Under the pieces are notes generated by a model, which ran no database searches, was not told the origin of the DNA, and worked only from the letters and a program-made list of their open reading frames with translations. Shown here piece by piece: positions 1 through 64,000 of a stretch of DNA of 64,000 nucleotides (the first letter of the stretch is position 1; each line of letters opens with the position of its first letter). Source of the stretch: Pseudonocardia sp. EC080619-01 (GTDB lineage: Bacteria > Actinomycetota > Actinomycetes > Mycobacteriales > Pseudonocardiaceae); contig NZ_CP012184.1 in assembly GCF_001420995.1 (NCBI RefSeq), forward strand, positions 3,208,501 to 3,272,500. The letters run 5' to 3'. The translations under genes were made by a program, and so were the position numbers.

Positions 1-963
1 CGACATCTCGACCACCGGGACGCCCGCCTGCTCGGCCGCGGCCCGGACCTGGTCGGTGCTCGCCGACTCGGTCTGGGTGTTGACGATCAGCGCGTCGACC
101 GGCGGCTGGGCACGGAACAGGTCGAGCATCTGCGCGACGACGGCGGCGGGCGGGTCGGTGCCCTCCTCGACGGCGGACGAGAACTCCTGCGGCGTCGCGT
201 TCTGCACCCCCGCGGTCTCGAGCAGGTGGTCGGGCACGGGCTCGGTCACCGCGACCCGTGCGCCGGGGTGGGCGCGGCCGATCTCGGTGGCCTTCGAGGT
301 CAGCTGCGCGACCCCGCCGCCCACCGTCTGCGCGTTGCTGCGGAAGTACTCGGCGGCACTCGGGTCGATCTCGGCGAGCCGGTCGGCGATCTGCTGGGCG
401 ACCTTCTGCACGGTCGGCAGGCTGTACCAGACGTGCTCGTTGAACGCGCCGTGGTCGTGGCCCTCGTGTCCGGCCTCCTCGCCCTCGCCGGCGTGCGCGG
501 CGTGCTCCTCGGGACTCTCACCCGCGTGCGCGCCGTGCGCGTGGTCGTGCCCACCGGCCTCCGCCGCCTCGGCGGCGCCCTCCAGCCCGGAGACCGCGAC
601 CGCGTCGACGACCGGGGCCCGGTTGCCCGACGCGTCGACCAGGCCGGTCATGAACGCGTCGTAGCCGCCGCCGTTGGTGACGATCAGCTGGGCGTCGCCG
701 ACGGTGGCCGCGTCGCCGGGGGTGGCCTCGTAGCCGTGCGGGTCCTGGTTCGCCGAGTCGATGATCGGGTCGACCTGTGCGTAGTTGCCGCCGACGGCCT
801 TCGCGACGGCGCCCCAGGCGTCGGTGGAGGTGACGATCCGGACCTGGGGGGTGTCCGGGCTGGTGGGGGTGTCGACCTGGCCGGAACCGCAGGCGGACAG
901 TCCGAGGGACAACGCGGCCAGCCCGGCCACGAGAGTGGCGGGCCGGAGCGGGGATCGGGACAC
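1..963 (-). CDS. Zinc/manganese-type ABC transporter substrate-binding lipoprotein (C-terminus cut by window edge)
   Basis: Extracytoplasmic metal-binding lipoprotein of the ZnuA/TroA (cluster A-I) type, which delivers Zn or Mn to an ABC permease. The first 321 codons are present; the reading frame is open to the window edge, so the C-terminus and the permease/ATPase genes probably lie to the left. A GTG start at 963 follows AGGAG. Residues 1-25 form a lipoprotein signal ending in the lipobox LSAC. About residues 135-180 form a long His/Asp/Glu-rich loop (repeated HDHAH-, HEGHDH-like clusters), the hallmark of zinc-specific members. A conserved His follows in the FNEHVWY segment, and EP near residue 240 is typical of the fold. 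An AT-rich upstream region with dyads suggests metal-responsive control. Zinc rather than manganese is inferred from the His loop. Confidence 0.88.
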   Translation of the reverse strand, partial: MSRSPLRPATLVAGLAALSLGLSACGSGQVDTPTSPDTPQVRIVTSTDAWGAVAKAVGGNYAQVDPIIDSANQDPHGYEATPGDAATVGDAQLIVTNGGGYDAFMTGLVDASGNRAPVVDAVAVSGLEGAAEAAEAGGHDHAHGAHAGESPEEHAAHAGEGEEAGHEGHDHGAFNEHVWYSLPTVQKVAQQIADRLAEIDPSAAEYFRSNAQTVGGGVAQLTSKATEIGRAHPGARVAVTEPVPDHLLETAGVQNATPQEFSSAVEEGTDPPAAVVAQMLDLFRAQPPVDALIVNTQTESASTDQVRAAAEQAGVPVVEMS

Positions 964-1125
964 GGACGGAGCTCCTATCAACATATCGGCATATCTTTAT
1001 CGATAACCGTTCTCGATTCACTCTACCGTCGGACGATGCCCCCATCCCACGTCGCAGGGTGTGATCCGCGCAGGCCCGGACGGGGTGGACTTTCACGCCG
1101 GTGACGGCGCCGCTACCGTTCGGGG
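964..1125. promoter_or_regulatory. AT-rich divergent promoter region with candidate metalloregulator sites
   Basis: The spacer between the divergent metal lipoprotein and the LacI gene is locally much richer in A+T than its surroundings. It holds a perfect 10-bp palindrome TTATCGATAA (997-1006) and a direct repeat CATATC-GG-CATATC (982-995), both 20-45 bp upstream of the lipoprotein GTG. Zinc lipoprotein genes are commonly repressed by Zur or by an ArsR/SmtB regulator, so these are candidate operators. I did not match them to a specific consensus. Confidence 0.4.
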
Positions 1126-2229
1126 ATGACCGGTCCCCAGCACCAGCGGCGCCCGGCGACGCTGGCGTCGCTGGCGGCCGAGCTCGGGGTCTCGCGGACG
1201 ACCGTGTCGAACGCCTACAACCGTCCCGACCAGCTGTCCGCGCCGCTGCGCGAGCGGGTGCTCGAGGCCGCCCGGCGGCTGGGGTACCCGGGCCCGGACC
1301 CGGTCGCGCGGTCACTCCGTACCCGCCGGGCCGGTGCGGTCGGTCTGCTGCTCACCGAGGCCCTCAGCTACGCCTTCCGCGACCCGGGCGCGACGGGCTT
1401 CCTCGAAGGGCTCGCGCTGGCCTGCGAGAAGGCCGGGACCGGTCTGCTGCTCGTGCCGGTGAGCCCCGAGCACTCCGACGTCGACGCCGTGTTCCAGGCC
1501 GGCGTCGACGGCTTCGTCGTGTACTCGGTCAGCGAGGACGACCCGCACTTCCGGGCCGTGCTGCAGCGCCCGGTGCCGACGGTCGTGTGCGACCAGCCGG
1601 CCGACGTCGAGGGCGTCGACCGGGTCGGTGTCGACGACCGCGCCGGCACGCTCGCGCTGGGCAGGCACCTGGTCGAGCTCGGGCACCGGCGGATCGGGGT
1701 GCTCTGCATGCGCCTCGGCTCGCGCCGGCACGACGGGCCGGCCGACCAGGCCCGGCAGGAGACGGGTTCCTACAGCGTGCAACGCGAACGCCTCGCGGGC
1801 CTGCGCGCGGCGTTCGCCGAGGCCGGTGTGGACTGGGCTGGCGTGCCCGTCATCGAGCGGTACGAGCACACCCTGGAGGCCGGTGCCGACGGCGCCGCCA
1901 CCCTGCTCGACGCGCACCCGGGCATCACGGCGCTGGTGTGCACGTCCGACATCCTCGCCCTCGGCGCGCTCGGCGAGGCCCGCGAGCGTGGCCTGCGGGT
2001 CCCCGAGGACCTGTCGGTCGCCGGGTTCGACGGCGTCCCCGAGGCCGAGCGGGCCGGGCTGACCACGGTCCGCCAGCCGTTCCGGGAGAAGGGCCGGGAG
2101 GCGGGTCGCCTGCTGCTGGAGCGGGGCGACCGCAACGTCTCCGAGCACGTCGTGCTGCCCACCGAGCTGATCGTCGGCAGCACCACGCGGGCGCTCCGCC
2201 AGTCCGGGGAGTTCTTCTCCGGGTGGTGA
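1126..2229 (+). CDS. LacI family transcriptional regulator
   Basis: DNA-binding repressor of 367 residues, the usual LacI-family length. Residues 11-32 are the N-terminal helix-turn-helix (ATLASLAAELGVSRTTVSNAYN), followed by the hinge-helix segment with RSLRTRRAGAVGLLL. Residues 60-355 are the periplasmic-binding-protein-like effector domain; the conserved VAGFDG and LTTVRQP segments near residues 303-325 are visible. The ligand is unknown, and there is no sugar operon beside it. The downstream MOSC gene starts inside its stop codon, so the two are probably cotranscribed. The ribosome-binding site is weak (CGGGG directly before ATG). Confidence 0.92.
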   Translation: MTGPQHQRRPATLASLAAELGVSRTTVSNAYNRPDQLSAPLRERVLEAARRLGYPGPDPVARSLRTRRAGAVGLLLTEALSYAFRDPGATGFLEGLALACEKAGTGLLLVPVSPEHSDVDAVFQAGVDGFVVYSVSEDDPHFRAVLQRPVPTVVCDQPADVEGVDRVGVDDRAGTLALGRHLVELGHRRIGVLCMRLGSRRHDGPADQARQETGSYSVQRERLAGLRAAFAEAGVDWAGVPVIERYEHTLEAGADGAATLLDAHPGITALVCTSDILALGALGEARERGLRVPEDLSVAGFDGVPEAERAGLTTVRQPFREKGREAGRLLLERGDRNVSEHVVLPTELIVGSTTRALRQSGEFFSGW

Positions 2230-3074
2230 CGCTGACCGGCCTGCGCCGGTACCCGGTCAAGTCCTGCCGGGGTGCCGACCTGCGACGAGCCGTGGTGGAA
2301 CGGGCCGGTCTCGCGGGCGACCGCCGGTGGATGCTCGTCTCCGGCGACGACGGCCGGATGGTCACCGCGCGCACCCACCCGCGGCTGGTGCTGGCCGTGC
2401 CGCAGCCGGTCGTGGACGGCCTGGAGATCACCGGGCCGGACCTGCCCGCGCTGCGGGTGGCCGTGCCCGACCCGTCGCCGGGCGTCGAACCGGTGCGGGT
2501 GCACCGGTGGGAGACGGCGGGCGTGCGGGCCGGGGACGACGCCGACGCCTGGTTCTCCGAGCTGCTCGGCGAGAAGGTCCGCCTCGTGCACCTCGACGAC
2601 CCGGACCGCCGTCGCCCGGATCCGGAGTTCGCCCGGGACGACGACCGGGTCTCGTTCGCCGACGGCTACCCGCTGCTGCTGACGTCGACGAGCAGCCTCG
2701 ACGCGCTGAACGCCCGGGTCGCCGACGGTCCGCACGCCGGCGAGGGCCCGCTGCCGATGGTCCGGTTCCGCCCGAACCTGGTCGTCTCCGGTGCTCCCGC
2801 GTGGGCCGAGGACGGCTGGCGCCGGGTGCGGATCGGGGACGCGCGGTTCCGGATCGTGAAGGGCTGCGCCCGGTGCGTGCTGACCACCGTGGACCCCGTG
2901 ACGGCGGTGAAGGGCCGGGAGCCGATGGTCACCCTGGCCCGGCACCGACGGTTCGACAAGGGCGTCTGGTTCGGGATGAACCTCGTCCCCGACGACCCCG
3001 GGACGGAGCTGCACGTCGGTGACCCGGTCGAGGTCCTCGACGCCGCCGACCCGGCGGACGGGCCGCCGCGCTGA
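2226..3074 (+). CDS. MOSC domain protein (MOSC_N plus MOSC, YcbX/mARC-like)
   Basis: About 282 residues. The N-terminal beta-barrel MOSC_N domain (starting LTGLRRYPVKSCRG, with the typical GLAGDRRWMLV) is followed by the MOSC domain. The segment GCARCVLTTVDP near residue 220 carries the Cys that ligates molybdenum cofactor in the YcbX/mARC family. Such proteins reduce N-hydroxylated compounds or move sulphur, usually with a ferredoxin or cytochrome partner; YcbX itself has a fused ferredoxin domain, which is absent here. GTG at 2226 overlaps the stop of the LacI gene; GTG at 2223 is an equally possible start. Substrate unknown. Confidence 0.85.
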   Translation: MTLTGLRRYPVKSCRGADLRRAVVERAGLAGDRRWMLVSGDDGRMVTARTHPRLVLAVPQPVVDGLEITGPDLPALRVAVPDPSPGVEPVRVHRWETAGVRAGDDADAWFSELLGEKVRLVHLDDPDRRRPDPEFARDDDRVSFADGYPLLLTSTSSLDALNARVADGPHAGEGPLPMVRFRPNLVVSGAPAWAEDGWRRVRIGDARFRIVKGCARCVLTTVDPVTAVKGREPMVTLARHRRFDKGVWFGMNLVPDDPGTELHVGDPVEVLDAADPADGPPR

Positions 3075-3136
3075 CCCCGGGCCGGCGAGGCGCCGTCCGT
3101 CTCGTCGGTATCGTCGGGCCCGGGTCCCCCGTCCGG

Positions 3137-4615
3137 GTGGCCGGACGGACCGACGGGGAGGCTGCGCTGAACGACGCCGGCCCGCCCCGACGCCCGCGCC
3201 GCGGCCCCCCGCCCGGTCGCGCCTCCGCGCCACCACCCGGACGGTCCGCTCCGCCCCCTCCGGCACCGCCGCCTCCCGGGGCGCGGCCCGCCGGTCCGCC
3301 TCCTGCCGGGCCCCGCCCCGCCGGTCCGCCTCCGGCCGGGCCGCGGCGGTCCGTGCCGGGGTCCGGCCGGCCCGCACCTCAGCCGCCCGCAGGACCCGGC
3401 CGCGGTGCGGCCCCGGGAGCCGGCGCCGGGCGTGGGGCGGCGGGTCCCCGGGCCGGGCAGCGCGCCGCCGCCCGCCCGCCGTCGTCCGCCCCGCAGGCGG
3501 CGTGGCCCGTCGCGCCGCCGCCCCCGGACGTCTCCGGGTGGGACCGGGCCGACCGGCGGTCCCCGGATCCGGCGGACCTGCACCCCGCCGAGCGCCCCCT
3601 GCCCCCGCGCCGCGGCGGTCCGCGCCGGACCGGACCGCCACCGCGCCGGGGTGCGGCCCCGGACGCACGTCCCGGGATCGGCCGTGGCGCCCCGCGTCGC
3701 CCGCTCGAACCGATCGGCCCGCGCATCGCGGCGCTGCGGCGCCGCCTGCTCCCGCAGCGGGCCCCGGGTGCACCGGCGCCGTCGACACGGGCCCGGCTCC
3801 GCCAGGGCCTGCGCTGGGCACTCGTCGCCCAGGCCGTCCCGCTGGTCCTGGTGCTGCTGTTCACGCTGGTCGACCCGCCGTACTCGATGTTCCGGCTGTG
3901 GAACTTCGGGCCGACCGTCGCGCAGTGGACCGACGCCGACCACGTGTCGCGCAACTTCCTGGTCGTCGTCATGGGGCAGGAGGACCAGCAGTTCCCCGAG
4001 CGGACGCTCGCGGTGGACTACGGGATGCAGTGGGCGCGTGTGCAGGCCTACATGGACGGGACCGACGACCCGTCGGGATCGACCATCACCCAGCAGACGT
4101 CGAAGAACCTGTTCCTGTGGGGCGGGCGGTACCCGCCGCTCGAACCCGTGCGCAAGGCGCTGGAGATCCCGCCGGCGGAGACGATGGAACTGGTGATGCC
4201 CAAGCGCCGGATCCTGGAGATCTACGTCAACGTCGCGCAGTTCGCGCCGCGCGTCTACGGCGTGTGCGCCGCGTCCTGGTACTACTTCGGCAAGTCCAGC
4301 CGGGCGCTGAGCATCGACGAGTCCGCCCAGCTCGTGGGGCTGCTGCCGTCGCCGCTGCACGTGGAACGCGCCCCCGGCGGGGGCATGCGCTTCCTCGGGG
4401 ACACCAACGGCAACGGTGCCGCCGATCCCGGCGAGCGCGGGTTCATCAGTGCGAAGGGCTACTGGCACGCCCGTGAACGCGCACCCCGCTGGTACAGCCA
4501 GATGGGCGGCGTCTCCGCGACCGAGGGCATCGGGATCGCCGGCAGCGCCTCCGACCTGCCCGCCGCCGACGACCCGTGCCGCGAGCCACCCGCCGCGCTG
4601 GCCGACCTCGACTGA
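3137..4615 (+). CDS. Monofunctional peptidoglycan glycosyltransferase (GT51) with long Pro/Arg-rich N-terminal region
   Basis: About 492 residues. Residues 1-210 are low-complexity Pro/Gly/Arg/Ala sequence with repeated PPPAGPRPAGP-type units, probably cytoplasmic. One membrane helix at about 220-240 (LVAQAVPLVLVLLFTLV) is followed by a GT51 domain: the catalytic EDQQFPE motif near residue 279, then GSTITQQTSKNLFLW near 313 and RRILEIYVN near 355. This is the single-domain MtgA-type enzyme that polymerises lipid II; no transpeptidase domain follows. The C-terminal about 60 residues are poorly conserved. The start is uncertain: GTG at 3137 gives the longest plausible protein, but no good Shine-Dalgarno precedes it. 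The Pro-rich head is an actinobacterial habit and may recruit division or elongation proteins (inference). Confidence 0.85.
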   Translation: MAGRTDGEAALNDAGPPRRPRRGPPPGRASAPPPGRSAPPPPAPPPPGARPAGPPPAGPRPAGPPPAGPRRSVPGSGRPAPQPPAGPGRGAAPGAGAGRGAAGPRAGQRAAARPPSSAPQAAWPVAPPPPDVSGWDRADRRSPDPADLHPAERPLPPRRGGPRRTGPPPRRGAAPDARPGIGRGAPRRPLEPIGPRIAALRRRLLPQRAPGAPAPSTRARLRQGLRWALVAQAVPLVLVLLFTLVDPPYSMFRLWNFGPTVAQWTDADHVSRNFLVVVMGQEDQQFPERTLAVDYGMQWARVQAYMDGTDDPSGSTITQQTSKNLFLWGGRYPPLEPVRKALEIPPAETMELVMPKRRILEIYVNVAQFAPRVYGVCAASWYYFGKSSRALSIDESAQLVGLLPSPLHVERAPGGGMRFLGDTNGNGAADPGERGFISAKGYWHARERAPRWYSQMGGVSATEGIGIAGSASDLPAADDPCREPPAALADLD

Positions 4616-4621
4616 CCCCGG

Positions 4622-5380
4622 TCAGCCGCGCAGCGCGGCGAGCCGATCCAGGACCCCCGCCATCTCCGGCGGGCCGGGGACCCGGTGCCGGGCCGCGGTG
4701 TCGCCGTCGCCGACCTTGATGCCGACGTCGCCGTCGCGCAGCACCCGGAACGCGGTCTCGTCGGTGACGTCGTCCCCGGCGAACAGCACCGCGTCGACCC
4801 CGAGCTGGTCACGCAGGATCTCGACCGCCGCGCCCTTCGTCGTCCGCAGCACGGCCAGGTCCAGCACGTCCTTGCCGGGGGTCGCGTCGATCCCGTCCCG
4901 GACCCACCCGGCCGCCACCCGCTCGAGCAGGGCGGCGCCGTCGGCCGGATCCATGCCGCGGACGTGGACGGCCGCACCGGCCGGCTTCGTCTCCAGCCGG
5001 GAGCCCGGAGCGGCGTCGACGAGCTCCCGCAGGCCCGCGAGCAACGCCTCGCGCCGCTCCGCCTGCGCCGCGGTCAGGAGCCCGGTGCGGCCGAGGCGGG
5101 CGGCGAGCTCGTCGTCGTACTCCGCCCCGTGGCTGCCGACCAGCCCGACCGGCGGGCCGAACCCGGAGACGGCCGCGAGGTCGTCGCGCCCGCGGCCGGA
5201 CAGCATCACGACGGTCGTCGTGTCGTGCGCGGCGAGGCGCCGGACCGCCTCGGCGGACTCCGGCAGCGGCCGCGAGGCCGACGGGTCGTCCACCAGCGGC
5301 GCGAGGACGCCGTCGAAGTCCAGCGCGACGAGCAGTGCCCCCGCCGACGCCAGCCGGTCCAGGTCGGCGTCGAGGCTCAC
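4622..5380 (-). CDS. otsB: Trehalose-6-phosphate phosphatase
   Basis: HAD-superfamily phosphatase of 252 residues that removes phosphate from trehalose 6-phosphate, the second step of the OtsAB route. The nucleophile motif [10 protein letters not shown] is near residue 20, motif II is in [11 protein letters not shown], and the C-terminal [10 protein letters not shown] carries the Mg-binding acidic residues. GTG at 5380 overlaps the stop of otsA by four bases, so the pair is translationally coupled and OtsB follows OtsA. It converges with the transglycosylase gene, with only six bases between them. Confidence 0.95.
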
Positions 5381-6795
5381 GGGGCCACCGTGACCCCGAG
5401 CGACTCGAGGAACCCGCGCGCCCAGCGGTCGACGTCGTTGTCGAGGACCTGCCTGCGCAGCGTCCGCATCCGTTTCGCACCCTCGTCCGGGTTCATGGTC
5501 AGCGCCGCGTAGAGCGCCTCCTTGACCCCGTCGGTGTCGTGCGGGTTCACCAGCAGCGCGCTGGTCAGCTCGATCGCCGCACCGGCGAACTCGGACAGGA
5601 CGAGGACGCCGCCGTCGTCGTGCCGGGAGGCCACGTACTCCTTCGCGACGAGGTTCATGCCGTCGCGCAGCGGGGTCACCAGCATGACGTCGGCCGCCAG
5701 GAAGAACGCGACGAGTTCCTCGCGGGGCAGCGACCGGTGCAGGTAGTGGACGGCGGGGTGCCCGACCCGGGCGAACTCGCCGTTGAGGCGCCCGACCGAG
5801 AGCTCGATGTCGTCCCGCATCTGCTGGTAGTGCTCGACCCGCTCGCGGGACGGCGTCGCGAGCTGGATCATCACGGCGTCGTCGACCGTGATCCGCTCCT
5901 CCTCGAGGAGCTCGTGGAACGCGCGCAGCCGGACGTCGATGCCCTTGGTGTAGTCGAGCCGGTCCACCCCGAGCGCGATCCGCTCCGGGTTCCCGAGCTC
6001 CCGGCGGATCTGGGCGGCCCGCTCGATCACCTCGGGGCGGCGGGACAGGGCGTCGAGGTGCTTCGCGTCGATCGAGATGGGGAAGGCGCCGAGCTGCACC
6101 CGTCGATCGCCGTAGCGGACGATCTCGGGATCACGGTCCGGTGCCGCACCGGTGAGCTCCTGGGCGAGCCAGTGGAAGTTGCGGACACCGCCGTCGGTGT
6201 GGAAACCGACCAGGTCGGCCCCGAGCAGCCCCTCCAGGATCCGGGTCCGCCACGGGAGCTGGCGGAACAGCTCGACCGGCGGGAACGGGATGTGCAGGAA
6301 GAAGCCGATCCGCAGGTCGGGGCGCAGCTCGCGCAGCCGGCCGGGGACGAGCTGGAGCTGGTAGTCCTGCACCCAGACCGTCGCGCCGTGCGCGGCGACC
6401 TTCGCGACCTCCTCGGCGAACCGCTGGTTGACCGTCGTGTAGGCGCGCCACCAGTGCCGGTGGAACTGCGGCTGCGCGACGACGTCGTGGTAGAGCGGCC
6501 AGAGCGTGCCGTTGGAGAAGCCCTCGTAGTAGTCCTCGACCTCCTGGGCGGACAGGCGTACGGGGAACAGCGACAACCCGTCCTCGGCGAACGGCTCGAC
6601 CTCGACGTCCGGAACGCCGGGCCAGCCGACCCAGGCGCCCTCCCGGGCCCGCAGCGTCGGCTCCAGCGCCGTGACCAGGCCCCCCGGGCTGCGCTTCCAG
6701 CCGGTGCTGCCGTCCGGCCGCCTTTCGTAGTCCACCGGCAGCCGGTTGGCCACCACCACGAGGTCCGCTGCGGTCACCGGTTCGCCGCTGGTCAC
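5377..6795 (-). CDS. otsA: Alpha,alpha-trehalose-phosphate synthase (UDP-forming type, GT20)
   Basis: 472 residues, the standard OtsA length. It transfers glucose from a nucleotide sugar to glucose 6-phosphate. Visible GT20 landmarks in order: [10 protein letters not shown] at residues 12-21, the SPGGLVTAL loop near 39, [11 protein letters not shown] near 136, [12 protein letters not shown] near 265, and the C-terminal [16 protein letters not shown] at 6795 is chosen because GAGGAGG stands six bases upstream and because the following sequence begins the conserved domain. It is coupled to otsB and lies 53 bp after the ThrE-like gene, so all three may share a message. The product is the compatible solute trehalose, which is also a precursor of cell-envelope glycolipids in mycolate-containing relatives. 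Confidence 0.95.
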
Positions 6796-6848
6796 ATACC
6801 CTCCTCGACGCGCGGGCCCCGGGCTCGTCCCGCGGCCCGCCGCCGACC

Positions 6849-8339
6849 CTACTTCGAATCCTGCGACGCGGCCCCGTTCTCGGCGGCGCCGTCGGAGCCG
6901 GGGCCGAACATGAACCCGCTGTTCGTGGCGGGGCTCGGTGCGTCGGTCGAGGTCGGCCGCTCCTCGGGCGTGCGCTGCGGCCGGGTCACGAACTGGCCAA
7001 GGGCCACACCGGCGGCCAGCGCGAGGCCGGTGGCGAGCGCGATCGTCACCGTCACCAGGCCTTCCGAGACCCCCTCGACCGCGAGCTGGTAGAAGCCCTG
7101 GTACGCGGCGAGACCGGGCAGCAGCGGGGTGACGCCGGCCAGCGTGACGACCATCGGCGGGGTGTCGGTGCCGCGCCGCAGCAGACCGGCGGCCAGGCCG
7201 ACGACGAGCGCCGCCAGACCGGTCGAGGTGATCGTGCCGAGCCCGACGATCTGGGTCATCGCCCCGTACACGGCCCAGCTGGCCGCGCCGACCGCACCGG
7301 CGATCGGCAGCGACTTCAACGGGGAGTAGCCGGCCAGCGCGTAGAACGCCGCGGCCAGCGCACCCGACACGACCGACAAGCCGAACTGCCCGACGCTCGA
7401 CGGCAGGTCGCCGGAGACCTCGATGGTGACGTCGAACTGGAACCCGAGCTGGAGCCCGATGACGACGCCGGTCAGCAGCCCGGCCGAGAGCAGCGAGATC
7501 TCCACGACCCGGGCCGACGCCGTCAGGTAGTAGCCGGTCAGCGCGTCCTGCACGGTGCTGACCACGCTCAGCCCGGACAGCAGCACCGTGATGCCTGCCG
7601 CCACGATGAACGACGGCCTCGTCCCAGCGGGGAACAGGCCCAGCGAGATCAGCAGGATCGTCGACGCGGTGACCAGGAAGCCGCCGAGCGCCTGCTGGAA
7701 GAACGCGGCCACTCCCAGGCGCGCCAGCAGCCGGCCGATCCGGTCGATGATCGCCGTCGTGACGAAGGCGGCCGTGGCCGTGATCGGGCCACCGCCGAGC
7801 AGGAGCGCAATGGATGCGGCCAGCCCGGCCCACCCGACCGTGGCGATCCAGCGCGGGTACGGGTGCGGGCTGCGCATGACGTCCGAGACCCGCGACGACG
7901 CCGCCCGGACGTCCAGCTTTCCCGCCTCGAGATCCCGGACGATCTCCTCGGTCTCCGCGAGCCGGGACAGGTCGAGCGTCCGGTAGCGGACCAGCCGCAT
8001 CGTCGTGACCGGCTGGGCCGCGTTGCCGCGGTGGCAGCACATCGTGATCGAGGTGAAGGTGATGTCCACGTCCACGGCGGGCAGACCCGCGGCGTTCGCC
8101 AGCCGCAGCATCGTCGCCGTGACCTCGTCGACCGACTCACCGGACGACAGCTCGATCTCGCCGATCCGCATGCAGAGGTCGAGGACCTGCTGCACCTGTG
8201 CGTCGTCGGGCACCTGGGGGCCGAGCATCAGCATCGGCACCGTCGACGGACCCGGGGTCAGCAGCCGTTTCGCGTCGCGTCGCAACGCTCCGCGCAACCG
8301 GCGTGCGAACCGGTCGCCCGTCGGCGTCTCCTCGGCCAC
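6849..8339 (-). CDS. Threonine/serine exporter family membrane protein (ThrE/DUF1212 type)
   Basis: About 496 residues. The N-terminal about 200 residues are the soluble ThrE domain ([19 protein letters not shown], then a conserved [12 protein letters not shown]), followed by about ten membrane helices as in Corynebacterium ThrE, which exports L-threonine and L-serine by proton antiport. The GTG at 8339 is preferred over an earlier in-frame ATG at 8405 because GGAGGTG lies nine bases upstream; the extra 22 codons would read through that ribosome-binding site. The next feature upstream is a tRNA-Thr gene, probably a coincidence. Substrate is inferred from the family only. Confidence 0.85.
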
Positions 8340-8508
8340 GACCCCGTCACCTCCGTATGTCCTAGCGGTGCCTGCGCCTACAAGGCTAGGGCTGTGTCCC
8401 GGCACGGTGACGGGGGCTCCGCCGACCTCACACCCGGCCTCACATCGTGCGACGGCCGGGCAGGCCCGGAGGTTGCGACGACGGCTGCGGGTTAGGCTGG
8501 GATCACCC

Positions 8509-8583
8509 GCCGGTGTAGCTCAGTGGTAGAGCAACTGTCTTGTAAACAGTAGGTCGTCGGTTCGATCCCGACCTCCGGCTCCA
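8509..8583 (+). tRNA. tRNA-Thr (anticodon TGT)
   Basis: A full cloverleaf can be folded: acceptor GCCGGTG with CTCCGGC (one T-T mismatch at the sixth pair), D arm GCTC/GAGC, anticodon stem ACTGT/ACAGT around loop CTTGTAA (anticodon TGT, reading ACA), a five-base variable loop, T arm GTCGG-TTCGATC-CCGAC, discriminator T and an encoded CCA. It reads ACN codons ending in A or G and stands alone. Confidence 0.96.
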
Positions 8584-8966
8584 TACGTGACCTGCACGTT
8601 CGCCGTTCCCGTCGATCGGCCGGGCGCCGGTGGCCGCCCCGACACCGTGATGCGCCTCCTCCGCGGAGTGGCGGGAGCCGGCCCGCTCCGTTCGGTGCGG
8701 CTGTGTCATGTCGCCCGGACAGTGACCACGGACTGTCACCTGCTCGCGGGAAACCGGATCCGGAAAGAGCACGGTACACGGTTCTGTCGGAGAGTCGACA
8801 TTCGGTGAAATCGCGACCTGCCATGTCCCGTGAACGGGAGGGCGGTTCCTGATCGGCGAACTTGACTACGAAGACGTCCGAGGACTCTGCTGTGTCCTGG
8901 AATTGCGAGCCGAGCAGAGTTCGTGGTTCCCGTTCGGTGCGACAGGGTCGACATGGAGGTTTCCCC
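8584..8966. other. 383-bp intergenic region after tRNA-Thr, less GC-rich, no gene seen
   Basis: No credible reading frame is visible on either strand. The stretch is less GC-biased than the surrounding coding DNA. It contains GTGAC-N8-GTCAC (8722-8739) inside two near-copies of an 11-mer, GGACAGTGACC and GGACTGTCACC (8717-8727, 8730-8740). The last part must hold the promoter of the secreted protein gene at 8967. No copy of the tRNA 3' end was found that would mark an integrated element. Confidence 0.4.
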
Positions 8967-9500
8967 GTGATCCGGAAATCCGTTCTTCTGCACGCGCTCG
9001 GAGATCTGTGCCGCCGGCGTCCTCGGTGTCGCATGCTCACCGTGCCACTCCTCGTCGCGGCACTTCTGCTCGGGACGTCGCTGGCGGGTGCCGCACCGGC
9101 CTCTGCGCGAACGATGACGCTGGACTGCACGAACGACGCCCTGGGCGGACTCGACGTCCAGTTCAACCGCGTCCGGATCTTCGGGCAGGTCGAGTGCCGG
9201 GAGAAGAGTGGTGACTCGCCCGACAGCATCGTCCTGTCGGTCACCCTGACGAACGACACGCTCGCCTCGTCCGAGAACAATCAACAGACCGAGGAAAGGG
9301 CCTGGTCCGCCGGTCCCATCGGCGCCGAGCTCGTCTGCATCCCGGGGCATCACTACCGCTACGCCGTCACCAGTCGCGTGACCTGGGAAGGCGGGCTGTA
9401 CGACTTCGGCGACTGCGCCAGCGACCCGATCCTCATCGACTACTGCGGTGATTTCGAGGTTCCACGCTCGAATCTGTTCTGTGCCGCCGACAGTGCCTGA
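8967..9500 (+). CDS. Small secreted Cys-rich protein, unknown function
   Basis: 177 residues, no family recognised. Residues 20-47 form a Sec signal peptide (hydrophobic TVPLLVAALLLGTSL then AAPASA), after an N-terminal Arg-rich stretch. The mature part is about 130 residues with six cysteines, so up to three disulphides, and is likely all-beta (alternating SIVLSVTLTND-type strands). GTG at 8967 is chosen because GGAGG stands nine bases before it and the signal peptide follows; an upstream in-frame ATG at 8862 adds 35 codons of unlikely sequence. The gene sits alone between the tRNA and the LLM gene, in DNA less GC-rich than its neighbours, which suggests acquisition or a fast-evolving lineage-specific gene. 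Confidence 0.7.
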   Translation: MIRKSVLLHALGDLCRRRPRCRMLTVPLLVAALLLGTSLAGAAPASARTMTLDCTNDALGGLDVQFNRVRIFGQVECREKSGDSPDSIVLSVTLTNDTLASSENNQQTEERAWSAGPIGAELVCIPGHHYRYAVTSRVTWEGGLYDFGDCASDPILIDYCGDFEVPRSNLFCAADSA

Positions 9501-9757
9501 CGTACACATCACCGGTGCGCTCCCGTGCCGAACCGTCCCGTACGGGAGGTGCTGTGGTGGGGCACCGGGTTCGCCGCCCTGACGAGCGAGGTGGCGCCCC
9601 GAGTGGGTCGCCGGTGTCGCGTGCCTGATCGGTCGTGGCCGACCGGGTTTCGGTCGTGCACGATCGTTCCCGCCCGATCGTGGGTAAGGTCCCCCGGAGG
9701 GAGAGATCCACGTCACACCGATCGAGGCACTGTCATGCCGCAAGGAGGCCGCATCAC
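9501..9757. promoter_or_regulatory. Intergenic region with palindrome and weak copy of the lipid-regulon motif
   Basis: TCCCGTACGGGA (9536-9547) is a perfect 12-bp palindrome just after the secreted-protein gene and could be a terminator stem or an operator. At 9673-9709 the order CCC, GGG, AAGGTCCCCC, GGAGGGAGAG resembles, but less well, the compound motif found before the mce and fatty-acid genes. AAGGAGG at 9741-9747 is the ribosome-binding site of the next gene. Confidence 0.35.
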
Positions 9758-10756
9758 ATGAAGCTCGCTCTCTACCTGCCGAACTTCCGCGACAAGGTGA
9801 CGATCAAGGAGCTGACCGACCTCACCGAGCTCGCCGAGGAGCTCGACTTCGACTCGGTCTGGACGCTGGACCGGATCGTCGTCCCGGAGGCGTCCGACCA
9901 CGAGGGGCTCCAGTACTCGTTCGGCATGATGGACGGCCTGCCGAACGCCCTGCCCGTGAGCTCCCGCGGCCAGTGGTTCCAGGGCTACCCCCTGATCCCG
10001 TGGCTCGCCGCGAAGACCTCGAAGGTCCGCATCGGCATGAGCATCATCGACACGCCGTTCCGCTCGCCCGGCGTCCTCGCCGCGGAGCTGTCGACGATCG
10101 ACCACCTCTCGAACGGCCGGCTCAACGTCGGTGTCGGGTCCGGCTGGATGCCCGAGGAGTTCGCCGCCGCGAGCGCCGCGCACATCTTCCCGAAGCGGCA
10201 CAAGCACGTGCGCGAGTCGATCGAGATCATGCAGGGCATCTGGGCCGCCGAGAACGACCACTTCGAGTACCACGGCGAGTTCGCCGACTTCGACAAGTGC
10301 GGGTTCGGAGCGAAGCCGCTCCAGCAGCCGCGTCCGCCGATCTTCATGAGCGGCCTCAAGGACCCGCTGCGCTCGGCGCGGCGGATCACGAAGTACGACC
10401 TCGACGGGTGGATCGGCATCCAGGACTCCCCGGAGGGGCTGGGGAGGTGGCGGACCGCCATCGACGAGCAGTTCGAGGAGATCGGCAGCCCGAAGCGGTC
10501 GAAGGACCTCGAGATCTGCAGCATGATCTGGACGGTCATCACCGACGAGGACACCGACCAGACCGTGAACGGCGTCGCGTCGAACCTGCTCGTGGGCTCC
10601 GAGCGGCAGGTCACCGACCGGCTGAAGGCCTACAAGGAGGCCGGGATGACGATGCCGCTGATCTGGCCGCCGTTCGCCGACGTCCCGGTGTCGAAGACGC
10701 TCGACGACCTCAAGCGGATCAAGAACGACATCATGCCGAAGGTCGAGGCGTCCTGA
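9758..10756 (+). CDS. LLM-class (luciferase-like) flavin/F420-dependent oxidoreductase
   Basis: 332 residues forming the luciferase-like TIM barrel. Landmarks: N-terminal KLALYLPN strand, FDSVWTLDRIVVPE near residue 32, IGMSIIDTPFRSPGVLAAELSTIDHLS near 90, then GRLNVGVGSGWMPEEF, the classic LLM signature, near 122. ATG at 9758 follows AAGGAGG with ten bases between. Members use FMN or F420 to oxidise or hydroxylate small molecules; the substrate cannot be read from sequence. It is followed after three bases by an SDR, so the two probably act on the same pathway intermediate. Confidence 0.88.
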   Translation: MKLALYLPNFRDKVTIKELTDLTELAEELDFDSVWTLDRIVVPEASDHEGLQYSFGMMDGLPNALPVSSRGQWFQGYPLIPWLAAKTSKVRIGMSIIDTPFRSPGVLAAELSTIDHLSNGRLNVGVGSGWMPEEFAAASAAHIFPKRHKHVRESIEIMQGIWAAENDHFEYHGEFADFDKCGFGAKPLQQPRPPIFMSGLKDPLRSARRITKYDLDGWIGIQDSPEGLGRWRTAIDEQFEEIGSPKRSKDLEICSMIWTVITDEDTDQTVNGVASNLLVGSERQVTDRLKAYKEAGMTMPLIWPPFADVPVSKTLDDLKRIKNDIMPKVEAS

Positions 10757-10759
10757 CCG

Positions 10760-11515
10760 ATGGCCGAACTCGAGGGTAAGCGCGTCCTCGTCACCGGGTC
10801 CGGGGCCGGGATCGGCCGGGCGATCGCGGCCCTGTTCACGGAGCGCGGCGCCCGGGTCGTGATCAGCGACATCGACGCCGACGCGGCTGGGAAGGTGGCG
10901 GCCGAGATCGGCGCCGCCGGCGTCGCCAACTGCGACGTCACCGACGAGGCGCAGGTACAGGCGGCCGTCGCCCGAGCCGTCGAGATCCTCGGTGGGCTGG
11001 ACGTCCTGGTCAACAACGCCGGGATCGAGGTGGCCTCGCCGTTGCTGCAGCAGTCCACGGAGAGCTTCGACCGGATCCACGCCGTCAACGTGCGGGGGCC
11101 CTTCGTCGCGATGAAGGCGGCGATCGGGCACCTGGTCGAGTCGAAGGGCAACGTCGTCAACATCGCCTCGATCGCGGGCATCGGCGGCAGCCCGCTGCTC
11201 GGGTCGTACTGCGCGAGCAAGGCGGCGGTGATCCAGATGACCCGGGTCGCGGCGGTGGAGATGCGGCCGACGGGCGTCCGGGTCAACGCGGTCTGCCCCG
11301 GCTTCGCCGACACGGCGATGGTCGAGCGCCTGGTCCCGGACTTCGAGGCGGCGACCCAGGTCCCGTTCGGGGACCTCGTCGCCATGAAGCAGGGACGGCT
11401 CGGCACCCCGGAGGACATCGCCGAGGTGACGGCGTTCCTCGCGTCCGACCGGGCGTCGTGGGTCACCGGCAGCCACTACGTCCTCGACGGCGGGCTGACG
11501 GCGTCGCTGGTCTGA
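10760..11515 (+). CDS. SDR family NAD(P)-dependent oxidoreductase
   Basis: 251 residues, the classical short-chain dehydrogenase length. TGSGAGIGRA at residues 12-21 is the nucleotide-binding glycine motif, NNAG near 88 is the structural motif, Ser in NIASIAG near 137, and Tyr/Lys in SYCASK near 153-157 complete the catalytic set. An acidic residue after strand 2 (ISDIDAD) favours NAD over NADP. It lies three bases behind the LLM oxidoreductase and is followed by a strong palindromic terminator, so LLM-SDR form one unit. Confidence 0.92.
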   Translation: MAELEGKRVLVTGSGAGIGRAIAALFTERGARVVISDIDADAAGKVAAEIGAAGVANCDVTDEAQVQAAVARAVEILGGLDVLVNNAGIEVASPLLQQSTESFDRIHAVNVRGPFVAMKAAIGHLVESKGNVVNIASIAGIGGSPLLGSYCASKAAVIQMTRVAAVEMRPTGVRVNAVCPGFADTAMVERLVPDFEAATQVPFGDLVAMKQGRLGTPEDIAEVTAFLASDRASWVTGSHYVLDGGLTASLV

Positions 11516-11525
11516 GATCGCACGC

Positions 11526-11559
11526 GTCGGCGGGCCCGCTCGCGAGCGGGCCCGCCGGC
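11526..11559. terminator. Very strong GC hairpin (terminator candidate)
   Basis: A perfect 30-bp palindrome occupies 11528-11557 (arms CGGCGGGCCCGCTCG and its exact complement), extended by one wobble and one Watson-Crick pair. It starts about ten bases after the SDR stop. There is no T-tract, as is usual for terminators in GC-rich actinobacteria. It separates the LLM-SDR pair from acetoacetyl-CoA synthetase. Confidence 0.7.
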
Positions 11560-11582
11560 TCACGCAGGGGGAGGCTGAACGG

Positions 11583-13535
11583 ATGACCGACATCCTCTGG
11601 AGCCCGTCGCAGGACCGGATCGAGCGCTCCGCGCTGCGCGCGTACCTGACCTGGCTGGAGGAGCGCGAGGGGCGGGCGTTCGCCGACCACGACGAGTTCT
11701 GGGCCTGGTCGGTCGCCGACGTCGACCGGTTCTGGCGCTCGATCGTCGACCACTACGAGGTCGCCTTCTCGGCGCCGTGGGACCGGGTGCGGACCGCCGA
11801 CCCGATGCCGCACACCCGCTGGTTCACCGGTGCCCGGCTGAACTGGGCCGAGCACGCGCTGCGCCGCGGCGCCGAGGACGACCCCGCGCTGGTGTGCGTG
11901 CAGGAGGGCGGCGGCCGGGCCCGGGAGATCGCCTTCGGCGAGCTGCGCCGGTCCGTGGCGGCCGCCGCCGGCTGGCTCCGCCGGGCCGGTGTCCGCCCGG
12001 GCGACCGGGTCTGCGCCTACCTCCCGAACACCGAGCACACGGTCGTCGGGCTGCTCGCCACCGCCGCGGTGGGCGCGGTGTGGTCGTGCTGCTCCCCGGA
12101 CTTCGGCGCGGACGGGACCATCGGGCGGCTCGCGCAGCTGGAGCCCACCGTGCTCGTCGCGGCCGACGGCTACCACTGGAACGGCAAGGAGATCGACCGC
12201 ACCGACGTCGTCGCGCAGCTGCGCGAGGAGCTCCCGACCCTGCGGCACGTCGTGCACGTCCCGTACGTGTCCGATCGCCCCGCGCCCGACGGCTGCACGC
12301 CGTGGGACGAGCTGCTGGCCACCGACGCGGCGCCCGAGTTCGAGCAGGTCGAGTTCTCGCACCCGTTGTGGGTGCTGTTCACCTCGGGCACCACCGGGCT
12401 GCCGAAGGGCCTGGTGCACGGCCACGGCGGGATCACGCTCGAGGGGCTCAAGTGGTCCGGGCTGTACTGCGGGCTGCGCGCCGGCGAGCGGATGTTCGCC
12501 TACACCTCGACCGGCTGGGCGTTGTGGAACATGCAGCTGGGCGCGCTCACGCAGGGCGCGGGCGTCGTGCTGTACGAGGGCAGCCCGGGGCACCCGGCCG
12601 GCGCCGTCTGGGAGGCCGCGGCCCGCACCGGGGCCGACGTGATGCTGCTCGGTGCCGCCGTCGTCACCGCGTCGGCGAACACCGGCGTCTCACCCCGGGC
12701 CGAGCACGACCTGGGCCGGCTGCGGCACGTGATGGTCAGCGGCTCGGCCCTGCCCCCGGCCGGCTACCACTGGATCGCCGAGCACGTCAGCCCGGACGTG
12801 CGGATCGACTCCACCAGCGGTGGCACCGACATCTCCGGCTCGTTCGTCGGCGCGAACGAGTACGCGCCCGTCCGGGCGGGCCGCATCGGCGGCCGGCTCG
12901 CCGGCGTCGACTGCGCGGCCTGGGACGACGACGGCGAACCGGTCGTCGGGTCGGTCGGCGACCTCGTCGTCACGCAGCCGATGCCGTCGATGCCGGTGTA
13001 CCTGTGGAACGACCCGGACGCGGTGCGCTACACCGAGTCCTACTTCGACACCTGGCCCGGCGTGTGGCGGCACGGCGACTGGGTCACGCTGCACGACGAC
13101 GGCAGCGTCTCCATCCACGGCCGCTCGGACTCGACGCTCAACCGGCAGGGCGTGCGGCTGGGCACCGGCGACTTCTACGACGTCCTCGAACCGATGCCGG
13201 AGATCACCGAGGCGCTGGTGGTCGGCGTCGACCTGCCGGACGACGAGTACTGGCTGGGCCTGTTCGTCGTCCCCGCACCCGGGCACGCGCTCGACGACGC
13301 TCTCCGGCAGCAGATCGTCAGCACCCTGCGGACCCGGCTGACGCCCCGGCACGTCCCGGACGAGATCGTCGAGGCGCCTGCCGTGCCGCACACCCTGAGC
13401 GGCAAGCGGCTGGAGGTGCCGATCAAGAAGCTGCTGTCCGGCAGGCCGCTGGAGAAGGCGGCGAACATCGCCTCGGTCGACGACCCCGACGCGCTGCGCT
13501 GGTACGCCCGGTTCGCGGCGGACCGGTCGGCGTAG
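11583..13535 (+). CDS. Acetoacetate--CoA ligase (acetoacetyl-CoA synthetase)
   Basis: 650 residues, the usual AacS length. It activates acetoacetate with ATP and CoA to acetoacetyl-CoA, linking ketone-body or leucine/aromatic catabolism to acetyl-CoA or to polyhydroxybutyrate. The N-terminal acetyl-CoA-synthetase-like cap (FWAWSVADVDRFWRSI) is followed by the adenylate motif FTSGTTGLPKGLVHGHGG near residue 265, TSGGTDI near 413 and a C-terminal lysine in LSGKRLEVPIKKLL near 607. AGGGGGAGG precedes ATG. The paired neighbour at 13538 is an LLM protein of unknown role. Confidence 0.94.
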   Translation: MTDILWSPSQDRIERSALRAYLTWLEEREGRAFADHDEFWAWSVADVDRFWRSIVDHYEVAFSAPWDRVRTADPMPHTRWFTGARLNWAEHALRRGAEDDPALVCVQEGGGRAREIAFGELRRSVAAAAGWLRRAGVRPGDRVCAYLPNTEHTVVGLLATAAVGAVWSCCSPDFGADGTIGRLAQLEPTVLVAADGYHWNGKEIDRTDVVAQLREELPTLRHVVHVPYVSDRPAPDGCTPWDELLATDAAPEFEQVEFSHPLWVLFTSGTTGLPKGLVHGHGGITLEGLKWSGLYCGLRAGERMFAYTSTGWALWNMQLGALTQGAGVVLYEGSPGHPAGAVWEAAARTGADVMLLGAAVVTASANTGVSPRAEHDLGRLRHVMVSGSALPPAGYHWIAEHVSPDVRIDSTSGGTDISGSFVGANEYAPVRAGRIGGRLAGVDCAAWDDDGEPVVGSVGDLVVTQPMPSMPVYLWNDPDAVRYTESYFDTWPGVWRHGDWVTLHDDGSVSIHGRSDSTLNRQGVRLGTGDFYDVLEPMPEITEALVVGVDLPDDEYWLGLFVVPAPGHALDDALRQQIVSTLRTRLTPRHVPDEIVEAPAVPHTLSGKRLEVPIKKLLSGRPLEKAANIASVDDPDALRWYARFAADRSA

Positions 13536-13537
13536 CC

Positions 13538-14284
13538 GTGCGCCTGGGCGCGACGCTCGCGCACCTGTCCGACGCGCCGCCGTACCCGGTGGCGGAGTGG
13601 GCGCGCCGGCTGGCGGGTGCGGGGTTCCGGAGCCTGTGGGCGCCCGAGATCATCGGCCGCGGCCGGCTGGTCCCGGACCCGTTCGTCGCCCTCGCCGCCG
13701 CGGCCGCCGCCACCGACGGCGTCGAGCTGGGGACGGGGACGGTGCAGGTCCCGCTGCACCACCCCGCCGAGCTCGCGCACCGGATGCTCTCGCTGCGCGC
13801 GGTGTGCGGGGACCGGCTGTCGCTCGGCGTGAGCCCCGGCTCGACCCGGGGCGACCACGCCGCCCTGGACCGGGACCACCGGACCCGTTTCCGCGTGTTC
13901 GACGAGAACGTGGTCCGGCTCCGTGCGCTGCTCGCCGCCGGGGGCGACGACCACGCTCGGCTGTCCGACCCGCCGGCCGGCCGGCCGCCGCTGCTGCTCG
14001 GCTCGTGGGGCGCGAACGTCGAGAAGGCCGCCCGGCACTTCGAGGGCTGGCTGGGGTCGGGCTCCCGCGCCACACCCGACGAGATGGTCGCGGCGCTCGG
14101 CCGGTTCCGGGCCGCCGGTGGTGGGCGTGCCGTCGCGTACGCGGTCCCGGTGCCCGCGGGGGCCGACCTCGGGCGCACCGGCGAGCACCTGCGCCGCTAC
14201 GCCGACGCGGGCTTCGACGACGCCGTCGTGGTGATCGGTCCGGGCGGGCCGGACCCGGAGCGGGTGCGGGCCCTGCTGCCCTGA
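13538..14284 (+). CDS. LLM-class flavin-dependent oxidoreductase (short form)
   Basis: 248 residues, shorter than typical LLM enzymes. The N-terminal strand VRLGATLAHLSD, FRSLWAPEIIGRGR near residue 30, the ELGTGTVQVPLHHPAELAHRMLSL helix pair near 65, and GDRLSLGVSPGSTRGDH near 93 fit the family. The start is GTG at 13538, two bases after the AacS stop, so it depends on translational coupling; no Shine-Dalgarno is evident. The reduced size suggests loss of part of the insertion region. Substrate unknown; cotranscription with AacS is likely. Confidence 0.75.
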   Translation: MRLGATLAHLSDAPPYPVAEWARRLAGAGFRSLWAPEIIGRGRLVPDPFVALAAAAAATDGVELGTGTVQVPLHHPAELAHRMLSLRAVCGDRLSLGVSPGSTRGDHAALDRDHRTRFRVFDENVVRLRALLAAGGDDHARLSDPPAGRPPLLLGSWGANVEKAARHFEGWLGSGSRATPDEMVAALGRFRAAGGGRAVAYAVPVPAGADLGRTGEHLRRYADAGFDDAVVVIGPGGPDPERVRALLP

Positions 14285-14333
14285 CCCGTCCCACCGGCCG
14301 ATGAGTTCCCGGTGCCGCGCCGGTCGGAACGGC

Positions 14334-15200
14334 ATGCGCACCCACACCCTCCGCACCGACGGCGCCGAGATCACCTACGACGTCCACGGCCCCGACCCCG
14401 CTCCCGGCGGCCCGCCGCCGCTGGTCGCGATCGGCCAGCCGATGGACGCCACCGGGTTCCGCTCGCTGGCCGCGCACCTGCCCGAGCGCACGGTCGTCGC
14501 GTACGACCCGCGTGGCCTCGGCCGCAGCACCCGCCACGACGGCCGGACCGACCACGACCCGGACGTGCAGGCCACGGACGTGCACGCCCTGATCACGGCC
14601 CTCGGCGCCGGGCCGGTGGACGTGTTCGGCAGCAGCGGCGGCGCGGTGACGGCGCTGGCGCTGGTCACGGCGTACCCGTCGGACGTCCGCGTGCTGGTCG
14701 CCCACGAGCCGCCGGTGATCTCCGTCCTGCCCGACGCGGACGAGGCCCGGCGCGCCCGCGCCGCCTGGCGCGACGCCTACGAGGCGAAGGGCTGGGGTGC
14801 CGGGATGGCCGCGTTCATCGCGATGACCAGCTGGACCGGCCCGCTCACCGACGCCTACCTCGCCGGCCCGGCCCCCGACCCGGCAGCGTTCGGGCTGCCC
14901 ACCGAGGACGACGGCTCCCGGGACGACCCGCTGCTGTCCGACCGGTCCTGGGCGGTCAGCGACTTCGTCCCGGACGTCGCGGCACTGACCGCGGCGCGGA
15001 CCCGCATCGTGCTCGCCATCGGCGAGGAGACCGGGGACACCTTCACCTCGCGGACCGCCCGTGGCGTCGCGGCCGCGCTCGGCAGCGAGCCGGTCATGTT
15101 CCCGAGCCATCACGGGGGCTTCGCCGGCGGCGAGTTCGGCTACCCGGGCAAGCCCGCCGAGTTCGCCGCCGTGCTGCGCGGGGTGCTCGACGGCGGCTGA
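14334..15200 (+). CDS. Alpha/beta hydrolase
   Basis: 288 residues with the alpha/beta-hydrolase order: oxyanion-region strand PPLVAIGQPMDA, VVAYDPRGLGRST near residue 57, nucleophile elbow GSSGGA near 95-100 (Ser is the likely nucleophile), and a C-terminal His in FPSHHGGF near 262. ATG at 14334 is preferred to the GTG/ATG sites upstream because the conserved beta strand begins at once. Substrate unknown. The stop codon lies inside a hairpin shared with the convergent SRPBCC gene. Confidence 0.85.
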   Translation: MRTHTLRTDGAEITYDVHGPDPAPGGPPPLVAIGQPMDATGFRSLAAHLPERTVVAYDPRGLGRSTRHDGRTDHDPDVQATDVHALITALGAGPVDVFGSSGGAVTALALVTAYPSDVRVLVAHEPPVISVLPDADEARRARAAWRDAYEAKGWGAGMAAFIAMTSWTGPLTDAYLAGPAPDPAAFGLPTEDDGSRDDPLLSDRSWAVSDFVPDVAALTAARTRIVLAIGEETGDTFTSRTARGVAAALGSEPVMFPSHHGGFAGGEFGYPGKPAEFAAVLRGVLDGG

Positions 15201-15220
15201 CGGCCCAGCCGGGCGGTCAG
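15197..15220. terminator. Bidirectional hairpin between convergent genes
   Basis: CTGACGGCCC pairs with GGGCGGTCAG across a four-base loop (one G-G mismatch). The stem contains both stop codons: the hydrolase TGA and the SRPBCC gene's TGA on the other strand. Confidence 0.55.
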
Positions 15221-15684
15221 TCCTCCCGCTCGGCGGTCGCCTTCAGCTTCTCGAGCGTGGTCGTGAGCATGTCGCGGGTGAACGCCGCGCGGTCACGCAC
15301 GCCGGTGACGACCCGGCCGATGGCGACGACGGGGGCGCGGCGCAGGTCCACCCAGGACTCGGTGACCTCGCAGCCGGTGCCGGTCGGCGTGATCTCGTAG
15401 ATCCACTCCGCGGCGGTGACCGGGCCGAGGCGGGTCTCGAAGGCGAACCGGCGCCCGGGCGTGGCGTCGGTGACGACGGTGGTGGTGGGCCAGCGCCGCA
15501 GCCCGCGCCGGTTGGTGCCGGCGAACCGGGCTCCGACGACCGGCCCGGTGGGGGTGCCCACCCAGCGGCCGCCGGTGTTCTCCGGGCTCCACTCGCCCAT
15601 CCGGGGCAGGTCGCTGACCAGGTGGTACACCGTCTCCGGCGAGGCGGCGACGGTGGTGGTGGCGCTGGCGGTGGGGGTGCGCAC
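15217..15684 (-). CDS. SRPBCC family protein (polyketide-cyclase/START-like ligand-binding fold)
   Basis: 155 residues. The sequence opens with TTTVAASPETVYHLVSDLPRMGEWSP, the standard START/SRPBCC beginning, and continues with GWRWVG-like and FETRLGPVTAAEWIYEITPTGTGCEVTESW strands and a long C-terminal helix. Such small helix-grip proteins bind hydrophobic ligands or act as cyclases; nothing specifies which here. GTG at 15684 has GGAGG at the right distance. A longer in-frame start at 15894 exists, but the added 70 residues are Arg-rich noise across a regulatory region. Confidence 0.85.
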   Translation of the reverse strand: MRTPTASATTTVAASPETVYHLVSDLPRMGEWSPENTGGRWVGTPTGPVVGARFAGTNRRGLRRWPTTTVVTDATPGRRFAFETRLGPVTAAEWIYEITPTGTGCEVTESWVDLRRAPVVAIGRVVTGVRDRAAFTRDMLTTTLEKLKATAERED

Positions 15685-16075
15685 GGGACCTCCGGGGTCG
15701 GGTCGGCGTCGGCGTCGATGTCGGCGGACAGGCGGTACCGGAGTGCAAAGTTCCGGACCGTTACACCGTACGGGTGATTGTGGCTTGCGGTCAGCCTTGC
15801 AGGTGAGCGGGCGTCGCCGCCTGCGCTCTTCCACTGTGGAATCCGCGGAGTTCTTTCGACGAGGAGCGGTTCCACCTGCGTGGATGCCGTTCACACCCGT
15901 CCTCGATTTGCATCTGGGGTGACCTTCGTCGCATCATTAACCGTCAGCGGTGACTGTAACTTGGGCCGCCGGCGGCCGGGTGCGCGTCCGCACCCAAGTG
16001 GACGGCGTCGTCGTTGACCGGGAACGGCCGGGGCGAGCACTGCCCGACCGATGCCACCTCGAGGAGGAGGAGGGT
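15685..16075. promoter_or_regulatory. 391-bp divergent regulatory region upstream of the LuxR-type regulator
   Basis: No gene seen. The stretch is visibly less GC-rich than coding DNA. It contains two related dyads, TTCCAC-T-GTGGAA (15829-15841) and TTCCAC-CTGC-GTGGAT (15870-15885), about 43 bp apart centre to centre, and a palindrome CCGTACGG near 15767. TTGCAT (15908) followed by an ATCATTAA block is a weak promoter candidate for the regulator. The dyads could be autoregulatory sites. Confidence 0.45.
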
Positions 16076-17314
16076 ATGGGTGAAACCACGAGCCGCGTGG
16101 CCCACATGCGGCGCTGCGACTCCGGGGACCGGTGGCCCGGCCAGGGCCGGCAGATGCCCCGCCGGCAGGCCGGGAAGGTCATCGACCTGCTGCTCGCCGG
16201 GCGACGCCTGCTGGACCAGACCCGGCTCCCGCACCCGGAGCACGTCATCGACTTCGGCTCGGCCCGGTCGGTCCTGCGGGCGCTGTGGTCCGAGGTCATG
16301 GCCGCGCTCGGCGCGAGCGAGGGGAGCCCGTCCCGCGACCTGGTGACCCTGCTGCAGGCGATCAAGGAGCTCGACGAGCAGCTCCTGCTCGACCACCTCG
16401 CACACCAGGACCAGGCGCTCCAGCGGGTCCGTGCCGCACTCGCCCACCTCGGGGAGGCGCGGACGAGCGCGGCGCTGCTGGACACCGCCGCCGCGACGGC
16501 GTGCGGTCTCGGTTTCGACCGCTCGATCGTCTCGCGCGTCGCCGACTCGCTGTGGATCCCCGAGCGGGTCCACGTCGCGAAGGACCCCGCCTGGGCGGGG
16601 GAGATCCTGGAGCTCGGCCGTACCCACCCCCAGACCCTCGACGGTCGCCTGGTCGAGAGCGAGATGGTGCGCCGGCGCACGTCGCTGCTCGTCGACCAGG
16701 TCCAGGAGCGGCCGGGGGTCAACAAGCCGATCGCCGACGCGTCCATGTCGCGCAGCTACTGCGCGGCGCCGATCGTCGTCCACGGCGTGGTCGCGGGCTT
16801 CGTCCACGCCGACTGCTACTACCAGCAGCGCAACGTGGACCCGCTCGACCGGCAGCTCGTCACCCTCTACGCCCAGGCACTCGGCCAGGCACTCACCCGC
16901 ACCATGGTCCTGGACGAGATGGACCTCGTCCGGGCCGACGTCGAGCGGCTCTCGCAGCGGATCTCCGACGCCCGCGAGGGGAACCTCGGCGACGGCTGGT
17001 GGGGACACGGCGACGGCGAGGGGGTCACCGCCGGAACGCCCCCACGGGGCGTCGAGGGGTACCTGCGGAGCGTGCCGGACGATCCCTCGCTCACCCGCCG
17101 GGAGGTCGAGGTCCTGCGGCTGATGGCCGGAGGCGACACCAACGCCCGCATCGCGACCCGCCTGGTGATCTCCGAGGGCACGGTGAAGTCGCACGTCAAG
17201 CACATCCTGCGCAAGCTCGGTGCCGCGAACCGCGCGGAGGCCGTCTCGCACTGGCTGCGCAGCGGGTACGACCGGGCGGGCCACGGTCCGTCCCGTCCCG
17301 CCACGCCCCGATGA
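16076..17314 (+). CDS. GAF-domain LuxR/NarL-type transcriptional regulator
   Basis: 412 residues. Residues about 30-120 are helical; 125-290 look like a GAF sensor (ARTSAALLDTAAATACGLGFDRSIVSR, later SYCAAPIVVHGVVAGFVHAD); 290-310 is a coiled linker; 342-405 is a C-terminal LuxR helix-turn-helix (LTRREVEVLRLMAGGDTNARIA, then VSEGTVKSHVKHILRKLGA-type residues). No receiver domain, so it is a one-component sensor rather than a response regulator. ATG at 16076 follows GAGGAGGAGGAGG. It overlaps the next small membrane gene by four bases and lies directly upstream of the mce operon, so it is the prime candidate for controlling that operon and the shared motif described at 17856. Confidence 0.88.
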   Translation: MGETTSRVAHMRRCDSGDRWPGQGRQMPRRQAGKVIDLLLAGRRLLDQTRLPHPEHVIDFGSARSVLRALWSEVMAALGASEGSPSRDLVTLLQAIKELDEQLLLDHLAHQDQALQRVRAALAHLGEARTSAALLDTAAATACGLGFDRSIVSRVADSLWIPERVHVAKDPAWAGEILELGRTHPQTLDGRLVESEMVRRRTSLLVDQVQERPGVNKPIADASMSRSYCAAPIVVHGVVAGFVHADCYYQQRNVDPLDRQLVTLYAQALGQALTRTMVLDEMDLVRADVERLSQRISDAREGNLGDGWWGHGDGEGVTAGTPPRGVEGYLRSVPDDPSLTRREVEVLRLMAGGDTNARIATRLVISEGTVKSHVKHILRKLGAANRAEAVSHWLRSGYDRAGHGPSRPATPR

Positions 17315-17844
17315 CGGAGCGGCACCCGGGCCCGGCGGCGCGGCGGGGAGCCGTCCCCGTCGTGCTGCAGGACTACCTCCGGCGGCTCGACGCCGCCGCC
17401 AGGGCGCTGCCGTCCGGCGAGCGCCAGGACCTCCGGGCCCGGGTGTGGACCGACGTCGCGGCGGCCGCAGGCCCCGCGCCCACCGGCGACCGGCTGGCCC
17501 GGGTGCTCGGTGAGCTGGGGCCGCCCGAGGGGCTGGTCCCCGCCCGGGCGGGGGGCGGGCCGGGTGGGCTGCGGGACCCGGCGGTGGTGCACCTCCTCGG
17601 CTGCTCCCTGCTCAGCGCCGGGATCACCGGGGTGATCGGTCTCGTCCGCGTGTGGCGCGCCCCCTCGTGGCCGCGCCGCGACGCGTTCGTGGCCACCCTC
17701 GTGGTCCTGGCCGGGGCGGTCGCGCTGCCGGTACTGGCCCCGGTGCATCCGGTGCCGGGGGCCGTCCTCGGCGGGCTCGGCGCCGGCGCCCCGCTCGCGG
17801 GAGTCCTCCTCGGGGTCGTCCTCCTGCGCGCCCGCCGGCAGTAG
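17311..17844 (+). CDS. Small membrane protein with HAAS-like N-terminal helix bundle
   Basis: 177 residues. Residues 15-75 resemble the helical HAAS-type region seen in DUF1700-like proteins (LQDYLRRLDAAARALPSGERQDL, then LARVLGELGPPEGLV). Three membrane helices follow at about 92-110, 125-143 and 150-172, then an Arg-rich tail. Start ATG overlaps the stop of the LuxR gene (ATGA), so expression is coupled to it. HAAS proteins are often paired with regulators; here it may tether or inhibit the regulator or respond to membrane state, but this is speculation. Confidence 0.65.
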   Translation: MTERHPGPAARRGAVPVVLQDYLRRLDAAARALPSGERQDLRARVWTDVAAAAGPAPTGDRLARVLGELGPPEGLVPARAGGGPGGLRDPAVVHLLGCSLLSAGITGVIGLVRVWRAPSWPRRDAFVATLVVLAGAVALPVLAPVHPVPGAVLGGLGAGAPLAGVLLGVVLLRARRQ

Positions 17845-17855
17845 GGGGCCGGATA

Positions 17856-17897
17856 CCCCCCGAGGGGGAGGGGGAACCGCCCCCCACGGGAGGTGTG
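17856..17897 (+). promoter_or_regulatory. Lipid-regulon motif, copy A (upstream of the mce operon)
   Basis: CCCCCC-GA-GGGGG, then GAACC at 17874-17878, then CCCCCC-AC-GGGAGG. The two C-run/G-run dyads are centred about 23 bp apart, close to two helical turns. It lies 97 bp before the first permease start. It aligns by eye with five other copies at 34363, 35292, 36961, 40189 and 45111, each before a lipid-related gene and each oriented the same way relative to that gene. The arrangement suits tandem binding by two regulator dimers. Confidence 0.65.
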
Positions 17898-17994
17898 ACC
17901 CCGGTCGCCGCCCACGAGACTGCTGATCCGGTGGGTCCGACCTGCACCCGGCCCCCCGACACCACCGACGACTGGTCGACTCGAAGGAGAGTTC

Positions 17995-18864
17995 ATGACC
18001 ACGCCTGGGACCCTCACCCAGTCGCCCGACGACTCCGTCGAGGTACCGCGCAGAACGACGGGTGCCGGCGGAGCGGGCGTGCTGAAGAAGGCCGCCGAAC
18101 CGTTCGTCGTCGCGGGCGAGATGTGGCAGCTGATGGTCAAGGTGTTCGTCCTGGCCGTCCGGAAGCCCGTCGGGTTCTGGGGCGACACCCGCGACCAGTG
18201 CTTCGACATCCTCAAGCTCACCTGGCTGCCGATGTCGCTCGCGGCGTTCGGGTTCGGTTTCGGTGCGCCGGGCCTGACCGGCGGCGCGATCTTCTACACC
18301 TTCGGCATCCCCTACCGGCTCGGTGCGTTCTTCGAGTTCGCGTCGGTGCGCGAGTTCGCCCCGTTCATCAACGGGATGGTCGTCGCGGGCGTCGTCGGCA
18401 CGGCGATCACCGCCGACCTGGGCGCCCGGCGCATCCGGGACGAGATCGACGCGATGGAGGTCCTCGGCGTCGACCCGATCCGCACGCTGGTGCTCCCGTG
18501 GGTGCTCGCCTGCACGATCATGACCGCGGTCCTGGACATCCTGGCGCTGGTCGTCGGCCTGGTCAGTGGCTACGTCGCCGCAGGCCCGATCTTCGACGCC
18601 AGCTACGCGGGCTACTACGGCTCCCTGTTCGACCTGCTCAACACGGTCGACCTGTGGGGCAGCGTCGCGAAGTGCGCGCTGTACGGCCTGATCATCGGCG
18701 TCGTCTCCTGCTACGTCGGCCTGAACGCCAAGGGCGGCCCGATGGGCGTGGGCCGGGCCGTGAACCAGTCGGTCGTCATCTGCTTCGCCGGTGTCTGGGT
18801 CATCAACTTCGTGTTCACGCTGACCATGCTCGGCCTGAACCCGCAGATGAGCGTCTACAAGTGA
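17995..18864 (+). CDS. MlaE/YrbE family ABC permease (first of the Mce pair)
   Basis: 289 residues. It is the integral-membrane core of a Mce lipid transporter, paired with the next gene and energised by the ATPase at 20087. After a cytoplasmic N-terminus and an amphipathic helix (about 60-85), the MlaE domain shows five or six membrane helices. The conserved cytoplasmic coupling segment is TADLGARRIRDEIDAMEVLGVDPI at about 140-163, the family signature EIDAM. AAGGAGAG precedes ATG. First gene of a run of twelve same-strand genes, most with overlapping stops and starts. Confidence 0.95.
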   Translation: MTTPGTLTQSPDDSVEVPRRTTGAGGAGVLKKAAEPFVVAGEMWQLMVKVFVLAVRKPVGFWGDTRDQCFDILKLTWLPMSLAAFGFGFGAPGLTGGAIFYTFGIPYRLGAFFEFASVREFAPFINGMVVAGVVGTAITADLGARRIRDEIDAMEVLGVDPIRTLVLPWVLACTIMTAVLDILALVVGLVSGYVAAGPIFDASYAGYYGSLFDLLNTVDLWGSVAKCALYGLIIGVVSCYVGLNAKGGPMGVGRAVNQSVVICFAGVWVINFVFTLTMLGLNPQMSVYK

Positions 18865-18880
18865 GGAGGTGTCGGGAGAC

Positions 18881-19762
18881 ATGACACAGCTCGACGACCG
18901 CGGCTCCGGCCGCGACCCCGAGGAGTCCGAGCTCCGGGCACCCGAGAAGCAGGGCGTCGACGTCAGCCTGGGCTCGATCGCCGGCAAGATGCGGGGTGGC
19001 CTGAACGAGGCGGGCGACATCGGCCGGTTCACCGCCGACGTCGTCCGGGACTTCCCGGACATGTTCCGGCGCTACGTGCCCGAGGTGTTCCGCCAGGCCG
19101 GGATCCTGATCTTCAGTTCCGCGCTGATCATCTGGTTCATGATGTTCATCATGGGCGGGCAGTGCGGCCTGGAGGCCAGCTACACGCTCAAGCAGATCGG
19201 CGCCCCGCTGTACTCCGCGGTGTTCGACGCCTACTGCGGACTGCGCGAGCTCTCGCCGTACATGTGGGGCTGGATCCTCGCGGCGAAGGTCGGCTGCGGC
19301 TACGTCGCCGAGATCGGCTCCATGCGGATCTCCGACGAGATCGACGCCATGGAGGTCATGGGCATCAAGTCCAAGTCCTTCCTGGTCGGCACCCGGATCG
19401 CGGCCACCGTGATCGCGGTGCCGTTCATGTACTTCGTCGGCCTGGCGATCCTCTACCTCGCGATGTACCTGGTCACCGTGGTCAACCTCGGTGGCGTGTC
19501 ACCCGGCGGGTTCCTCTACCTGTTCTGGCTGTACCAGAGCCCCTACGACATGACGGCGGCGCTGACGAAGGTGATGGTCGAGTCGATCGTCATCGTCGGT
19601 GTGGGGCTGTACTACGGCTACAACGCCAGTGGGGGCCCGGTCGGCGTCGGCCGGGCGACCGCCAAGTCCATGATCATCAATCTGGTGCTGATCTCCGCGA
19701 TCGGCGCGATCGGCACCCTCGCCTTCTGGGGGCTCGACACGAACTCGCCGATCGCCAACTGA
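18881..19762 (+). CDS. MlaE/YrbE family ABC permease (second of the Mce pair)
   Basis: 293 residues with the same fold and signature as the previous gene (SMRISDEIDAMEVMGIKSKSF near residue 148). The N-terminal about 75 residues are charged and cytoplasmic. ATG at 18881 is used; GTG at 18869 would add four residues and sits on top of the GAGGAGG ribosome-binding site. The two permeases presumably form the heterodimeric membrane core on which the Mce hexamer docks. The ATPase follows after an unusually long 324-bp spacer. Confidence 0.94.
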   Translation: MTQLDDRGSGRDPEESELRAPEKQGVDVSLGSIAGKMRGGLNEAGDIGRFTADVVRDFPDMFRRYVPEVFRQAGILIFSSALIIWFMMFIMGGQCGLEASYTLKQIGAPLYSAVFDAYCGLRELSPYMWGWILAAKVGCGYVAEIGSMRISDEIDAMEVMGIKSKSFLVGTRIAATVIAVPFMYFVGLAILYLAMYLVTVVNLGGVSPGGFLYLFWLYQSPYDMTAALTKVMVESIVIVGVGLYYGYNASGGPVGVGRATAKSMIINLVLISAIGAIGTLAFWGLDTNSPIAN

Positions 19763-20086
19763 CCGGCCGGGGTCCCGGCCGCACCACTCCCCGCGGCCGG
19801 GCCCCGGCATCCGTCCCGATCACCAAGCCACCCCGACGCTCCCCCGAGCAGCTCCCCCGCACGCTCCCCGGCCGGTCTCCCCACCGGCTACCCGACCGGA
19901 CGGTGCTCCCCGTCGCCCGGTCCGCGCACCACGGTCGCTCCCCGCTCCACGGTGCCGTCCGCACTCCCACCCCCCGGGCGCGACCACCGCGTCCACGGTC
20001 CGGGACCCGTCCCGACCGCCCCCGAAGCACGTGACCCGCGCCGGTAGCCCCGTCACCGGTCCGCGGCAGGCAGTCCAGGAGGATCA
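19763..20086. other. 324-bp C-rich spacer inside the mce operon, no gene seen
   Basis: Every other junction between 17995 and 32828 is under 20 bp, yet here 324 bp separate permease and ATPase genes. The plus strand is strikingly C-rich and G-poor in places, with repeated GCTCCCC/GCTCCCCC words between about 19835 and 19945, so the other strand carries spaced G-runs able in principle to form quadruplex structures. No reading frame starts credibly. AGGAGGATCA at its end is the ATPase ribosome-binding site. It could be an mRNA-processing, attenuation or internal promoter region. Confidence 0.45.
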
Positions 20087-20998
20087 GTGACCTCGCCGAA
20101 CCAGCCCGGATACACCCCTCCGGACTCCGAGTACCCCACCCAGCAGATCCCCACCGTGCCCGGTGGGGAGACGCACGCCACCACGGCACAGGCGTCGCGC
20201 GGCCCCGGGTGGTCGACGGAGACCCGTGACTTCCGGCAGGGCGACGACCCGATCGTCCAGGTGGAGGGGCTGGCGAAGTCCTTCGGCAGCGCCGAGATCC
20301 TGAAGAACATCAACTTCAACTTCCGGCACAACGCGATCACCACGGTGCTGGGACCCTCCGGCACCGGGAAGTCGGTGCTGATCAAGCACCTCGTCGGTCT
20401 GCTGGCCCCGGATCGCGGCTCGGTCTTCGTGGACGGCCGCGACATCTGGTCGATGAGCGAGAACGAGCGCTACGACATGCGGACCCGGTTCGGCGTCTGC
20501 TGGCAGGACGGCGCCCTGTTCGGCTCGATGAACCTCTACGACAACGTCGCCTTCCCGTTGCGCAAGCACACGCGCAAGACGGAGAAGGAGGTCGAGAAGA
20601 CGGTCATGACCGCCCTCGACGAGGTCGGTCTCGCCAAGGCGGCGCACAAGGCGCCGAACGAGGTGTCCGGCGGCATGAAGAAGCGCGCCGGGTTCGCCAG
20701 GGCGCTGGTGATGAACCCCGACATCGTGCTGTTCGACGAGCCCGACTCCGGTCTGGACCCGGTCCGCACGTCGCTGCTGTGCGACATCATCATGGACGTC
20801 CACAACCAGCACGGCGGGACGTACCTGCTGGTCACGCACGACATCAAGACCGCCAGGAAGGTCAGCGACTACGTCGGCCTGATCTGGAAGGGCGAGGTCG
20901 TCCACTACGGACCCGCGCACGAGGCGTTCGAGCACCAGGACCCCTTCGTCAAGCAGTTCCTGGCCGGGCAGTCCGCCGGACCGCTGGGGATGGACTGA
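20087..20998 (+). CDS. Mce-associated ABC transporter ATP-binding protein (Mkl/MlaF type)
   Basis: 303 residues. The N-terminal about 55 residues are Pro/Thr-rich and unstructured; the ABC domain follows. Walker A GPSGTGKS at about 89-96, Q-loop in VCWQDGALFG near 144-147, signature VSGGMKKR near 193-200, Walker B IVLFDEPDSGLD at about 213-224, H-loop THD near 249. The DGALFGSMNLYDNV segment and SGGMKKR are characteristic of the Mkl/MlaF ATPases that power Mce systems. In mycobacteria the equivalent is encoded away from mce loci; here it is embedded in the operon. GTG start with AGGAGG upstream. Confidence 0.95.
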   Translation: MTSPNQPGYTPPDSEYPTQQIPTVPGGETHATTAQASRGPGWSTETRDFRQGDDPIVQVEGLAKSFGSAEILKNINFNFRHNAITTVLGPSGTGKSVLIKHLVGLLAPDRGSVFVDGRDIWSMSENERYDMRTRFGVCWQDGALFGSMNLYDNVAFPLRKHTRKTEKEVEKTVMTALDEVGLAKAAHKAPNEVSGGMKKRAGFARALVMNPDIVLFDEPDSGLDPVRTSLLCDIIMDVHNQHGGTYLLVTHDIKTARKVSDYVGLIWKGEVVHYGPAHEAFEHQDPFVKQFLAGQSAGPLGMD

Positions 20999-21001
20999 CC
21001 G

Positions 21002-22285
21002 ATGGCCGGAATCCTCAGCAAGCTGGCCGCCGGGATGGTGGCCCTGCTCGTGATCGGCGGCGTGTTCGTGGCCGCCGGTGGCACCGCGCCGTACACGGTC
21101 ACCGCGGTCCTGCCCGCCGGCAACCCGAACCTGATCCCCGACGCGCCGATCTACGTCGACGGCTTCCAGGCCGGGAAGATCGAGTCCGTCCGGCCCGAGG
21201 AGGGGCACGCGGTCGTCGAGATCTCGGTCGACGACGACCTGGCCCCCCTGCACGCCGGTGCCTTCCTGCACGTGCAGTGGAAGGCCGTCGTCGGTGAGCG
21301 CCTGCTCTTCGTCGAGGACGGGCCGGCGACCAACGCCGAGATCCCCAGCGGTGGCATGGTCGAGGGCGACTTCCCGAAGCCGACCGAGGTCGCCGACGTG
21401 CTCGCCGCCCTCGACGAGCCGACCCGGGAGCGGCTGACGAGCCTCGTCGGCACCCTGCAGAACACCGTCACAGGGCACGAGCAGGACCTCAACGCCACCG
21501 TGCAGACGGCCGGTCCGGCGCTCGCGGCGGTCGGCTCGGTGCTGCGCGGCATCGGCACCGACGGTCCGGCGATCAAGAACCTGGTCACCGACCTGAACGG
21601 CACCGTCGACACCCTGGCCCGGCGCCAGCAGGACGTCGGCGCCGTGATCGACGAGCTCTCCACCAGTGCGCGGGCGACCGCCGGGGAGCGCGAGCAGCTG
21701 CGGGCGGCGCTGGCCAAGCTGCCGCCGACGCTGCGGACCGCGCAGGGGACCCTGGACAAGGTCCCGGGGGTCACCGACGAGGCGCTGCCGCTGCTGGAGG
21801 ACCTCCGCCCGGCCACCGAGAAGCTGCCCGGCGTCTCCGAACAACTCGCCCCGCTGCTGGCCGACCTGCGCCCGCTGGTCGCCGACCTCAAGCCGACGCT
21901 CGAGGCGGCGTCCACGCTGCTGGACCGGACCCCCGGCCTGCTGGACTCGTCGCACCGCTCCCTGCCGGGCCTGGCCGAGCTCGCCGGCGGCTACGCCCCG
22001 GTGCTCGAGACCCTGCGGCCCTGCACCCCCGAGGTCACCGGATTCCTCACCACGTGGGGCTCGGCCGGCCAGAACTACGACGCGAACGGCCGCTACATGC
22101 GCATCTTCGCCCAGGCCGGCACCGCCACGCCGACCGTCTACCCGCCGGGGGTGACCCCGCCGGGCATCGTCCCCGAGGTCGCCCCCGCCCCCGGGCAGGC
22201 CGACGACACCGCCGGCAACGGGGACAGCGCGCAGACCCCGCTGCTCCCGCAGCTGGGCGACGCGAGCGGGGAGGGTCCGCGATGA
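21002..22285 (+). CDS. Mce family protein 1 (MlaD domain), first of six
   Basis: 427 residues. One N-terminal membrane anchor (residues 8-27, LAAGMVALLVIGGVFVAAGG) is followed by the MlaD/Mce beta-barrel domain (about 30-115, with VDGFQAGKIESV and WKAVVGERLLFV) and a long helical stretch to about 330 with repeated LP-x-L units, predicted to build the lipid tunnel of the Mce needle. The C-terminus has the recurring YDANGRYMRI motif and a Pro-rich tail. No lipobox. It starts three bases after the ATPase stop and ends overlapping the next gene by four bases. Acts outside the cytoplasmic membrane as part of a hetero-hexamer. Confidence 0.93.
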   Translation: MAGILSKLAAGMVALLVIGGVFVAAGGTAPYTVTAVLPAGNPNLIPDAPIYVDGFQAGKIESVRPEEGHAVVEISVDDDLAPLHAGAFLHVQWKAVVGERLLFVEDGPATNAEIPSGGMVEGDFPKPTEVADVLAALDEPTRERLTSLVGTLQNTVTGHEQDLNATVQTAGPALAAVGSVLRGIGTDGPAIKNLVTDLNGTVDTLARRQQDVGAVIDELSTSARATAGEREQLRAALAKLPPTLRTAQGTLDKVPGVTDEALPLLEDLRPATEKLPGVSEQLAPLLADLRPLVADLKPTLEAASTLLDRTPGLLDSSHRSLPGLAELAGGYAPVLETLRPCTPEVTGFLTTWGSAGQNYDANGRYMRIFAQAGTATPTVYPPGVTPPGIVPEVAPAPGQADDTAGNGDSAQTPLLPQLGDASGEGPR

Positions 22286-23670
22286 CCCTCGGATTCTCCC
22301 GCCTGCGGATCCTGGTGATCGCGACCGTCGCGATCGTGGCCGGCACCGGTGCGGCGGCCGGCATCGGGAACTCCGAGGACGGCCGCATCCTGATCACCGA
22401 GTTCGCCGACGTGAGCCCGATCCTGGCCGGACAGCAGGTCAAGATCAACGGGGTCACGGTCGGCGAGGTCGGGGAGCCGCAGTTCGACCCGGTGCGCAAG
22501 GTCGCCCAGGTCCCGCTGCGGGTGGACGCCCGGGCCATGCCGGTCCACACCGACGCCACCGTCCGGGTCGCCCCCGTGTCGCTGCTCGGTGAGCGGTTCC
22601 TCGACCTGAGGACCGGCGACCCGGCGGCCCCCGAGCTGCCGATGGACGGTGTGATCGGGGTCGACCGGACCGGTCAGGAGGAGGACCTCCAGAACATCCT
22701 CGACACCCTGGACGACCCGACGGCCGGTTCGCTCGCGGCACTGGTCACCACGCTCGGGCAGGGCACCGCGAACAACGGCGAGAACGTGCAGAAGACGCTC
22801 GCCGCGCTCGGCCCGGCGATGACCGACACCGACCAGCTGGTGTCGGTGCTGGCCGACCAGAACGAGCTGCTCGGCCGGGTCGTCGACCAGGTGGAGCCGG
22901 TCACCGGCGCGTTCGCCGTCGACGAGGGCAGGCGGCTCGACGGCCTGGTCGCCTCGACCACGTCGCTGCTGGGCACCACGGCCGCCCGCGACGCGCAGCT
23001 GCGCGGCACGCTGCAGGAGCTGCCCGGCACCCTCGCGGCCGCCCGGGCCACGCTCGGCGAGCTCGCCGGCACCGCGCAGTCGACCTCGGTGACGCTGGGG
23101 AACCTGCGCCCGACCACCGACAACCTGGTGCAGATCAGCGAGGAGCTGCACCGCTTCGCCGACTCGGCGGACCCCGCGCTCGCCTCGGCGGACCCGGTCC
23201 TCGACCGGGCGAGCGAGCTGCTCGACCAGGCGCAGCCCGTCGCCGCGCAGCTGCGGGCCGCAGGCCCGGACCTGCAGCGCACGGTGGACGGTGCCGAACC
23301 GATCGTCCGGGACCTGAACGGGAACCTGGGCAACGTCCTCGGCTTCATCCGCAACTGGGCGCTCACCACGAACGAGAAGGACGGCCTCTCGCACTACTTC
23401 CGGGCCAGCTACGTGGCGAACCCGGACGCGGTGAGTGGGTTCGTCCCCGGCGGCCTGCCGGACCTGGCACCCGCGCCGGGCCCGGACCCGTCGCCGAACC
23501 CGCAGGTGAACGAGCCCGCGCCGAGCGGGCCGGGCCCGGGCACGGCGGCCCAGCCGGGCCAGGACTCGAACACCCTGCTGCAGAGCCAGCCCACCCCCGA
23601 GAGCAGCGCAACCGGGCTCTCGCCCGAGCAGGAGCAGGGCGCGCTCGGAACCCTCCTGGGAGGCCAGTGA
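22282..23670 (+). CDS. Mce family protein 2
   Basis: 462 residues. N-terminal membrane anchor at residues 8-28, Mce domain at about 35-120 (ILAGQQVKINGVTVGEVGEP, then VSLLGERFLDLRTG), helical region to about 365 rich in LPGTL- and LG-type heptads, a C-terminal NEKDGLSHYFRA segment matching the DANG-type motif of its siblings, and a 75-residue Pro/Gln/Ser-rich tail. ATG overlaps the preceding stop (ATGA). Role as for the other Mce subunits: one sixth of the extracytoplasmic lipid-conducting assembly. Confidence 0.92.
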   Translation: MTLGFSRLRILVIATVAIVAGTGAAAGIGNSEDGRILITEFADVSPILAGQQVKINGVTVGEVGEPQFDPVRKVAQVPLRVDARAMPVHTDATVRVAPVSLLGERFLDLRTGDPAAPELPMDGVIGVDRTGQEEDLQNILDTLDDPTAGSLAALVTTLGQGTANNGENVQKTLAALGPAMTDTDQLVSVLADQNELLGRVVDQVEPVTGAFAVDEGRRLDGLVASTTSLLGTTAARDAQLRGTLQELPGTLAAARATLGELAGTAQSTSVTLGNLRPTTDNLVQISEELHRFADSADPALASADPVLDRASELLDQAQPVAAQLRAAGPDLQRTVDGAEPIVRDLNGNLGNVLGFIRNWALTTNEKDGLSHYFRASYVANPDAVSGFVPGGLPDLAPAPGPDPSPNPQVNEPAPSGPGPGTAAQPGQDSNTLLQSQPTPESSATGLSPEQEQGALGTLLGGQ

Positions 23671-25043
23671 TGGCGAGTGCCAAGCCCGCGCGCGGAGCGC
23701 GCTTCCGCTCCGGGGTGATCGGCCTGCTGATCTTCGTGGCGGCCGGCTTCTCCCTCTACGTGGCGCTGACCGCGCAGAAGGGGCTGCCCTTCGCCCAGCA
23801 CGAGTTCCGCACCGCGGCGATCACCGACACCGGTGACCTCGCGGTCGGCAACGACGTCCGGATCGGGCAGGTCCGGGTCGGGCGGGTCGACGCGATCGAC
23901 CTGGCCGACGGTGTGCCGCAGGTCCGGATGCAGCTCGACGACGGCGAGACCTCGGTCTACCGGGACGGCTCGGCCGCCGTGACCGGCCGGTCCGGCCTCG
24001 GTCAGCAGTACCTGGACCTGGACTCGGGCACCCCGCAGGCCGGTGAGCTCGGCGAGGACGAGGTCCTCCCGGAGAGCCGTTCCCGCGGGGCGGTCCAGCT
24101 GCTGGACCTGGCCGAGGTCTTCGACCCGGCCACCCAGGACGCGACCCGGTCGTCGTTGCAGCAGCTCGGCAACGGTGCCGCCGGGCACGGCCAGGACCTC
24201 CAGGACGTCGCGAAGGCCGGGCCCGAGATCCTGCCCGACCTCGGCACGACCGCCCGGTCGCTGTCGCTGGACGGAGGCCGCGACCTGACGACGATGCTCC
24301 GGTCCCTGGAGAGCCTGAGCTCCCGGTTCTCCGGGCGCGAGCAGGAGATCTCGTCGCTGGTCGGGCAGCTCGACACCACGTTCGCCGCGATCGACGCCGA
24401 TCGGGGCGAGGCACTCGGTGGTGCGCTCGACATCGCTCCGGAGGCGCTGCCCACCGCCCGCAAGGCGCTCGAGGACCTGCAGCAGCCGCTGGCGTCGACG
24501 AACTCGGCGATGACCCAGCTGCAGCCCGGTGCGCGGTCGCTCGGCGACGCCACCCCGGACCTGCGGGGCGTGCTCACCGAGGCCCCGCGGCCGCTGGACA
24601 AGCTGCCCGGTGTCTCGGAGTCCGCCGAGCCCGCACTCGGTTCGCTGACCCCTGCGGTGGAGGACGCCCGCCCGGTCGCCCCCAAGGTGACCCAGGCCGT
24701 CGGCTTCGCGAACACCCCGCTGCAGGTGCTGGCGCCCTACTCGCCGGAGATCTCGCAGTGGTTCACCAGCGCGAGCTTCGCCCTGTCCGACGGCGACGCC
24801 GCCGGCCACCACCTGCGGTTCACCCTGCTCCCGCGGACCGAGAGCCTCACCGGCGCCGCAGGCGTCGAGGACCCGCTGCGCAGCGGCGACCCGTACCCGG
24901 CTCCGGGCGAGACGCCCGGCCAGGCCTCGCAGGGGATCCTCCCCGCCCCCGGCGAGTCCAACGCACGTCCGGAGGAGCAGCCCGACGCCGGTGACAGCGC
25001 GTCCGAGGGCGGCGGCTTCGGCGGACTCCTCGGAGGCAACTGA
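23670..25043 (+). CDS. Mce family protein 3
   Basis: 457 residues. Membrane anchor at 15-34 (VIGLLIFVAAGFSLYVAL), Mce domain about 38-125 (VGNDVRIGQVRVGRVDAI, SGLGQQYLDLDSG), long helical segment to about 350, then FALSDGDAAGHHLRFTLLP, the family's C-terminal motif, and a Gly/Pro-rich acidic tail. Start ATG shares its A with the previous TGA stop; GTG at 23667 is an alternative. No signal-peptidase II Cys. Confidence 0.92.
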   Translation: MASAKPARGARFRSGVIGLLIFVAAGFSLYVALTAQKGLPFAQHEFRTAAITDTGDLAVGNDVRIGQVRVGRVDAIDLADGVPQVRMQLDDGETSVYRDGSAAVTGRSGLGQQYLDLDSGTPQAGELGEDEVLPESRSRGAVQLLDLAEVFDPATQDATRSSLQQLGNGAAGHGQDLQDVAKAGPEILPDLGTTARSLSLDGGRDLTTMLRSLESLSSRFSGREQEISSLVGQLDTTFAAIDADRGEALGGALDIAPEALPTARKALEDLQQPLASTNSAMTQLQPGARSLGDATPDLRGVLTEAPRPLDKLPGVSESAEPALGSLTPAVEDARPVAPKVTQAVGFANTPLQVLAPYSPEISQWFTSASFALSDGDAAGHHLRFTLLPRTESLTGAAGVEDPLRSGDPYPAPGETPGQASQGILPAPGESNARPEEQPDAGDSASEGGGFGGLLGGN

Positions 25044-26374
25044 TGAGTGACCGGACTTCCACGCCGCGCGTGCGGCGCCGCCTCCCGCTCTGGGTGGCCG
25101 CGCTGGCCGTGATCGGGCTGATGGTCGTGTCCCTGGCGGGCGGCCTGCTCAAGCCGCAGATCAGCACGCTGCTGATGCGGCTCACCGGGGCGGAGACCCG
25201 GGAGATGCACTTCAGCGCCAACCAGTTCCTCTTCGACGACGTCAGCAAGGTCAAGGTCGCCGGGGTGGACTCCGGCGTCGTCGAGTCGGTCCGGCCCGCC
25301 GACGACGGCGGGGCGATCGTGACCGTCGTCGTCGACGACGAGGTCACCGGCACCGTGGGCGACCAGCCCTCGGCCCGGCTGCGACCCACGACCCTGCTGT
25401 CCGGCCTGTTCTACATCGAGGTCGTCCCCGGCGGGGACCGCACCACGGAGTGGACCGAGCAGATCCCGCTGGACCGCACGCGGCTGCCCACCGAGCTCGA
25501 CGACGTCGCCGAGCGCCTCCAGCCGGACGCGCTGGCCGGCGCCCGCACCGCGATCACGCAGTTCGACGAGACGCTCGGCGCCGCGGGCGGCAACGACGCG
25601 CTGCACGAGCTCCTCGCGGCCGCCCCCGGGACCCTCGGCCCGGGAGCCGGGGTGATCGAGTCGCTGCGCGGCACCGATCCGGAGACCGACCTGAACCAGG
25701 TCGTCCGGGGCCTGCAGGCGACCACCGGAACGCTGAACCGGGAACCCGGCCAGCTGGACGGGATCGTCGCGGACCTGCAGGACACCACCCGGGTCCTGGC
25801 CGACACCTCACCGGCGATGGCGGACACGATCCGCAGGCTCCCCGGTGTCCTCGACACCACCGACGCCGGGCTGAAGCGCCTGGACGTGAGCCTGGACAAG
25901 GTCGCCGGGACCGCCGGTCCGGCGCGGCCCGCCGTGCAGGAGCTCGACCGGCTGCTCGGCCGGGTCGAGCCGGTGCTCGCCGACGCCCGCCCCCTGGTCT
26001 CGGACCTGCGCGGCGCGCTGGCCGACACCCGGCCGCTGGTGGAGGGCCTGATCCCGGCCAGTGAGGGCGCCACCCGCGTGTTCGACGACCTCCCGGCACC
26101 GCTGGAGCGGCTGAACGGGCCGGTCCTCGACTCGCTGAACACCCCGTTCGTCGGCCAGGGGCCGTTCGACGCGGTCGACAACCGGGGTGTCCCGCTGAAG
26201 GACGAACTGGGCCACATGTTCAGCGGCCTGAACAAGGCCGGTGCCTATGTGGACCCGAACGGGCACGCCGTCGCCTTCCACCCCGGACCGGGCCTCGGCT
26301 CGGTCCCGGCGGTCGGCAACGTGAGCCTCGAGAACATGTACCAGCAGCTCTTCCACGGGACGGGTGGTCGGTGA
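25043..26374 (+). CDS. Mce family protein 4
   Basis: 443 residues. Membrane anchor at 14-35 (LPLWVAALAVIGLMVVSLAGG), Mce domain about 48-130 (DDVSKVKVAGVDSGVVESV, TLLSGLFYIEVVPGG), helical region with repeated LPGVLDTT- and LDKVAGT-type units to about 370, then YVDPNGHAVAFHP as the C-terminal motif. It lacks the Pro-rich tail of its siblings and ends NMYQQLFHGTGGR. Stop/start overlap TGATG on both sides. Confidence 0.92.
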   Translation: MSDRTSTPRVRRRLPLWVAALAVIGLMVVSLAGGLLKPQISTLLMRLTGAETREMHFSANQFLFDDVSKVKVAGVDSGVVESVRPADDGGAIVTVVVDDEVTGTVGDQPSARLRPTTLLSGLFYIEVVPGGDRTTEWTEQIPLDRTRLPTELDDVAERLQPDALAGARTAITQFDETLGAAGGNDALHELLAAAPGTLGPGAGVIESLRGTDPETDLNQVVRGLQATTGTLNREPGQLDGIVADLQDTTRVLADTSPAMADTIRRLPGVLDTTDAGLKRLDVSLDKVAGTAGPARPAVQELDRLLGRVEPVLADARPLVSDLRGALADTRPLVEGLIPASEGATRVFDDLPAPLERLNGPVLDSLNTPFVGQGPFDAVDNRGVPLKDELGHMFSGLNKAGAYVDPNGHAVAFHPGPGLGSVPAVGNVSLENMYQQLFHGTGGR

Positions 26375-27669
26375 TGGCCGCGGAGCACTCGGCGGAGACG
26401 GAGTCGGCGGGCGGGTTCGGTGCCCGCGTCCGCAGCGGTCTCGACCGCGTCCGGAACGAGCCCGGGCTGGGCCGCAACGTCCTGGCGCTGCTCGTGGTCA
26501 TGACCATGGGCCTGGTCTGCGGCGGCTACATCCTGTCGCAGCAGCGGTTCGTCCCCCCGTGGGCGAACGAGACGATGGTCTACGCGACCTTCTCCGAGGC
26601 ACCCGCGCTCGCGCCGGGCCGCGGTCAGGAGGTCCGGATGTCCGGCGTCCCGGTCGGCGACATCCGCTCCGCGGAGCTGTCGCCGGAGGGCGACGCGCTC
26701 GTCCTGATGGCGATCGACCGGAACGACTACGACGGCCCGATCCACGACGACGCGACCGTCGTCCTGCGGCCGAAGAGCCCGCTCAACGAGATGTACATCG
26801 AGATGGACCCGGGCACGCCCGCCGGCGAGCCGGTCGAGCAGTACGGCGTCCTCCCGGTGGCGAACGCGAAGCCGCCGGTGCAGGTCGACGCCGCCCTGGC
26901 CCACCTGGACGACAACGCGCTGGGCGCGGTGCAGAGCCTGCTGGAGGCGTCCGACGTCGCACTGGCCACGGCGCCGCAGGACCTGCCTGCCGGCGCACGG
27001 GCCACCACCGACGTGGTGAACCGGCTCAAGCCGGTCGTCGACCAGCTCGACCGGCGGCGGGACAACCTGGCCCGGCTGGTGACGTCGATCGGGCAGCTGT
27101 CCACCGCGGTGGGCGGCGACGAGAAGCGGCTCACCGACCTGGCGAACTCGCTGTCGACCACGCTGAAGACGGTGTCGGCACAGAGCGACGCGTTGCGCGA
27201 CAGCCTGAACGAGCTCCCCGGGGTCGTGGACAACCTGGGAGCGGCGACCGGCAACGTCCAGCAGCTGTCCGACCAGCTGGACCCGACGCTGGACAACGTC
27301 CGGGCCGCGTCCGAGGAGCTGCCGTCGGCGCTGGACCGGCTGAACGGCACCGTCGACACGCTGGACACGACGATCGACAAGGCCCGGCCGGTGGCGCAGA
27401 AGCTGCAGCCGGTCGCGGCGGACCTGCGGCCGTTCGTGAACGACCTGAACGCGACGCTGCCGGACCTGCAGGCGGTCTCCGGCCGGCTCGACCCGGTGAC
27501 GGCGGGCCTCGAGCAGTACCTGCCCGACCTGAACGCGTTCGTCTACCAGACGTCGTCGGTGACCAGCCTGCGCGACGCCAACGGCGGGATCCTGCGCGGC
27601 CTGCTGCAGGTCGGCCCGACCGTCATCCCCGCACCCGGAGCCGACGAGCTCACCCCGACCCCCCGATAG
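26374..27669 (+). CDS. Mce family protein 5
   Basis: 431 residues. The cytoplasmic N-terminus is longer than in the siblings (about 35 residues) before the anchor at 38-57 (LALLVVMTMGLVCGGYIL); the Cys there is inside the helix and not a lipobox. Mce domain about 65-150 (APGRGQEVRMSGVPVGDI, SPLNEMYIEMDPGTP), helical tunnel segment to about 375 and SLRDANGGILRG as the C-terminal motif. In mycobacterial operons the fifth mce gene (mceE) usually encodes a lipoprotein; this protein does not. Confidence 0.92.
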   Translation: MAAEHSAETESAGGFGARVRSGLDRVRNEPGLGRNVLALLVVMTMGLVCGGYILSQQRFVPPWANETMVYATFSEAPALAPGRGQEVRMSGVPVGDIRSAELSPEGDALVLMAIDRNDYDGPIHDDATVVLRPKSPLNEMYIEMDPGTPAGEPVEQYGVLPVANAKPPVQVDAALAHLDDNALGAVQSLLEASDVALATAPQDLPAGARATTDVVNRLKPVVDQLDRRRDNLARLVTSIGQLSTAVGGDEKRLTDLANSLSTTLKTVSAQSDALRDSLNELPGVVDNLGAATGNVQQLSDQLDPTLDNVRAASEELPSALDRLNGTVDTLDTTIDKARPVAQKLQPVAADLRPFVNDLNATLPDLQAVSGRLDPVTAGLEQYLPDLNAFVYQTSSVTSLRDANGGILRGLLQVGPTVIPAPGADELTPTPR

Positions 27670-27683
27670 GAGGTGACTCCACG

Positions 27684-29132
27684 ATGAAGATCCCCCACTC
27701 CGCGCTGCCGGCGATCCGGACGACGATCCTGCTCGCCTTCACCGCCGCGTCGGCGTTCGTGTTCCTGTTCTTCTGGACCTCCGTCGGTGGCTACGTCCCG
27801 GGCTACACGCAGGACGAGTACCGCACCACGTTCGACGTGGACCAGGTCAACAACCTGGTGCCCCAGTCGGACGTGACGCTCAACGGGGTCAAGGTGGGGA
27901 AGGTCCTGACCATCGAGGCGACGCCCGAGGGGCGCGCCGAGGTGGTCATGAACCTGACCGACGAGAACGCCGTGCCGCTGCACGAGGGCGTGACCGGCCG
28001 GATCAACGCCAAGACCCTCGTCGAGGAGACCTACGTGTCCCTCACCGACGGCGCCGGGGCCGAGCTCCCCGCGGACTCCCGGCTCCCGGACGGTGCCGTC
28101 GAGCCCCCGGTGCTCCTGGACGACCTGATCCGCACGTTGCCCGAGGACCGGCGGGTGGCGCTGTCGTCGACCCTGCAGTCGCTCGGGTCGGCCACCCGGG
28201 ACACCCAGGCCGGCGTCTCCGGCGCGCTCGACGGCCTCGGGCAGCTGGGCCGGGAGGGCGGCACGGCGCTCGACGCGCTCGCCGCCCAGTCGAAGGACCT
28301 GGAGCAGCTGTCCACGAACACCGCCGCGGTGCTCGCCGCGCTGGACATCCAGCGCGGCCGGATCGCCGACCTGGTGACCGACGCGAACATGGTCACCGAG
28401 GTCACCGCGGGCAGCCGCACGGACCTGGAGAACACCATCCGGGAGCTCCCGCCGACGCTGGCCGCGGCGAACGACGCCGGCGACGACCTGTCCCGGCTCG
28501 CCGGCGGGCTCGCCCCGGTGGCGGAGAACCTGGACCGGGCGGCGCCGTCGCTGAACGCGGCCCTGAACGAGCTGCCGCAGACGACGGCCGACCTGCGCGG
28601 GCTGCTGCCGGCGCTGGACCGGACGCTGGACAAGGCGCCGCCGACGCTGGACCGGGTCCCCGTCCTGTCCGACGACCTGCAGCGGCTGCTGCCGGACGCC
28701 GACCGGGCCCTGACCCAGCTCAACCCGATGCTGGAGTACCTGAAGCCGTACGGCGGCGACCTCTACCAGTTCTTCACCAGCTTCGGCTGGACGGTCTCGC
28801 GCGGCGACGCGAACGGCACCCTGCTCCGGGTGATGCCGGTGTTCCACGCCCAGTCGTTCAAGGGCAACCCGGTCCCGTTGAACGAGGTCCCGCCGCTGGA
28901 CGACAACAACCCGTACCCGCGGCCCGGCACCCAGGAGAACCCCGAGGACGACGCCCCGCCGCCGCAGGTGGCGGACCCGGGACCGGCCGACCGGCGGCCG
29001 GCGCCCGGACCGGCGCCGACCGCCGGGCCGCAGCCCGAGGGCGACGCGGCGCGCGGCGACGCACCGCCGGCCGACGCACCGGCCGACGACTCCGGCGGCG
29101 GTGGACTGCTGTCCGGGCTGGGAGGCCGATGA
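27684..29132 (+). CDS. Mce family protein 6
   Basis: 482 residues. Anchor at 12-33 (TTILLAFTAASAFVFLFFWT), Mce domain about 40-125 (NLVPQSDVTLNGVKVGKVLTI, KTLVEETYVSLTDG), helical region to about 355, then TVSRGDANGTLLRVMP and an about 85-residue Pro/Asp/Gly-rich tail ending in a Gly-rich stretch. AGGAGGTGA, a near-perfect anti-Shine-Dalgarno match, stands before the ATG after a 14-bp gap, the only real gap among the mce genes. Its stop overlaps the MMPL start. Confidence 0.92.
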   Translation: MKIPHSALPAIRTTILLAFTAASAFVFLFFWTSVGGYVPGYTQDEYRTTFDVDQVNNLVPQSDVTLNGVKVGKVLTIEATPEGRAEVVMNLTDENAVPLHEGVTGRINAKTLVEETYVSLTDGAGAELPADSRLPDGAVEPPVLLDDLIRTLPEDRRVALSSTLQSLGSATRDTQAGVSGALDGLGQLGREGGTALDALAAQSKDLEQLSTNTAAVLAALDIQRGRIADLVTDANMVTEVTAGSRTDLENTIRELPPTLAAANDAGDDLSRLAGGLAPVAENLDRAAPSLNAALNELPQTTADLRGLLPALDRTLDKAPPTLDRVPVLSDDLQRLLPDADRALTQLNPMLEYLKPYGGDLYQFFTSFGWTVSRGDANGTLLRVMPVFHAQSFKGNPVPLNEVPPLDDNNPYPRPGTQENPEDDAPPPQVADPGPADRRPAPGPAPTAGPQPEGDAARGDAPPADAPADDSGGGGLLSGLGGR

Positions 29133-31501
29133 GCGTGTTCCGTCGTCTCCGTCCGACCCTCGAGGGGCGCGGGGCCTCGTTCGCGGCCGTGCGCCCCTCG
29201 GGGCGTTCCTGGTCCGCGCTGCTCCTCGCACTCGTCGTGGCCGCGCTGACGGTCGTCGGTGTGTCCAGGGTGGAGGTCGAGACCGGCGTCGAGTCGTTCC
29301 TGCCGTCGTCGGACCCGTCGGTGCAGCGCTACGAGGAGCTCGCCCGGTCCTTCGGCGGTGACCCGATCGTCGTGCTGCTCCGTGCTCCGGAGCGGCCCGG
29401 CCTCCTCGACCGCGAGGTCCTGCCGCAGGTGCTCGGGGCCGAGGGCGAGCTCTCCCGGCTGGGGGACGTGGCGTCGGTGTACGGGCCGGCGACCACGCTC
29501 AACCAGATGGCGTCGCAGTCGCAGAAGCTGCTCGCCGAGCTGACCGGCCGCCGGGACGGCCTGCAGCGCGCCGCCTCGATCACGGCCGAGCAGCGCGGTG
29601 AGGACCCGGCCGCGGCCGGCCGCGCCGCGACCGACGCCTTCGACGCCCGCTACGGCCCGCTGATCGTGCAGGGCCTGCCGGTGGGGCTGCCGACCCTGCG
29701 CAACCAGCGCTTCGTCGAGAACGCGGTCTTCAACGACGCCGGCGCGCCCCGCCCGCAGTGGCGGTACGTGGTGCCGGACGAGCGGTCGCTGGCGATCCTC
29801 GTCCGCCCGCGGGAGGGCCTGGACCAGGCCGGTACCGAGCGGCTGGTGGCCGAGGTCCGCGACACCGTCTCGGCGGCGGGGCTGCCCGCCGAGGCGACCG
29901 TGTCCGGCGTCCCCGCCATCACCGCCTCGCTCGGCTCGGCGGTCGACGCCGAGGCACCGGTGATCGGCGCGGTCGCGGTCGGCGCGATCGGGCTCTGCCT
30001 GTTCCTGGTGCCCTGGACCCGGCGGCGACGGCGGCTGGTCCCGCTGGCGGTGACCCTCACCGCGACCGCGGCGACCCTCGCCGTCCTCGGGTGGGCGGGA
30101 CGACCGGTCTCGCTCGGCGTCGTCGCCTTCCTCCCGGTGCTGGTCGGGCTGGGCAGCTACTACCCGACCTACTTCGCCCGGGGCGCCCGGCCGCGGACGG
30201 TCGCGGTCGTCGCGGCCGGGACGGCGGCCGGGTTCGGGGCCCTGGGGCTCTCACCGCTGCCGTTCGTCCGGGACCTCGGGCTCACGCTCGCCCTCGGCGT
30301 CGCGTTCGCGGTGGCGGTCGGCTGGTTCGTCTACCGGCCCGGCGGGTGGGTCGGCCCGGACGTCGCGCCGGAGCCGGGCCCCGGCGCCGCGCCGGACCGT
30401 GTGCCCGTGCCGGACCCCGCCCCGGCCCGGCCGCCACGCCGGGCGCGGACCGCGGTCGTCGCGGCCGTGCTGCTCGCCGTCGCCGGCTGGGCGACGCTGC
30501 CGCTGCTCCCGTTGCAGACCAGCGTGGACGCGCTGTCGGAGGGCCTGCCCGCGGTCTCCGACGCGAGTGAGGTCGAGCGGGTTCTCGGTTCCGGTGGCGA
30601 GCTCGCCGTCGTCCTGCGCACCGCGGACGGCCCGGCGGGCGAACAGGCCGACGTCCTCACCCCGGAGGCGTGGGAGTGGATGACCCGGGCCCAGCAGGAG
30701 ATCGTCCGCGGTCACGGCGACGAGGCACGGCCCGCGCTGTCGGCGCCGTCGCTGCTGTCGTTCCTCGGGCCGACCCCCACCCCGGAGCAGATCCGGGCCG
30801 GGGTGCGGCTGCTGCCGCCGTACCTCACCGGGGCGGTGCTCCGGCCCGACGGCGACATGGCGGTGCTGTCGTTCGGCGTCCGGCTCGACGACCTGGACCG
30901 GCTGCGCGACCTCACCGGCGCGATCACGGCCGGGCTGCCACCGGCACCGCCCGGGTTCGTCGCCGAGGTCTCCGGCCTGCCCGCCGTCGCCGTGCAGGGC
31001 TACGAGCTGGTCTCGGCGGACCGCTACCTCGCCGGTACCGCCGGGCTCGTGGCGGCGGGGCTCGTCCTGGCCGTCGGGCTCCGGCACCGGCGCGATGCCG
31101 GACGTGCGGTGCTCGCCGCCGTCCTCGCCACCGGGGCCAACCTGCTCCTGCTGTGGGTGACCGGCACCCCGCTGAACCCGCTGACCGTGGCGCTGGGCTC
31201 GCTGACCGCCGCCGTCGGCTGCGAGTTCACCGTCATGACCGCCGACGCGGTCCGCACGCGCGACCCCCGGCTGCGGACCGCGGTGACCCTGGCCGCCCTC
31301 ACCTCGGGTACCGGGTTCGCCGTGCTGGCGCTGTCCGATCTCGCCGTCATGCGCGAGTTCGGCCTGCTGCTGGCCCTGTCCGTCCTGCTGTCCTACCTGG
31401 CCGCACGGCTCGTGGTGCGGGCGTTCCCGCCCGCCGGGGCCCCGGCCGGACCCCCTCCCCGGAGTACCTCCTCCGGTGAGCAGCTCGTTGGAGTGATGTG
31501 A
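29129..31501 (+). CDS. MMPL-family RND transporter linked to the mce operon
   Basis: 790 residues. It has the RND/MMPL arrangement: a first membrane helix (about 30-48), an extracytoplasmic domain (about 50-270), five helices to about 410, a sixth near 450, a second soluble domain (about 470-625), and five more helices to the end. The conserved FLPVLVGLGSYYPTYFARG segment near 335 and LGSLTAAVGCEFTVMTAD near 690 match the helix 4 and helix 10 regions of the family, though Asp in the first (usually GxxxDY) is replaced by YY. ATG overlaps the previous stop. Probably moves a lipid or accepts it from the Mce assembly; direction is unknown. Confidence 0.88.
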   Translation: MSVFRRLRPTLEGRGASFAAVRPSGRSWSALLLALVVAALTVVGVSRVEVETGVESFLPSSDPSVQRYEELARSFGGDPIVVLLRAPERPGLLDREVLPQVLGAEGELSRLGDVASVYGPATTLNQMASQSQKLLAELTGRRDGLQRAASITAEQRGEDPAAAGRAATDAFDARYGPLIVQGLPVGLPTLRNQRFVENAVFNDAGAPRPQWRYVVPDERSLAILVRPREGLDQAGTERLVAEVRDTVSAAGLPAEATVSGVPAITASLGSAVDAEAPVIGAVAVGAIGLCLFLVPWTRRRRRLVPLAVTLTATAATLAVLGWAGRPVSLGVVAFLPVLVGLGSYYPTYFARGARPRTVAVVAAGTAAGFGALGLSPLPFVRDLGLTLALGVAFAVAVGWFVYRPGGWVGPDVAPEPGPGAAPDRVPVPDPAPARPPRRARTAVVAAVLLAVAGWATLPLLPLQTSVDALSEGLPAVSDASEVERVLGSGGELAVVLRTADGPAGEQADVLTPEAWEWMTRAQQEIVRGHGDEARPALSAPSLLSFLGPTPTPEQIRAGVRLLPPYLTGAVLRPDGDMAVLSFGVRLDDLDRLRDLTGAITAGLPPAPPGFVAEVSGLPAVAVQGYELVSADRYLAGTAGLVAAGLVLAVGLRHRRDAGRAVLAAVLATGANLLLLWVTGTPLNPLTVALGSLTAAVGCEFTVMTADAVRTRDPRLRTAVTLAALTSGTGFAVLALSDLAVMREFGLLLALSVLLSYLAARLVVRAFPPAGAPAGPPPRSTSSGEQLVGVM

Positions 31502-32619
31502 TGCGTGTCAAGTCCACACTGGCGTGGACCGCCGGAGAAGCCCTGCACGCCGCGCGGTCGACGTGGCCGGGGCGGATCGTCGCCGCGGTGCTCGTCCTGG
31601 CGGTCGTCGCGGGCGTCGGCGGAGGTCTCTGGTGGCAGTCCCGGCAGGTGCCGGACGGCGCGGCGCTCGCCGTCGGCGAACGGGTCGTCACCGTCCCCGA
31701 GCTCGACGAGCGGGTGCAGACCCTGCGCGCCCTCTACGGCGTCGAGCCGCCCACCGACGATCCGGCGAGGATGGACGGCTTCCGGCGGGACGCGGCCAAG
31801 GCCGTCGCGGTGAGCATGGTGCTGGAGGACCGCGCCGCCGAGCTGGGCGTCGGGGTCGCCGACGCCAAGGTGCGCCAGACCCTCGACCAGTACGTCACCC
31901 AGCAGCTCGGGCCCGGGCCGTCCGCGCGGGACGAGTTCGTGACCGTGCTCGGCAACGTCGGCACCTCGGAGGACAAGGTCCTCGGCGAGATCCGCCAGCA
32001 GATGGCGGTCGGTGAGCTGTTCAACCGGGTCACCGAGGGCGTGACCACCTCCGACGACGACCTGCGGGCCGCCTTCCCGCAGTACGCGCAGCGGCTGGGG
32101 AAGCCGGAGTCCCGCGAGCTCGCCAACATCGTCGTGACCAACAAGGAGGCGGCCGACCGGGTCGCCGCCGAGCTGCGCGGCGGCGGCGACTTCGCGGCGG
32201 CCGCCCGGGCGAACAGCATCGACAACGCCACCCGTGACGCCGGTGGCGCGATGGGCACGGTGAGCGCGGAGCAGCTCCAGCCCGAGTACGCGAAGGCCGC
32301 GTTCGGGGTCCCGTCCGGGCAGGTGTTCGGGCCGGTGCAGAACCAGTTCGGCTGGAACGTCGGCCGGGTCGGCGCGGTCACCCCGGGCGTCCCGGCGGAG
32401 TTCGACCAGGTGAAGGACAAGCTCCGCCAGCTCGTCGACTTCGACCGGAGGCTCGCGGCCTGGGGGGAGTGGATGACCGACTCGCTGTCCGGCGGGGACG
32501 TCCGCTACGCCGACGACTACCGGCCCGTCGACCCGGACTCGGCACCGACCGGCGGCACCCCCGGCCTGCCGCCGGGAGCCCCGAACACGGTCCCGCCCGC
32601 CCCGGGCGGTGGCGGGTGA
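31501..32619 (+). CDS. Membrane-anchored parvulin-type peptidyl-prolyl isomerase (SurA_N-PpiC)
   Basis: 372 residues. A single membrane helix at 22-42 anchors an extracytoplasmic chaperone: a SurA_N-like helical domain at about 50-190 (ERVVTVPELDERVQTLRALYG, VLGEIRQQMAVGELFNRV), then a PpiC/parvulin domain at about 200-295 (ELANIVVTNKEAADRV, DAGGAMGTVSAEQLQPEYAKAAF, VFGPVQNQFGWNVGRV), and a Gly/Pro-rich tail. Its place as the eleventh gene of the mce operon suggests it folds the exported Mce or MMPL domains (inference). Start ATG shares a base with the MMPL stop. Confidence 0.88.
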   Translation: MRVKSTLAWTAGEALHAARSTWPGRIVAAVLVLAVVAGVGGGLWWQSRQVPDGAALAVGERVVTVPELDERVQTLRALYGVEPPTDDPARMDGFRRDAAKAVAVSMVLEDRAAELGVGVADAKVRQTLDQYVTQQLGPGPSARDEFVTVLGNVGTSEDKVLGEIRQQMAVGELFNRVTEGVTTSDDDLRAAFPQYAQRLGKPESRELANIVVTNKEAADRVAAELRGGGDFAAAARANSIDNATRDAGGAMGTVSAEQLQPEYAKAAFGVPSGQVFGPVQNQFGWNVGRVGAVTPGVPAEFDQVKDKLRQLVDFDRRLAAWGEWMTDSLSGGDVRYADDYRPVDPDSAPTGGTPGLPPGAPNTVPPAPGGGG

Positions 32620-32828
32620 GCGTCGTCCTGGCCTTCGCCGGGGTCGGCGTCCTGCTCGTCCTCATGGGGTGGGCGGGGCGCCGGAACTCGGTGCGCCTCG
32701 GCGCGGTGCCCGGGATGCTGCCCGCCCACGAGTCGCACCGGATCCGGGTGATCCACCGCGGTGCGACGACCTGCCTCGCGGTGGGGGTCGCCTTCGTCGT
32801 CGTCGGGATCATCGCCCCGCTGCTCTGA
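32616..32828 (+). CDS. Small two-helix membrane protein closing the mce operon
   Basis: 70 residues, no family recognised. GTG at 32616 overlaps the PpiC stop (GTGA). Two predicted membrane helices at 3-20 (VVLAFAGVGVLLVLMGWA) and 50-68 (TTCLAVGVAFVVVGIIAPLL) flank a basic loop (RRNSVRLG, HESHRIRVIHRG). The tight coupling makes it a real gene; it may be an accessory subunit of the transporter or the chaperone. It ends one base before the convergent lipoprotein gene's stop. Confidence 0.7.
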   Translation: MSVVLAFAGVGVLLVLMGWAGRRNSVRLGAVPGMLPAHESHRIRVIHRGATTCLAVGVAFVVVGIIAPLL

Positions 32829-32829
32829 G

Positions 32830-33339
32830 CTACGGCGCCACGGCCGCGGCCCGCACCGGGTCGCCGTTCGGGTTCACCGGGAACCAGGTGCCGCCGAAGG
32901 CCTCGACGCCCTGGCCGGCGATCGTGCCGGGTGCGGTGTCCCCGGCGAACCGGTGCAGCGCGTGCCCGGCGTAGGCGACCTGCTCGGCGCCGTCCGGGGC
33001 GACGACGGTGCCGAGCCGGTCGACGCGCAGCGGGTTGAGCGTGCCGTCGGCGGGATGCGGGACGCCCTCGGCGACGTAGGCGGGCCACTGTGCGGCGCAC
33101 CCGCCGGTGCAGGGCCCGCCGCCGGGCACCCGGGCGTAGAGCACCCGGCCCGCGCCGTCGGTGAGGACCGCACCCGCCTCGGTGGTGGCGACCGCGACGG
33201 TCGTGTCGGCGCCGGTGAGGGTGAAGGCCTGCTCGCCGGTGCGCGGGGCGGTCGAGGAGCATCCGGCGAGTGTCAGGACGGCGGCCGCGGCGAGCAGCGC
33301 GGCACGGGATCCGGTACGGCGGTGGCGGGGGACGGGCAC
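32830..33339 (-). CDS. Secreted lipoprotein with COG4315-type repeats
   Basis: 169 residues. Signal peptide with lipobox LAGC (Cys near residue 28). The mature part carries two copies of the COG4315 'secreted repeat': VLTDGAGRVLYARVPGG followed by CTGGCAAQWPAYV, and VAYAGHALHRFAGDTAPG followed by GTWFPVNPNG. These lipoproteins are common in actinobacteria; their role is unknown, though heme or redox contexts are frequent. Start ATG at 33339. It converges with the mce operon and is followed on the same strand, upstream, by the membrane-tailed ATPase. Confidence 0.8.
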   Translation of the reverse strand: MPVPRHRRTGSRAALLAAAAVLTLAGCSSTAPRTGEQAFTLTGADTTVAVATTEAGAVLTDGAGRVLYARVPGGGPCTGGCAAQWPAYVAEGVPHPADGTLNPLRVDRLGTVVAPDGAEQVAYAGHALHRFAGDTAPGTIAGQGVEAFGGTWFPVNPNGDPVRAAAVAP

Positions 33340-33367
33340 GGGGGTCCTCTCGGGAGCGGTGGTGCGC

Positions 33368-34330
33368 TCAGCGGGTGAGCAGCAGGAACAGGCAGTACGA
33401 GGTGACGACCGCGATCAGCAGCAGCGCCGGCGCCACCGTGCGGGGATCCAGCTCGATCGTCCGGGACCGCTTCCGGCCGCCGTCCAGCTCGGCCCGGGTG
33501 GCGTCCGGGTCGGGGGGCCCGAGCAGGTCGGACAGCCGGAACCGCCGGTCGAACTCGTCGGCGTCGTGCACCCCGCGCAGCAGCTCCGACGGCGGCCCGG
33601 CGGCCACGATCCGCCCGTGGCACAGGATCGCGACGGTGTCGGCCAGCGCGCGGGCCAGCTCGACGTTGTGCGTGGTGACCAGGACGGTGGCCCCGGACCG
33701 TTCGTGCTGCTCGCGGACCGCGGCGACGACGGTGGCGGCGTACGTGGCGTCCAGCCCGGTCTCCAGCTCGTCGAGCACCAGGACCGGCGCCCCGACGGCG
33801 AGGGTGCGGGCGATCGCGAGCCGCTTGCGGCCGTGCGCCGGCAGCTCGCCGGGCAGCGCGTCGGCCCGGTCGTGCAGCCCCATCTCGCGGAGCCGGTGCA
33901 TCGCGATCCGTTCGACGCGGCCGGGGTCCAGGCCGCGGCCGTCGAGCGCGTACGTGACGTTCTCGTAGGCGCTCAGCGATCCGAACAGGCTCGACTCGAA
34001 CACCGACGACCCGCCGAAGAGGACGCTCATGCCGCGGCGGATCCGGCGCAGCTCGGCCTCGCCCGCCGTCCAGACGTCGGCGCCCGCCACCGTCACGGTG
34101 CCGCGGCCCGGCGCGACCAGCCCGGCCAGGTGCCGGACCAGGGTCGTCTTCCCGGCCCCGGACGGTCCCATCACGACGGTCACCGTGCCGGGGTCGAGGC
34201 TCAGGCCGAGCCGGAACAGCACGGGGGTCTCGTCGAGCATCGTCGTGACGTCCCGGAACTCGACGGCGGGGCCGGCGGGATCCGGACGTCGGCCCGGCAA
34301 CGGCGCGCCCGGCCGGTGCGCGTCCGGCAT
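33368..34330 (-). CDS. Divergent Mkl-like ABC ATPase with C-terminal membrane helix
   Basis: 320 residues. The ABC domain resembles the Mce ATPase (SSLFGSLSAYENVTYAL against GSMNLYDNVAFPL), but key motifs are altered. Walker A GPSGAGKT (55-62) and Walker B VLVLDE (183-188) are intact and the H-loop His is present, but the Q-loop glutamine position reads GG (FGGSSVF near 105-111) and the signature LSGG is replaced by LPGELPAHGRKR (159-170). The last about 20 residues (ALLLIAVVTSYCLFLLLTR) form a membrane helix, unusual for an ABC ATPase. ATG at 34330 is chosen; the upstream in-frame extension crosses the regulatory motif at 34363. It may be a regulatory or pseudo-partner of the Mce ATPase. Confidence 0.78.
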   Translation of the reverse strand: MPDAHRPGAPLPGRRPDPAGPAVEFRDVTTMLDETPVLFRLGLSLDPGTVTVVMGPSGAGKTTLVRHLAGLVAPGRGTVTVAGADVWTAGEAELRRIRRGMSVLFGGSSVFESSLFGSLSAYENVTYALDGRGLDPGRVERIAMHRLREMGLHDRADALPGELPAHGRKRLAIARTLAVGAPVLVLDELETGLDATYAATVVAAVREQHERSGATVLVTTHNVELARALADTVAILCHGRIVAAGPPSELLRGVHDADEFDRRFRLSDLLGPPDPDATRAELDGGRKRSRTIELDPRTVAPALLLIAVVTSYCLFLLLTR

Positions 34331-34362
34331 GGGAACAGTGGACCGCCGCGGGCCGGGGGCGC

Positions 34363-34401
34363 ACGTCTCCCGGGGGTGGTGGTTCCGCCCCCCGTAGTGG
34401 G
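34363..34401 (-). promoter_or_regulatory. Lipid-regulon motif, copy B (upstream of the divergent ABC ATPase)
   Basis: Read on the minus strand: CCCACTACGGGGGG, then GGAACC (34386-34381), then ACCACCCCC-GGGAGACGTG. It lies only 32 bp before the ATPase ATG and also in the divergent space before the membrane protein gene at 34457. The distal half, ACCCCCGGGAG, matches copy F almost letter for letter. Confidence 0.6.
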
Positions 34402-34456
34402 TGTCTCCGGGCCGGAGGGGTCGGCCCCGGCGCGCGGCCGTCCTACTCTGCGCGCC

Positions 34457-34882
34457 ATGACCGAGACGCGGGAGCCCGTGCCGTCGACGATGCCGTGGGC
34501 GCTGGTGGTCTCGGCGTCGGCGTGGATGCTGACGGCGGTGCTGCTGCTGGTGGCGTGGGCCGGCCTCCGGCCGGACCCCACGGTCGACGAGGAGACCGCG
34601 AGCATCCTCGGCGGCGACCTCGGGACCGACGCCGCCGGGATCGGCTCCGCCGCGCCGTTCCCGCCGTTCCTGCTGGTCGTCGTGGCCGCCCTGCTGGCGG
34701 TCGCCGGTGCCGCCCTGGCGCTGCGGTACCGCGCGGCCCGTCACCCGGCGGTGGTCCTCGCCGTTGTCTCGGTGGTGCTGCTCGCGGTCGCGGCCCGCTG
34801 GGAGACCGTCCCGGCGATGCTCCTGCTGGTGGTGGGGACGATCCCGCTGCTGCTGCCGTCGGCCGTGCGGCAGATGCGCTGA
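34457..34882 (+). CDS. Membrane protein of unknown function, three to four helices
   Basis: 141 residues. No family recognised. A first helix at about 12-33 (ALVVSASAWMLTAVLLLVAWAG) is followed by an about 30-residue acidic extracytoplasmic loop, then three helices at 67-86, 95-112 and 115-134 ending in an Arg-containing tail. It is divergent from the membrane-tailed ATPase and followed, after a GAGGAGG ribosome-binding site, by a second small membrane protein, so the two are probably coexpressed and may be the permease-like partners of that ATPase (inference). Confidence 0.65.
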   Translation: MTETREPVPSTMPWALVVSASAWMLTAVLLLVAWAGLRPDPTVDEETASILGGDLGTDAAGIGSAAPFPPFLLVVVAALLAVAGAALALRYRAARHPAVVLAVVSVVLLAVAARWETVPAMLLLVVGTIPLLLPSAVRQMR

Positions 34883-34893
34883 GGAGGCACGTC

Positions 34894-35283
34894 ATGACGG
34901 TCCCGGGATTCGACTGGTTCTCCGACCGGGTGGACTGGGTCAGCCTCGTCCGCGGCTCCTCGCTGGCGTTCAGCGTGCTCGTGATCGGCGGCCTCGCCGC
35001 GCCGCTGGGCTCGCGGGTCCCGGTGATCGGTCCGGCGTGGCTGATCGTCACCGCGATCTGCGCGTTCGTACTGGCCGGCTACCGGATCGGCGACGCGGTC
35101 GATCCCCGCGTGCACGGGGCCGGCGCCGCCGTCGTGGGGTACGTGCTGGTGCTGCCGCTGGTCGTGCTCGGCACCGGCGGTCTCGACCCGGCCCAGCTCG
35201 TCCTCACCCTGCTCACCGCCGTGATCATGGGTGGGCTCGCCGGGCACCTCGCCGGGCGCAACCGCGACCGCCGCGCGGCGTGA
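34894..35283 (+). CDS. Small four-helix membrane protein, unknown function
   Basis: 129 residues with four predicted helices: about 20-40 (SLAFSVLVIGGLAAPLG), 45-64 (PAWLIVTAICAFVLAGYRIG), 75-95 and 100-120 (LVLTLLTAVIMGGLAGHLAG). TIGR04086-like small membrane proteins have a similar layout, but I cannot assign a family. ATG follows GAGGAGGCACGTC, ten bases after the previous stop. Confidence 0.65.
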   Translation: MTVPGFDWFSDRVDWVSLVRGSSLAFSVLVIGGLAAPLGSRVPVIGPAWLIVTAICAFVLAGYRIGDAVDPRVHGAGAAVVGYVLVLPLVVLGTGGLDPAQLVLTLLTAVIMGGLAGHLAGRNRDRRAA

Positions 35284-35291
35284 GCGCGCTT

Positions 35292-35328
35292 CCCCGGTAG
35301 GGGAGAGGGAACCACCCCGGAGGAGCGA
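35292..35328 (+). promoter_or_regulatory. Lipid-regulon motif, copy C (upstream of acyl-CoA synthetase)
   Basis: CCCC-GGTA-GGGGAGAGG, GAACC at 35309-35313, then ACCCC-GGAGGAGCG. It lies 67 bp before the synthetase GTG and nine bases after the stop of the preceding membrane gene. CCCCGGTAGGGG is a perfect-arm dyad. Confidence 0.65.
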
Positions 35329-35395
35329 TTCGGCCCGCGTCCGGGGCGGACACGATCGGTGCTCCCGTCCGTTCTCGAGGGAGAGAGCAGCAGCC

Positions 35396-36946
35396 GTGTT
35401 CCCAGGCACTCATGCGCGCACCCGGCCCGACCACCCGGCCGTCGTCCAGCCCGAGTCGGGCCGCACCGTCACCTACGCCGAGCTGGACGACCGCTCCCGG
35501 CGGCTCGCGCACGTGCTGCGTGCGACCGGGCTGCGCCGCGGCGACCACGTCGCGTTCGTCTCGGACAACGCGCCCGAGGTCTTCGACGTCTACTGGGCGG
35601 CGCTGCGGTCCGGCCTGTACGTCACCGGGATCAACCACCACCTGAGCGCGGACGAGGCCGCCTACATCGCGACCGACTGCGGGGCGCGGGTCCTGTTCGC
35701 CTCCGCCGCCACCGGGGACCTCGCCGTGGCGATGGCCTCCCGGACCCCGGGCGTCGAGCGCCGGATCGCCTTCGGCGGCGCCGTCGAGGGTCACGAGGAC
35801 CTGGACGACGCCCTGGCACAGGCACCGGACGGTCCGCTGCCCGACCAGCCGCGCGGCGCCGACATGCTCTACTCCTCGGGCACCACCGGCCGGCCGAAGG
35901 GGATCAAGCCCGCGCTGCAGGACATCCAGGTCGACGAGCCGGGCGACCTCTACACGGCCGTCTTCGGGCCGATGTACGGGTTCGGCGAGGACACCGTCTA
36001 CTACTCCCCGGCGCCGGTCTACCACGCCGCGCCGCTGCGGTTCGGCGGCATCGTGCACGCACTCGGCGGCACCGTCGTCATGGCGCGGCGGTTCGGGGCC
36101 GAGACCGCGCTGGAGCACCTCCAGCGGTACCGGGTGACCCACGGGCAGTTCGTGCCGACGATGTTCGTCCGGATGCTCAAGCTCGACGACGAGGTCCGCG
36201 CGTCCTACGACGTGACGTCCCTGCGCGTCGCGGTGCACGCGGCCGCGCCGTGCCCGGTCGACGTCAAGCAGAAGATGATCGACTGGTGGGGCCCGGTCCT
36301 GCACGAGTACTACTCGTCGACCGAGGGCAACGGCGTCACCTTCATCGACTCCGAGACCTGGCGGACCAGGCCCGGGTCGGTCGGGAGGGCGGGCCTCGGG
36401 ATCATCCGGATCTGCGACGACGACGGCGCGGAGCTGCCCACCGGTGAGGTCGGCACGGTCTACTTCGAACGGGAGACACCGGCGTTCGAGTACCACAACG
36501 CCCCGGAGAAGACCCGCGAGGGACGGCACCCGGCGCACGAGAACTGGTCCACCACCGGTGACGTCGGCTACCTGGACGCCGACGGCTATCTGTTCCTCAC
36601 CGACCGCAAGGCATTCATGATCATCTCCGGCGGGGTGAACATCTACCCGCAGGAGGTCGAGGACGTCCTCACGCTGCACCCGAAGGTCTACGACGTGGCC
36701 GTCGTCGGGATCCCGGACCCGGAGATGGGCGAGCAGGTCAAGGCCGTCGTACAGCTCCCGGAAGGGGTCGAGGCGTCACCGGCGCTCGAGGCCGAGCTGC
36801 TGGGGTTCGTGCGCGAACGGATCGCCCACTACAAGGCACCGCGCAGCGTCGACTTCACCGCCGAGCTGCCGCGCAGCGCCACCGGGAAGCTCGTCAAGGG
36901 CGAGCTGCGCCGCCGCTACACCGAGCCCGCACCCACCGCCGGCTGA
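35396..36946 (+). CDS. Acyl-CoA synthetase (AMP-binding, FadD type)
   Basis: 516 residues. It activates a carboxylic acid to its CoA thioester via an acyl-adenylate. The adenylate loop MLYSSGTTGRPKGIK is near residue 155-169, YYSSTEGNG near 305, TGDVGYLDADGYLFLTDRK near 383, and the catalytic lysine of the C-terminal domain in SATGKLVKGELRR near 500. The overall pattern is closest to the long/medium-chain and steroid-side-chain FadD group of actinobacteria. GTG at 35396 follows GAGGGAGAG. The regulatory motif at 35292 and the following SCP2-ADH-ALDH genes point to oxidation of an alcohol-bearing hydrophobic substrate. Confidence 0.9.
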   Translation: MFPGTHARTRPDHPAVVQPESGRTVTYAELDDRSRRLAHVLRATGLRRGDHVAFVSDNAPEVFDVYWAALRSGLYVTGINHHLSADEAAYIATDCGARVLFASAATGDLAVAMASRTPGVERRIAFGGAVEGHEDLDDALAQAPDGPLPDQPRGADMLYSSGTTGRPKGIKPALQDIQVDEPGDLYTAVFGPMYGFGEDTVYYSPAPVYHAAPLRFGGIVHALGGTVVMARRFGAETALEHLQRYRVTHGQFVPTMFVRMLKLDDEVRASYDVTSLRVAVHAAAPCPVDVKQKMIDWWGPVLHEYYSSTEGNGVTFIDSETWRTRPGSVGRAGLGIIRICDDDGAELPTGEVGTVYFERETPAFEYHNAPEKTREGRHPAHENWSTTGDVGYLDADGYLFLTDRKAFMIISGGVNIYPQEVEDVLTLHPKVYDVAVVGIPDPEMGEQVKAVVQLPEGVEASPALEAELLGFVRERIAHYKAPRSVDFTAELPRSATGKLVKGELRRRYTEPAPTAG

Positions 36947-36960
36947 TCACCCTCCGTGCG

Positions 36961-36998
36961 CCCGATGGGAGCACGAACCCACCCCCCCGGGAGCGATG
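36961..36998 (+). promoter_or_regulatory. Lipid-regulon motif, copy F (upstream of SCP2-ADH-ALDH)
   Basis: CCCGATGGGAGCAC, GAACC at 36975-36979, then CACCCCCCC-GGGAGCGATG. It lies 64 bp before the SCP2-like gene, in the 116-bp gap after the acyl-CoA synthetase gene. Its right half is nearly the same as that of copy B, and its left half nearly the same as that of copy D. Confidence 0.65.
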
Positions 36999-37062
36999 CC
37001 CCGCAGATGGCGCCCCGGACAGCATCGGTGCCACCGAACCCTGCTCAACGAGGAGACCGACA

Positions 37063-37470
37063 ATGGGCTATTTCGCCGACAGCGCCGAGGTCGACACCTA
37101 CATCGGCGGAGTGTTCCGCGCGGCCGACGGGCACGCCGAGTCCGGCCCGAAGATGCGCGCCGCGGACCTCAACCTCCGCGTGCTCTACACCGACCCGGAC
37201 ACCGAGATGTGGGTCAAGATGCACGAGCCCGCGATGGAGGTGCACACCGGCGCCGACGAGGACAAGGCCGACATCACGCTGATGATGCGTGCCGACACCG
37301 GCGACAAGTTCTGGCGCGGTGAGTACAACCTCGCCGTCGGTCTGGCCAAGGGCGAGGTCAAGGCCAAGGGCCCGGTCAACAAGATCCTGAAGCTGGTCCC
37401 GCTGACCAAGCCGCTGTTCCCGATGTACCGCGAGCTGGTCGCCGAGAAGGACGCCTCCGCGAACGCCTGA
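37063..37470 (+). CDS. SCP2 sterol-carrier-domain-like protein
   Basis: 135 residues. The middle (LRVLYTDPDTEMWVKMHEPAMEV, then ADITLMMRADTGDKFWRGEYNLAVGLAKGEVKAKG) is the SCP2 fold, which binds lipids or sterols in a hydrophobic tunnel; the K(A/G)KGPVNKILKL segment is the usual C-terminal beta-helix junction. The short N-terminus has no signal, so it is cytoplasmic. AACGAGGAG precedes ATG. First gene of an operon with an alcohol and an aldehyde dehydrogenase, suggesting it presents a lipid-like substrate to them. Confidence 0.85.
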   Translation: MGYFADSAEVDTYIGGVFRAADGHAESGPKMRAADLNLRVLYTDPDTEMWVKMHEPAMEVHTGADEDKADITLMMRADTGDKFWRGEYNLAVGLAKGEVKAKGPVNKILKLVPLTKPLFPMYRELVAEKDASANA

Positions 37471-37507
37471 CGGCCGACCCCGAGCAGAGGAAAGGACGCC
37501 CACACAG

Positions 37508-38563
37508 ATGGCGACCATGAAGGCGGTCGTGCTCCGCGAGCCGCACAAGATCGAGGTCATGGAGGTCCCGAAGCCGGAGATCACCGACCCCGGTGACGTG
37601 CTGATGCGGGTCGACCTCACCGCGATCTGCGGGACCGACCTGCACCCGTACGAGGGCCGCATCGTGATCGAGGACGACGTCGTCCTCGGCCACGAGTTCC
37701 TCGGCACCGTCGAGGCCGTCGGCTCCGGCGTCGGCCTGATCTCCGAGGGCGACCGGGCCGTCGCGTCCTGCGTCGTGAGCTGCGGGAGCTGCTACAACTG
37801 TCGCCGCAACCGTCCCGGCCAGTGCTTCGGCACCATGATCTTCGGCCTCGGCGTGACCTTCGGCAGCCTGACCGGCGGCCAGGCCGAGTACGTGATCGTG
37901 CCGAACGCCGACCGCACGCTGCGCACGCTCACCGACGAGGGCGAGGGCACCGACGAGGACAAGCTCTTCGTCGGCGACATCATGGCCACCGGCTACGAGG
38001 CCGTCCGCAGGTTCATCCAGCCCGGCGACACCGTCGCCGTGGTCGGTGCGGGCCCGGTCGGGCTGTGCGCCGCCATGGCGGCCGACGTCCTCGGCGCCGC
38101 GCAGACCGTCGTCGTCGACAAGGTTCCGGCGCGGCTCAAGGAGGCCGAGGCGATCGGGGCGATCCCGGTGAACGCGGACGAGACCGACCCCGCCGACGCC
38201 GTGCAGGACCTCACCGACTGGCGCGGGGCGGACGTCGTGATCGACGCCGTCGGCCACCCGTCGGCGCTGCTCTCGGCCTGCTCCCTGGTGCGCTCCGGCG
38301 GCGCCATCTCGATCCCCGGCGTCTACACCGAGGACTCGATCGAGCTGCCCTTCGGCGACCTCTACCTCAAGGGCGTCACCATCGCCCAGGGCGTCGCGAA
38401 CATCACCAACCACATGGACGAGACGCTCGCGCTGATCGCGGCCGGCAAGCTCGACCCGAGCCGGTTCATCTCGCACCGGATGCCGATGTCGCAGGCGACC
38501 GAGGCGTACCGGATGTTCGAGGAGCGCGAGGCCACCAAGATCGTTCTGGACCCCACCTCGTGA
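37508..38563 (+). CDS. Zinc-dependent alcohol dehydrogenase (MDR family)
   Basis: 351 residues. Catalytic zinc ligands: Cys in AICGTDLH near residue 39 and His-Glu in LGHEFLG near 64. The structural zinc lobe is present as CVVSCGSCYNCRRNRPGQC near 90-108. Rossmann fold VVGAGPVGLCAA near 180, and Asp at the end of strand 2 (VVDKVPARLKE) favours NAD. It oxidises an alcohol to an aldehyde. The stop overlaps the aldehyde dehydrogenase start by four bases, so product may pass directly to that enzyme. GAGGAAAGG stands before the ATG. Confidence 0.92.
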   Translation: MATMKAVVLREPHKIEVMEVPKPEITDPGDVLMRVDLTAICGTDLHPYEGRIVIEDDVVLGHEFLGTVEAVGSGVGLISEGDRAVASCVVSCGSCYNCRRNRPGQCFGTMIFGLGVTFGSLTGGQAEYVIVPNADRTLRTLTDEGEGTDEDKLFVGDIMATGYEAVRRFIQPGDTVAVVGAGPVGLCAAMAADVLGAAQTVVVDKVPARLKEAEAIGAIPVNADETDPADAVQDLTDWRGADVVIDAVGHPSALLSACSLVRSGGAISIPGVYTEDSIELPFGDLYLKGVTIAQGVANITNHMDETLALIAAGKLDPSRFISHRMPMSQATEAYRMFEEREATKIVLDPTS

Positions 38564-40083
38564 CCGCCGGGACGACCGTCCGCCACTTCCCGATGCGGAT
38601 CGGTGGCAAGGACGTCGACAGCGACGACCGGCTCGAGATCCGCGACCCGCAGAACGACGAGCTGGTCGCCACCGCGGCCTCGGGCGGCGCGTCGGCCATC
38701 GACGCCGCCGTCGACGCCGGCCGGGCCGCCTTCGACGACGGCAGCTGGTCGCGGGCCACGGCCGCGCACCGCGCGTCGGTCCTGCGTGCGATCGCGGACA
38801 GGCTCGGTGAGCGGCTCGACGAGATCGTCGAGCTGGAGATCATGGCCAACGGCGCCACCGTGCGCCAGGCCACCGGCTTCCACGTCGGTTACTGCGCGCC
38901 GCACCTGGAGTACTTCGCGGGCCTGGCCGAGCGCTACGAGTTCGAGACACCCATGCCACGGGCGACGTTCCCGGTGCTCGGCCAGTCGACGCTCCGCAGG
39001 GAGCCGATCGGCGTGGTCGGCGCGATCGCGCCGTGGAACTTCCCGCTGCTGCTCTCGCTCTGGAAGTTCGCCCCGGCCCTGGCCGTCGGCAACTCGGTGG
39101 TGCTCAAGCCGGACGAGAAGACGCCCCTGTCCGCGCTGGAGTTCGCGCGGATCGCGGAGGAGTGCGGACTGCCGCCGGGCGTGTTCAACGTCGTCCCGGG
39201 ACCCGGCCCGGACGCCGGGGCGCGGCTGGCGTCGCACCCGGGCGTCGGGAAGATCGGGTTCACCGGGTCCACCGACGTCGGCCGCGAGATCATGCGGCTG
39301 GCCTCGGGCACCGTGAAGCCGGTGACCCTGGAGCTCGGCGGCAAGTCGCCGGCCCTCGTCCTCGACGACGCCGACCTCGACGTCGCCGTCGACGGCGTGC
39401 TCTACGGCTGCATGCTCTACTCCGGCCAGGTCTGCGAGTCGATGACCCGGTTGCTGCTGCCGGACTCGCTGCACGACGAGTTCGTGGAGCGGATGGTCGC
39501 CCGCGCGTCGACGATCCGGCTCGGGGACACCCGGGACTGGGAGACCGACATGGGCCCCGTCGTCTCGGCGACGCAGAAGGACCGCATCCTCGAGCTCATC
39601 GCCTCCGGCAGGGACGAGGGCGCCACCGCCGTCCTGGGCGGCGGCGAGGCCCACGTCGAGGGCTACGAGGGCGGGCACTGGATCGAGCCGACGATCTTCA
39701 CCGGGGTCCGCAACGACATGCGGATCGCCCGCGAGGAGATCTTCGGCCCGGTGCTGTCGGTGATCCGCTACGGCTCCGAGGCCGAGGGCGTCGGCCTGGC
39801 GAACGACACCCAGTACGGCCTCGCGTCGTCGGTGTGGAGCCGGGACAACTCCCGCGCGCTGGACGTGGCGGAGAAGATCCAGGCCGGCTCGGTGTGGATC
39901 AACGACGCGCACCAGATCAACTGCGAGGTGCCCTTCGGCGGGTACAAGCAGAGCGGCGTCGGGCGCGAGCTCGGCCCGCGTGCGCTGGACCCCTACGTCG
40001 AGGAGAAGAACGTCCACCTCGACCTGTCGGGCAGCCGGGACGCCCGGCCGTACGACGTGCTGCTCAGCCACGCCGACGACTGA
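38560..40083 (+). CDS. NAD-dependent aldehyde dehydrogenase
   Basis: 507 residues, the standard ALDH length. Landmarks: APWNFPLLLSLWKFAPALAVGN near residue 156-177 with the catalytic Asn, GFTGSTDVGREIM near 233, catalytic Glu in LELGGKSP near 258 and nucleophile Cys in YSGQVCESMTR near 292, then EEIFGPVLSVI near 391 and FGGYKQSGVGRELG near 460. The GTG start overlaps the ADH stop; it has no independent Shine-Dalgarno. It converts the ADH product to the acid that the upstream acyl-CoA synthetase can activate. Confidence 0.94.
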   Translation: MTAGTTVRHFPMRIGGKDVDSDDRLEIRDPQNDELVATAASGGASAIDAAVDAGRAAFDDGSWSRATAAHRASVLRAIADRLGERLDEIVELEIMANGATVRQATGFHVGYCAPHLEYFAGLAERYEFETPMPRATFPVLGQSTLRREPIGVVGAIAPWNFPLLLSLWKFAPALAVGNSVVLKPDEKTPLSALEFARIAEECGLPPGVFNVVPGPGPDAGARLASHPGVGKIGFTGSTDVGREIMRLASGTVKPVTLELGGKSPALVLDDADLDVAVDGVLYGCMLYSGQVCESMTRLLLPDSLHDEFVERMVARASTIRLGDTRDWETDMGPVVSATQKDRILELIASGRDEGATAVLGGGEAHVEGYEGGHWIEPTIFTGVRNDMRIAREEIFGPVLSVIRYGSEAEGVGLANDTQYGLASSVWSRDNSRALDVAEKIQAGSVWINDAHQINCEVPFGGYKQSGVGRELGPRALDPYVEEKNVHLDLSGSRDARPYDVLLSHADD

Positions 40084-40132
40084 GCAGCCGGCCCCGGGCG
40101 CGCGCTCTGCTCCGCGCACGGGGGCCCGGGAT

Positions 40133-40163
40133 CCGGCCCGGCGGGCAGCCCCCACCGGGCCGG
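40133..40163 (+). terminator. Hairpin after the aldehyde dehydrogenase gene
   Basis: CCGGCCCGG pairs exactly with CCGGGCCGG across a 13-base loop, starting 50 bp after the ALDH stop. A second GC-rich stem (around 40090-40130) precedes it. No T-tract. It probably ends the SCP2-ADH-ALDH transcript before the P450 promoter region. Confidence 0.5.
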
Positions 40164-40188
40164 AGCCCCGTATCACCCGCCGCACTCT

Positions 40189-40226
40189 CCCGTTGGGGGC
40201 ACGACGTCGCCCACCGGGGGAGATGT
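40189..40226 (+). promoter_or_regulatory. Lipid-regulon motif, copy D (upstream of cytochrome P450)
   Basis: CCCGTTGGGGGCAC, GACGTC in place of GAACC at 40203, then GCCCACC-GGGGGAGATG. It lies 101 bp before the P450 ATG. The central box diverges, but both flanking dyads and the overall spacing agree with copies F and A. Confidence 0.55.
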
Positions 40227-40327
40227 CGCCGCCCGCCCCTTCTCGCACACTTGTTCGTGACCGTGCGTCACCAGTAGTCGGCCTCGCCGCAGGCGCACGA
40301 CCGCCGCCGAGGCCCCCAGGAGGACCG

Positions 40328-41671
40328 ATGACCGCCACCTTCGACGCCACCGACTTCGAGTCCGAGATGTACGACCCGGACGAGGTCGAGATGATCCCGG
40401 CGACCGGCGAGCGGAAGCCCGGCCACTACCCGGTCGACATCTCCACCAAGGCGTTCTGGAACCAGACCTCCGAGCAGCGCGAGGAGTCCTTCGCGGTCCT
40501 GCGCCGCGAGCAGCCGGTCTCCTGGCAGCGCCCCGTCGACGACGCCGTCACCCCGGACCCGGACGACCCGGGCTACTGGGCGGTCGTGAAGCACGCCGAC
40601 ATCGTGAGGGTCAGCCGGGACAACGACACCTTCATCTCCGGCCAGGGCGTGCTGTTCGACCTGCTGCCGCCGATCTTCCTCGAGCTGACCCAGTCGTTCC
40701 TGGCGATGGACAACCCGAAGCACGACCAGCTGCGCAAGCTGGTGGCCTCGGCGTTCACGCCGAAGCAGATCAAGAGCATCGAGGACAAGATCACGCTGGC
40801 GGCGAAGGAGATCGTCGACGGCTTCGCGTCGGAGCCGTCCGGCGAGATCGACTTCGTGGCCCGCTGCGCGAAGCTGCTCCCGACCCGGATCTTCTGCGAC
40901 ATCATGGGCATCCCGGAGCACCTGCGGGAGGCCACGGAGAAGAACGCCGCGGACATCGTCGCCTGGGCCGACGACGAGGTGCTGGCCGGCAGGCAGGCCG
41001 ACGAGGTGCAGATCCAGGCGGCCACCAACCTGCACGACATCGCGACCGAGCTGATCGAGCTCAAGCGGGCCGAGCCGTCCGACGACCTCGTCACCTCGCT
41101 GATCGACGCCGAGGTCGACGGCCGCACGCTCGACGACTTCGAGATCGGGTCGTTCTTCGTGCTGATGGCCGTCGCGGGCACCGACACCACGCGGCACACC
41201 GCCAGCCTCACCGTCCGGGCGATGACCCACTTCCCGGAGCAGCGGCAGTGGCTCATGGAGGACTACGAGGGCCGGATCGGCAACTCCATCGAGGAGTTCA
41301 TCCGCTACGCCTGCCCGGTGATGACCTTCCGCCGCACCGCGGTGAAGGAGACCGAGCTCGGCGGGCACACCGTCATCCCCGGCGACAAGGTCGTCCTGTT
41401 CTACCCGTCCGGCTGCATGGACGAGGACGTCTTCGACTCCCCGGGGACGTTCGACCTGTCGCGCGCGAACGCGAGGGACCACACCGGTTTCGGCGGCGGC
41501 GGGGTGCACTTCTGCCTCGGCAACCAGCTCGCCAAGTCGATGCTGCGGGCCCTGTTCCGCGAGCTGCTGACCCGGATCCCGGAGTTCGAGGCCGGCGAGC
41601 CGGAGCTGCTGGGCACCAACTTCATGCGCGGTGTGAAGCGCATGCCGTTCCGATTCACCCCGGAGAAGTGA
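40328..41671 (+). CDS. Cytochrome P450 (bacterial class I)
   Basis: 447 residues, soluble. I-helix oxygen-activation motif AGTDTTRH near residue 282, ExxR in EEFIRYA near 321, and heme-binding loop GFGGGGVHFCLG near 386-397 with the thiolate Cys near 395. The FGGGGVHFCLGNQLA form is typical of actinobacterial steroid/lipid P450s (the CYP125/124/142 circle), which hydroxylate terminal methyl groups; this is a resemblance, not an assignment. AGGAGG lies seven bases before ATG. Ferredoxin and reductase genes follow immediately, giving a complete electron-transfer chain. Confidence 0.92.
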   Translation: MTATFDATDFESEMYDPDEVEMIPATGERKPGHYPVDISTKAFWNQTSEQREESFAVLRREQPVSWQRPVDDAVTPDPDDPGYWAVVKHADIVRVSRDNDTFISGQGVLFDLLPPIFLELTQSFLAMDNPKHDQLRKLVASAFTPKQIKSIEDKITLAAKEIVDGFASEPSGEIDFVARCAKLLPTRIFCDIMGIPEHLREATEKNAADIVAWADDEVLAGRQADEVQIQAATNLHDIATELIELKRAEPSDDLVTSLIDAEVDGRTLDDFEIGSFFVLMAVAGTDTTRHTASLTVRAMTHFPEQRQWLMEDYEGRIGNSIEEFIRYACPVMTFRRTAVKETELGGHTVIPGDKVVLFYPSGCMDEDVFDSPGTFDLSRANARDHTGFGGGGVHFCLGNQLAKSMLRALFRELLTRIPEFEAGEPELLGTNFMRGVKRMPFRFTPEK

Positions 41672-41676
41672 GCGTC

Positions 41677-41877
41677 ATGGGTCTGCGTATCGAGCTCGAC
41701 GAGAGCAGGTGCAGCGGTCTCGGGCTGTGCGAGGCGGAGGCGCCCGAGCTGTTCGAGGTCAAGGACGACGGGTCGCTGGCGGTGCTCGACGCGACGCCGT
41801 CGGCGGAGCACCGCCAGGCCTGCGAGGCCGCCGTCGCATCCTGCCCGACCGAGGCCCTCCGCCTCGTCGAGGGCTGA
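41677..41877 (+). CDS. Small P450-type ferredoxin (3Fe-4S)
   Basis: 66 residues. Cysteines at 12, 18 and 56, the last followed by Pro, fit the three-cysteine 3Fe-4S ferredoxins of actinobacterial P450 systems (CxxxxxC near the N-terminus, CP near the C-terminus); Cys49 is an additional conserved-looking residue. The ELFEVKDDGSLAVL strand is typical. Starts five bases after the P450 stop. It carries electrons from the reductase at 41900 to the P450. Confidence 0.92.
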   Translation: MGLRIELDESRCSGLGLCEAEAPELFEVKDDGSLAVLDATPSAEHRQACEAAVASCPTEALRLVEG

Positions 41878-41899
41878 CCGTCCCGTAAGGAGATCCTGC

Positions 41900-43120
41900 G
41901 TGTCCGTGCACCATCTCGTCGTCGTGGGCGCCTCGCTGGCCGGGATCCGGGCCGTCGAGGCGGCACGCCGGTCCGGCCACGACGGGCCGGTCACGCTGGT
42001 CGGCGCGGAGCGGCACCTGCCCTACGACCGTCCGCCGCTGTCCAAGGCGTTCCTCGACGCCGGCGACGACGGCCCGGCCGATCCGCGGTTCCGCACCGAG
42101 GACCACCTGCGCGACGAGCTCGGGGTGGAGCTGCGGCTCGGGCACCCGGCCACGTCGCTGGACACCGGGGAGCGGCTGGTCGGCCTCGGTGACGGGTCCG
42201 AGCTCGGCTACGACGCGCTGGTCGTCGCCACCGGGGGTGCCGCACGGACGCTCCCCGGCACCGGCGGTGTCGCGGGCGTCCACCCGCTGCGCACCTGGGA
42301 CGACGCGCTGGCCGTGCGCGCGGCGCTCGACGACGGGGCGCGCACCGTCGTGATCGGCGCCGGGTTCATCGGCTCCGAGGTCGCCAGCTCGGCCCGCAAG
42401 CGCGGGCTGCCCGCGACGATCGTCGAGACCCTGCCGATGCCGCTGGTCCGCTCGGTCGGCGAGGACATGGGCCGGGCCTGCGCGGAGCTGCACCGCGCGG
42501 GCGGTACCGACCTGCGCTGCGGCGAGACCGTGGACGGCCTGGAGACCGACGGCGGCCGGGTGACGGGCGTCCGGCTCGGTTCCGGCGAGGTGCTCCCGGC
42601 CGACCTGGTCGTCGTCGGTGTCGGCGTGGCGCCGTGCACCGGCTGGCTGGAGGGCTCCGGTGTCGCGCTGCACGAGCGGGACGGCGGCGTCGTGGCCGAC
42701 GCGACCCTGCGCGCCGCCGACGGCGTCTGGGCGGCCGGCGACGTCGTCCACTTCCCGAACCACCTGTTCGACGGCGAGGTCATGCGCCTCGAACACTGGA
42801 CCACCGCAGCCGAGCAGGGCGCACTCGCGGCGAAGAACGCCCTCGACCCGGCGAACGCGACGGAGCTCGGGACCGTCCCCTACTTCTGGTCCGACTGGTA
42901 CTCCAGCCGGATCCAGTTCGTCGGGCGACCGGCCGCCGACGAGATCCGCGTCGTGTCGGCCGAGCTGGACGACGACCGCTTCCTGGCGCTGTACCGGCGC
43001 GGCGACCGGCTGGTCGGGACGATCACGATCGACCGGCCGGCCCAGATCATGAAGTACAGGCGGCTGATCTCGAAGCGGGCGAGCTGGACCGAGGCACTGG
43101 AGTTCGCCGGCGTGTCCTGA
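41900..43120 (+). CDS. Ferredoxin reductase (FAD/NAD(P)H-dependent, rubredoxin/putidaredoxin-reductase type)
   Basis: 406 residues. FAD-binding dinucleotide fold at the N-terminus (VVVGASLAGIRAVEAAR), PYDRPPLSK near residue 40, a second Rossmann fold for NAD(P)H (VVIGAGFIGSEVAS near 151), the FAD-binding GVWAAGDVVHFPN near 277, and a C-terminal dimer domain (PYFWSDWYSSRIQFVG). GTG at 41900 has AAGGAG upstream. It completes the P450-ferredoxin-reductase operon, whose last codons form a hairpin shared with the convergent TetR gene. Confidence 0.93.
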   Translation: MSVHHLVVVGASLAGIRAVEAARRSGHDGPVTLVGAERHLPYDRPPLSKAFLDAGDDGPADPRFRTEDHLRDELGVELRLGHPATSLDTGERLVGLGDGSELGYDALVVATGGAARTLPGTGGVAGVHPLRTWDDALAVRAALDDGARTVVIGAGFIGSEVASSARKRGLPATIVETLPMPLVRSVGEDMGRACAELHRAGGTDLRCGETVDGLETDGGRVTGVRLGSGEVLPADLVVVGVGVAPCTGWLEGSGVALHERDGGVVADATLRAADGVWAAGDVVHFPNHLFDGEVMRLEHWTTAAEQGALAAKNALDPANATELGTVPYFWSDWYSSRIQFVGRPAADEIRVVSAELDDDRFLALYRRGDRLVGTITIDRPAQIMKYRRLISKRASWTEALEFAGVS

Positions 43121-43133
43121 CCCGGCCGGTCAG
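43117..43133. terminator. Bidirectional hairpin between ferredoxin reductase and TetR genes
   Basis: CTGACC pairs with GGTCAG across a five-base loop; both stop codons lie inside the stem. Confidence 0.5.
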
Positions 43134-43789
43134 CCGTCGACGTCGAGCATCCGCCGGGCGAGCCGCTTCCAGCGCTCCACGTGCGGGTCGGTCTCCGGGT
43201 CGCGCGGGCTCACCGCGTAGGTGAGCGCGACCCCGCGCATGCTGGTGAACAGCAGCTCCCGGAAGTCGTCGAACGCGGCGTGGCTGGAGAGCGCCGGCCC
43301 GAACATCGTCGCGATCACGTGGGTCAGGGCGACGCCGAGGCGGCGCTCCTCGGGCAGCAGCTCGGCGCGGACGTCCTCGTTGGTACGGGCCACGGTCCAC
43401 AGCTCCATCGCGGCCCAGAAGTACGGCTGCCGGAAGGTCTCCCAGAGCAGCTCGACGGCCCGGTCGACACGGTCACCGCCCGTCGTGCGGCCGTACTCGG
43501 AGTCGCCCACCCACCGTTCCATCTCGGCGACCCGCTCGACCGCCAGGTACTGGGCCGCGGCGATGAGGAGCGTGTCCCGGTTCGGGAAGTGGTGGAGCAG
43601 GCGGCCGCGGGACACCCCGGCCCGCTGCTGGATCGTCACGGTCGTGACCCGGGAGTACCCGTTCTCGTGGAGCTCCCGCAGGGCGGCGTCGAGGATGAGG
43701 GTCCTGCTGTTCGCCGACCGCTCCCCCTGGGTCCGCCTGCCACGCGGCCGGGGCGCACCGGCCGGGCCGGTGCCGGGTACTGCCGCCAT
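43130..43789 (-). CDS. TetR family transcriptional regulator
   Basis: 219 residues. After an about 25-residue Arg/Pro-rich head, the helix-turn-helix domain covers about 28-75 (TLILDAALRELHENGYSRVTTVTIQQRAGVSRGRLLHHFPNR-type sequence, with RGRLLHHF as the recognition helix). The C-terminal domain shows an FWAAMELWTVARTNEDVRAEL-type core that would form the effector pocket. ATG at 43789 is preferred to an earlier in-frame ATG at 43864, which would overlap the neighbouring acyl-CoA dehydrogenase gene. It stands just downstream of that gene and convergent to the P450 operon, so it could regulate either or respond to an acyl-CoA. Confidence 0.88.
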   Translation of the reverse strand: MAAVPGTGPAGAPRPRGRRTQGERSANSRTLILDAALRELHENGYSRVTTVTIQQRAGVSRGRLLHHFPNRDTLLIAAAQYLAVERVAEMERWVGDSEYGRTTGGDRVDRAVELLWETFRQPYFWAAMELWTVARTNEDVRAELLPEERRLGVALTHVIATMFGPALSSHAAFDDFRELLFTSMRGVALTYAVSPRDPETDPHVERWKRLARRMLDVDG

Positions 43790-43818
43790 GGGGGCAGCGT
43801 AATCCTCGGGCCACGGGC

Positions 43819-45045
43819 TCAGCCGGTGACGTCGCGGCCGATCAGCCGTCGCGCGACGATCCACTGCTGGAGCTCGTTGGCCCCCTCGAAGATCTCGAGG
43901 ATCTTCGCGTCGCGGTACATCTCCTCGAGCCGGTAGGACTCCCCGCTCTCCGAGACCTGACGGGCGAACCCGACGGCACCGTGGATCTGGACGGCGTCAC
44001 GCACCAGGTCGTTCGCCAGCCGCGTGCCGTAGGCCTTCGCCATCGCGGCCTCCGGCTCGGCGGAGCGGTCGCCGCGGTCCAGCAGCACCGCTGCCTTCTG
44101 GTAGAGGCTGCGGGCGCACTCGATCTCGGTGGCACGCCCGGCCATCTGGAACTGCCAGTGCTGCATCGCGCCGAGCGGGCCCCCGAAGACCTGCCGGGTG
44201 CGCAGCCGCTCGACCGACAGGTCGAGTGCGGCCTGGGCGACGCCCACACCGGCGGCACCGATCCCGATCCGCCCGCGGACCAGCGCGGACAACGCGACGC
44301 TGAGCCCGTCGCCCGGGGTGCCGAGCAGGTTCTCCCGCGGCACGTGGACCCCGTCGAACACGATGTCCGCGGTGATCTGCCCGCGGTGCCCCATCTTCAG
44401 GTCGGGGGTGCCGATCCGGACCCCCGGCGAGGACAGGTCCACGAGAAGCATGTGCGCCCGCCCGGTGTCCGCCGCCCGGACCAGCACCGACACCCATCCG
44501 GCGACGACGCTGTTGGTGATCCACCGCTTCCGGCCCGACACGACGTAGCCGTCTGCCGACTCCTCGGCGACGGTCTGCATCCGCTCGGCCGTCAGGTCCG
44601 AGCTGGTCTCGGGCTCGGTGGTCGCGAAGGAGAACGCCGTACGCCCGGACACGAGCTCGGGGACCAGCCGTTCCCGCAGCTCGTCGGAGGCGTGGACGAG
44701 GGTCTGCGGGACGAGGATGCACTGGCCGTCGTACACCCCCGCCATCGACGACGAGTGGTAGGCGATCTCCTCGGTGACCGTGCAGGTCCCGAGCATCGGG
44801 TACTCGAGGCCCCGCCCGAAGTCGGCGCCGAACGGGACCGCGAACATCCCCTCCTCCGCCAGGCCGCGGAACGCCTCCCAGGGGAAGGACTCCGCCGACT
44901 CCTCCCGGGTGCCGATCTCGCGAGCGAACGGGACGAGCCGCTTCTCGACCGCGGCCCGGGCCTCGTCACGGAGCTCGACCGTCTCCCGCGGGAGGAAGAC
45001 GTCGTGGGTCATGCGGTCCTGCGTGCGGGGGACGGGCGCCGTCAT
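43819..45045 (-). CDS. Acyl-CoA dehydrogenase
   Basis: 408 residues, three-domain ACAD fold. It introduces a 2,3-double bond into an acyl-CoA with FAD. FATTEPETSSD near residue 142 and WITNSVVAGWVSVLV near 178 are the FAD and substrate motifs; FGGPLGAMQHWQFQMA near 292 is the helical domain; the base is Glu in KILEIFEGANELQ near 388. ATG at 45045 gives an N-terminus with a short head; ATG at 45012 is possible. A regulatory-motif copy lies upstream, linking it to the lipid genes rather than to the HAD gene before it. Confidence 0.93.
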   Translation of the reverse strand: MTAPVPRTQDRMTHDVFLPRETVELRDEARAAVEKRLVPFAREIGTREESAESFPWEAFRGLAEEGMFAVPFGADFGRGLEYPMLGTCTVTEEIAYHSSSMAGVYDGQCILVPQTLVHASDELRERLVPELVSGRTAFSFATTEPETSSDLTAERMQTVAEESADGYVVSGRKRWITNSVVAGWVSVLVRAADTGRAHMLLVDLSSPGVRIGTPDLKMGHRGQITADIVFDGVHVPRENLLGTPGDGLSVALSALVRGRIGIGAAGVGVAQAALDLSVERLRTRQVFGGPLGAMQHWQFQMAGRATEIECARSLYQKAAVLLDRGDRSAEPEAAMAKAYGTRLANDLVRDAVQIHGAVGFARQVSESGESYRLEEMYRDAKILEIFEGANELQQWIVARRLIGRDVTG

Positions 45046-45110
45046 CGGGATCCTTCACCGGTCGGGGACGAACGGACCGAGGGTGGACGATCGTGGGGCG
45101 CCGGGCCAGC

Positions 45111-45151
45111 ATCCGATCCGTTGGGGGGAGGACTTCACCCCCTATGCCGGG
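45111..45151 (-). promoter_or_regulatory. Lipid-regulon motif, copy E (upstream of acyl-CoA dehydrogenase)
   Basis: Read on the minus strand: CCCGGCATAGGGGG, TGAAGTCC in place of GAACC, then TCCCCCC-AACGGATCGGATG. It lies 65 bp before the acyl-CoA dehydrogenase ATG and overlaps the last codons of the HAD gene, which may explain its divergence. Confidence 0.5.
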
Positions 45152-45822
45152 TGGTCCATCGCCGCCAGCACCCCCGCCAGCTCCGCCACGTCGTGGACCG
45201 TGACGGCGGGCGCCGGCCCGTCGGGGTCGAGGGAGTGCCCGGGCCGGACCAGCCGGACGGTGCGGATCCCGGCCTCGACCGCCCCGCGGACGTCGCGGGC
45301 CGAGCTGGCGACGTGGACGAACCCGTCGCCGAGCAGGTCCCGTGCGCGCAGGTAGACGGCGGGCGCCGGCTTGTAGGCGCCCAGCCGCTCCGAGGTGAGG
45401 ACGACGCCGGGGTCGACGAGCGGGTGCGCCCGGGTGGTGAGTGCGAGCGCGTCGTCGACGTTGGACAGGATCCCGATCCGCGCGTGCTCCGCGACGGCGG
45501 GCAGCCCGTCCGCCACGTCCGGCCACAGTGGCCAGCCGGCGACGCCGCGCTGCACCCGGTCGATGTCGGCGTCCGGGTCCGCCGTGAGGCCGAGCCCGGT
45601 GTAGGCGGCCGCCAGGGCGTCCCGGGACAACGTCCGGAAGCTCGTCCAGCCCGCGTTCGTGTCGACCCGCTTCTGGCCGGCTTTGTTGTGCCGGTCCCAC
45701 TCGTCGTAGAGCTCCTGGCCGGTGACGGTCCAGTCCCGCTCACCGGCGATCTCCGCGAAGGCACCGGACCCGCCGCGCCGCGAGTCGGTCAACGCACTGA
45801 ACAGGTCGAACGTCACGATCAT
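45142..45822 (-). CDS. HAD-superfamily hydrolase, haloacid dehalogenase type II-like
   Basis: 226 residues, the size of L-2-haloacid dehalogenases. Nucleophile Asp in TFDLFSALTD (residue 6), Ser/Asn in GILSNVDDAL near 119, Lys in LGAYKPAPAVY near 151, and Asp in VASSARDVRGA near 176 form the HAD set. The enzyme would hydrolyse 2-haloacids to 2-hydroxyacids of inverted configuration. It lies 46 bp after lutC on the same strand; a dehalogenase that makes lactate from 2-chloropropionate next to a lactate-oxidising complex would be logical, but a phosphatase role is not excluded. Confidence 0.78.
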   Translation of the reverse strand: MIVTFDLFSALTDSRRGGSGAFAEIAGERDWTVTGQELYDEWDRHNKAGQKRVDTNAGWTSFRTLSRDALAAAYTGLGLTADPDADIDRVQRGVAGWPLWPDVADGLPAVAEHARIGILSNVDDALALTTRAHPLVDPGVVLTSERLGAYKPAPAVYLRARDLLGDGFVHVASSARDVRGAVEAGIRTVRLVRPGHSLDPDGPAPAVTVHDVAELAGVLAAMDHPA

Positions 45823-45868
45823 CGGAACTCCCGTCGCCGCGGCCGGCCCCCAGTGTGACCCGGGACGG

Positions 45869-46528
45869 TCAGCCGTCGTCACCCGCCACGACGACGACGT
45901 GCAGGGTGCGCGGCCCGTGCACCCCCTCCACCCGGTCCAGCTCGATGTCGCTGGTGGCGCTCGGCCCGCTGATCCAGGTGTGCGGGCGGGCGGGGTCCAG
46001 CGCGGCGACGCCCTCCGGCACCCCCGGCACGACCTGGTCGGCCCGGACCACGCAGACGTGCAGGTCCGGGACCAGGGTGGCGGCGCGCCTGCCCTGGCCG
46101 GGGCCGTGGTCGAGGATGATCGTGCCGGTCTCGGCGATCCCGATCGCCGCCGTCGACAGCACGCCGTCGCAACGGTCCAGCTCGGACACCCCGACGTCCG
46201 GCCCGTCGGTGACGACCTCGACGTCGGCGGGGACCAGCCCGGCGGGGAAGCCGGGCGGGACGAGGATCCGCAACCGTCCGCCCCCGGCCAGCGGGGAGCG
46301 CCCGGCGAGCGCACCCGCCACGAGCCCGGCGGCGGTCGCGGGCGTCGCGCGCTCCACGACGGCCCGGTAGTCCGCGACCTGCTCGGCGAACAGGTCGACG
46401 ACGTCGGCGTGGGACCGGTCCCGGGCCGGGGCCGGCCGGACGATCGGGACGTCGACGTCCGGCTCGGTGTCCGGCACGTCGGCCAGCGCCCGGCGGGCCT
46501 TCTGCAGGATCGCGTCGCGTGCGCTCAT
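45869..46528 (-). CDS. lutC: LutC/YkgG-type LUD-domain protein of the lactate oxidation complex
   Basis: 219 residues. The LUD domain occupies most of the chain: SELDRCDGVLSTAAIGIAETGTIILDHG near residue 118 and PHTWISGPSATSDIELDRVEGVHGPRTLHV near 180 are the family signature. With LutA and LutB it forms the NAD-independent L-lactate dehydrogenase complex first defined in Bacillus. ATG at 46528 overlaps the lutB stop (ATGA). Cotranscribed lutA-lutB-lutC. Confidence 0.93.
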   Translation of the reverse strand: MSARDAILQKARRALADVPDTEPDVDVPIVRPAPARDRSHADVVDLFAEQVADYRAVVERATPATAAGLVAGALAGRSPLAGGGRLRILVPPGFPAGLVPADVEVVTDGPDVGVSELDRCDGVLSTAAIGIAETGTIILDHGPGQGRRAATLVPDLHVCVVRADQVVPGVPEGVAALDPARPHTWISGPSATSDIELDRVEGVHGPRTLHVVVVAGDDG

Positions 46529-48066
46529 CGCCGGTCCCCGTTCCCGCCGTCGTTCCCGTTCGCGTTGCCGGCGCCGCCGTCGTCGCGGTGCCCGCCGTCG
46601 GTCCGTTCCCACCACTGCCGGAACGACTCCGCGGCGGGGACGGGGACGTCGCGGGAGTCGGACCAGGCGCCCGCCGGCCCGCCGGGGATCGCGCCGAGCA
46701 CGTTGCGTCCGCCCGGCGCCGTCCGCCCGATCCTGGCGGCGAGCCGGCCGCCCCAGCCGGCCGCCTTCTCCGCCGCACCGGTCCGGGCCGACGACGACAG
46801 CGTCCACGACGCGGCCTTCATCGCCATGTCCTGCACCGACGGGACCCGCGACGCCTGCTGGTGGGCCTCGACGACCTCGCTGCGGAGGTGCACCAGGACC
46901 TCCGGGATGTCGATCCGCACCGGGCAGACCTCGAAGCACGCCCCGCACAGGCTGGAGGCGTACGGCAGCGAGTCGGTCTGCGGGTCCGAGCCGACCCCGC
47001 GGAGCTGGGGCGTGAGGATCGCGCCGATCGGTCCGGGGTAGACCGAGCCGTACGCGTGCCCACCGGTGCGCTCGTAGACCGGGCAGACGTTCAGGCAGGC
47101 CGAGCACCGGATGCAGCGCAGCGCCTGGCGCCCGGTGGGGTCGGCCAGGACGTCGGTGCGGCCGTTGTCGAGCAGGACCACGTGCACCTCCTGCGGACCG
47201 TCGCCGGGGGTGACCCCGGTCCACGTCGAGGTGTAGGGGTTCATCCGCTCCCCGGTCGACGAGCGCGGCAGCAGCTGCAGCATCACGTCGAGGTCGGCGA
47301 AGGTCGGCAGGACCTTCTCGATCCCGACCACCGAGACGAGCACCTCGGGCAGGGTCAGGCACATCCGCCCGTTGCCCTCGGACTCCACGACGGTCAGCGT
47401 CCCGGTCTCGGCGACGGCGAAGTTCGCCCCGGACACCGCCACCTTCGCCCGCAGGAACTTCTCCCGCAGGTGCGCGCGGGCCGCCGCGGCCAGCTGCTTC
47501 GGCTCGTCGGTGAGGTCGGCCGGTGCGGGACGGCCCGCCCGGCTCATCTCGCGCAGGAAGATCTCGCGGATCTCGGCACGGTTGCGGTGGATCGCCGGGA
47601 CCAGAATGTGGCTGGGCAGGTCGTCGCCGAGCTGGACGATCAGCTCGGCGAGGTCGGTCTCCCAGGCGTGGATCCCGGCGGCCTCCAGGGCGTCGTTGAG
47701 CTCGATCTCCTGGGTGGCCATCGACTTGACCTTGACGACCTCGTCGGTCTCGTGCCGCCGGGCGATGTCGACGACGATCGCGTTGGCCTCGGCGGCGTCG
47801 CGGGCCCAGTGCACGGTCGCCCCGGCCGCGGTCAGGGAGCGTTCGAGCTGCTCGAGGTAGCGGGGGAGGTGCCGCAGCACCCGGTTCTTGATCGCCTCAC
47901 CGGCCAGCCGCAGCTGCTCCCACTCGTCGACCTCGCCGACGACGCCGCCGCGCTTGGTGCGGATGGTGGCCGTGGCGTGGGCGAGGTTGCGGCGCAGCTG
48001 GGAGTCCTCCAGCGCGGCCCGCGCCGCGGTGGGGAACGCCGGTGTGCCGAGGAAGGTGCCGCTCAT
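46525..48066 (-). CDS. lutB: LutB-type iron-sulphur LUD protein
   Basis: 513 residues. N-terminal LUD domain (AVAETGTLTVVESEGNGRMCLTLPEV-type sequence near 218-245) followed by two ferredoxin-like 4Fe-4S clusters, CIRCSACLNVCP near 322-333 and CGACFEVCP near 378-386, and a C-terminal helical region ending in an unusual Asn/Gly/Asp-rich tail (GNANGNDGGNGD). ATG at 48066 overlaps the lutA stop. It passes electrons from L-lactate oxidation towards the quinone or another acceptor. Confidence 0.94.
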   Translation of the reverse strand: MSGTFLGTPAFPTAARAALEDSQLRRNLAHATATIRTKRGGVVGEVDEWEQLRLAGEAIKNRVLRHLPRYLEQLERSLTAAGATVHWARDAAEANAIVVDIARRHETDEVVKVKSMATQEIELNDALEAAGIHAWETDLAELIVQLGDDLPSHILVPAIHRNRAEIREIFLREMSRAGRPAPADLTDEPKQLAAAARAHLREKFLRAKVAVSGANFAVAETGTLTVVESEGNGRMCLTLPEVLVSVVGIEKVLPTFADLDVMLQLLPRSSTGERMNPYTSTWTGVTPGDGPQEVHVVLLDNGRTDVLADPTGRQALRCIRCSACLNVCPVYERTGGHAYGSVYPGPIGAILTPQLRGVGSDPQTDSLPYASSLCGACFEVCPVRIDIPEVLVHLRSEVVEAHQQASRVPSVQDMAMKAASWTLSSSARTGAAEKAAGWGGRLAARIGRTAPGGRNVLGAIPGGPAGAWSDSRDVPVPAAESFRQWWERTDGGHRDDGGAGNANGNDGGNGDRR

Positions 48067-48893
48067 CGGACCGTCTCCTGCTCCCGCGGGGCCGTGCCCG
48101 CCTCGGGTGTGGCGCTGCCGACGCTCGTCGGATCGGCCGCCCGCTCGGCGCGGCCGGTGATCACCGGCTCGGTCGAGGCGAGGATCTCGGCCAGGTGCAT
48201 CACCCGCACCCCCGAGCGCTGCCGGGACAGCAGCCCGCCGATGTGCATCAGGCACGAGTTGTCCCCGGCGACGAGCACCTCGGCGCCGGTCTCCCGCACG
48301 TGGCGGGCCTTGTCGTTGCCCATCGCGATCGAGGTCTCCGCGTTCTTCACCGCGAACGTCCCGCCGAACCCGCAGCACTCGGCGTCGCCCGGCAGGTCGA
48401 GCAGGGTGAGCCCGCGGACCGCACGGAGCAGCCGGGCCGGCCGGTCGCCGACGCCGAGCATGCGCAGCGAGTGGCAGGTCGGGTGGTAGGTGACCCGGTG
48501 CGGGAAGTAGGCACCGACGTCGGTCGTCCCGAGGACGTCGACGAGGTACTCGGTCAGCTCGTAGGTCGGCGGGGCGTTCTCGACCCCGCGGACCAGGCCC
48601 GGGTCGCCGGACCGCTCCGCGACCATGCCGTGCTGGTGGCGGACCGACCCGGCGCAGGACCCGGACGGGGCGATGATCGCGTCGCAGCCGGCGAAGGCGT
48701 CGAGGTGGTTGCGGACGAGCGGGACCGCGTCGGCGACGTAGCCGGTGTTGACCATCGGTTGTCCGCAGCAGGTCTGCGCGGCCGGGAACTCGACCTCGAC
48801 GCCGAGCCTGCGGAGCAGGGTCACGACGGCCTTGCCGGTGTCCGGGAACAGGGCGTCGTTGAGGCAGGTGACCATCAGGCCGACGCGTGGCAT
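48063..48893 (-). CDS. lutA: LutA-type (CCG-domain) iron-sulphur subunit
   Basis: 276 residues. Two CCG cysteine-rich domains: AAQTCCGQPMVNTG near residue 38-51 and GDAECCGFGGTFAVK near 168-182, with partner cysteines in SGSCAGS and YHPTCHS. This is the subunit related to glycolate oxidase GlpC/GlcF tails. The last about 30 residues are a variable tail. First gene of lutABC; a double GntR-type operator lies 31-67 bp upstream of its start. Confidence 0.94.
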   Translation of the reverse strand: MPRVGLMVTCLNDALFPDTGKAVVTLLRRLGVEVEFPAAQTCCGQPMVNTGYVADAVPLVRNHLDAFAGCDAIIAPSGSCAGSVRHQHGMVAERSGDPGLVRGVENAPPTYELTEYLVDVLGTTDVGAYFPHRVTYHPTCHSLRMLGVGDRPARLLRAVRGLTLLDLPGDAECCGFGGTFAVKNAETSIAMGNDKARHVRETGAEVLVAGDNSCLMHIGGLLSRQRSGVRVMHLAEILASTEPVITGRAERAADPTSVGSATPEAGTAPREQETVR

Positions 48894-48923
48894 GGGTGCC
48901 TCCGGCGATGTGGTGGTTGAGGC

Positions 48924-48960
48924 TGTGGTCCGACCAAGCTAGCGTCTTGGTCGGACCACA
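48924..48960. promoter_or_regulatory. Double FadR/GntR-type operator upstream of lutABC
   Basis: TGTGGTCCGACCAAG (48924-48938) and its exact complement (48946-48960) face each other across seven bases. Within each arm sits a TGGTC-N-GACCA site (48926-48936 and 48948-48958), the pattern bound by FadR-subfamily GntR regulators such as FadR and LldR-like proteins. Centres are 22 bp apart, about two helical turns. The GntR gene at 49652, beyond the carbonic anhydrase gene, is the obvious candidate. Confidence 0.8.
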
Positions 48961-49034
48961 GGCAAGCGGTGCCCGCGCCACGGTCTCCCCGCCGGGGAGC
49001 CCGCGCGGCCCGTGGAGACGAAGGAGGCCCGGCC

Positions 49035-49580
49035 GTGCGGCAGAACGTGCTGGCGATCGGCGACCGTGCACCGTCCGTGGCGGAGGAGGTGTGGGTGGCC
49101 GACACCGCGACCGTCGTCGGATCGGTGACCGTGGGCGCCGGGACCGGCGTCTACTACGGGGCCGTGCTGCGGGCCGACACCGAGACGGTGACGATCGGTG
49201 CGGGCAGCAACGTCCAGGACAGCGCCACCGTCCACGCCGACCCCGGGTCCCCGGCCCGGATCGGCGACGGGGTGTCGGTCGGCCACGGTGCGGTGCTGCA
49301 CGGCTGCACCGTCGGGGACGACTGCCTGGTCGGCATGAACGCCACCGTGCTCAACGGTGCGGTCGTCGGCGCCGAGTCGCTGGTCGCGGCGAACGCGCTG
49401 GTCCCGGAGGGGATGGAGGTCCCGCCCCGCTCCCTGGTGGCCGGTGTGCCTGCGAAGGTCCGGCGCAGCCTGCGCGACGAGGAGCTGGAGCACATCCGGC
49501 GCAACGCGGAGGTCTACCGCGAGCTCACCGTGCGGCACCGCGACGCGCAGCTGCTCGCGACCGGGGCGGATCCGCGCTGA
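49035..49580 (+). CDS. Gamma-class carbonic anhydrase family protein (left-handed beta-helix)
   Basis: 181 residues of hexapeptide-repeat beta-helix. The conserved metal-site histidines are in SATVHAD near residue 65 and in SVGHGAVLHGC near 82-88, as in YrdA/PaaY-type gamma carbonic anhydrases. GVYYGAVLRAD near 38 and a C-terminal helix (RDEELEHIRRNAEVYREL) complete the fold. GTG at 49035 follows AAGGAGG. Activity (hydration of CO2 or thioester hydrolysis) varies in this family and is not certain. It is divergent from lutA and shares its operator region. Confidence 0.87.
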   Translation: MRQNVLAIGDRAPSVAEEVWVADTATVVGSVTVGAGTGVYYGAVLRADTETVTIGAGSNVQDSATVHADPGSPARIGDGVSVGHGAVLHGCTVGDDCLVGMNATVLNGAVVGAESLVAANALVPEGMEVPPRSLVAGVPAKVRRSLRDEELEHIRRNAEVYRELTVRHRDAQLLATGADPR

Positions 49581-49610
49581 CGGACCCGCCCGTGCGGGAC
49601 AGGAACGCCG

Positions 49611-49641
49611 GAAGCATCGAAAGCATCGGAAGCGTCGGAAG
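49611..49641. repeat. Short 9-bp tandem repeat before the GntR gene
   Basis: GAAGCATCG, AAAGCATCG and GAAGCGTCG follow head to tail, with a partial fourth unit GAAG running into the ribosome-binding site AGGGGAGG. It lies between the carbonic anhydrase stop and the GntR GTG. A slippage-prone tract here could tune translation initiation. Confidence 0.7.
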
Positions 49642-49651
49642 GGGAGGTGCC

Positions 49652-50371
49652 GTGTCATCGGGAACCGGCGGGCGGACCGCCACCTACGAGATGGTGCTGA
49701 CCCACATCGAGCAGGGGCTGACCTCGGGTGCGCTGCGGCCCGGGGACCGGCTCCCCGCCGAGCGCGAGCTCGCGGGCACCCTGGGCGCCAGCCGCACGGC
49801 GGTGCGCGAGGCGCTCCGCGTGCTGCAGGCCCAGGGGGTGATCCGCTCCCAGGTCGGGACCGGCGACGGTTCCGGCACCGTGATCGTCCCGGCCCCGGCG
49901 CGGGCGCTCGGCCGGGTGCTCCAGCTCCATCTCGCCGTCGACTCGTTCCCGGTCGACGACGTCACCGAGGCCCGGGTGATGCTCGAACGGTTCTCGGCCG
50001 GGCTGGCCGCGTCCCGGCGGACCGCCAACGACCTGCTGGTGATGACGGCGGAGCTCGACGCGATGGACGCCGACCTCGATCCCGAGGCGTTCAGCGACGC
50101 CGACATCGCCTTCCACGTCCTCATCGCGGGATCGGCCGGGAACCGGCTGGTCAACGAGCTGACGGTGGCGATCCGGGAGTCCGTCCGCGGGGTGCTGCTG
50201 GACGCCATGCACGAGCGGGTGGACTGGCCGTCCTTGCGGGAACGGCTGCGCGGGGAGCACCGCGCGATCCACGCGGCGCTCCTGGCGGGCGACGGCGGCC
50301 GTGCCGCGGACCTGATGGAGGAGCACATCCGCGCGTTCCACGGCGTGCTCCCGCCGGCCGGGCCCCGGTAG
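49652..50371 (+). CDS. FadR-subfamily GntR transcriptional regulator (candidate lut regulator)
   Basis: 239 residues. N-terminal winged helix about 8-75 (GALRPGDRLPAERELAGTLGASRTAVREALRVLQ-type sequence) and a C-terminal FCD ligand domain with the metal-site residues spread over DADIAFHVLIAGSAGNRL near 150 and GEHRAIHAALLAGD near 205. LldR/LutR-type members answer lactate or related acids. GTG at 49652 with GGGGAGG five bases upstream is chosen over an in-frame GTG at 49592, which would read through the tandem repeat. The double TGGTC-N-GACCA operator at 48924 is its likely target. Confidence 0.88.
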   Translation: MSSGTGGRTATYEMVLTHIEQGLTSGALRPGDRLPAERELAGTLGASRTAVREALRVLQAQGVIRSQVGTGDGSGTVIVPAPARALGRVLQLHLAVDSFPVDDVTEARVMLERFSAGLAASRRTANDLLVMTAELDAMDADLDPEAFSDADIAFHVLIAGSAGNRLVNELTVAIRESVRGVLLDAMHERVDWPSLRERLRGEHRAIHAALLAGDGGRAADLMEEHIRAFHGVLPPAGPR

Positions 50372-50390
50372 CCAGGGCGCCCGGCCCGGC
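50357..50390. terminator. Hairpin between convergent GntR and MFS genes
   Basis: GCCGGGCC (50357-50364) pairs exactly with GGCCCGGC (50383-50390); the loop contains the GntR stop codon. Confidence 0.45.
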
Positions 50391-50397
50391 AGCCCGG

Positions 50398-51714
50398 TCA
50401 GGTCCCGGCGACGACGCGGTCCCGGTCGGCGAACAGCCGCGGCGCGACGGCCCCGGACCCGGCCGTGACCAGGGCGATGCCGACGAGCAGCAGGGCGGGC
50501 AGGGTCGACGTCCCGCTGCCGACGGCGAGCAGCGCCGTCGCACCGAGCGGCACGAACCCGGAGACGACGCCGGCGAGGTTCGACGACAGCGCCACCCCCG
50601 AGTACCGCAGGTGCGGCGGGAACAGCTCGGTGAGCAGCGCCCCGGACACCGCGTACGGGATCGAGAGCAGGGCCGTGGCCAGCGTGACCCCCGTGATCAC
50701 CGCGGCGGGCGATCCCGTGTCGATCAGCCAGAACGCCGGGAACGCGGTGAGCGCCGACGCGACACCGCCCGCGACCGTCACCCGCCAGGCGCCGTACCGC
50801 TCCGCGAGCCGCCCGCCGAGGATCACGACGCCGATCTCCACCACGGCGGCGACCAGGGTCGCGCCGAGCATGAGCGAGCGCGGCAGTCCCAGCTGCGACG
50901 TCCCGTAGCTGATGATGAAGGTGGTGATCAGGTAGAAGCCGCCGACGCCGAGGAACGCGGTACCCGCGCCGACCGCGAGCTGCGGCCAGGCCCGCACCAG
51001 CACCTCGCGGACCGGGGAGGATGCACGCTCGTCCTCGGCCAGCAGCTGCTCGAACAGCGGCGACTCCTCGACCCGGCGGCGCAGCCACAGCGCGATCGCG
51101 AGCAGCGGGAACGCCGCGAGGAACGGCAGCCGCCAGCCCCAGGAGTCGAAGCTGTCCGGAGGCAGCTGCGCCACGGCGAGGAACGCACCGGACGACAGCA
51201 GCGTCCCGACCGGCGCCCCGATCTGCGGCATCGCCGCGTACCGGCCGCGCCGCTCCGGCGGGGCGTGCTCGACGGCCAGGGTGACCGCGCCGCCCCACTC
51301 CCCGCCGACTGCCACGCCCTGCAGCAGCCGGAACAGCGTGAGCAGCAGCGGTGCGGCGATGCCGATGGTCGCGAAGGACGGCAGCAGGCCGATCAGGCCG
51401 GTCACGATCCCGATCATCGTGACGGTGATGATCAGGCAGCGCTTGCGGCCGATCCGGTCACCGAGATGCCCGAAGATCACCGCGCCGAGCGGGCGGGCCG
51501 CGAACCCGACGGCGAACGAGGCGAACGCGGCCAGGGTGGAGACGACGACGTCGTCGGTGGCGAAGTAGAGCCGGTTGAAGACCAGCGCGGCCGCGGTCCC
51601 GTAGAGGAAGAAGTCGTACCACTCCAGCGCGGTGCCGACGAACGCGCCGAACGCGACCTTGCGGGCGTCGGTGTCGGTCACCGTCGCGCGTCCCTGTCCC
51701 CGGTCCCCGGCCAT
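50398..51714 (-). CDS. MFS transporter, metabolite:proton symporter (MHS) family
   Basis: 438 residues, twelve membrane helices. AFGAFVGTALEWYDFFLYGT near residue 18 and PLGAVIFGHLGDRIGRKR near 72-90 (loop 2-3 MFS signature) with LRLLQGVAVGGEWGGAV near 125 place it in the MHS family (ProP, KgtP, ShiA relatives), which imports small acids and zwitterions with protons. ATG at 51714 follows GGAGG. It is divergent from the M20 amidohydrolase gene, so it probably imports that enzyme's substrate or serves the PucR-controlled pathway, although lactate is also conceivable. Confidence 0.9.
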   Translation of the reverse strand: MAGDRGQGRATVTDTDARKVAFGAFVGTALEWYDFFLYGTAAALVFNRLYFATDDVVVSTLAAFASFAVGFAARPLGAVIFGHLGDRIGRKRCLIITVTMIGIVTGLIGLLPSFATIGIAAPLLLTLFRLLQGVAVGGEWGGAVTLAVEHAPPERRGRYAAMPQIGAPVGTLLSSGAFLAVAQLPPDSFDSWGWRLPFLAAFPLLAIALWLRRRVEESPLFEQLLAEDERASSPVREVLVRAWPQLAVGAGTAFLGVGGFYLITTFIISYGTSQLGLPRSLMLGATLVAAVVEIGVVILGGRLAERYGAWRVTVAGGVASALTAFPAFWLIDTGSPAAVITGVTLATALLSIPYAVSGALLTELFPPHLRYSGVALSSNLAGVVSGFVPLGATALLAVGSGTSTLPALLLVGIALVTAGSGAVAPRLFADRDRVVAGT

Positions 51715-51808
51715 GCTGCCTCCGCAGGTCGTCGTGTGGGTCGTGCCAGCATCGACGGCGTAGCGGCCGGGCGGAACTCCCGATCGTCGCGTCCTGACTG
51801 CGTCGGGC

Positions 51809-51871
51809 TGTGCAGGTGCACAACGAAACCGGGCCGTCATCTCCGCGGCCGGTGTCTGTGCGAGTGCACAG
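51809..51871. promoter_or_regulatory. Two TGTGC-N4-GCACA dyads in the divergent MFS/M20 promoter
   Basis: TGTGCAGGTGCACA (51809-51822) and TGTGCGAGTGCACA (51857-51870, extended to CTGTGC...GCACAG) share the same arms and a four-base centre and stand 48 bp apart, centre to centre. They lie 95-157 bp from the MFS start and 68-130 bp from the M20 start. They are candidate operators; the PucR gene at 53190 or an unlinked regulator could bind them. Confidence 0.6.
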
Positions 51872-51938
51872 CCGCCGTCGTCGAACCGGGGGCGGCGGTC
51901 CGATGACCGGCCCCGTGGACGCGTGCTGCGATGGGCGC

Positions 51939-53177
51939 ATGACCACCGGCGGCGGTTTCCTGGACGACTTCGCGACCCTGTCGGCCTTCGGCGCGACCGA
52001 GCGGGGCGGGGTGCACCGCGAGGCCGCGTCGGACGCCGACGAGGCGCAGCGCGCGTGGTTCGAGCGGTGGCTGACCGGGCACGGCCTGACCGTCCGGTAC
52101 GACGAGGTGGGCAACCAGTTCGGGCTGCTGGAGCTCGTCCCGGGCGCCCCGTGGGTGCTGGCCGGGTCGCACCTGGACAGCCAGCCCCGGGGCGGGCGGT
52201 TCGACGGCGCGTACGGCGTGCTGGCCGCCGCGTACGCGGTGCTCGACCGGGCCGGTTCGGGCGGCGCCGTGCACAACCTCGCCGTCGTCAACTGGTTCAA
52301 CGAGGAGGGGTCGCGGTTCACGCCGAGCATGTTCGGCAGCGCCGTGTTCACCGGCCTGCTCGATCCCGCCGCGGCGCTCGACACCCGGGACCCGGCCGGG
52401 GTCCGGGTCGGCGACCGGCTGGCCGAGATGGGCCACACCGGGACCGGTGCCCCGGTGCTCGCCGACGTCGCCGCCTACGCCGAGATCCACATCGAGCAGG
52501 GCCGGGAGCTGGACGGGACCGGCACGACGGTCGGCCTGGTCGCCGACACCTGGGCGGCCCGCAAGTACGACCTCCGCGTGGTAGGGGACCAGTCGCACAC
52601 CGGGTCCACGCCCATGCCCGATCGGCGTGACGCCCTGCTCGGGGCCGCGCAGCTCGTGGTGCTCGCCCGCACCCTGTCCGACGAGCTGGGCACCGAGGAG
52701 GCGCCGCTGCACACGTCGGTGTCCCGGATGGCCGTCGAGCCGAACAGCCCGGTGACCGTGGCCCGCGAGGTCACGCTCAACCTCGACCTGCGCAGCCCCG
52801 ACGAGGCCCTGCTCGCCCGCGCCGACGCGCTGCTGCACGAGCGGGTCCCGGGCATCGAGGAGTCCGCGCGTGTCGGGGTCGAGATCGCCGGCTCGCACGG
52901 CTGGGGTGTCCGGCCGTTCCCGGCCGACGGTGTCGAACTGGCCCGCCGCGCGGCCGACGAGCTCGGGCTGTCGCACCGTCCGATGTCGACCGTGGCCGGG
53001 CACGACTCGGTCAACCTCAACGGTCACGTGCCGACGGTGATGCTGTTCGTGCCGAGCGTGGACGGGATCAGCCACAACGAGCGCGAGCTGACCCGCGACG
53101 ACGACCTCCTCGCCGGCGTCGCGCTGCTGACCGGGGTCGTGCGCCGGCTCGCCGCCGGGGAGATCACCGGACGCTGA
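51939..53177 (+). CDS. M20 family amidohydrolase (N-carbamoyl-L-amino-acid hydrolase / allantoate amidohydrolase type)
   Basis: 412 residues. Metal-binding residues of the M20 group: His/Asp in AGSHLDSQPRGGRFDGAYG near residue 72-88, Glu pair in NWFNEEGSRF near 121, His in YAEIHIEQG near 185, and C-terminal His in SVDGISHNERE near 385. The RxF-G-rich opening (LSAFGATERGGVHREA) is typical of ureide/carbamoyl hydrolases. ATG at 51939 is used; ATG at 51903 would add 12 residues. Neither has a clear ribosome-binding site. It probably cleaves a carbamoyl or ureido amide to release ammonia; the adjacent PucR supports a purine/ureide or amino-acid role. Confidence 0.86.
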   Translation: MTTGGGFLDDFATLSAFGATERGGVHREAASDADEAQRAWFERWLTGHGLTVRYDEVGNQFGLLELVPGAPWVLAGSHLDSQPRGGRFDGAYGVLAAAYAVLDRAGSGGAVHNLAVVNWFNEEGSRFTPSMFGSAVFTGLLDPAAALDTRDPAGVRVGDRLAEMGHTGTGAPVLADVAAYAEIHIEQGRELDGTGTTVGLVADTWAARKYDLRVVGDQSHTGSTPMPDRRDALLGAAQLVVLARTLSDELGTEEAPLHTSVSRMAVEPNSPVTVAREVTLNLDLRSPDEALLARADALLHERVPGIEESARVGVEIAGSHGWGVRPFPADGVELARRAADELGLSHRPMSTVAGHDSVNLNGHVPTVMLFVPSVDGISHNERELTRDDDLLAGVALLTGVVRRLAAGEITGR

Positions 53178-53189
53178 CCTGGCACGCTG

Positions 53190-54308
53190 GTGCGCGTGGA
53201 CTCCGACGCGGCCTGGGCGCGGACCGTGGCGCGGCTGCGCAGGCGGGTGCCGGAGCTGGCGTCCGCGTTCCTCGCCCGGCTCGACGCCGAGGGGCGCTAC
53301 GACGACCAGCCCGTCACCCGGGAGGACCTGCGGGAGACCGCCGAGGCGTCGCTCGCACTGCTGGTCGACCAGCTCGGCCGCGGCGACGGCCGGATCGATC
53401 TCGGGGACCTGCCCGACCGGCTGGGTCGCCGGCGCGCCCGCCAGGGAGTGGACCTCGACGACCTGGTCCGTGCCGTCCGGCTCGACTTCCCGGTGCTCTG
53501 GTCGGCCCTGCTGGAACAGGCCGAGGACGCGGCGGCACTCGCCCCGCGGGCCGACCTGCTCTGGGCGGTCGTCGACGCCTACGCGCGCGAGGTGCACTTC
53601 GCCTTCCTCGGCGAGCGGGCACTCCTGGCCGAGCAGCAGCGCGACGAGCAGCGGCACCTGCTCGACCTGCTGTTCGGCGCGGGGCCCGCCGACGAGTACC
53701 GCGACGCCCGGCTCGCCACCGGCCTCGGCGTGTCCGAGGACGGGGCGTTCGCGGTGTGCGCCGCGCTGGCCGACCACGCGGCGACCCTGCGCGGCCGGGC
53801 CGCCCGCGCAGCCGGTGTGCACCTGCGCGACGTCGAGTTCGGCGTCGTCGTGTTCTGGGCGAGCGGAGCGCCCGGGGCCGGGCGGCTGCGCGACCGGCTC
53901 ACCGGCGGCATCGCCTGCGTCGTCGACGACGGTGTCGCGGGCCTCGCGGCGGTGCCCGGCGCGGCCGCGGCGCTGGTGCGGATGGCGCGGCTGCTCCCGC
54001 CGGACGTGGCCCGCCCGCGCGAGCCGCGCGACGTGTGGCCGCTGGTGGCCCGCCGCGCCCTCGACGAGCACGACGGGCTGGCCGGGCGGCTGCTGTCCGG
54101 GCTCGACGGCGCCCGCGAGGACGAGGCGGTGCTCCTGCGTGCGACCGCGCACGCCTACCTGGACTCGGGGAGCGTGTCCGAGGCCGCCGGGGTCCTCTAC
54201 TGCCACCGCAACACGGTGCTGAACCGGCTCCGCCGGTTCGCGCAGCTCACCGGCCTGGACCTGACCCGGCCGCGGGACGCGGCGCTCGCCGTCGTCCTAC
54301 TGGGGTGA
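53190..54308 (+). CDS. PucR family transcriptional regulator
   Basis: 372 residues. A helical N-terminal region (about 1-130) is followed by a GGDEF-like fold remnant and the C-terminal PucR HTH_30 domain: TAHAYLDSGSVSEAAGVLYCHRNTVLNRLRRF-type sequence near residue 312-345. Such regulators control purine, GABA or other catabolic genes. GTG at 53190 or 53196; no Shine-Dalgarno, 12 bp after the M20 stop, so it is probably cotranscribed with the hydrolase. Its 3' end overlaps the convergent TetR gene by 12 bp. Confidence 0.86.
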   Translation: MRVDSDAAWARTVARLRRRVPELASAFLARLDAEGRYDDQPVTREDLRETAEASLALLVDQLGRGDGRIDLGDLPDRLGRRRARQGVDLDDLVRAVRLDFPVLWSALLEQAEDAAALAPRADLLWAVVDAYAREVHFAFLGERALLAEQQRDEQRHLLDLLFGAGPADEYRDARLATGLGVSEDGAFAVCAALADHAATLRGRAARAAGVHLRDVEFGVVVFWASGAPGAGRLRDRLTGGIACVVDDGVAGLAAVPGAAAALVRMARLLPPDVARPREPRDVWPLVARRALDEHDGLAGRLLSGLDGAREDEAVLLRATAHAYLDSGSVSEAAGVLYCHRNTVLNRLRRFAQLTGLDLTRPRDAALAVVLLG

Positions 54309-54881
54309 GGGCGGGGGCCGGACGGCGCCGACCAGGCGGAGCGCGAACTCCACCTGCTGCCAGGCCACCTCGTTCTCGGTGGGCCCGGAGTCCTCCCGGA
54401 ACCACACCGCGACCCCCATCCCGAGGTCGAGGATCGCGTACGACGCGAGCCGCGGGTCGGTCACCCGGAACGCGCCGCGGTCGGTGCCGTCGGCGACCAG
54501 GGACCGGAAGCGCCGCTCGTACTCCGTGCGCAGCCCGACGACCTCGGAGCGGCGGGGCTCGACGAGGCTGCGCAGCTCGCGGGTCCCGACGAACGCCTCG
54601 CGCCGGTGCCGGGCGTGGAAGCGGACGTGCGCGTCGACCGCCCGGCGCAGGCGCTCCACCGGATCGTCCACACCGGACACAGCCGTGTCGTGCTCGCGGA
54701 GCAGCGCGGTCATCGTCTCCTCGATCACCGACGCGAGCAGGTCCTGCTTGGAGCTGACGTGCTTGTAGAGGCTGGGGCCGCGCATGCCCACGGCCGCGCC
54801 GATGTCGGCCATCGTCGTCGCCTCGTAGCCGCGGACGGCGAACTGCTCCAGCGCCGCCGCCCGGATCTCCGCCTCCCGCAC
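54297..54881 (-). CDS. TetR family transcriptional regulator of the adjacent acyl-CoA dehydrogenase operon
   Basis: 194 residues. Helix-turn-helix at about 5-50 (EIRAAALEQFAVRGYEATTMADIGAAVGMRGPSLYKHVSSK-type, with PSLYKHV as the recognition helix), then an all-helical TetR_C-like domain. GTG at 54881 follows GGGAG. It is divergent from the acyl-CoA dehydrogenase at 54987 and a dyad operator lies between them, the classical TetR repressor layout (FadR/PsrA-like, acyl-CoA-responsive is inferred). Confidence 0.9.
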   Translation of the reverse strand: MREAEIRAAALEQFAVRGYEATTMADIGAAVGMRGPSLYKHVSSKQDLLASVIEETMTALLREHDTAVSGVDDPVERLRRAVDAHVRFHARHRREAFVGTRELRSLVEPRRSEVVGLRTEYERRFRSLVADGTDRGAFRVTDPRLASYAILDLGMGVAVWFREDSGPTENEVAWQQVEFALRLVGAVRPPPSPQ

Positions 54882-54947
54882 GGCTCCCAGTGTATAGCCC
54901 GGATGTGACGTGGGTCGGCACCTACTTGCGCAGAGCTGCGACGATGG

Positions 54948-54967
54948 TGGCTAATTATCATTAGCCA
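54948..54967. promoter_or_regulatory. TetR-type operator TGGCTAAT-N4-ATTAGCCA
   Basis: Perfect 8-bp inverted repeat around TATC, the most AT-rich spot for kilobases, 19 bp before the acyl-CoA dehydrogenase start and 66 bp from the TetR start. It overlaps a possible -10 region (CTAATTAT), so binding would block transcription. AGGAGGAG just downstream is the dehydrogenase ribosome-binding site. Confidence 0.75.
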
Positions 54968-54986
54968 ATCATCATCAGGAGGAGAC

Positions 54987-56168
54987 ATGGCCGTCGACTT
55001 CACCCTCGACCCTCAGGTGGCCGAGCTCGCCGAGCGCACGTCCCGGTTCGTCCGGGAGACGGTGATCCCGGTCGAGGAGGCGCACGACGGCGTCGTCCCG
55101 TCCGAGGACGTCCGCCGCGAGCTGCAGGACGGGGCCCGCGCCGCCGGGGTGTTCGCGCCGCACGCGGCCGTCGAGTTCGGCGGGCACGGGCTGGACATGC
55201 GCGCCCGCGCCGCGGTGTTCGAGGAGGCCGGCTACTCGCTGCTCGGGCCGCTCGCGCTGAACATCGCCGCCCCCGACGAGGGCAACGTCCACATGCTCGA
55301 GCAGATCGCCACCGAGGACCAGAAGGTCCGCTACCTGGCGCCGCTGGCCGCCGGCGACGTCCGCTCCTGCTTCGCCATGACCGAGCCCGCCCCCGGTGCA
55401 GGCTCCGACCCGGACGCGCTCGCCACCGTCGCCACCCGGGTCGACGGCGGCTGGCGGATCGACGGGCACAAGTGGTTCATCACCGGTGCGGACGGCGCGG
55501 CGTTCGCGATCGTCATGGCCCGCACCGCCGGCGTCCCCGGCGAGCGCGGCGGGGCGACGATGTTCCTGGTCGACGCGTCCAACCCGGGGATGAAGATCGG
55601 CAGGCACATCCCGACGCTGGACGAGTCGCTCTACGGCGGCCACCTCGAGGTCGAGTTCTCCGACTGCCGGGTCGGCGACGACGCCGTGCTCGGCGAGGTC
55701 GACCAGGGCTACCGCTACGCCCAGGTCCGGCTCGGCCCGGCCCGGATGACGCACTGCATGCGCTGGCTGGGTCTCGCCCGCCGGGCGCAGGACATCGCCG
55801 TCGCCCGGGCCGCGGACCGGAAGCTGTTCGGGTCCCGGCTGGCCGACCTGGGCATGGCGCAGGCGATGGTCGCGGACAACGAGATCGACCTGCACGCCTC
55901 GCGCGGCCTGATCCTGCGGGCCTGCTGGGAGCTGGACCAGGGGCGCAGTGCCGGGATGGAGGTGTCGATCGCGAAGACCTTCACCGCGGAGGCCGTGTGG
56001 CGGGTCGTCGACCGGTCGCTGCAGCTCTGCGGCTCGCTCGGGGTCTCGGGGGACATCCCGCTCGGGCGGTTCCTGCGCGAGGTGCGCCCGTTCCGGATCT
56101 ACGACGGCCCGTCGGAGACCCACCGCTGGTCGATCGCCAAGCGCGTCGTGGGGCGGGCGACCCGATGA
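54987..56168 (+). CDS. Acyl-CoA dehydrogenase (ACAD10/11-like subgroup)
   Basis: 393 residues. FAMTEPAPGAGSDPDAL near residue 130 and DGHKWFITGADGAAFAIVMART near 158 are the FAD/substrate motifs; helical domain after about 235 with KLFGSRLADLGMAQAMVADNEIDLHASR. At the usual catalytic-base position the sequence reads YDGPSETHR near 371, so Asp rather than Glu precedes Gly, a feature of the ACAD10/11-type subgroup rather than of straight-chain dehydrogenases. Followed in overlap (ATGA) by a phosphotransferase of the kind fused to such dehydrogenases in animals. Confidence 0.9.
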   Translation: MAVDFTLDPQVAELAERTSRFVRETVIPVEEAHDGVVPSEDVRRELQDGARAAGVFAPHAAVEFGGHGLDMRARAAVFEEAGYSLLGPLALNIAAPDEGNVHMLEQIATEDQKVRYLAPLAAGDVRSCFAMTEPAPGAGSDPDALATVATRVDGGWRIDGHKWFITGADGAAFAIVMARTAGVPGERGGATMFLVDASNPGMKIGRHIPTLDESLYGGHLEVEFSDCRVGDDAVLGEVDQGYRYAQVRLGPARMTHCMRWLGLARRAQDIAVARAADRKLFGSRLADLGMAQAMVADNEIDLHASRGLILRACWELDQGRSAGMEVSIAKTFTAEAVWRVVDRSLQLCGSLGVSGDIPLGRFLREVRPFRIYDGPSETHRWSIAKRVVGRATR

Positions 56169-57175
56169 GCCCCGACGGTCTCGACCTCCACGCGCTCGAC
56201 GGCTTCCTGAAGGAGCACGTCGACGGCTACCGCGGCGGCGTCACCGCGGAGCTGGTCTCCGGCGGCCGGTCCAACCTGACCTACCGGGTCACCGACGGCG
56301 AGTCGGTCTGGGTGCTCCGCCGCCCGCCGCTGGGGAACCTCACCCCGTCGGCACACGACATGGGCCGCGAGTACCGGTTCGTCGCCGCCCTCGCCGGGTC
56401 CGGGGTGCCGGTCGCCCCGGCCGTCGCACTGGCCGACGAGTCGGTGATCGGCGTGCCGTTCGCCCTCACCGGATTCGTCGACGGCGTCGTGGTCCGCAGC
56501 GAGGACGACCTCGACGCGTACACCGACGGGCAGGTCCGTGACACCGCGTTCGCGCTGGTCGACACGCTCGCGGCGCTGCACGCGGTGGACGCGACCACCG
56601 GGGCGGTGTCCGGGCTCGGGAAGCCGGCCGGGTACCTGCGCCGCCAGGTCGACCGCTGGTACTCGCAGTGGGAACGGGTGAAGACCCGCGAGCTCGGCGA
56701 CGTCGAGGCCCTCTACGCCCGGCTGGACGCGATCTGCCCGGCCGAGAGCGACGCCGCCGTCGTACACGGCGACTACCGCATCGACAACGCGATCCTCGAT
56801 CCCGCCGACCCGACCCGGATCCGGGCGCTCGTCGACTGGGAGATGGCGACCCTCGGCGACCCGCTCGCCGACCTCGCGCTGCACACGGCCTACGGCGACC
56901 CGGTCTTCGCGCCGGTGCTGGCCGGGTCGGCGGCGTCGACGAGCGCCCGCATGCCGGGTGCCGACGAGCTGGTCGAGCGCTACGTCGCCACCTCCGGGCG
57001 GGAGCCGCGGGACTGGTCGTTCCACCGGGGCCTCGCCTACTTCAAGATCGCGGTGATCGCGGAGGGCATCCACGAGCGGCACGTCCGCGGGGACACCCGG
57101 GGCGACGGCTTCGCGACCGTCGGGGAGGCCACCGCGCCCCTCGCAGCCGCAGGCCTGACGGCCGCGACCACCTGA
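56165..57175 (+). CDS. APH-fold phosphotransferase family protein (ACAD10/11 kinase-domain type)
   Basis: 336 residues with the aminoglycoside-phosphotransferase/choline-kinase fold. N-lobe: GGRSNLTYRVTDGESVWVLRRPPLG near residue 33-58; catalytic loop VVHGDYRIDNAILDP near 199-213; metal-binding DWEMATLGDPLADLA near 224-238; C-terminal AYFKIAVIAEGIHERHVRG near 294. It is not an antibiotic-resistance gene: this subgroup acts in lipid metabolism, and the homologous LvaA/ACAD11 kinase phosphorylates 4-hydroxyacyl-CoA. Translationally coupled to the acyl-CoA dehydrogenase. Confidence 0.88.
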   Translation: MSPDGLDLHALDGFLKEHVDGYRGGVTAELVSGGRSNLTYRVTDGESVWVLRRPPLGNLTPSAHDMGREYRFVAALAGSGVPVAPAVALADESVIGVPFALTGFVDGVVVRSEDDLDAYTDGQVRDTAFALVDTLAALHAVDATTGAVSGLGKPAGYLRRQVDRWYSQWERVKTRELGDVEALYARLDAICPAESDAAVVHGDYRIDNAILDPADPTRIRALVDWEMATLGDPLADLALHTAYGDPVFAPVLAGSAASTSARMPGADELVERYVATSGREPRDWSFHRGLAYFKIAVIAEGIHERHVRGDTRGDGFATVGEATAPLAAAGLTAATT

Positions 57176-57193
57176 CCGCCCCGCGCTTCCCGC

Positions 57194-57890
57194 CGGCGCT
57201 CACCGGACCTGCCGGTGCTCACCGGACCTGCCGGTGCTCACCGGACCCGCGGGCGCCCACCGGACCCGCGGGCGCTCACCGGTTCCGGTGGCGCTGAGGG
57301 GATCCGTCGGTGCCCACGGGCCTGTCGGCGCTCACCGTTTCCGATGGCGCTCACTTCTTCCGTCCGCGCTCGCGCGATCGGGTGAGCGTTGCTGGAACAT
57401 GTGAGCGCGGGGATCCGTCGGGCGTCTGCGGGCCTGTCGGCGCTCACCGCTTCCGGTGGCGCTCACCGCTTCCGGTGGCACTCAGGATCCGGTGGCGCTC
57501 GCAGGACCCGGTGGCGCTCACCGCATCTGCCGGTGCTCACGGGATCCGGGGCGCGGCGTTCACAGACCCTGCCGGTGCTCACCGATCGGTGGCCCTGACG
57601 GGATCGGTCGGCGTCCACGGGTCTGCCGGCGCTCACGGTTTCCGGTGGCGCTCGCCTGTTGTGTCGTCGCTCGTGCGATCGGGTGGGCGTTGCCGGAACA
57701 GGTGAGCGCGGATCGGTCGGCGTCCGCGGGCGTGCTGGCTCTCACGGGACCTGCCGGTGCTCACCGATCGGTGGTCCTGACGGGACCGGTCGGCGTCCAC
57801 GGGTCTGGCGGCGCTCACGGTTTCCGGTGGCGCTCATCTGTTGTGTCGGAGCTCGCCCGATCGCGTGAGCGTTGCCGCAACAGGTGAGCG
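57194..57890. repeat. About 700-bp array of degenerate 19-bp repeats in both orientations, gene-free
   Basis: Most of the gap between two convergent genes is built from units close to CGGTGCTCACCGGACCTGC, sharing the core CGCTCAC (or GTGCTCAC) every 18-20 bp with a variable dozen bases between. In three places the unit is inverted (two GTGAGCG exactly 19 bp apart, e.g. 57382 and 57401). Several units hold small palindromes: CACCGATCGGTG (57580 and 57762 regions) and CACCG-CTTC-CGGTG. A 140-bp block at 57569-57708 recurs at 57751-57890, and an older copy is seen at about 57297-57408. No reading frame is supported. It is not a CRISPR array: there is no constant repeat of 28-37 bp and no unique spacers. 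Confidence 0.85.
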
Positions 57891-57926
57891 TCCTCGGTGC
57901 GGGGTGCGGGGTGCGGGGGCGGTGGG

Positions 57927-58766
57927 TCAGGCGGCCAGGCGGTCGACGCGGCCGGGGCGCGGGCCGATCCGGCCTGTGCCGCCGGGGACGTCCAGGGCGG
58001 CGATCGCGTCCATCTCGTCGCCGGTCAGGGCGAAGCCTGCCAGGTCCCGGTTCTCCGCGATCCGCTCCGGGGTGTCGGACTTCGGCACCGCTACGGTCCC
58101 CCGCTGCAGGTGCCAGCGCAGCACCACCCGGGCCGGGGTGACGCCGTGCCGGCCGGCGATCGCCCGCAGGGCGGGCCCGCCAAGGACCGCGCCGCGGCCG
58201 AGCGGGCTCCACGCCCCTGTGACGATGCCGAGCGCCGCGTGCACCGCGTGCAGGTCCCGCTGCTGGTGGTGCGGGTGCAGCTCGACCTGGTTGACCGCGG
58301 GCGTCGTCCCGCCGAGGCCGCGCAGCCGGCGCAGGTGCGACGGCCGGAAGTTCGAGACCCCGATCGCGCGGGCCGCGCCGTCGGCGAGCAGTTCCTCCAT
58401 CGCGTCCCAGGTGCGCAGGCACGGCTCCAGCTCGTCGTTCGGCCAGTGCACGAGCAGCAGGTCGACGTGGTCCAGGCCGAGCCGGTCGAGGCTCTCGTGC
58501 GCGGAGCGGATCGCGTCCGCCCGGTCGCGGCCGACGTTCCACACCTTGCCGGTCACGAACAGCTCGGACCGGGACAGGCCGGATCCGGCGAGCGCGGCCC
58601 CCACCGCCGTCTCGTTGCCGTAGACCGCGGCGGTGTCGATGCTGCGGTAGCCGCGCGCGAGCGCCTCGGTCACCGCGGCGCGGGCGTCCCGGGACTCGGA
58701 CACGCCGAAGCCGAGGCGCGGCATCGTGGTGCCGTTGTTCAGGGTGATGGTGGCGTCCGGGTGCAC
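57927..58766 (-). CDS. Aldo/keto reductase
   Basis: 279 residues. The catalytic tetrad is complete: Asp44 (SIDTAAVYGNE), Tyr49, Lys74 (VTGKVW) and His107 (LLVHWP). The NADPH-binding C-terminal segment AVPKSDTPERIAENRD near 223 is typical. GTG at 58766 with GAGAGGA upstream is preferred; an upstream ATG at 58889 would add 41 residues of low-complexity sequence. It reduces an aldehyde or ketone with NADPH; substrate unknown. It converges on the repeat array. Confidence 0.9.
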   Translation of the reverse strand: MHPDATITLNNGTTMPRLGFGVSESRDARAAVTEALARGYRSIDTAAVYGNETAVGAALAGSGLSRSELFVTGKVWNVGRDRADAIRSAHESLDRLGLDHVDLLLVHWPNDELEPCLRTWDAMEELLADGAARAIGVSNFRPSHLRRLRGLGGTTPAVNQVELHPHHQQRDLHAVHAALGIVTGAWSPLGRGAVLGGPALRAIAGRHGVTPARVVLRWHLQRGTVAVPKSDTPERIAENRDLAGFALTGDEMDAIAALDVPGGTGRIGPRPGRVDRLAA

Positions 58767-58863
58767 CGGGGTCCTCTCGTCGTCGCACGGCGACGGCGGT
58801 GTCGCGGACTCGTCCCGGGTCAACGGGCCCGGCCGGACCCCGCGTTCCCGGTCGTGGGTCGCC

Positions 58864-59295
58864 TCACCGGTGGTCCGGGTCTCCTCCACCGGCGGCGCGC
58901 TCGTCGATCCGGGCCCGGATGCCCTCGTCGGAGCAGAACCCGCGCCGGGTGCGCTTCAGGCACAGCAGGCCGACCAGCCGTCCGGCCTCGACGACGGCGA
59001 GCCGGCGCCGCCCGGTGGCGGTCATCGTGTCCCAGGCCGTCCGCAGGTCCGCCGACGGCGCGACGACGCGCCCGGCCAGCGTCCCGGACGGCGCGGCGGG
59101 TGCGGCGGGGTCGGCGTCGTCGAGATCGGCCCGCTCGACCACGGAGAGCAGCACGCCGTCGTCGACGACCAGCAGGGCGTGCACCTTGGGGTTGCCGAAG
59201 AAGGTGTGCGCGTCCGCGACGGTGGTCGCCGGGCCGCACGTCTTGGGGAAGGTGTGCATGGCAGCACCGACGGAGGCGTCGACCAGGGTGTCCAT
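58864..59295 (-). CDS. CBS-domain-pair protein
   Basis: 143 residues containing two CBS motifs: FPKTCGPATTVADAHTFFGNPKVHALLVVDDGVLLSVVER near 16-55 and SADLRTAWDTMTATGRRRLAVVEAGRLVGLLCLKR near 82-115. Such stand-alone pairs bind adenine nucleotides and report energy state; partner unknown. The C-terminal tail has CSDEGIRARIDER. ATG at 59295 has AAGGAG upstream. Confidence 0.82.
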   Translation of the reverse strand: MDTLVDASVGAAMHTFPKTCGPATTVADAHTFFGNPKVHALLVVDDGVLLSVVERADLDDADPAAPAAPSGTLAGRVVAPSADLRTAWDTMTATGRRRLAVVEAGRLVGLLCLKRTRRGFCSDEGIRARIDERAAGGGDPDHR

Positions 59296-59360
59296 CGCGC
59301 TCCTTCCGTCCGTCGCCTCAGGTGTACCCGGGACGGGCCCGCACCGCACCCCCGCGTCGG

Positions 59361-59996
59361 TCACTCCGGGCGGAACACCGCGAGCGCATTCGCCAGCATC
59401 GCGTAGTAGCCGGTCAGCCACACCAGCGCGGCCAGGGTGTCGCGGCCCAGTACCTGCAGGGCCGTCGTGTACCGGTCGTCGTCGAGGTCGCGGGTGTCGA
59501 GCACCGTGCGGACGACGTCGAGGCCGGTCCGCTCGGCGTCGTCGAGCCCGTCCGGGACGACGCCGTCGAGCAACGCCTGCAGCTGGCCGCCCGACAGCCC
59601 GGTCTCCCGGCCCAGGCCCTCGTGCGACGCCCACTCGAAGGCGCTGCCGTGGTGCACGGCGACGGCGAGGACGGCGATCTCCCGCAGCCGCGGCGGGAGG
59701 TCGGCGTCGAAGCGGAGGGCCGCGCCGACCTGCTGGACGGCGTCACCGATCCGCGGCGAGAACAGCATCGGCCCGAACGGACCGAGCAGCCGCTCCCGGT
59801 CGTCGACCAGCGGGACCCGGGCCTGGGACCGGCGCGGGCCGGTCGCGATGCGGGCGTGCAGGGCGGCCCGCTCGTCGTCGAGGTCCGCGGGGTGCAGCGG
59901 CGCGGTCCGCGGCGGCCCGGACGGCCGGGGGCGGCCGCGCAGGTCGCCGGCGGGCCCCGCGGTGCGGGGGTCCGGGGTCACGGGATCGGTGCTCAC
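59361..59996 (-). CDS. Carboxymuconolactone decarboxylase (CMD/AhpD-fold) family protein
   Basis: 211 residues. A Pro-rich head of about 60 residues precedes the all-helical CMD domain: PRLREIAVLAVAVHHGSAFEWASHEGLGR near residue 112-140 contains the family E-x-x-x-H signature; no redox cysteine pair is present, so it is CMD-like rather than AhpD peroxidase-like. GTG at 59996 is the best start. Divergent from the MarR gene with only 25 bp between the starts, so the two share a promoter region and MarR may control both. Confidence 0.8.
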   Translation of the reverse strand: MSTDPVTPDPRTAGPAGDLRGRPRPSGPPRTAPLHPADLDDERAALHARIATGPRRSQARVPLVDDRERLLGPFGPMLFSPRIGDAVQQVGAALRFDADLPPRLREIAVLAVAVHHGSAFEWASHEGLGRETGLSGGQLQALLDGVVPDGLDDAERTGLDVVRTVLDTRDLDDDRYTTALQVLGRDTLAALVWLTGYYAMLANALAVFRPE

Positions 59997-60021
59997 ACCG
60001 ACGGACCCTACGATCGCGGGC

Positions 60022-60558
60022 GTGTCCCCGAGTCCCGATCCCGTACCTGACGGGTTCCTGCCCTTCACCGAGGTCGCGCTGGACCGGGCCGGGGAGCGGA
60101 TGCCGGGCATCGACCGGTCCGCGATGGCGATGGTGCTGATGCTGCACCGGGTCGCCTCCGCGATCGTCTACGACCTGGAGTCGACCGTGCACCGCCCGGC
60201 GGGCTGGAGCTGGTCGGCGTTCCGCCTGCTGTTCGCACTGTGGGTGGCCGGGGCGCAGGAGGCGGGGCGCTGCGCGGAGCTGGCCGGGATGAGCCGGGCG
60301 GCGGTGTCCGCGCTGGCCAAGACGCTGGAGGCGGGCGGTCTGGTGGAGCGCACCGGGGACCCGCGGGACCGCCGGACGGTGGTGCTCGGCCTGACCGCGG
60401 AGGGCACCGCGCGGCTGGAGGAGACGTTCGGCGCGCACAACCGGCGCGAGGCGGACTGGGCCGGGCTGCTCACCCCCGAGGAGCTCGCGACGCTGAACGG
60501 GCTGCTGGCCAAGCTGGCGGCCGCGGCGCAGGAGCAGGACTGGGTCCGGCGCCGCTGA
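60022..60558 (+). CDS. MarR family transcriptional regulator
   Basis: 178 residues. The winged helix is at about 75-140: RCAELAGMSRAAVSALAKTLEAGGLVERTGDPRDRR-type sequence, with the DPRDRR wing loop typical of MarR. Flanking helices form the dimer interface. GTG at 60022, no clear Shine-Dalgarno. It lies 91 bp before the homogentisate-type operon, whose promoter region holds a dyad (60600-60611) of the size MarR proteins bind; aromatic acids are common MarR ligands. Confidence 0.9.
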   Translation: MSPSPDPVPDGFLPFTEVALDRAGERMPGIDRSAMAMVLMLHRVASAIVYDLESTVHRPAGWSWSAFRLLFALWVAGAQEAGRCAELAGMSRAAVSALAKTLEAGGLVERTGDPRDRRTVVLGLTAEGTARLEETFGAHNRREADWAGLLTPEELATLNGLLAKLAAAAQEQDWVRRR

Positions 60559-60599
60559 CCCTGGTGTTCACGGGTCCGGCGCCGTACCGTGGCCGATGC

Positions 60600-60611
60600 T
60601 CAAAGGTTTGA
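60600..60611. promoter_or_regulatory. TCAAA-GG-TTTGA dyad, candidate MarR operator
   Basis: A perfect 5-bp inverted repeat around GG, in an AT-rich patch continuing TGATGATC, 37 bp before the metallo-hydrolase ATG (60649). GGAGGG at 60635-60640 is the ribosome-binding site. Confidence 0.55.
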
Positions 60612-60648
60612 TGATCTCCGTTCAGCGTCGTCCCGGAGGGTCCCCGCC

Positions 60649-61611
60649 ATGGCCAAGCCGTTCGCCTCGTCCGCCGACACCGCGGCCAAGGAGCAGACCC
60701 TCGAGGTGCTCGCCGACGGTGTCTACGCCCTGACGGCCGAGGGCGACCCGAACATCGGCGCGATCGAGGGCGAGGACTTCCTGGTCTGCTTCGAGGCCCT
60801 CGCGACCCCGGTGGCCGCCCGGAAGTGGCTGGCGAGGCTGCGGGAGCACACCCGCAAACCGGTCCGCTACCTGGTGCTCTCGCACTACCACGCGGTCCGC
60901 GTGCTGGGGGCGAGCGCGTTCGACGCGGAGACGATCGTCGCCCACGAGACGACCGCGGCACTCGTCGCGGAGCGGGGTCTGGAGGACTGGGAGTCGGAGT
61001 TCGCCCGGATGCCGCGGCTGGCCGAGTCCGCCGACTCGGTCCCCGGGCTGACCTGGCCGACGCTCACCTTCGCCGACCGCCTCACCATCGACCTGGGCGG
61101 CGACCGCGGCGAGCTCGTGCTCGCCCACCACGGGCGCGGGCACACCGAGGGCGACATCACCGCCTGGCTGCCCCGGCAGCGGATCCTGTTCGCCGGTGAC
61201 CTCGTCGAGGCCCAGGCCGCGCTCTACACCGGCGACGCGTTCCACCGGGAGTGGGCGGCGGGCACGCTGGACGCGGTGGCGGCGCTCGGCGCCGAGCAGC
61301 TCGTCGGCGGGCGCGGCGCGGTGAGCCGCGGCCGGTCCGAGGTCGACGCCGCGATCGCCCAGACCCGGCACTTCCTGCAGGTCATGATCGACGAGGTCGG
61401 CGCGGTGCAGCGGCGCGGGGGCACGCTCCGGCAGGCGTTCGAGGCCACCCACGCCGCCCTCGTCGACGACTACGGGCACTGGCCGATCTTCGAGCACTGC
61501 CTGCCCTTCGACGTCTCCCGGCTCTGGGACGAGCTCGCCGGGATCGAGCGTCCGGTGATCTGGACGGCCGAACGCGACCGGGAGGTCTGGGCGCAGCTGC
61601 AGGAGTCCTGA
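60649..61611 (+). CDS. MBL-fold metallo-hydrolase with incomplete HxHxDH motif
   Basis: 320 residues. Metallo-beta-lactamase fold: VYALTAEGDPNIGAIEGEDFLVCFEAL near residue 25-51, metal-binding loop at 77-84 reading LSHYHAVR (His79, His81, but Val83 and Arg84 where the usual DH stands), AHHGRGHTEGDITAWLPRQRILFAGDL near 162-185 with further His and Asp. The second metal site is therefore probably lost or rearranged. First gene of the operon with the FAD monooxygenase and homogentisate dioxygenase; it may open a lactone or hydrolyse a pathway thioester (inference). Confidence 0.85.
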   Translation: MAKPFASSADTAAKEQTLEVLADGVYALTAEGDPNIGAIEGEDFLVCFEALATPVAARKWLARLREHTRKPVRYLVLSHYHAVRVLGASAFDAETIVAHETTAALVAERGLEDWESEFARMPRLAESADSVPGLTWPTLTFADRLTIDLGGDRGELVLAHHGRGHTEGDITAWLPRQRILFAGDLVEAQAALYTGDAFHREWAAGTLDAVAALGAEQLVGGRGAVSRGRSEVDAAIAQTRHFLQVMIDEVGAVQRRGGTLRQAFEATHAALVDDYGHWPIFEHCLPFDVSRLWDELAGIERPVIWTAERDREVWAQLQES

Positions 61612-61613
61612 CC

Positions 61614-63308
61614 GTGTGGCGGCACGAGCCCGTCGTCGTGGTCGGTGCGGGTCCGGTCGGCCAGACGACGGCGCTGCTGCTCGCCCGCTGGGGTGTCCCG
61701 TCGGTCGTGCTGGACCGGCGGCCCGGGCGCGACGCCGTCGGCTCCCGGGCGATCTGCCAGCACCGCGACGTCCTCGACGTGTGGGAGTCGGTCGGGGCGG
61801 GCCGCCGGATCGCCGACGCCGGCGTCACCTGGACCACCGCACGGACCTACCACCGCGGGACCGAGCTGTTCGCCCAGACCTTCAGCTCCCCCGGACGGTC
61901 GCCCTTCCCGCCGTTCGTCAACGTGTCGCAGTGCCGCACCGAGCAGGAGCTCGACCGCTGCATCGCCGCGGAACCCCTGATCGACGTGCGGTGGGACGCG
62001 CCCGTCACCGCGGTCACGCAGACCGCGGACGGGGTCGCGGTCCGCGCGGGCGGTGCGGAGGTCCGCGGCTCGTACGCCGTGGTGTGCGCGGGGGCCCGCA
62101 GCGACGATCTGCGCCGGCAGCTCGGGGTGTCCTTCGACGGCCACAGCTTCGACGACCGCTTCCTGATCTGCGACGTGCGCGCCGACCTGCCGCACCGGGC
62201 CGACGAGCGGCACTTCCACTTCGACCCGGAGTGGAACCCCGGCCGCCAGGTGCTCGTGCACCCGTGCCCCGACTCGACGTTCCGCATCGACTGGCAGGTC
62301 CCGGCCGGGTACGACCTCGCCGCCGAGACCGCGTCCGGCGCGCTCGACGCCCGCATCCGGCAGGTCGTGGGCGACGTCCCGTACGAGCTGGTGTGGTCGT
62401 CGGTGTACCGCTTCCACTCGCGCGTCGCGGACCGGATGCGGTGCGGCCGGGTGCTGCTGGCCGGGGACGCCGCGCACCTGGTGTCGCCGTTCGGGGCGCG
62501 CGGGCTGAACTCCGGGGTCGCCGACGCCGAGAACGCCGCCTGGAAGATCGCCTGGGCGGGGTTCGGCCGGGCGCCCGCGGAGCTGCTGGAGAGCTACCAC
62601 GACGAGCGGCACGCCGCCGCCGTCGAGAACGTCGCGGTGACGACGGCGACGATGGACTTCCTCGTCCCACCCGATCCCGGCCGGGCCCGGCACCGCGCCG
62701 ACGTGCTGGCCCGGGCCGCGACGGACCCGGAGGCCCGCGCGCTCGTCGACTCCGGACGGCTGTCCGAGCCGTTCTGGTACGTCGGCTCGCCGCTGACCAC
62801 CGCGGACCGCTCCCGCCCGTTCGCCGGACGCCCGCCGCGCGGGCAGGTGCCGCCCGCCGGCCCGGGGATCCTGGTCCCCGACGCCCCGGTGACCCTGCCC
62901 GACGGCACGACGACGCGGCTGCGCGCGCTGGCCCGGGACGGGTTCCTGCTGCTCACCGCGCCCGGCGCCGACACCGGAGTCGCCACGGCGGCAGCCGCCG
63001 CCGCACCCGGCCCGGCCACGACCCTGCCGATGACACCGGCGTCACCACGGTCGGGCAGCACGCTGCGGCCCGCCGCGGGGCCGGGACGTGCATCCCGGCC
63101 GGGGGGCGCGGGGGAGCACGCCGACCTCACCGGTGTGCTCGGTGCCCGGCCCGGCGAGGTGTGGGTCGTCCGCCCGGACGCGCACGTCGCCGCCGTCCTC
63201 CACCGGCCGACCCGCGACGACCTCGCGGTCGCACTCGCCCGCGCCACCGCGCGGGCCGTCCCCTCAGGAGAGGAGCACTCCGATGGCGTACTACCGCAGC
63301 GTCGGTGA
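61614..63308 (+). CDS. FAD-dependent aromatic monooxygenase (PheA/TfdB/MhpA-like)
   Basis: 564 residues. N-terminal Rossmann FAD motif VVVVGAGPVGQTTALLLARWG (GxGxxG), VLDRRPG with Glu/Asp-type end of strand 2, SRAICQHRDVLDVWESVG near residue 43; the DG-type motif is replaced by CAGARSD near 157; second FAD motif LLAGDAAHLVSPFGARGLNSGVADAENAAWK near 280. The C-terminal about 170 residues are thioredoxin-like with an Ala/Pro-rich, poorly conserved insertion (about 450-500). Its place before homogentisate dioxygenase suggests it hydroxylates a phenylacetate-type ring to homogentisate. GTG start two bases after the MBL stop; the end overlaps the next gene by 26 bp. Confidence 0.88.
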   Translation: MWRHEPVVVVGAGPVGQTTALLLARWGVPSVVLDRRPGRDAVGSRAICQHRDVLDVWESVGAGRRIADAGVTWTTARTYHRGTELFAQTFSSPGRSPFPPFVNVSQCRTEQELDRCIAAEPLIDVRWDAPVTAVTQTADGVAVRAGGAEVRGSYAVVCAGARSDDLRRQLGVSFDGHSFDDRFLICDVRADLPHRADERHFHFDPEWNPGRQVLVHPCPDSTFRIDWQVPAGYDLAAETASGALDARIRQVVGDVPYELVWSSVYRFHSRVADRMRCGRVLLAGDAAHLVSPFGARGLNSGVADAENAAWKIAWAGFGRAPAELLESYHDERHAAAVENVAVTTATMDFLVPPDPGRARHRADVLARAATDPEARALVDSGRLSEPFWYVGSPLTTADRSRPFAGRPPRGQVPPAGPGILVPDAPVTLPDGTTTRLRALARDGFLLLTAPGADTGVATAAAAAAPGPATTLPMTPASPRSGSTLRPAAGPGRASRPGGAGEHADLTGVLGARPGEVWVVRPDAHVAAVLHRPTRDDLAVALARATARAVPSGEEHSDGVLPQRR

Positions 63309-64000
63309 CGTCCCGCCGAAGCGGCACACCCAGCACCGCCGGCCCGACGGGGGCCTCTATGCGGAGGAGTTGATGGGGGAGGAGGGGTTCTCCTCGGACT
63401 CGTCGTTGCTCTATCACCGCGGGGTGCCCTCGGCGATCGTGGACGCGTCGCCGTGGGAGCTGCCCGACCAGTCGTTGAGCGAGAACCGGCCCCTGGTCCC
63501 GCGGCACCTGCGGTTGCACACCCTGGGCGCGCAGGACTGGAAGGCGGTGGACGCGGTGACGGGGCGGCGCCTGGTGCTGGGCAACGCCGACGTGCGGCTC
63601 TCCTACGTCGTGGCGGGCGAGGCCTCGCCGCTGTACCGCAATGCGGTGGGCGACGAGTGCGTCTACGTCGAGTCGGGTGCGGCGAGGGTGGAGACGGTGT
63701 TCGGCACGCTGCGGGCCGGCGCGGGGGACTACGTGGTACTGCCGCGGGCGACGACGCACCGGTGGGTCCCGGAGGGATCCGAGCCGGTGCGGCTGTACGC
63801 GATCGAGGCGAGTTCGCACATCGCACCGCCGAAGCGGTACCTGTCGCGGTTCGGGCAGCTGCTCGAGCACGCCCCGTACTGCGAGCGGGACCTGCACGGC
63901 CCGGGGGAGCCGTTGCTGGTCGAGGGCACCGATGTGGAGGTGCTGGTCAAGCACCGCGGTGGCGGGTCCGGGATCACGGGGACCCGGTACGTGGTGCCGG
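63283..64000 (+). CDS. hmgA: Homogentisate 1,2-dioxygenase, N-terminal part (truncated by window edge)
   Basis: First 239 codons; the rest lies beyond the window. The opening MAYYRSVGDVPPKRHTQHR and YAEELMGEEGFSSDSSLLYHRG are those of actinobacterial homogentisate dioxygenases, followed by the first cupin domain (ECVYVESGAARVETVFGTLRAGAGDYVVLPRATTHRWV near 125-165). The iron ligands lie in the missing C-terminal cupin. It cleaves homogentisate, from tyrosine or phenylacetates, to maleylacetoacetate. AGGAGAGGAG precedes ATG. Acetoacetate from this route could be used by the AacS gene at 11583. Confidence 0.9.
   Translation, partial: MAYYRSVGDVPPKRHTQHRRPDGGLYAEELMGEEGFSSDSSLLYHRGVPSAIVDASPWELPDQSLSENRPLVPRHLRLHTLGAQDWKAVDAVTGRRLVLGNADVRLSYVVAGEASPLYRNAVGDECVYVESGAARVETVFGTLRAGAGDYVVLPRATTHRWVPEGSEPVRLYAIEASSHIAPPKRYLSRFGQLLEHAPYCERDLHGPGEPLLVEGTDVEVLVKHRGGGSGITGTRYVVP

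Follow-up and report, generated by a model that had tools for sequence, protein, structure and literature searches.

A divergent TetR, an acyl-CoA dehydrogenase and a kinase in Pseudonocardia: a predicted module for 4-hydroxyacyl-CoA phosphorylation and elimination

Introduction

The closest described counterparts of the locus studied here are the animal proteins ACAD10 and ACAD11 and the lva operon of Pseudomonas. According to the accessible parts of the sources (PMC12440821 among them), ACAD10/11 follow a published phosphorylation-elimination route, which has also been proposed for LvaA/LvaC. The accessible part of PMC12440821 ascribes the elimination of phosphate from 4-phosphoacyl-CoA to residues R626, H634 and R637 of ACAD11 (the HCMR motif) together with the base D753, and describes conventional acyl-CoA dehydrogenases (ACADs) as being without the three pocket residues. 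Substituting these residues ablates elimination, and the 4-phospho-intermediate accumulates; the R637K variant is impaired in turnover in part only (PMC12440821, same part). ACAD10/11, which bear the pocket residues, were inactive on plain acyl-CoAs in the assay published there.

The animal proteins carry kinase and dehydrogenase as one fused protein, whereas the lva operon encodes them as separate genes. The P. putida gene numbers given in the accessible part of PMC6692424 yield the order lvaR-A-B-C-D-E-F-G. This operon comprises the LvaA kinase, LvaB, the ACAD LvaC, the SDR LvaD, a ligase, a transporter and the PrpR-like regulator LvaR. We describe a TetR-ACAD-kinase locus of Pseudonocardia sp. 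EC080619-01 and compare it with both systems.

Results

Organization of the locus

The window, that is, the whole stretch of 64,000 nucleotides that was analysed, belongs to a genome of 7.2 Mb, and the nearest named relative of the locus is found in Pseudonocardia parietis (ACAD 91% identity). The features of the locus are collected in Table 1. The open reading frames given in the original prediction were exact (ACAD, 54987-56168; kinase, 56165-57175), and the translational coupling that it proposed is supported by the ATGA in which the kinase start overlaps the ACAD stop by 4 bases; such a 4-base overlap recurs in 53 of the 76 relatives with a kinase on the same strand, their starts being inferred by alignment. 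In animal ACAD10/11 the same two domains form a single chain, in contrast to the two overlapping frames found here.

Table 1. Coordinates of the features of the TetR-ACAD-kinase locus (window positions unless a locus is named)
Feature	Position	Strand	Remarks
TetR-family repressor, 194 aa, GTG start, divergent from the pair	54297..54881	-	Pfam TetR_N + TetR_C_24
Operator candidate TGGCTAAT-TATC-ATTAGCCA	54948..54967		Perfect 8-base inverted repeat, 4-base spacer
RBS-like AGGAGGA 5' of the ACAD start	54977..54983	+	Direct sequence reading
ACAD, LvaC-side clade, predicted 4-phosphoacyl-CoA phospho-lyase	54987..56168	+	393 aa; Pfam Acyl-CoA_dh N, M and C domains
Codons of RLGPARMTHCMR, ACAD residues 248-259	55728..55763	+	R248, R253, H256, R259
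ACAD D373 codon, catalytic base, equivalent to ACAD11 D753	56103..56105	+	D in 80/80 relatives
APH-fold kinase, 336 aa, predicted 4-hydroxyacyl-CoA kinase	56165..57175	+	Pfam APH, E 5e-44
Kinase catalytic loop HGDYRIDN	56765..56788	+	D203, N208
Kinase metal-binding DWE	56834..56842	+	D224
Histidine-phosphatase-family gene	L112:5246-6007, L162:9381-10058, L108:8475-9128, L160:1453-2124		

Within the window, no acyl-CoA synthetase, SDR or LvaF/G-type transporter adjoins the pair downstream, unlike in the lva operon. The neighbouring genes belong to the M20 peptidase, PucR-type regulator, aldo/keto reductase, CBS, CMD, MarR, metallo-beta-lactamase fold and FAD monooxygenase families, and no functional link between these window genes and the pair was found. 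Separately, an imperfect 19-base repeat around GCGCTCACCGGA forms two arrays (about 8 and 6 copies, 57189-57554) that lie between the kinase gene and the convergent aldo/keto reductase gene.

The ACAD has the pocket residues and Asp base of the eliminating enzymes

Alignment with mouse ACAD11 equates R248, R253, H256 and R259 of the window ACAD with R626, R631, H634 and R637. The YDGPSE motif that had been noted at the base position is present, and its D373 corresponds to the base. Conservation was examined in 80 named loci, the best 80 of 388 relatives and therefore the closest ones rather than a random draw. In the alignment, R248, H256, R259 and D373 occur in the window ACAD and in 80/80 relatives. 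The Cys of the HCMR motif is replaced by Val in 14 of these 80, and at two pocket-helix positions all 80 differ from ACAD11, with Ala in place of G630 and Thr in place of H633.

The usual catalytic base of ACADs is Glu. As a control set, 20 ACAD loci fetched from the same genome, out of its 44 ACAD matches, were compared at these positions. The equivalents of R248, H256, R259 and D373 were found together in four of the 20 (the window ACAD, L002, L003 and L004), and the complete set was absent from the other 16; an Asp base was present in 4/20. R253 is general to ACADs, as it occurs in 19 of the 20 loci.

The predicted structural model of the ACAD had a pLDDT of 84, with values below 50 for residues 368-382 around the base. 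Its best structural match was 4hr3 (Z 43.0, rmsd 2.7, 368 residues aligned), and human ACAD11 (2wbi) matched with Z 41.8 and rmsd 2.9 over 365 residues. The ordinary short-chain ACAD 8sgs (Z 40.4) scored about the same as the ACAD11 entry 8v3u (Z 40.3), and the comparison does not sharply separate the window ACAD from ordinary ACADs, which come next at Z 40. Considering fold, Asp base and pocket together, we infer that the window ACAD belongs to the superfamily that eliminates phosphate from 4-phosphoacyl-CoA (LvaC/ACAD10/ACAD11), and elimination is its predicted activity.

Phylogenetic position of the ACAD

A reference for LvaC was provided by locus L168, a Pseudomonas aeruginosa plasmid on which prpR, kinase, lvaB, ACAD, SDR, acyl-CoA synthetase, DUF485 and symporter genes lie in a row. 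One gene is named lvaB in the record, its product being a DUF6285 protein; from this name and the lvaR-A-B-C-D-E-F-G order, the ACAD of L168 was taken as LvaC-like. The label is thus defined by the gene order of the plasmid operon and not by LvaC of strain KT2440. The window ACAD is 52% identical to this LvaC-like protein and 36% identical to ACAD11, and the LvaC-like protein itself is 36% identical and 54% similar to human ACAD11.

A tree of 47 ACADs places the window protein and the LvaC-like protein in one clade (98/89) and ACAD11 in another (100/99), with a second group that is also separate (99/99). A topology uniting the window clade with both of the latter was rejected (p-AU 2.5e-4), in a test defined, like the others used here, after the first tree had been seen. 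This result excludes the ACAD as a bacterial orthologue of ACAD10/11. The ACAD11-type protein of this genome is encoded by a separate gene (L004, C1:3488579-3489736; 57% identity to human ACAD11), and the genome-wide lists contain no APH-family match near it.

The original prediction had called the pair a split version of ACAD10/11. The separate kinase and ACAD and the shared pocket and base agree with that description, but orthology does not, since the ACAD separates from the ACAD11 clade when analysed together with ACAD11 sequences. The functional part of the prediction stands, because the LvaC group is another branch of the same chemistry; ACAD10/ACAD11 and their bacterial clade have the same pocket residues, Asp base and kinase fold as the window pair.

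The accessible part of PMC11342911 prints 62% and 56% identity between LvaC and ACAD10/11. If these figures were true identities, LvaC would fall in the ACAD11 clade and the label LvaC-like would be wrong; alternatively, they may be similarities, or LvaC of KT2440 may be unlike the L168 protein. On the basis of those figures, L004 was considered as a stand-in for LvaC, a choice overturned by the lvaB gene of L168 and the gene order from the available part of PMC6692424. The conflict touches the name LvaC-type and neither the pocket nor the chemistry.

The kinase lies outside the LvaA group

The APH-type catalytic core is intact in the window kinase, with an HxDxxxxN-type loop and a metal-binding Asp, and the H, G, D and N of HGDYRIDN and the D, W and E of DWE are invariant in 76/76 kinases. 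Among solved structures, the kinase comes closest to 9o56, 3dxp and mouse ACAD11 (E 2e-53 to 2e-44); antibiotic kinases, APH(3') included, match weakly (E 4.5e-9 or worse), far under their cut-offs. PDB entry 3dxp, a kinase of the same family, carries the name putative acyl-CoA dehydrogenase, a label that may stem from fused ACAD10/11-type proteins. Of the six kinase-family matches in the genome, only the window kinase lies beside an ACAD gene; the remaining five are about 6, 9 or 11 kb or more than 100 kb away from the nearest ACAD matches.

The kinase is 31% identical to the ACAD11 kinase and 25% identical to the LvaA type. In the unrooted kinase tree, six LvaA-type kinases, each beside a listed DUF6285 gene, stand apart at 100/100, and joining the window kinase to them was rejected (p-AU 0.0013); an LvaA-type assignment was discarded on these grounds. 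The window kinase falls in the large remaining group, which also contains the ACAD11 kinase in a different subgroup. The kinases that accompany the ACAD clade of the window protein do not form a single group (p-AU 8e-8), and since kinase types differ within this ACAD clade, kinase partners have been exchanged. Judged from these trees, the pair joins an ACAD of the LvaC side to a kinase that does not belong to the LvaA group.

The lva operon also includes LvaB. A search of the genome with PF19802 (DUF6285) gave no match at E 0.001, while the same search was positive in 2 of 14 control genomes. NCBIfam returned no specific model for LvaB-like or LvaA-like proteins.

Conservation of the pair and the neighbouring SDR

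In 76 of the 80 loci, a kinase starts within 200 bases downstream of the ACAD on the same strand, which argues against a chance pairing. Two of the four remaining sequences end early (L073, 1 base past the ACAD match; L075, 685 bases past it); L066 and L077 have room downstream and lack the kinase, leaving ACAD and TetR or ACAD alone. A class-wide sample of 29 further loci, which may partly duplicate species among the 80, contained the kinase in 27. A relative with at least 54% identity occurs in 53 of 296 genomes of the class, with this genome counted. Among plasmid-borne relatives of the ACAD clade, the kinase was in view in 15 of the 18 fetched (not in L110, L113 and L119). Two Prauserella genomes have a second ACAD-kinase pair (L033:2622-4915 and L037:2614-4907) just upstream, on the opposite strand and back to back with the first; it belongs to another subgroup, with 35% identity to the window ACAD.

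An SDR gene follows the kinase within 300 bases in 51/76 loci, including those of Pseudonocardia L029 and L030, but none was found after the kinase in the window or in the nearest relatives L027 and L028. Identity to the LvaD-like SDR of L168 is 44% for the L030 SDR, compared with 31-34% for four control SDRs, 31% for the SDR of Nocardia L081 and about 33% for those of plasmids L164 and L165; the SDRs therefore differ between groups. Elsewhere, this genome encodes SDRs that are 68-71% like that of L030, the 71% match spanning one stop. Apart from the TetR, ACAD, kinase and SDR genes, the most widely shared family occurs in just 26/80 loci, at variable positions.

Two further associations were seen in the wider set. 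Operons of both ACAD clades repeatedly contain a gene of the histidine-phosphatase family (Table 1), whose product might clear stalled 4-phospho-intermediates. In one Streptomyces group (L078, L079, L085, L087, L089, L091-L093, L096, L098 and L105), at about 9.0-11.9 kb, the opposite strand after the module carries a gene for a metallo-beta-lactamase-fold hydrolase, its fold assigned by Pfam on the L096 member, and a gene read by eye as an AMP-binding ligase. It is possible that hydrolase and ligase form a lactone-opening and activation pair.

A conserved operator candidate accompanies the TetR orthologues

Described TetR repressors of acyl-CoA genes are divergent, with a palindromic site between the genes, and the window TetR is arranged in the same way. 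Its nearest NCBIfam model is SACE_7040, with 76 bits against a cut-off of 250. A divergent TetR orthologue with at least 50% identity lies within 600 bases in 48/80 loci.

The 130 bases before each ACAD were searched for at least 11 of the 14 fixed positions of GGCTAAT-N4-ATTAGCC. A site was found in 48/48 loci with the TetR orthologue (15 of them perfect), in 0/14 with a different divergent TetR and in 6/18 where no TetR was found; because the pattern was derived from the same loci, it is the comparison with the other-TetR loci that carries the weight. Random 130-base stretches from the same loci contained 0/4648, 0/1360 and 1/1722 sites for these three classes, and mono-nucleotide shuffles of the upstream stretches gave 11/4800, 7/1400 and 3/1800. 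In the class sample, the site was present in 17/17 loci with the TetR orthologue and in 0/12 without it. The consensus of the candidate, GGCTAAY-N4-RTTAGCC, differs from the operators of the TetR repressors of acyl-CoA genes mentioned above, and no description of it was met in the literature search.

With up to 3 mismatches allowed, the window site is unique in its genome, where a reversed control pattern has two matches. The divergent regulator gene, together with the conservation and uniqueness of this operator candidate, supports the proposal that the pair is under its own TetR. From this arrangement we infer that TetR binds the palindrome and represses the pair. A scan of the upstream sequence for sigma-70-type promoters found none.

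In the Nocardia and Rhodococcus loci among L080-L106 the divergent TetR is of another kind, at about 30% identity, and many Nocardiaceae loci in that range show another palindrome near -128, TGTTCAG...CTGAACA. This combination is likely to reflect replacement of the regulator.

Discussion

We consider it probable that the locus is a TetR-controlled two-gene catabolic module for the phosphorylation of 4-hydroxyacyl-CoAs and their subsequent elimination to 2-enoyl-CoA. The kinase would use ATP to place a phosphate on the 4-hydroxyl of a 4-hydroxyacyl-CoA, giving 4-phosphoacyl-CoA, and would work without LvaB. In the ACAD, D373 as base and the FAD would act on this intermediate while R248, H256 and R259 hold the phosphate, which would then be eliminated without net electron transfer; the 2-enoyl-CoA formed would enter ordinary beta-oxidation. 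TetR would sit on the 20-base operator just 5' of the ACAD gene and would probably be released by a CoA-ester of the pathway. In many relatives the SDR by the kinase, LvaD-like in some, would reduce 4-oxoacyl-CoA to 4-hydroxyacyl-CoA; in this genome that reduction would be supplied from elsewhere or be unneeded. That the pair is kept while kinase types are exchanged fits sequential steps on one metabolite. Points that weigh against this reading are that synthetase, SDR and transporter genes were not found downstream of the pair in the window, that two of the 80 loci have room for a kinase gene but lack it, that ordinary ACADs reach the structural score of one ACAD11 entry, and that the LvaC identities printed in PMC11342911 disagree with the label LvaC-like; the counts in the 80 loci, moreover, describe the nearest relatives.

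Levulinate is one substrate candidate among several. An actinobacterial lva pathway, in which the pair acts on 4-hydroxyvaleryl-CoA from levulinic acid, seems rather unlikely to us, even with an ACAD on the LvaC side, an L030 SDR at 44% identity to the LvaD-like protein (controls 31-34%) and some SDR in 51/76 loci. CoA ligase, SDR and LvaF/G-type transporter do not adjoin the pair, the genome has no LvaB match, the kinase is not of the LvaA type, and the regulator is a TetR in place of a PrpR-like LvaR. In addition, the next shared gene family reaches only 26/80 loci at no fixed place, and the SDRs of L081, L164 and L165 are just 31-34% like LvaD. A more specific form of the module reading, which we put forward tentatively and at less than even chances, is an LvaB-independent mix-and-match pathway that combines an LvaC-type eliminase with a non-LvaA kinase. 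Its substrates would be 4-hydroxyacyl-CoAs from sources other than levulinate, for example gamma-lactones or lipid oxidation, and its TetR would sense 4-hydroxy- or 4-phosphoacyl-CoA.

That the ACAD is instead an ordinary one, passing electrons to ETF next to a kinase with some other substrate, appears improbable. Asp for the Glu base and two Arg and a His in the pocket in 80/80 relatives, the lack of this set from 16/20 ACAD loci of the genome and the retention of the pair despite kinase exchange all speak against it, as does the inactivity of ACAD10/11 on plain acyl-CoAs (PMC12440821, accessible part); the full ACAD fold is what it has in its favour, 8sgs (Z 40.4) tying with 8v3u (40.3), below 2wbi (41.8) and 4hr3 (43.0). 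Least credible, to the point of being nearly negligible, is a resistance or regulatory phosphotransferase that stands beside the ACAD by chance. Membership in the APH family and the weak antibiotic-kinase matches (E 4.5e-9 or worse) would suit such an enzyme, yet the best solved relatives are 9o56, 3dxp and ACAD11 (E 2e-53 to 2e-44), and the coupling to the ACAD is found in 76/80 loci. The catabolic module is the preferred reading.

The chemistry and both folds are already known. As far as the literature searched shows (most subscription papers lay outside it), three things are new: the TetR-ACAD-kinase module of actinobacteria together with its operator, a pairing that does without LvaB, and the swapping of kinase partners. 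In the levulinate and 4-hydroxyvalerate literature with Rhodococcus, nothing on the present pair was found; the searches returned no papers on DUF6285 and nothing relevant on FadE36.

If active as predicted, the pair would offer a small bacterial system, amenable to genetics, for the two reactions of ACAD10/11, with the enzymes on separate chains, so that the elimination mechanism can be dissected. Should the inducer be confirmed, the conserved operator could serve directly as a biosensor element for 4-hydroxyacyl-CoAs. The exchange of kinases across one ACAD clade suggests that a phosphorylated CoA-ester, and no fixed protein complex, links the two steps, and it predicts that halves of different systems may be mixed.

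Follow-up and report, generated by a model that had tools for sequence, protein, structure and literature searches.

Proteobacteria are the best-known hosts of interspersed palindromic repeats, which there often occur together with a RAYT transposase. MITEs and Correia-type palindromic insertions are non-coding, dispersed and lineage-specific and have an inverted-repeat structure, while iteron and operator arrays are built from tandem units of about 19 bp, each a constant box with a variable spacer, and are located at one origin or promoter. REPs are mostly found close to the 3′ ends of genes, in gaps between convergent or codirectional neighbours, and sometimes provide the stop codon; some families are species-specific, some are clustered, and the CGTC REPs are also found without a known transposase (PMC3733652). 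The main text of that paper mentions neither Actinobacteria nor Pseudonocardia. Here, we analyse a repeat array in a 64,000-nucleotide stretch (the window) of the genome of Pseudonocardia sp. EC080619-01.

Results

Tandem Repeats Finder places 19-bp arrays at 57189-57337 (7.9 copies) and 57439-57554 (6.3 copies). The self-identity of the 718-bp array region at a lag of 19 is 0.53, compared with 0.288 ± 0.022 (maximum 0.39) for other stretches of the same size in the window; the 19-bp period and the GCTCAC boxes are far above chance, and both measures confirm the degenerate 19-bp repeat reported in the preliminary description. Self-identity at a lag of 182 is also raised because the region holds longer duplications, three copies of about 154 bp that begin at 57254, 57555 and 57737. 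Taking 57555-57708 as the reference, the identity is 72% for 57254-57407 and 89% for 57737-57890.

Three four-box dyads make up the whole array (57194-57894). In each, the right arm has two boxes, and the left arm is extended by further 19-bp units whose boxes are partly degraded. Dyad 1 (57348-57407; 66-bp match at 57345-57410) reads CGCTCAC-N12-CGCTCGC-GCGATCGG-GTGAGCG-N12-GTGAGCG and is preceded by an extended left arm of tandem CGCTCAC-N12 units (57197-57347). The orientation of the boxes flips at its 8-bp core, GCGATCGG (57374-57381), which is not palindromic because it begins and ends with the same base on one strand (G..G). Dyad 2 (57649-57708; 66-bp match at 57646-57711) has its extended left arm at 57441-57648, and dyad 3 (57831-57890; 66-bp match at 57828-57893) has a shorter one, included in the third duplicated segment (57737-57890). 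The units had been described as mostly in one orientation with some inverted; the inversion is real, but its placement is ordered, as every inverted unit belongs to the outward-facing right arm of a palindromic core, GCTCRC-8-GYGAGC. The strict 19-bp phase said to persist through these units is incorrect: successive boxes start 14 bp apart at all three inversion points (57368 to 57382, 57669 to 57683, and 57851 to 57865), and the phase slips at further places.

The array is non-coding and is not a CRISPR, as originally proposed, and its assignment to no recognised repeat family holds in the sources searched. Rfam covariance models gave no match to the array at E ≤ 1, which sets aside a catalogued RNA; no plasmid match was found, which leaves a plasmid origin without support; and the literature, of which our coverage is partial, yielded no paper on the family. 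A phage origin was also rejected, the one core match in viral contigs lacking the outer boxes.

The basic element is not the 19-bp unit but a near-palindrome of about 60 bp. Read from the loci, its anatomy is CGCTCRC-N12-CGCTCRC-(8-bp GATC core)-GYGAGCG-N12-GYGAGCG. The four 7-bp boxes face outward, two on either side of the core, each two forming a direct pair with a spacing of 19 bp, and the ends have the form GGA-CGCTCAC...GTGAGCG-TCC. Used as a query against its own genome (G000; contigs C1, C2 and C3), the array gave 83 matches spread along C1, many of them overlapping and some of the weaker ones resembling unrelated GC-rich repeats (e.g., near 1491224 and 3896128). A covariance model trained on 37 copies found about 40 copies at 23-24 intergenic loci. 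All of them are on C1, with C2 and C3 empty, a restriction with a probability of about 0.03 from contig size alone. Most loci are single dyads. Other large arrays, at 0.94, 1.51, 1.59, 4.61, 5.23, and 5.46 Mb of C1, follow the same plan, some of them extended to the right, and the array in the window is the longest tandem expansion of the family. A plain minisatellite, one of the roles first put forward, fails as a full account, since the four-box palindrome is dispersed over 23-24 loci here and also occurs in three relatives. In most copies, the 8-bp core is not a palindrome: 70 of 100 have C..C or G..G at its ends and 22 have C..G or G..C, counts in which copies are related by descent and hence not independent. 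We also note a 14-bp palindrome, CGTTCCGCGGAACG, that recurs beside two dyad loci (C1:13513, 13557, and 5462358).

The preliminary description suggested a search of the unit in this genome and in the Pseudonocardiaceae, and pieces of the array are indeed repeated in many parts of this genome, with the element also present in three relatives. We scanned 390 genomes of the family with the core pattern, allowing up to one mismatch and using the reversed pattern as a control. There were 31 core matches in G000, 18 in G014, 13 in G324, and 5 in G309 (P. ammonioxydans CGMCC 4.1877), and 0-2 in each of the remaining genomes, with no further expansion; the control gave none in any of the four carriers. 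The identity of G309 follows from the spacings between its core matches, which agree with those of the named record. Altogether, 40 dyads were dissected from G000, and 27, 21, and 12 from the three other Pseudonocardia species. Outside Pseudonocardia, core matches in the genome collection are scattered, and those inspected do not have the full four boxes. In an rpoB tree, the carriers fall in one clade, which also includes G320, G002, and G331 with none or one copy each. This distribution requires at least three changes and may reflect one gain and two losses. The single strong copy in G002 sits within a 4.9-kb stretch (L132, L143) that is 98.8% identical to G000, whereas the other stretches compared are about 76-81% identical and rpoB is 95%. 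In view of this difference, the dyad-carrying stretch was probably exchanged recently between G000 and G002; the same locus in G331 is 95.6% identical. As a separate observation, G310 has two similar palindromes, ATCGGGAACCGGGAC...GTCCGGTTCCCGAT, within 40 kb (L303 4322-4364 and L307 16950-16994), which suggests that this genome may have a dispersed palindrome family of its own.

Dyads come and go between species. At the window locus, a PucR-like gene is separated from an aldo/keto reductase gene by the array and by three genes (TetR, acyl-CoA dehydrogenase, and APH; 54325-57156) that form a 2.9-kb block. In G014, these two genes adjoin with about 20 bp between them and no element, and the three-gene block is located elsewhere, also without the element. 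At five G000 loci (3722092, 3157404, 3514672, 5232447, and 5724421), both flanks align in G014 and the element is absent there. Shared loci are 13584, 457718, 1884576, and 3748269 with G014; 3722092, 1884576, and 3748269 with G324; 3157404 with G309; and 4610825-4612597 with both G309 and G324. Many other sites are not common to the carriers. In this turnover, the earlier idea of a decayed mobile element is partly borne out; the age of several sites, which are common to more than one species, means that any mobility may lie in the past. The empty sites are not scarless; because sequence outside the element is also missing and the flanks have diverged, a target-site duplication cannot be read.

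Palindromic structure, dispersal and lineage-specific presence would also be expected of MITE-like remnants of an ordinary DDE transposon with terminal repeats matching the boxes (GGACGCTCAC-like ends). We regard this as very unlikely. At the loci examined, no transposon with box-like ends was recognised, and no target-site duplications were seen at the empty sites, the flanks of which have diverged. The sole dyad-flanked gene (C1:4611622-4612569; L139 2623-3570) encodes a 316-aa protein with no Pfam or NCBIfam match. Its orthologs in G309 and G324 (86% and 74-75%) occupy the same syntenic locus and are also flanked by dyads, its paralogs (about 45-60%) are widespread in the genus and those examined have no flanking dyads, and no ortholog was found in G014 despite the many dyads there. 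The same observations leave this gene unsupported as the mobiliser. No mobilising gene or binding protein for the dyads was identified. The Y1/RAYT transposase (PF01797) gave no match in G000 or G014, the two carriers searched, and is present in five other members of the genus; a RAYT-mobilised REP is thus unsupported for these two.

The same turnover bears on the proposal that a host protein, architectural or regulatory, binds the dyads, which selection would keep because they organise the chromosome or insulate genes. In its favour, the four boxes are fixed in spacing and point outward around a GATC core, the boxes are retained at shared loci, and the loci are evenly spread along C1 (KS p = 0.96). 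However, the near-absence of dyads from G320, G002, and G331, close relatives in the same clade, the many sites not common to carriers, and the lack of a common function among the genes beside dyads at the loci checked make this role rather doubtful.

The array lies between a phosphotransferase (APH) family gene (56165-57175, + strand) and the aldo/keto reductase gene (57927-58889, - strand), so the junction is convergent, as first described. The suggestion that similar arrays be sought at convergent junctions proved fruitful: across the four species, 33 of 80 loci are convergent, whereas the window has 7 such junctions out of 57 (p = 2.5e-4); a further 9 of the 80 are divergent. These gene positions are approximate, as they were predicted by a simple codon-usage caller, and loci shared between species do not count independently. 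G000 shows the strongest enrichment (14/24). At a few loci, a predicted gene stops inside the element, at the TGA of the inner GTGAGCG box.

This habit is one argument for the strongest rival to our interpretation, in which the dyads are bidirectional transcription terminators or 3′-end RNA hairpins that replace ordinary hairpins between convergent genes. Dyad RNA folds more strongly than shuffled sequences (z of -2.9 to -10), and the non-carrier G320 has a strong but unrelated hairpin, GTCGTGGAGTGTTGCGTGCG...CGCACGCCGCACTCCACGAC (L302 11356-11400), at the 3722092 junction, which is occupied by a dyad in G000 and G324. At that same junction, however, G014 has neither hairpin nor element, and 9 of the 80 loci are divergent. 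The dyads do not fit the description of an intrinsic terminator (a GC-rich hairpin followed by a U-tract): they have no U-tract, and the one weak terminator-like match in the array region is away from the dyad stems. In addition, the boxes are conserved as sequence, beyond their pairing, and the arms show no covariation, as set out below. On balance, we consider a terminator role unlikely. The transcription barrier listed in the preliminary description is a possible role.

Across all species comparisons, identity is 85-91% at box positions, a value biased upward because the copies were found by their boxes, and 46-68% in the spacers. Pairing between the two arms of a dyad is 76.6%, compared with 76.1% when arms are shuffled among dyads. 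There is therefore no sign of compensatory change, and it is the box sequence itself that is kept; selection for a hairpin was rejected on this ground, and the palindrome would instead reflect a shared recognition sequence. The arm unit follows the pattern GTGAGCG-N4-CGG-R-W-Y-C-S, in which the variable positions favour A-W-C in G000 and G-T-T in G014. The resulting spacer preference (CGGAWCC in G000, CGGGTTC in G014) is species-wide and holds at orthologous sites too: spacer similarity is 0.50-0.58 between orthologous G000 and G014 copies, 0.52 between random G000-G014 pairs, and 0.65 among the G014 copies themselves. Conserved boxes with drifting spacers point to sequence-specific recognition by a protein rather than to selection for an RNA hairpin, and we suggest that the boxes are probably bound by such a protein. 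Of the roles offered in the preliminary description, a protein-binding array best fits this pattern of conservation.

Discussion

We propose, with a probability of roughly 0.55, that the array arose by local tandem expansion within a clade-specific, REP/BIME-like family of interspersed palindromes. The family would spread slowly, its boxes would be recognised by a protein, and its arrays would grow by slippage. A sequence-specific DNA-binding protein, either a mobilising enzyme or a host protein, would recognise the boxes as a symmetric assembly. New dyads would arise rarely and be tolerated at the 3′ ends of genes, where individual copies may incidentally serve as hairpins. Slippage or unequal exchange of the 19-bp arm units would enlarge the arrays, and whole segments of about 154 bp would also be duplicated as they grew.

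A related possibility is that the dyads are the sites of a dedicated site-specific DNA-binding or recombination system, new and belonging to this Pseudonocardia clade. The core, usually asymmetric between inverted arms, and the arm shift in G014 would both fit such a system; a species-wide shift is what would be expected if the specificity of the protein changed and the sites then followed. We consider this proposal tentative and, on present evidence, improbable.

A REP-like family of the kind we favour would be of wider use. An actinobacterial four-box family with no RAYT in the carriers checked would offer a natural system in which to study the spread of repeats that have no known transposase. 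Its gains and losses among closely related species and the species-wide change of the arms would add to its value, and comparisons within the clade can draw on a named species (P. ammonioxydans) as well as on near-empty sisters.

Of the known systems, the iteron and operator arrays share with the array in the window its tandem units of about 19 bp, constant box and variable spacer, but the dyads are dispersed over the chromosome and inverted around a core. MITEs and Correia-type insertions resemble the dyads in being non-coding, inverted-repeat, dispersed and lineage-specific; for the dyads, no target-site duplication was seen in the diverged flanks and no parent transposon was found at the loci examined. 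The closest likeness is to REP, BIME, and REPIN sequences (PMC3733652, PMC3116915), as the dyads are short, palindromic, interspersed and intergenic, are found at 3′ ends and sometimes supply a stop codon. They differ from GTAG-tagged REPs in having no unpaired GTAG/GTGG head on a short hairpin and from CGTC-tagged REPs in having no CGTC head; in place of these is a long four-box dyad with an 8-bp GATC core. The direct pairs of boxes 19 bp apart on each side, and the lack of a RAYT in the two carriers checked, further separate the dyad from a REP. With multiple dispersed, intergenic, palindromic copies, the dyads belong among interspersed palindromic repeats in general, and they are best read as a new REP-like family without a known REP transposase.
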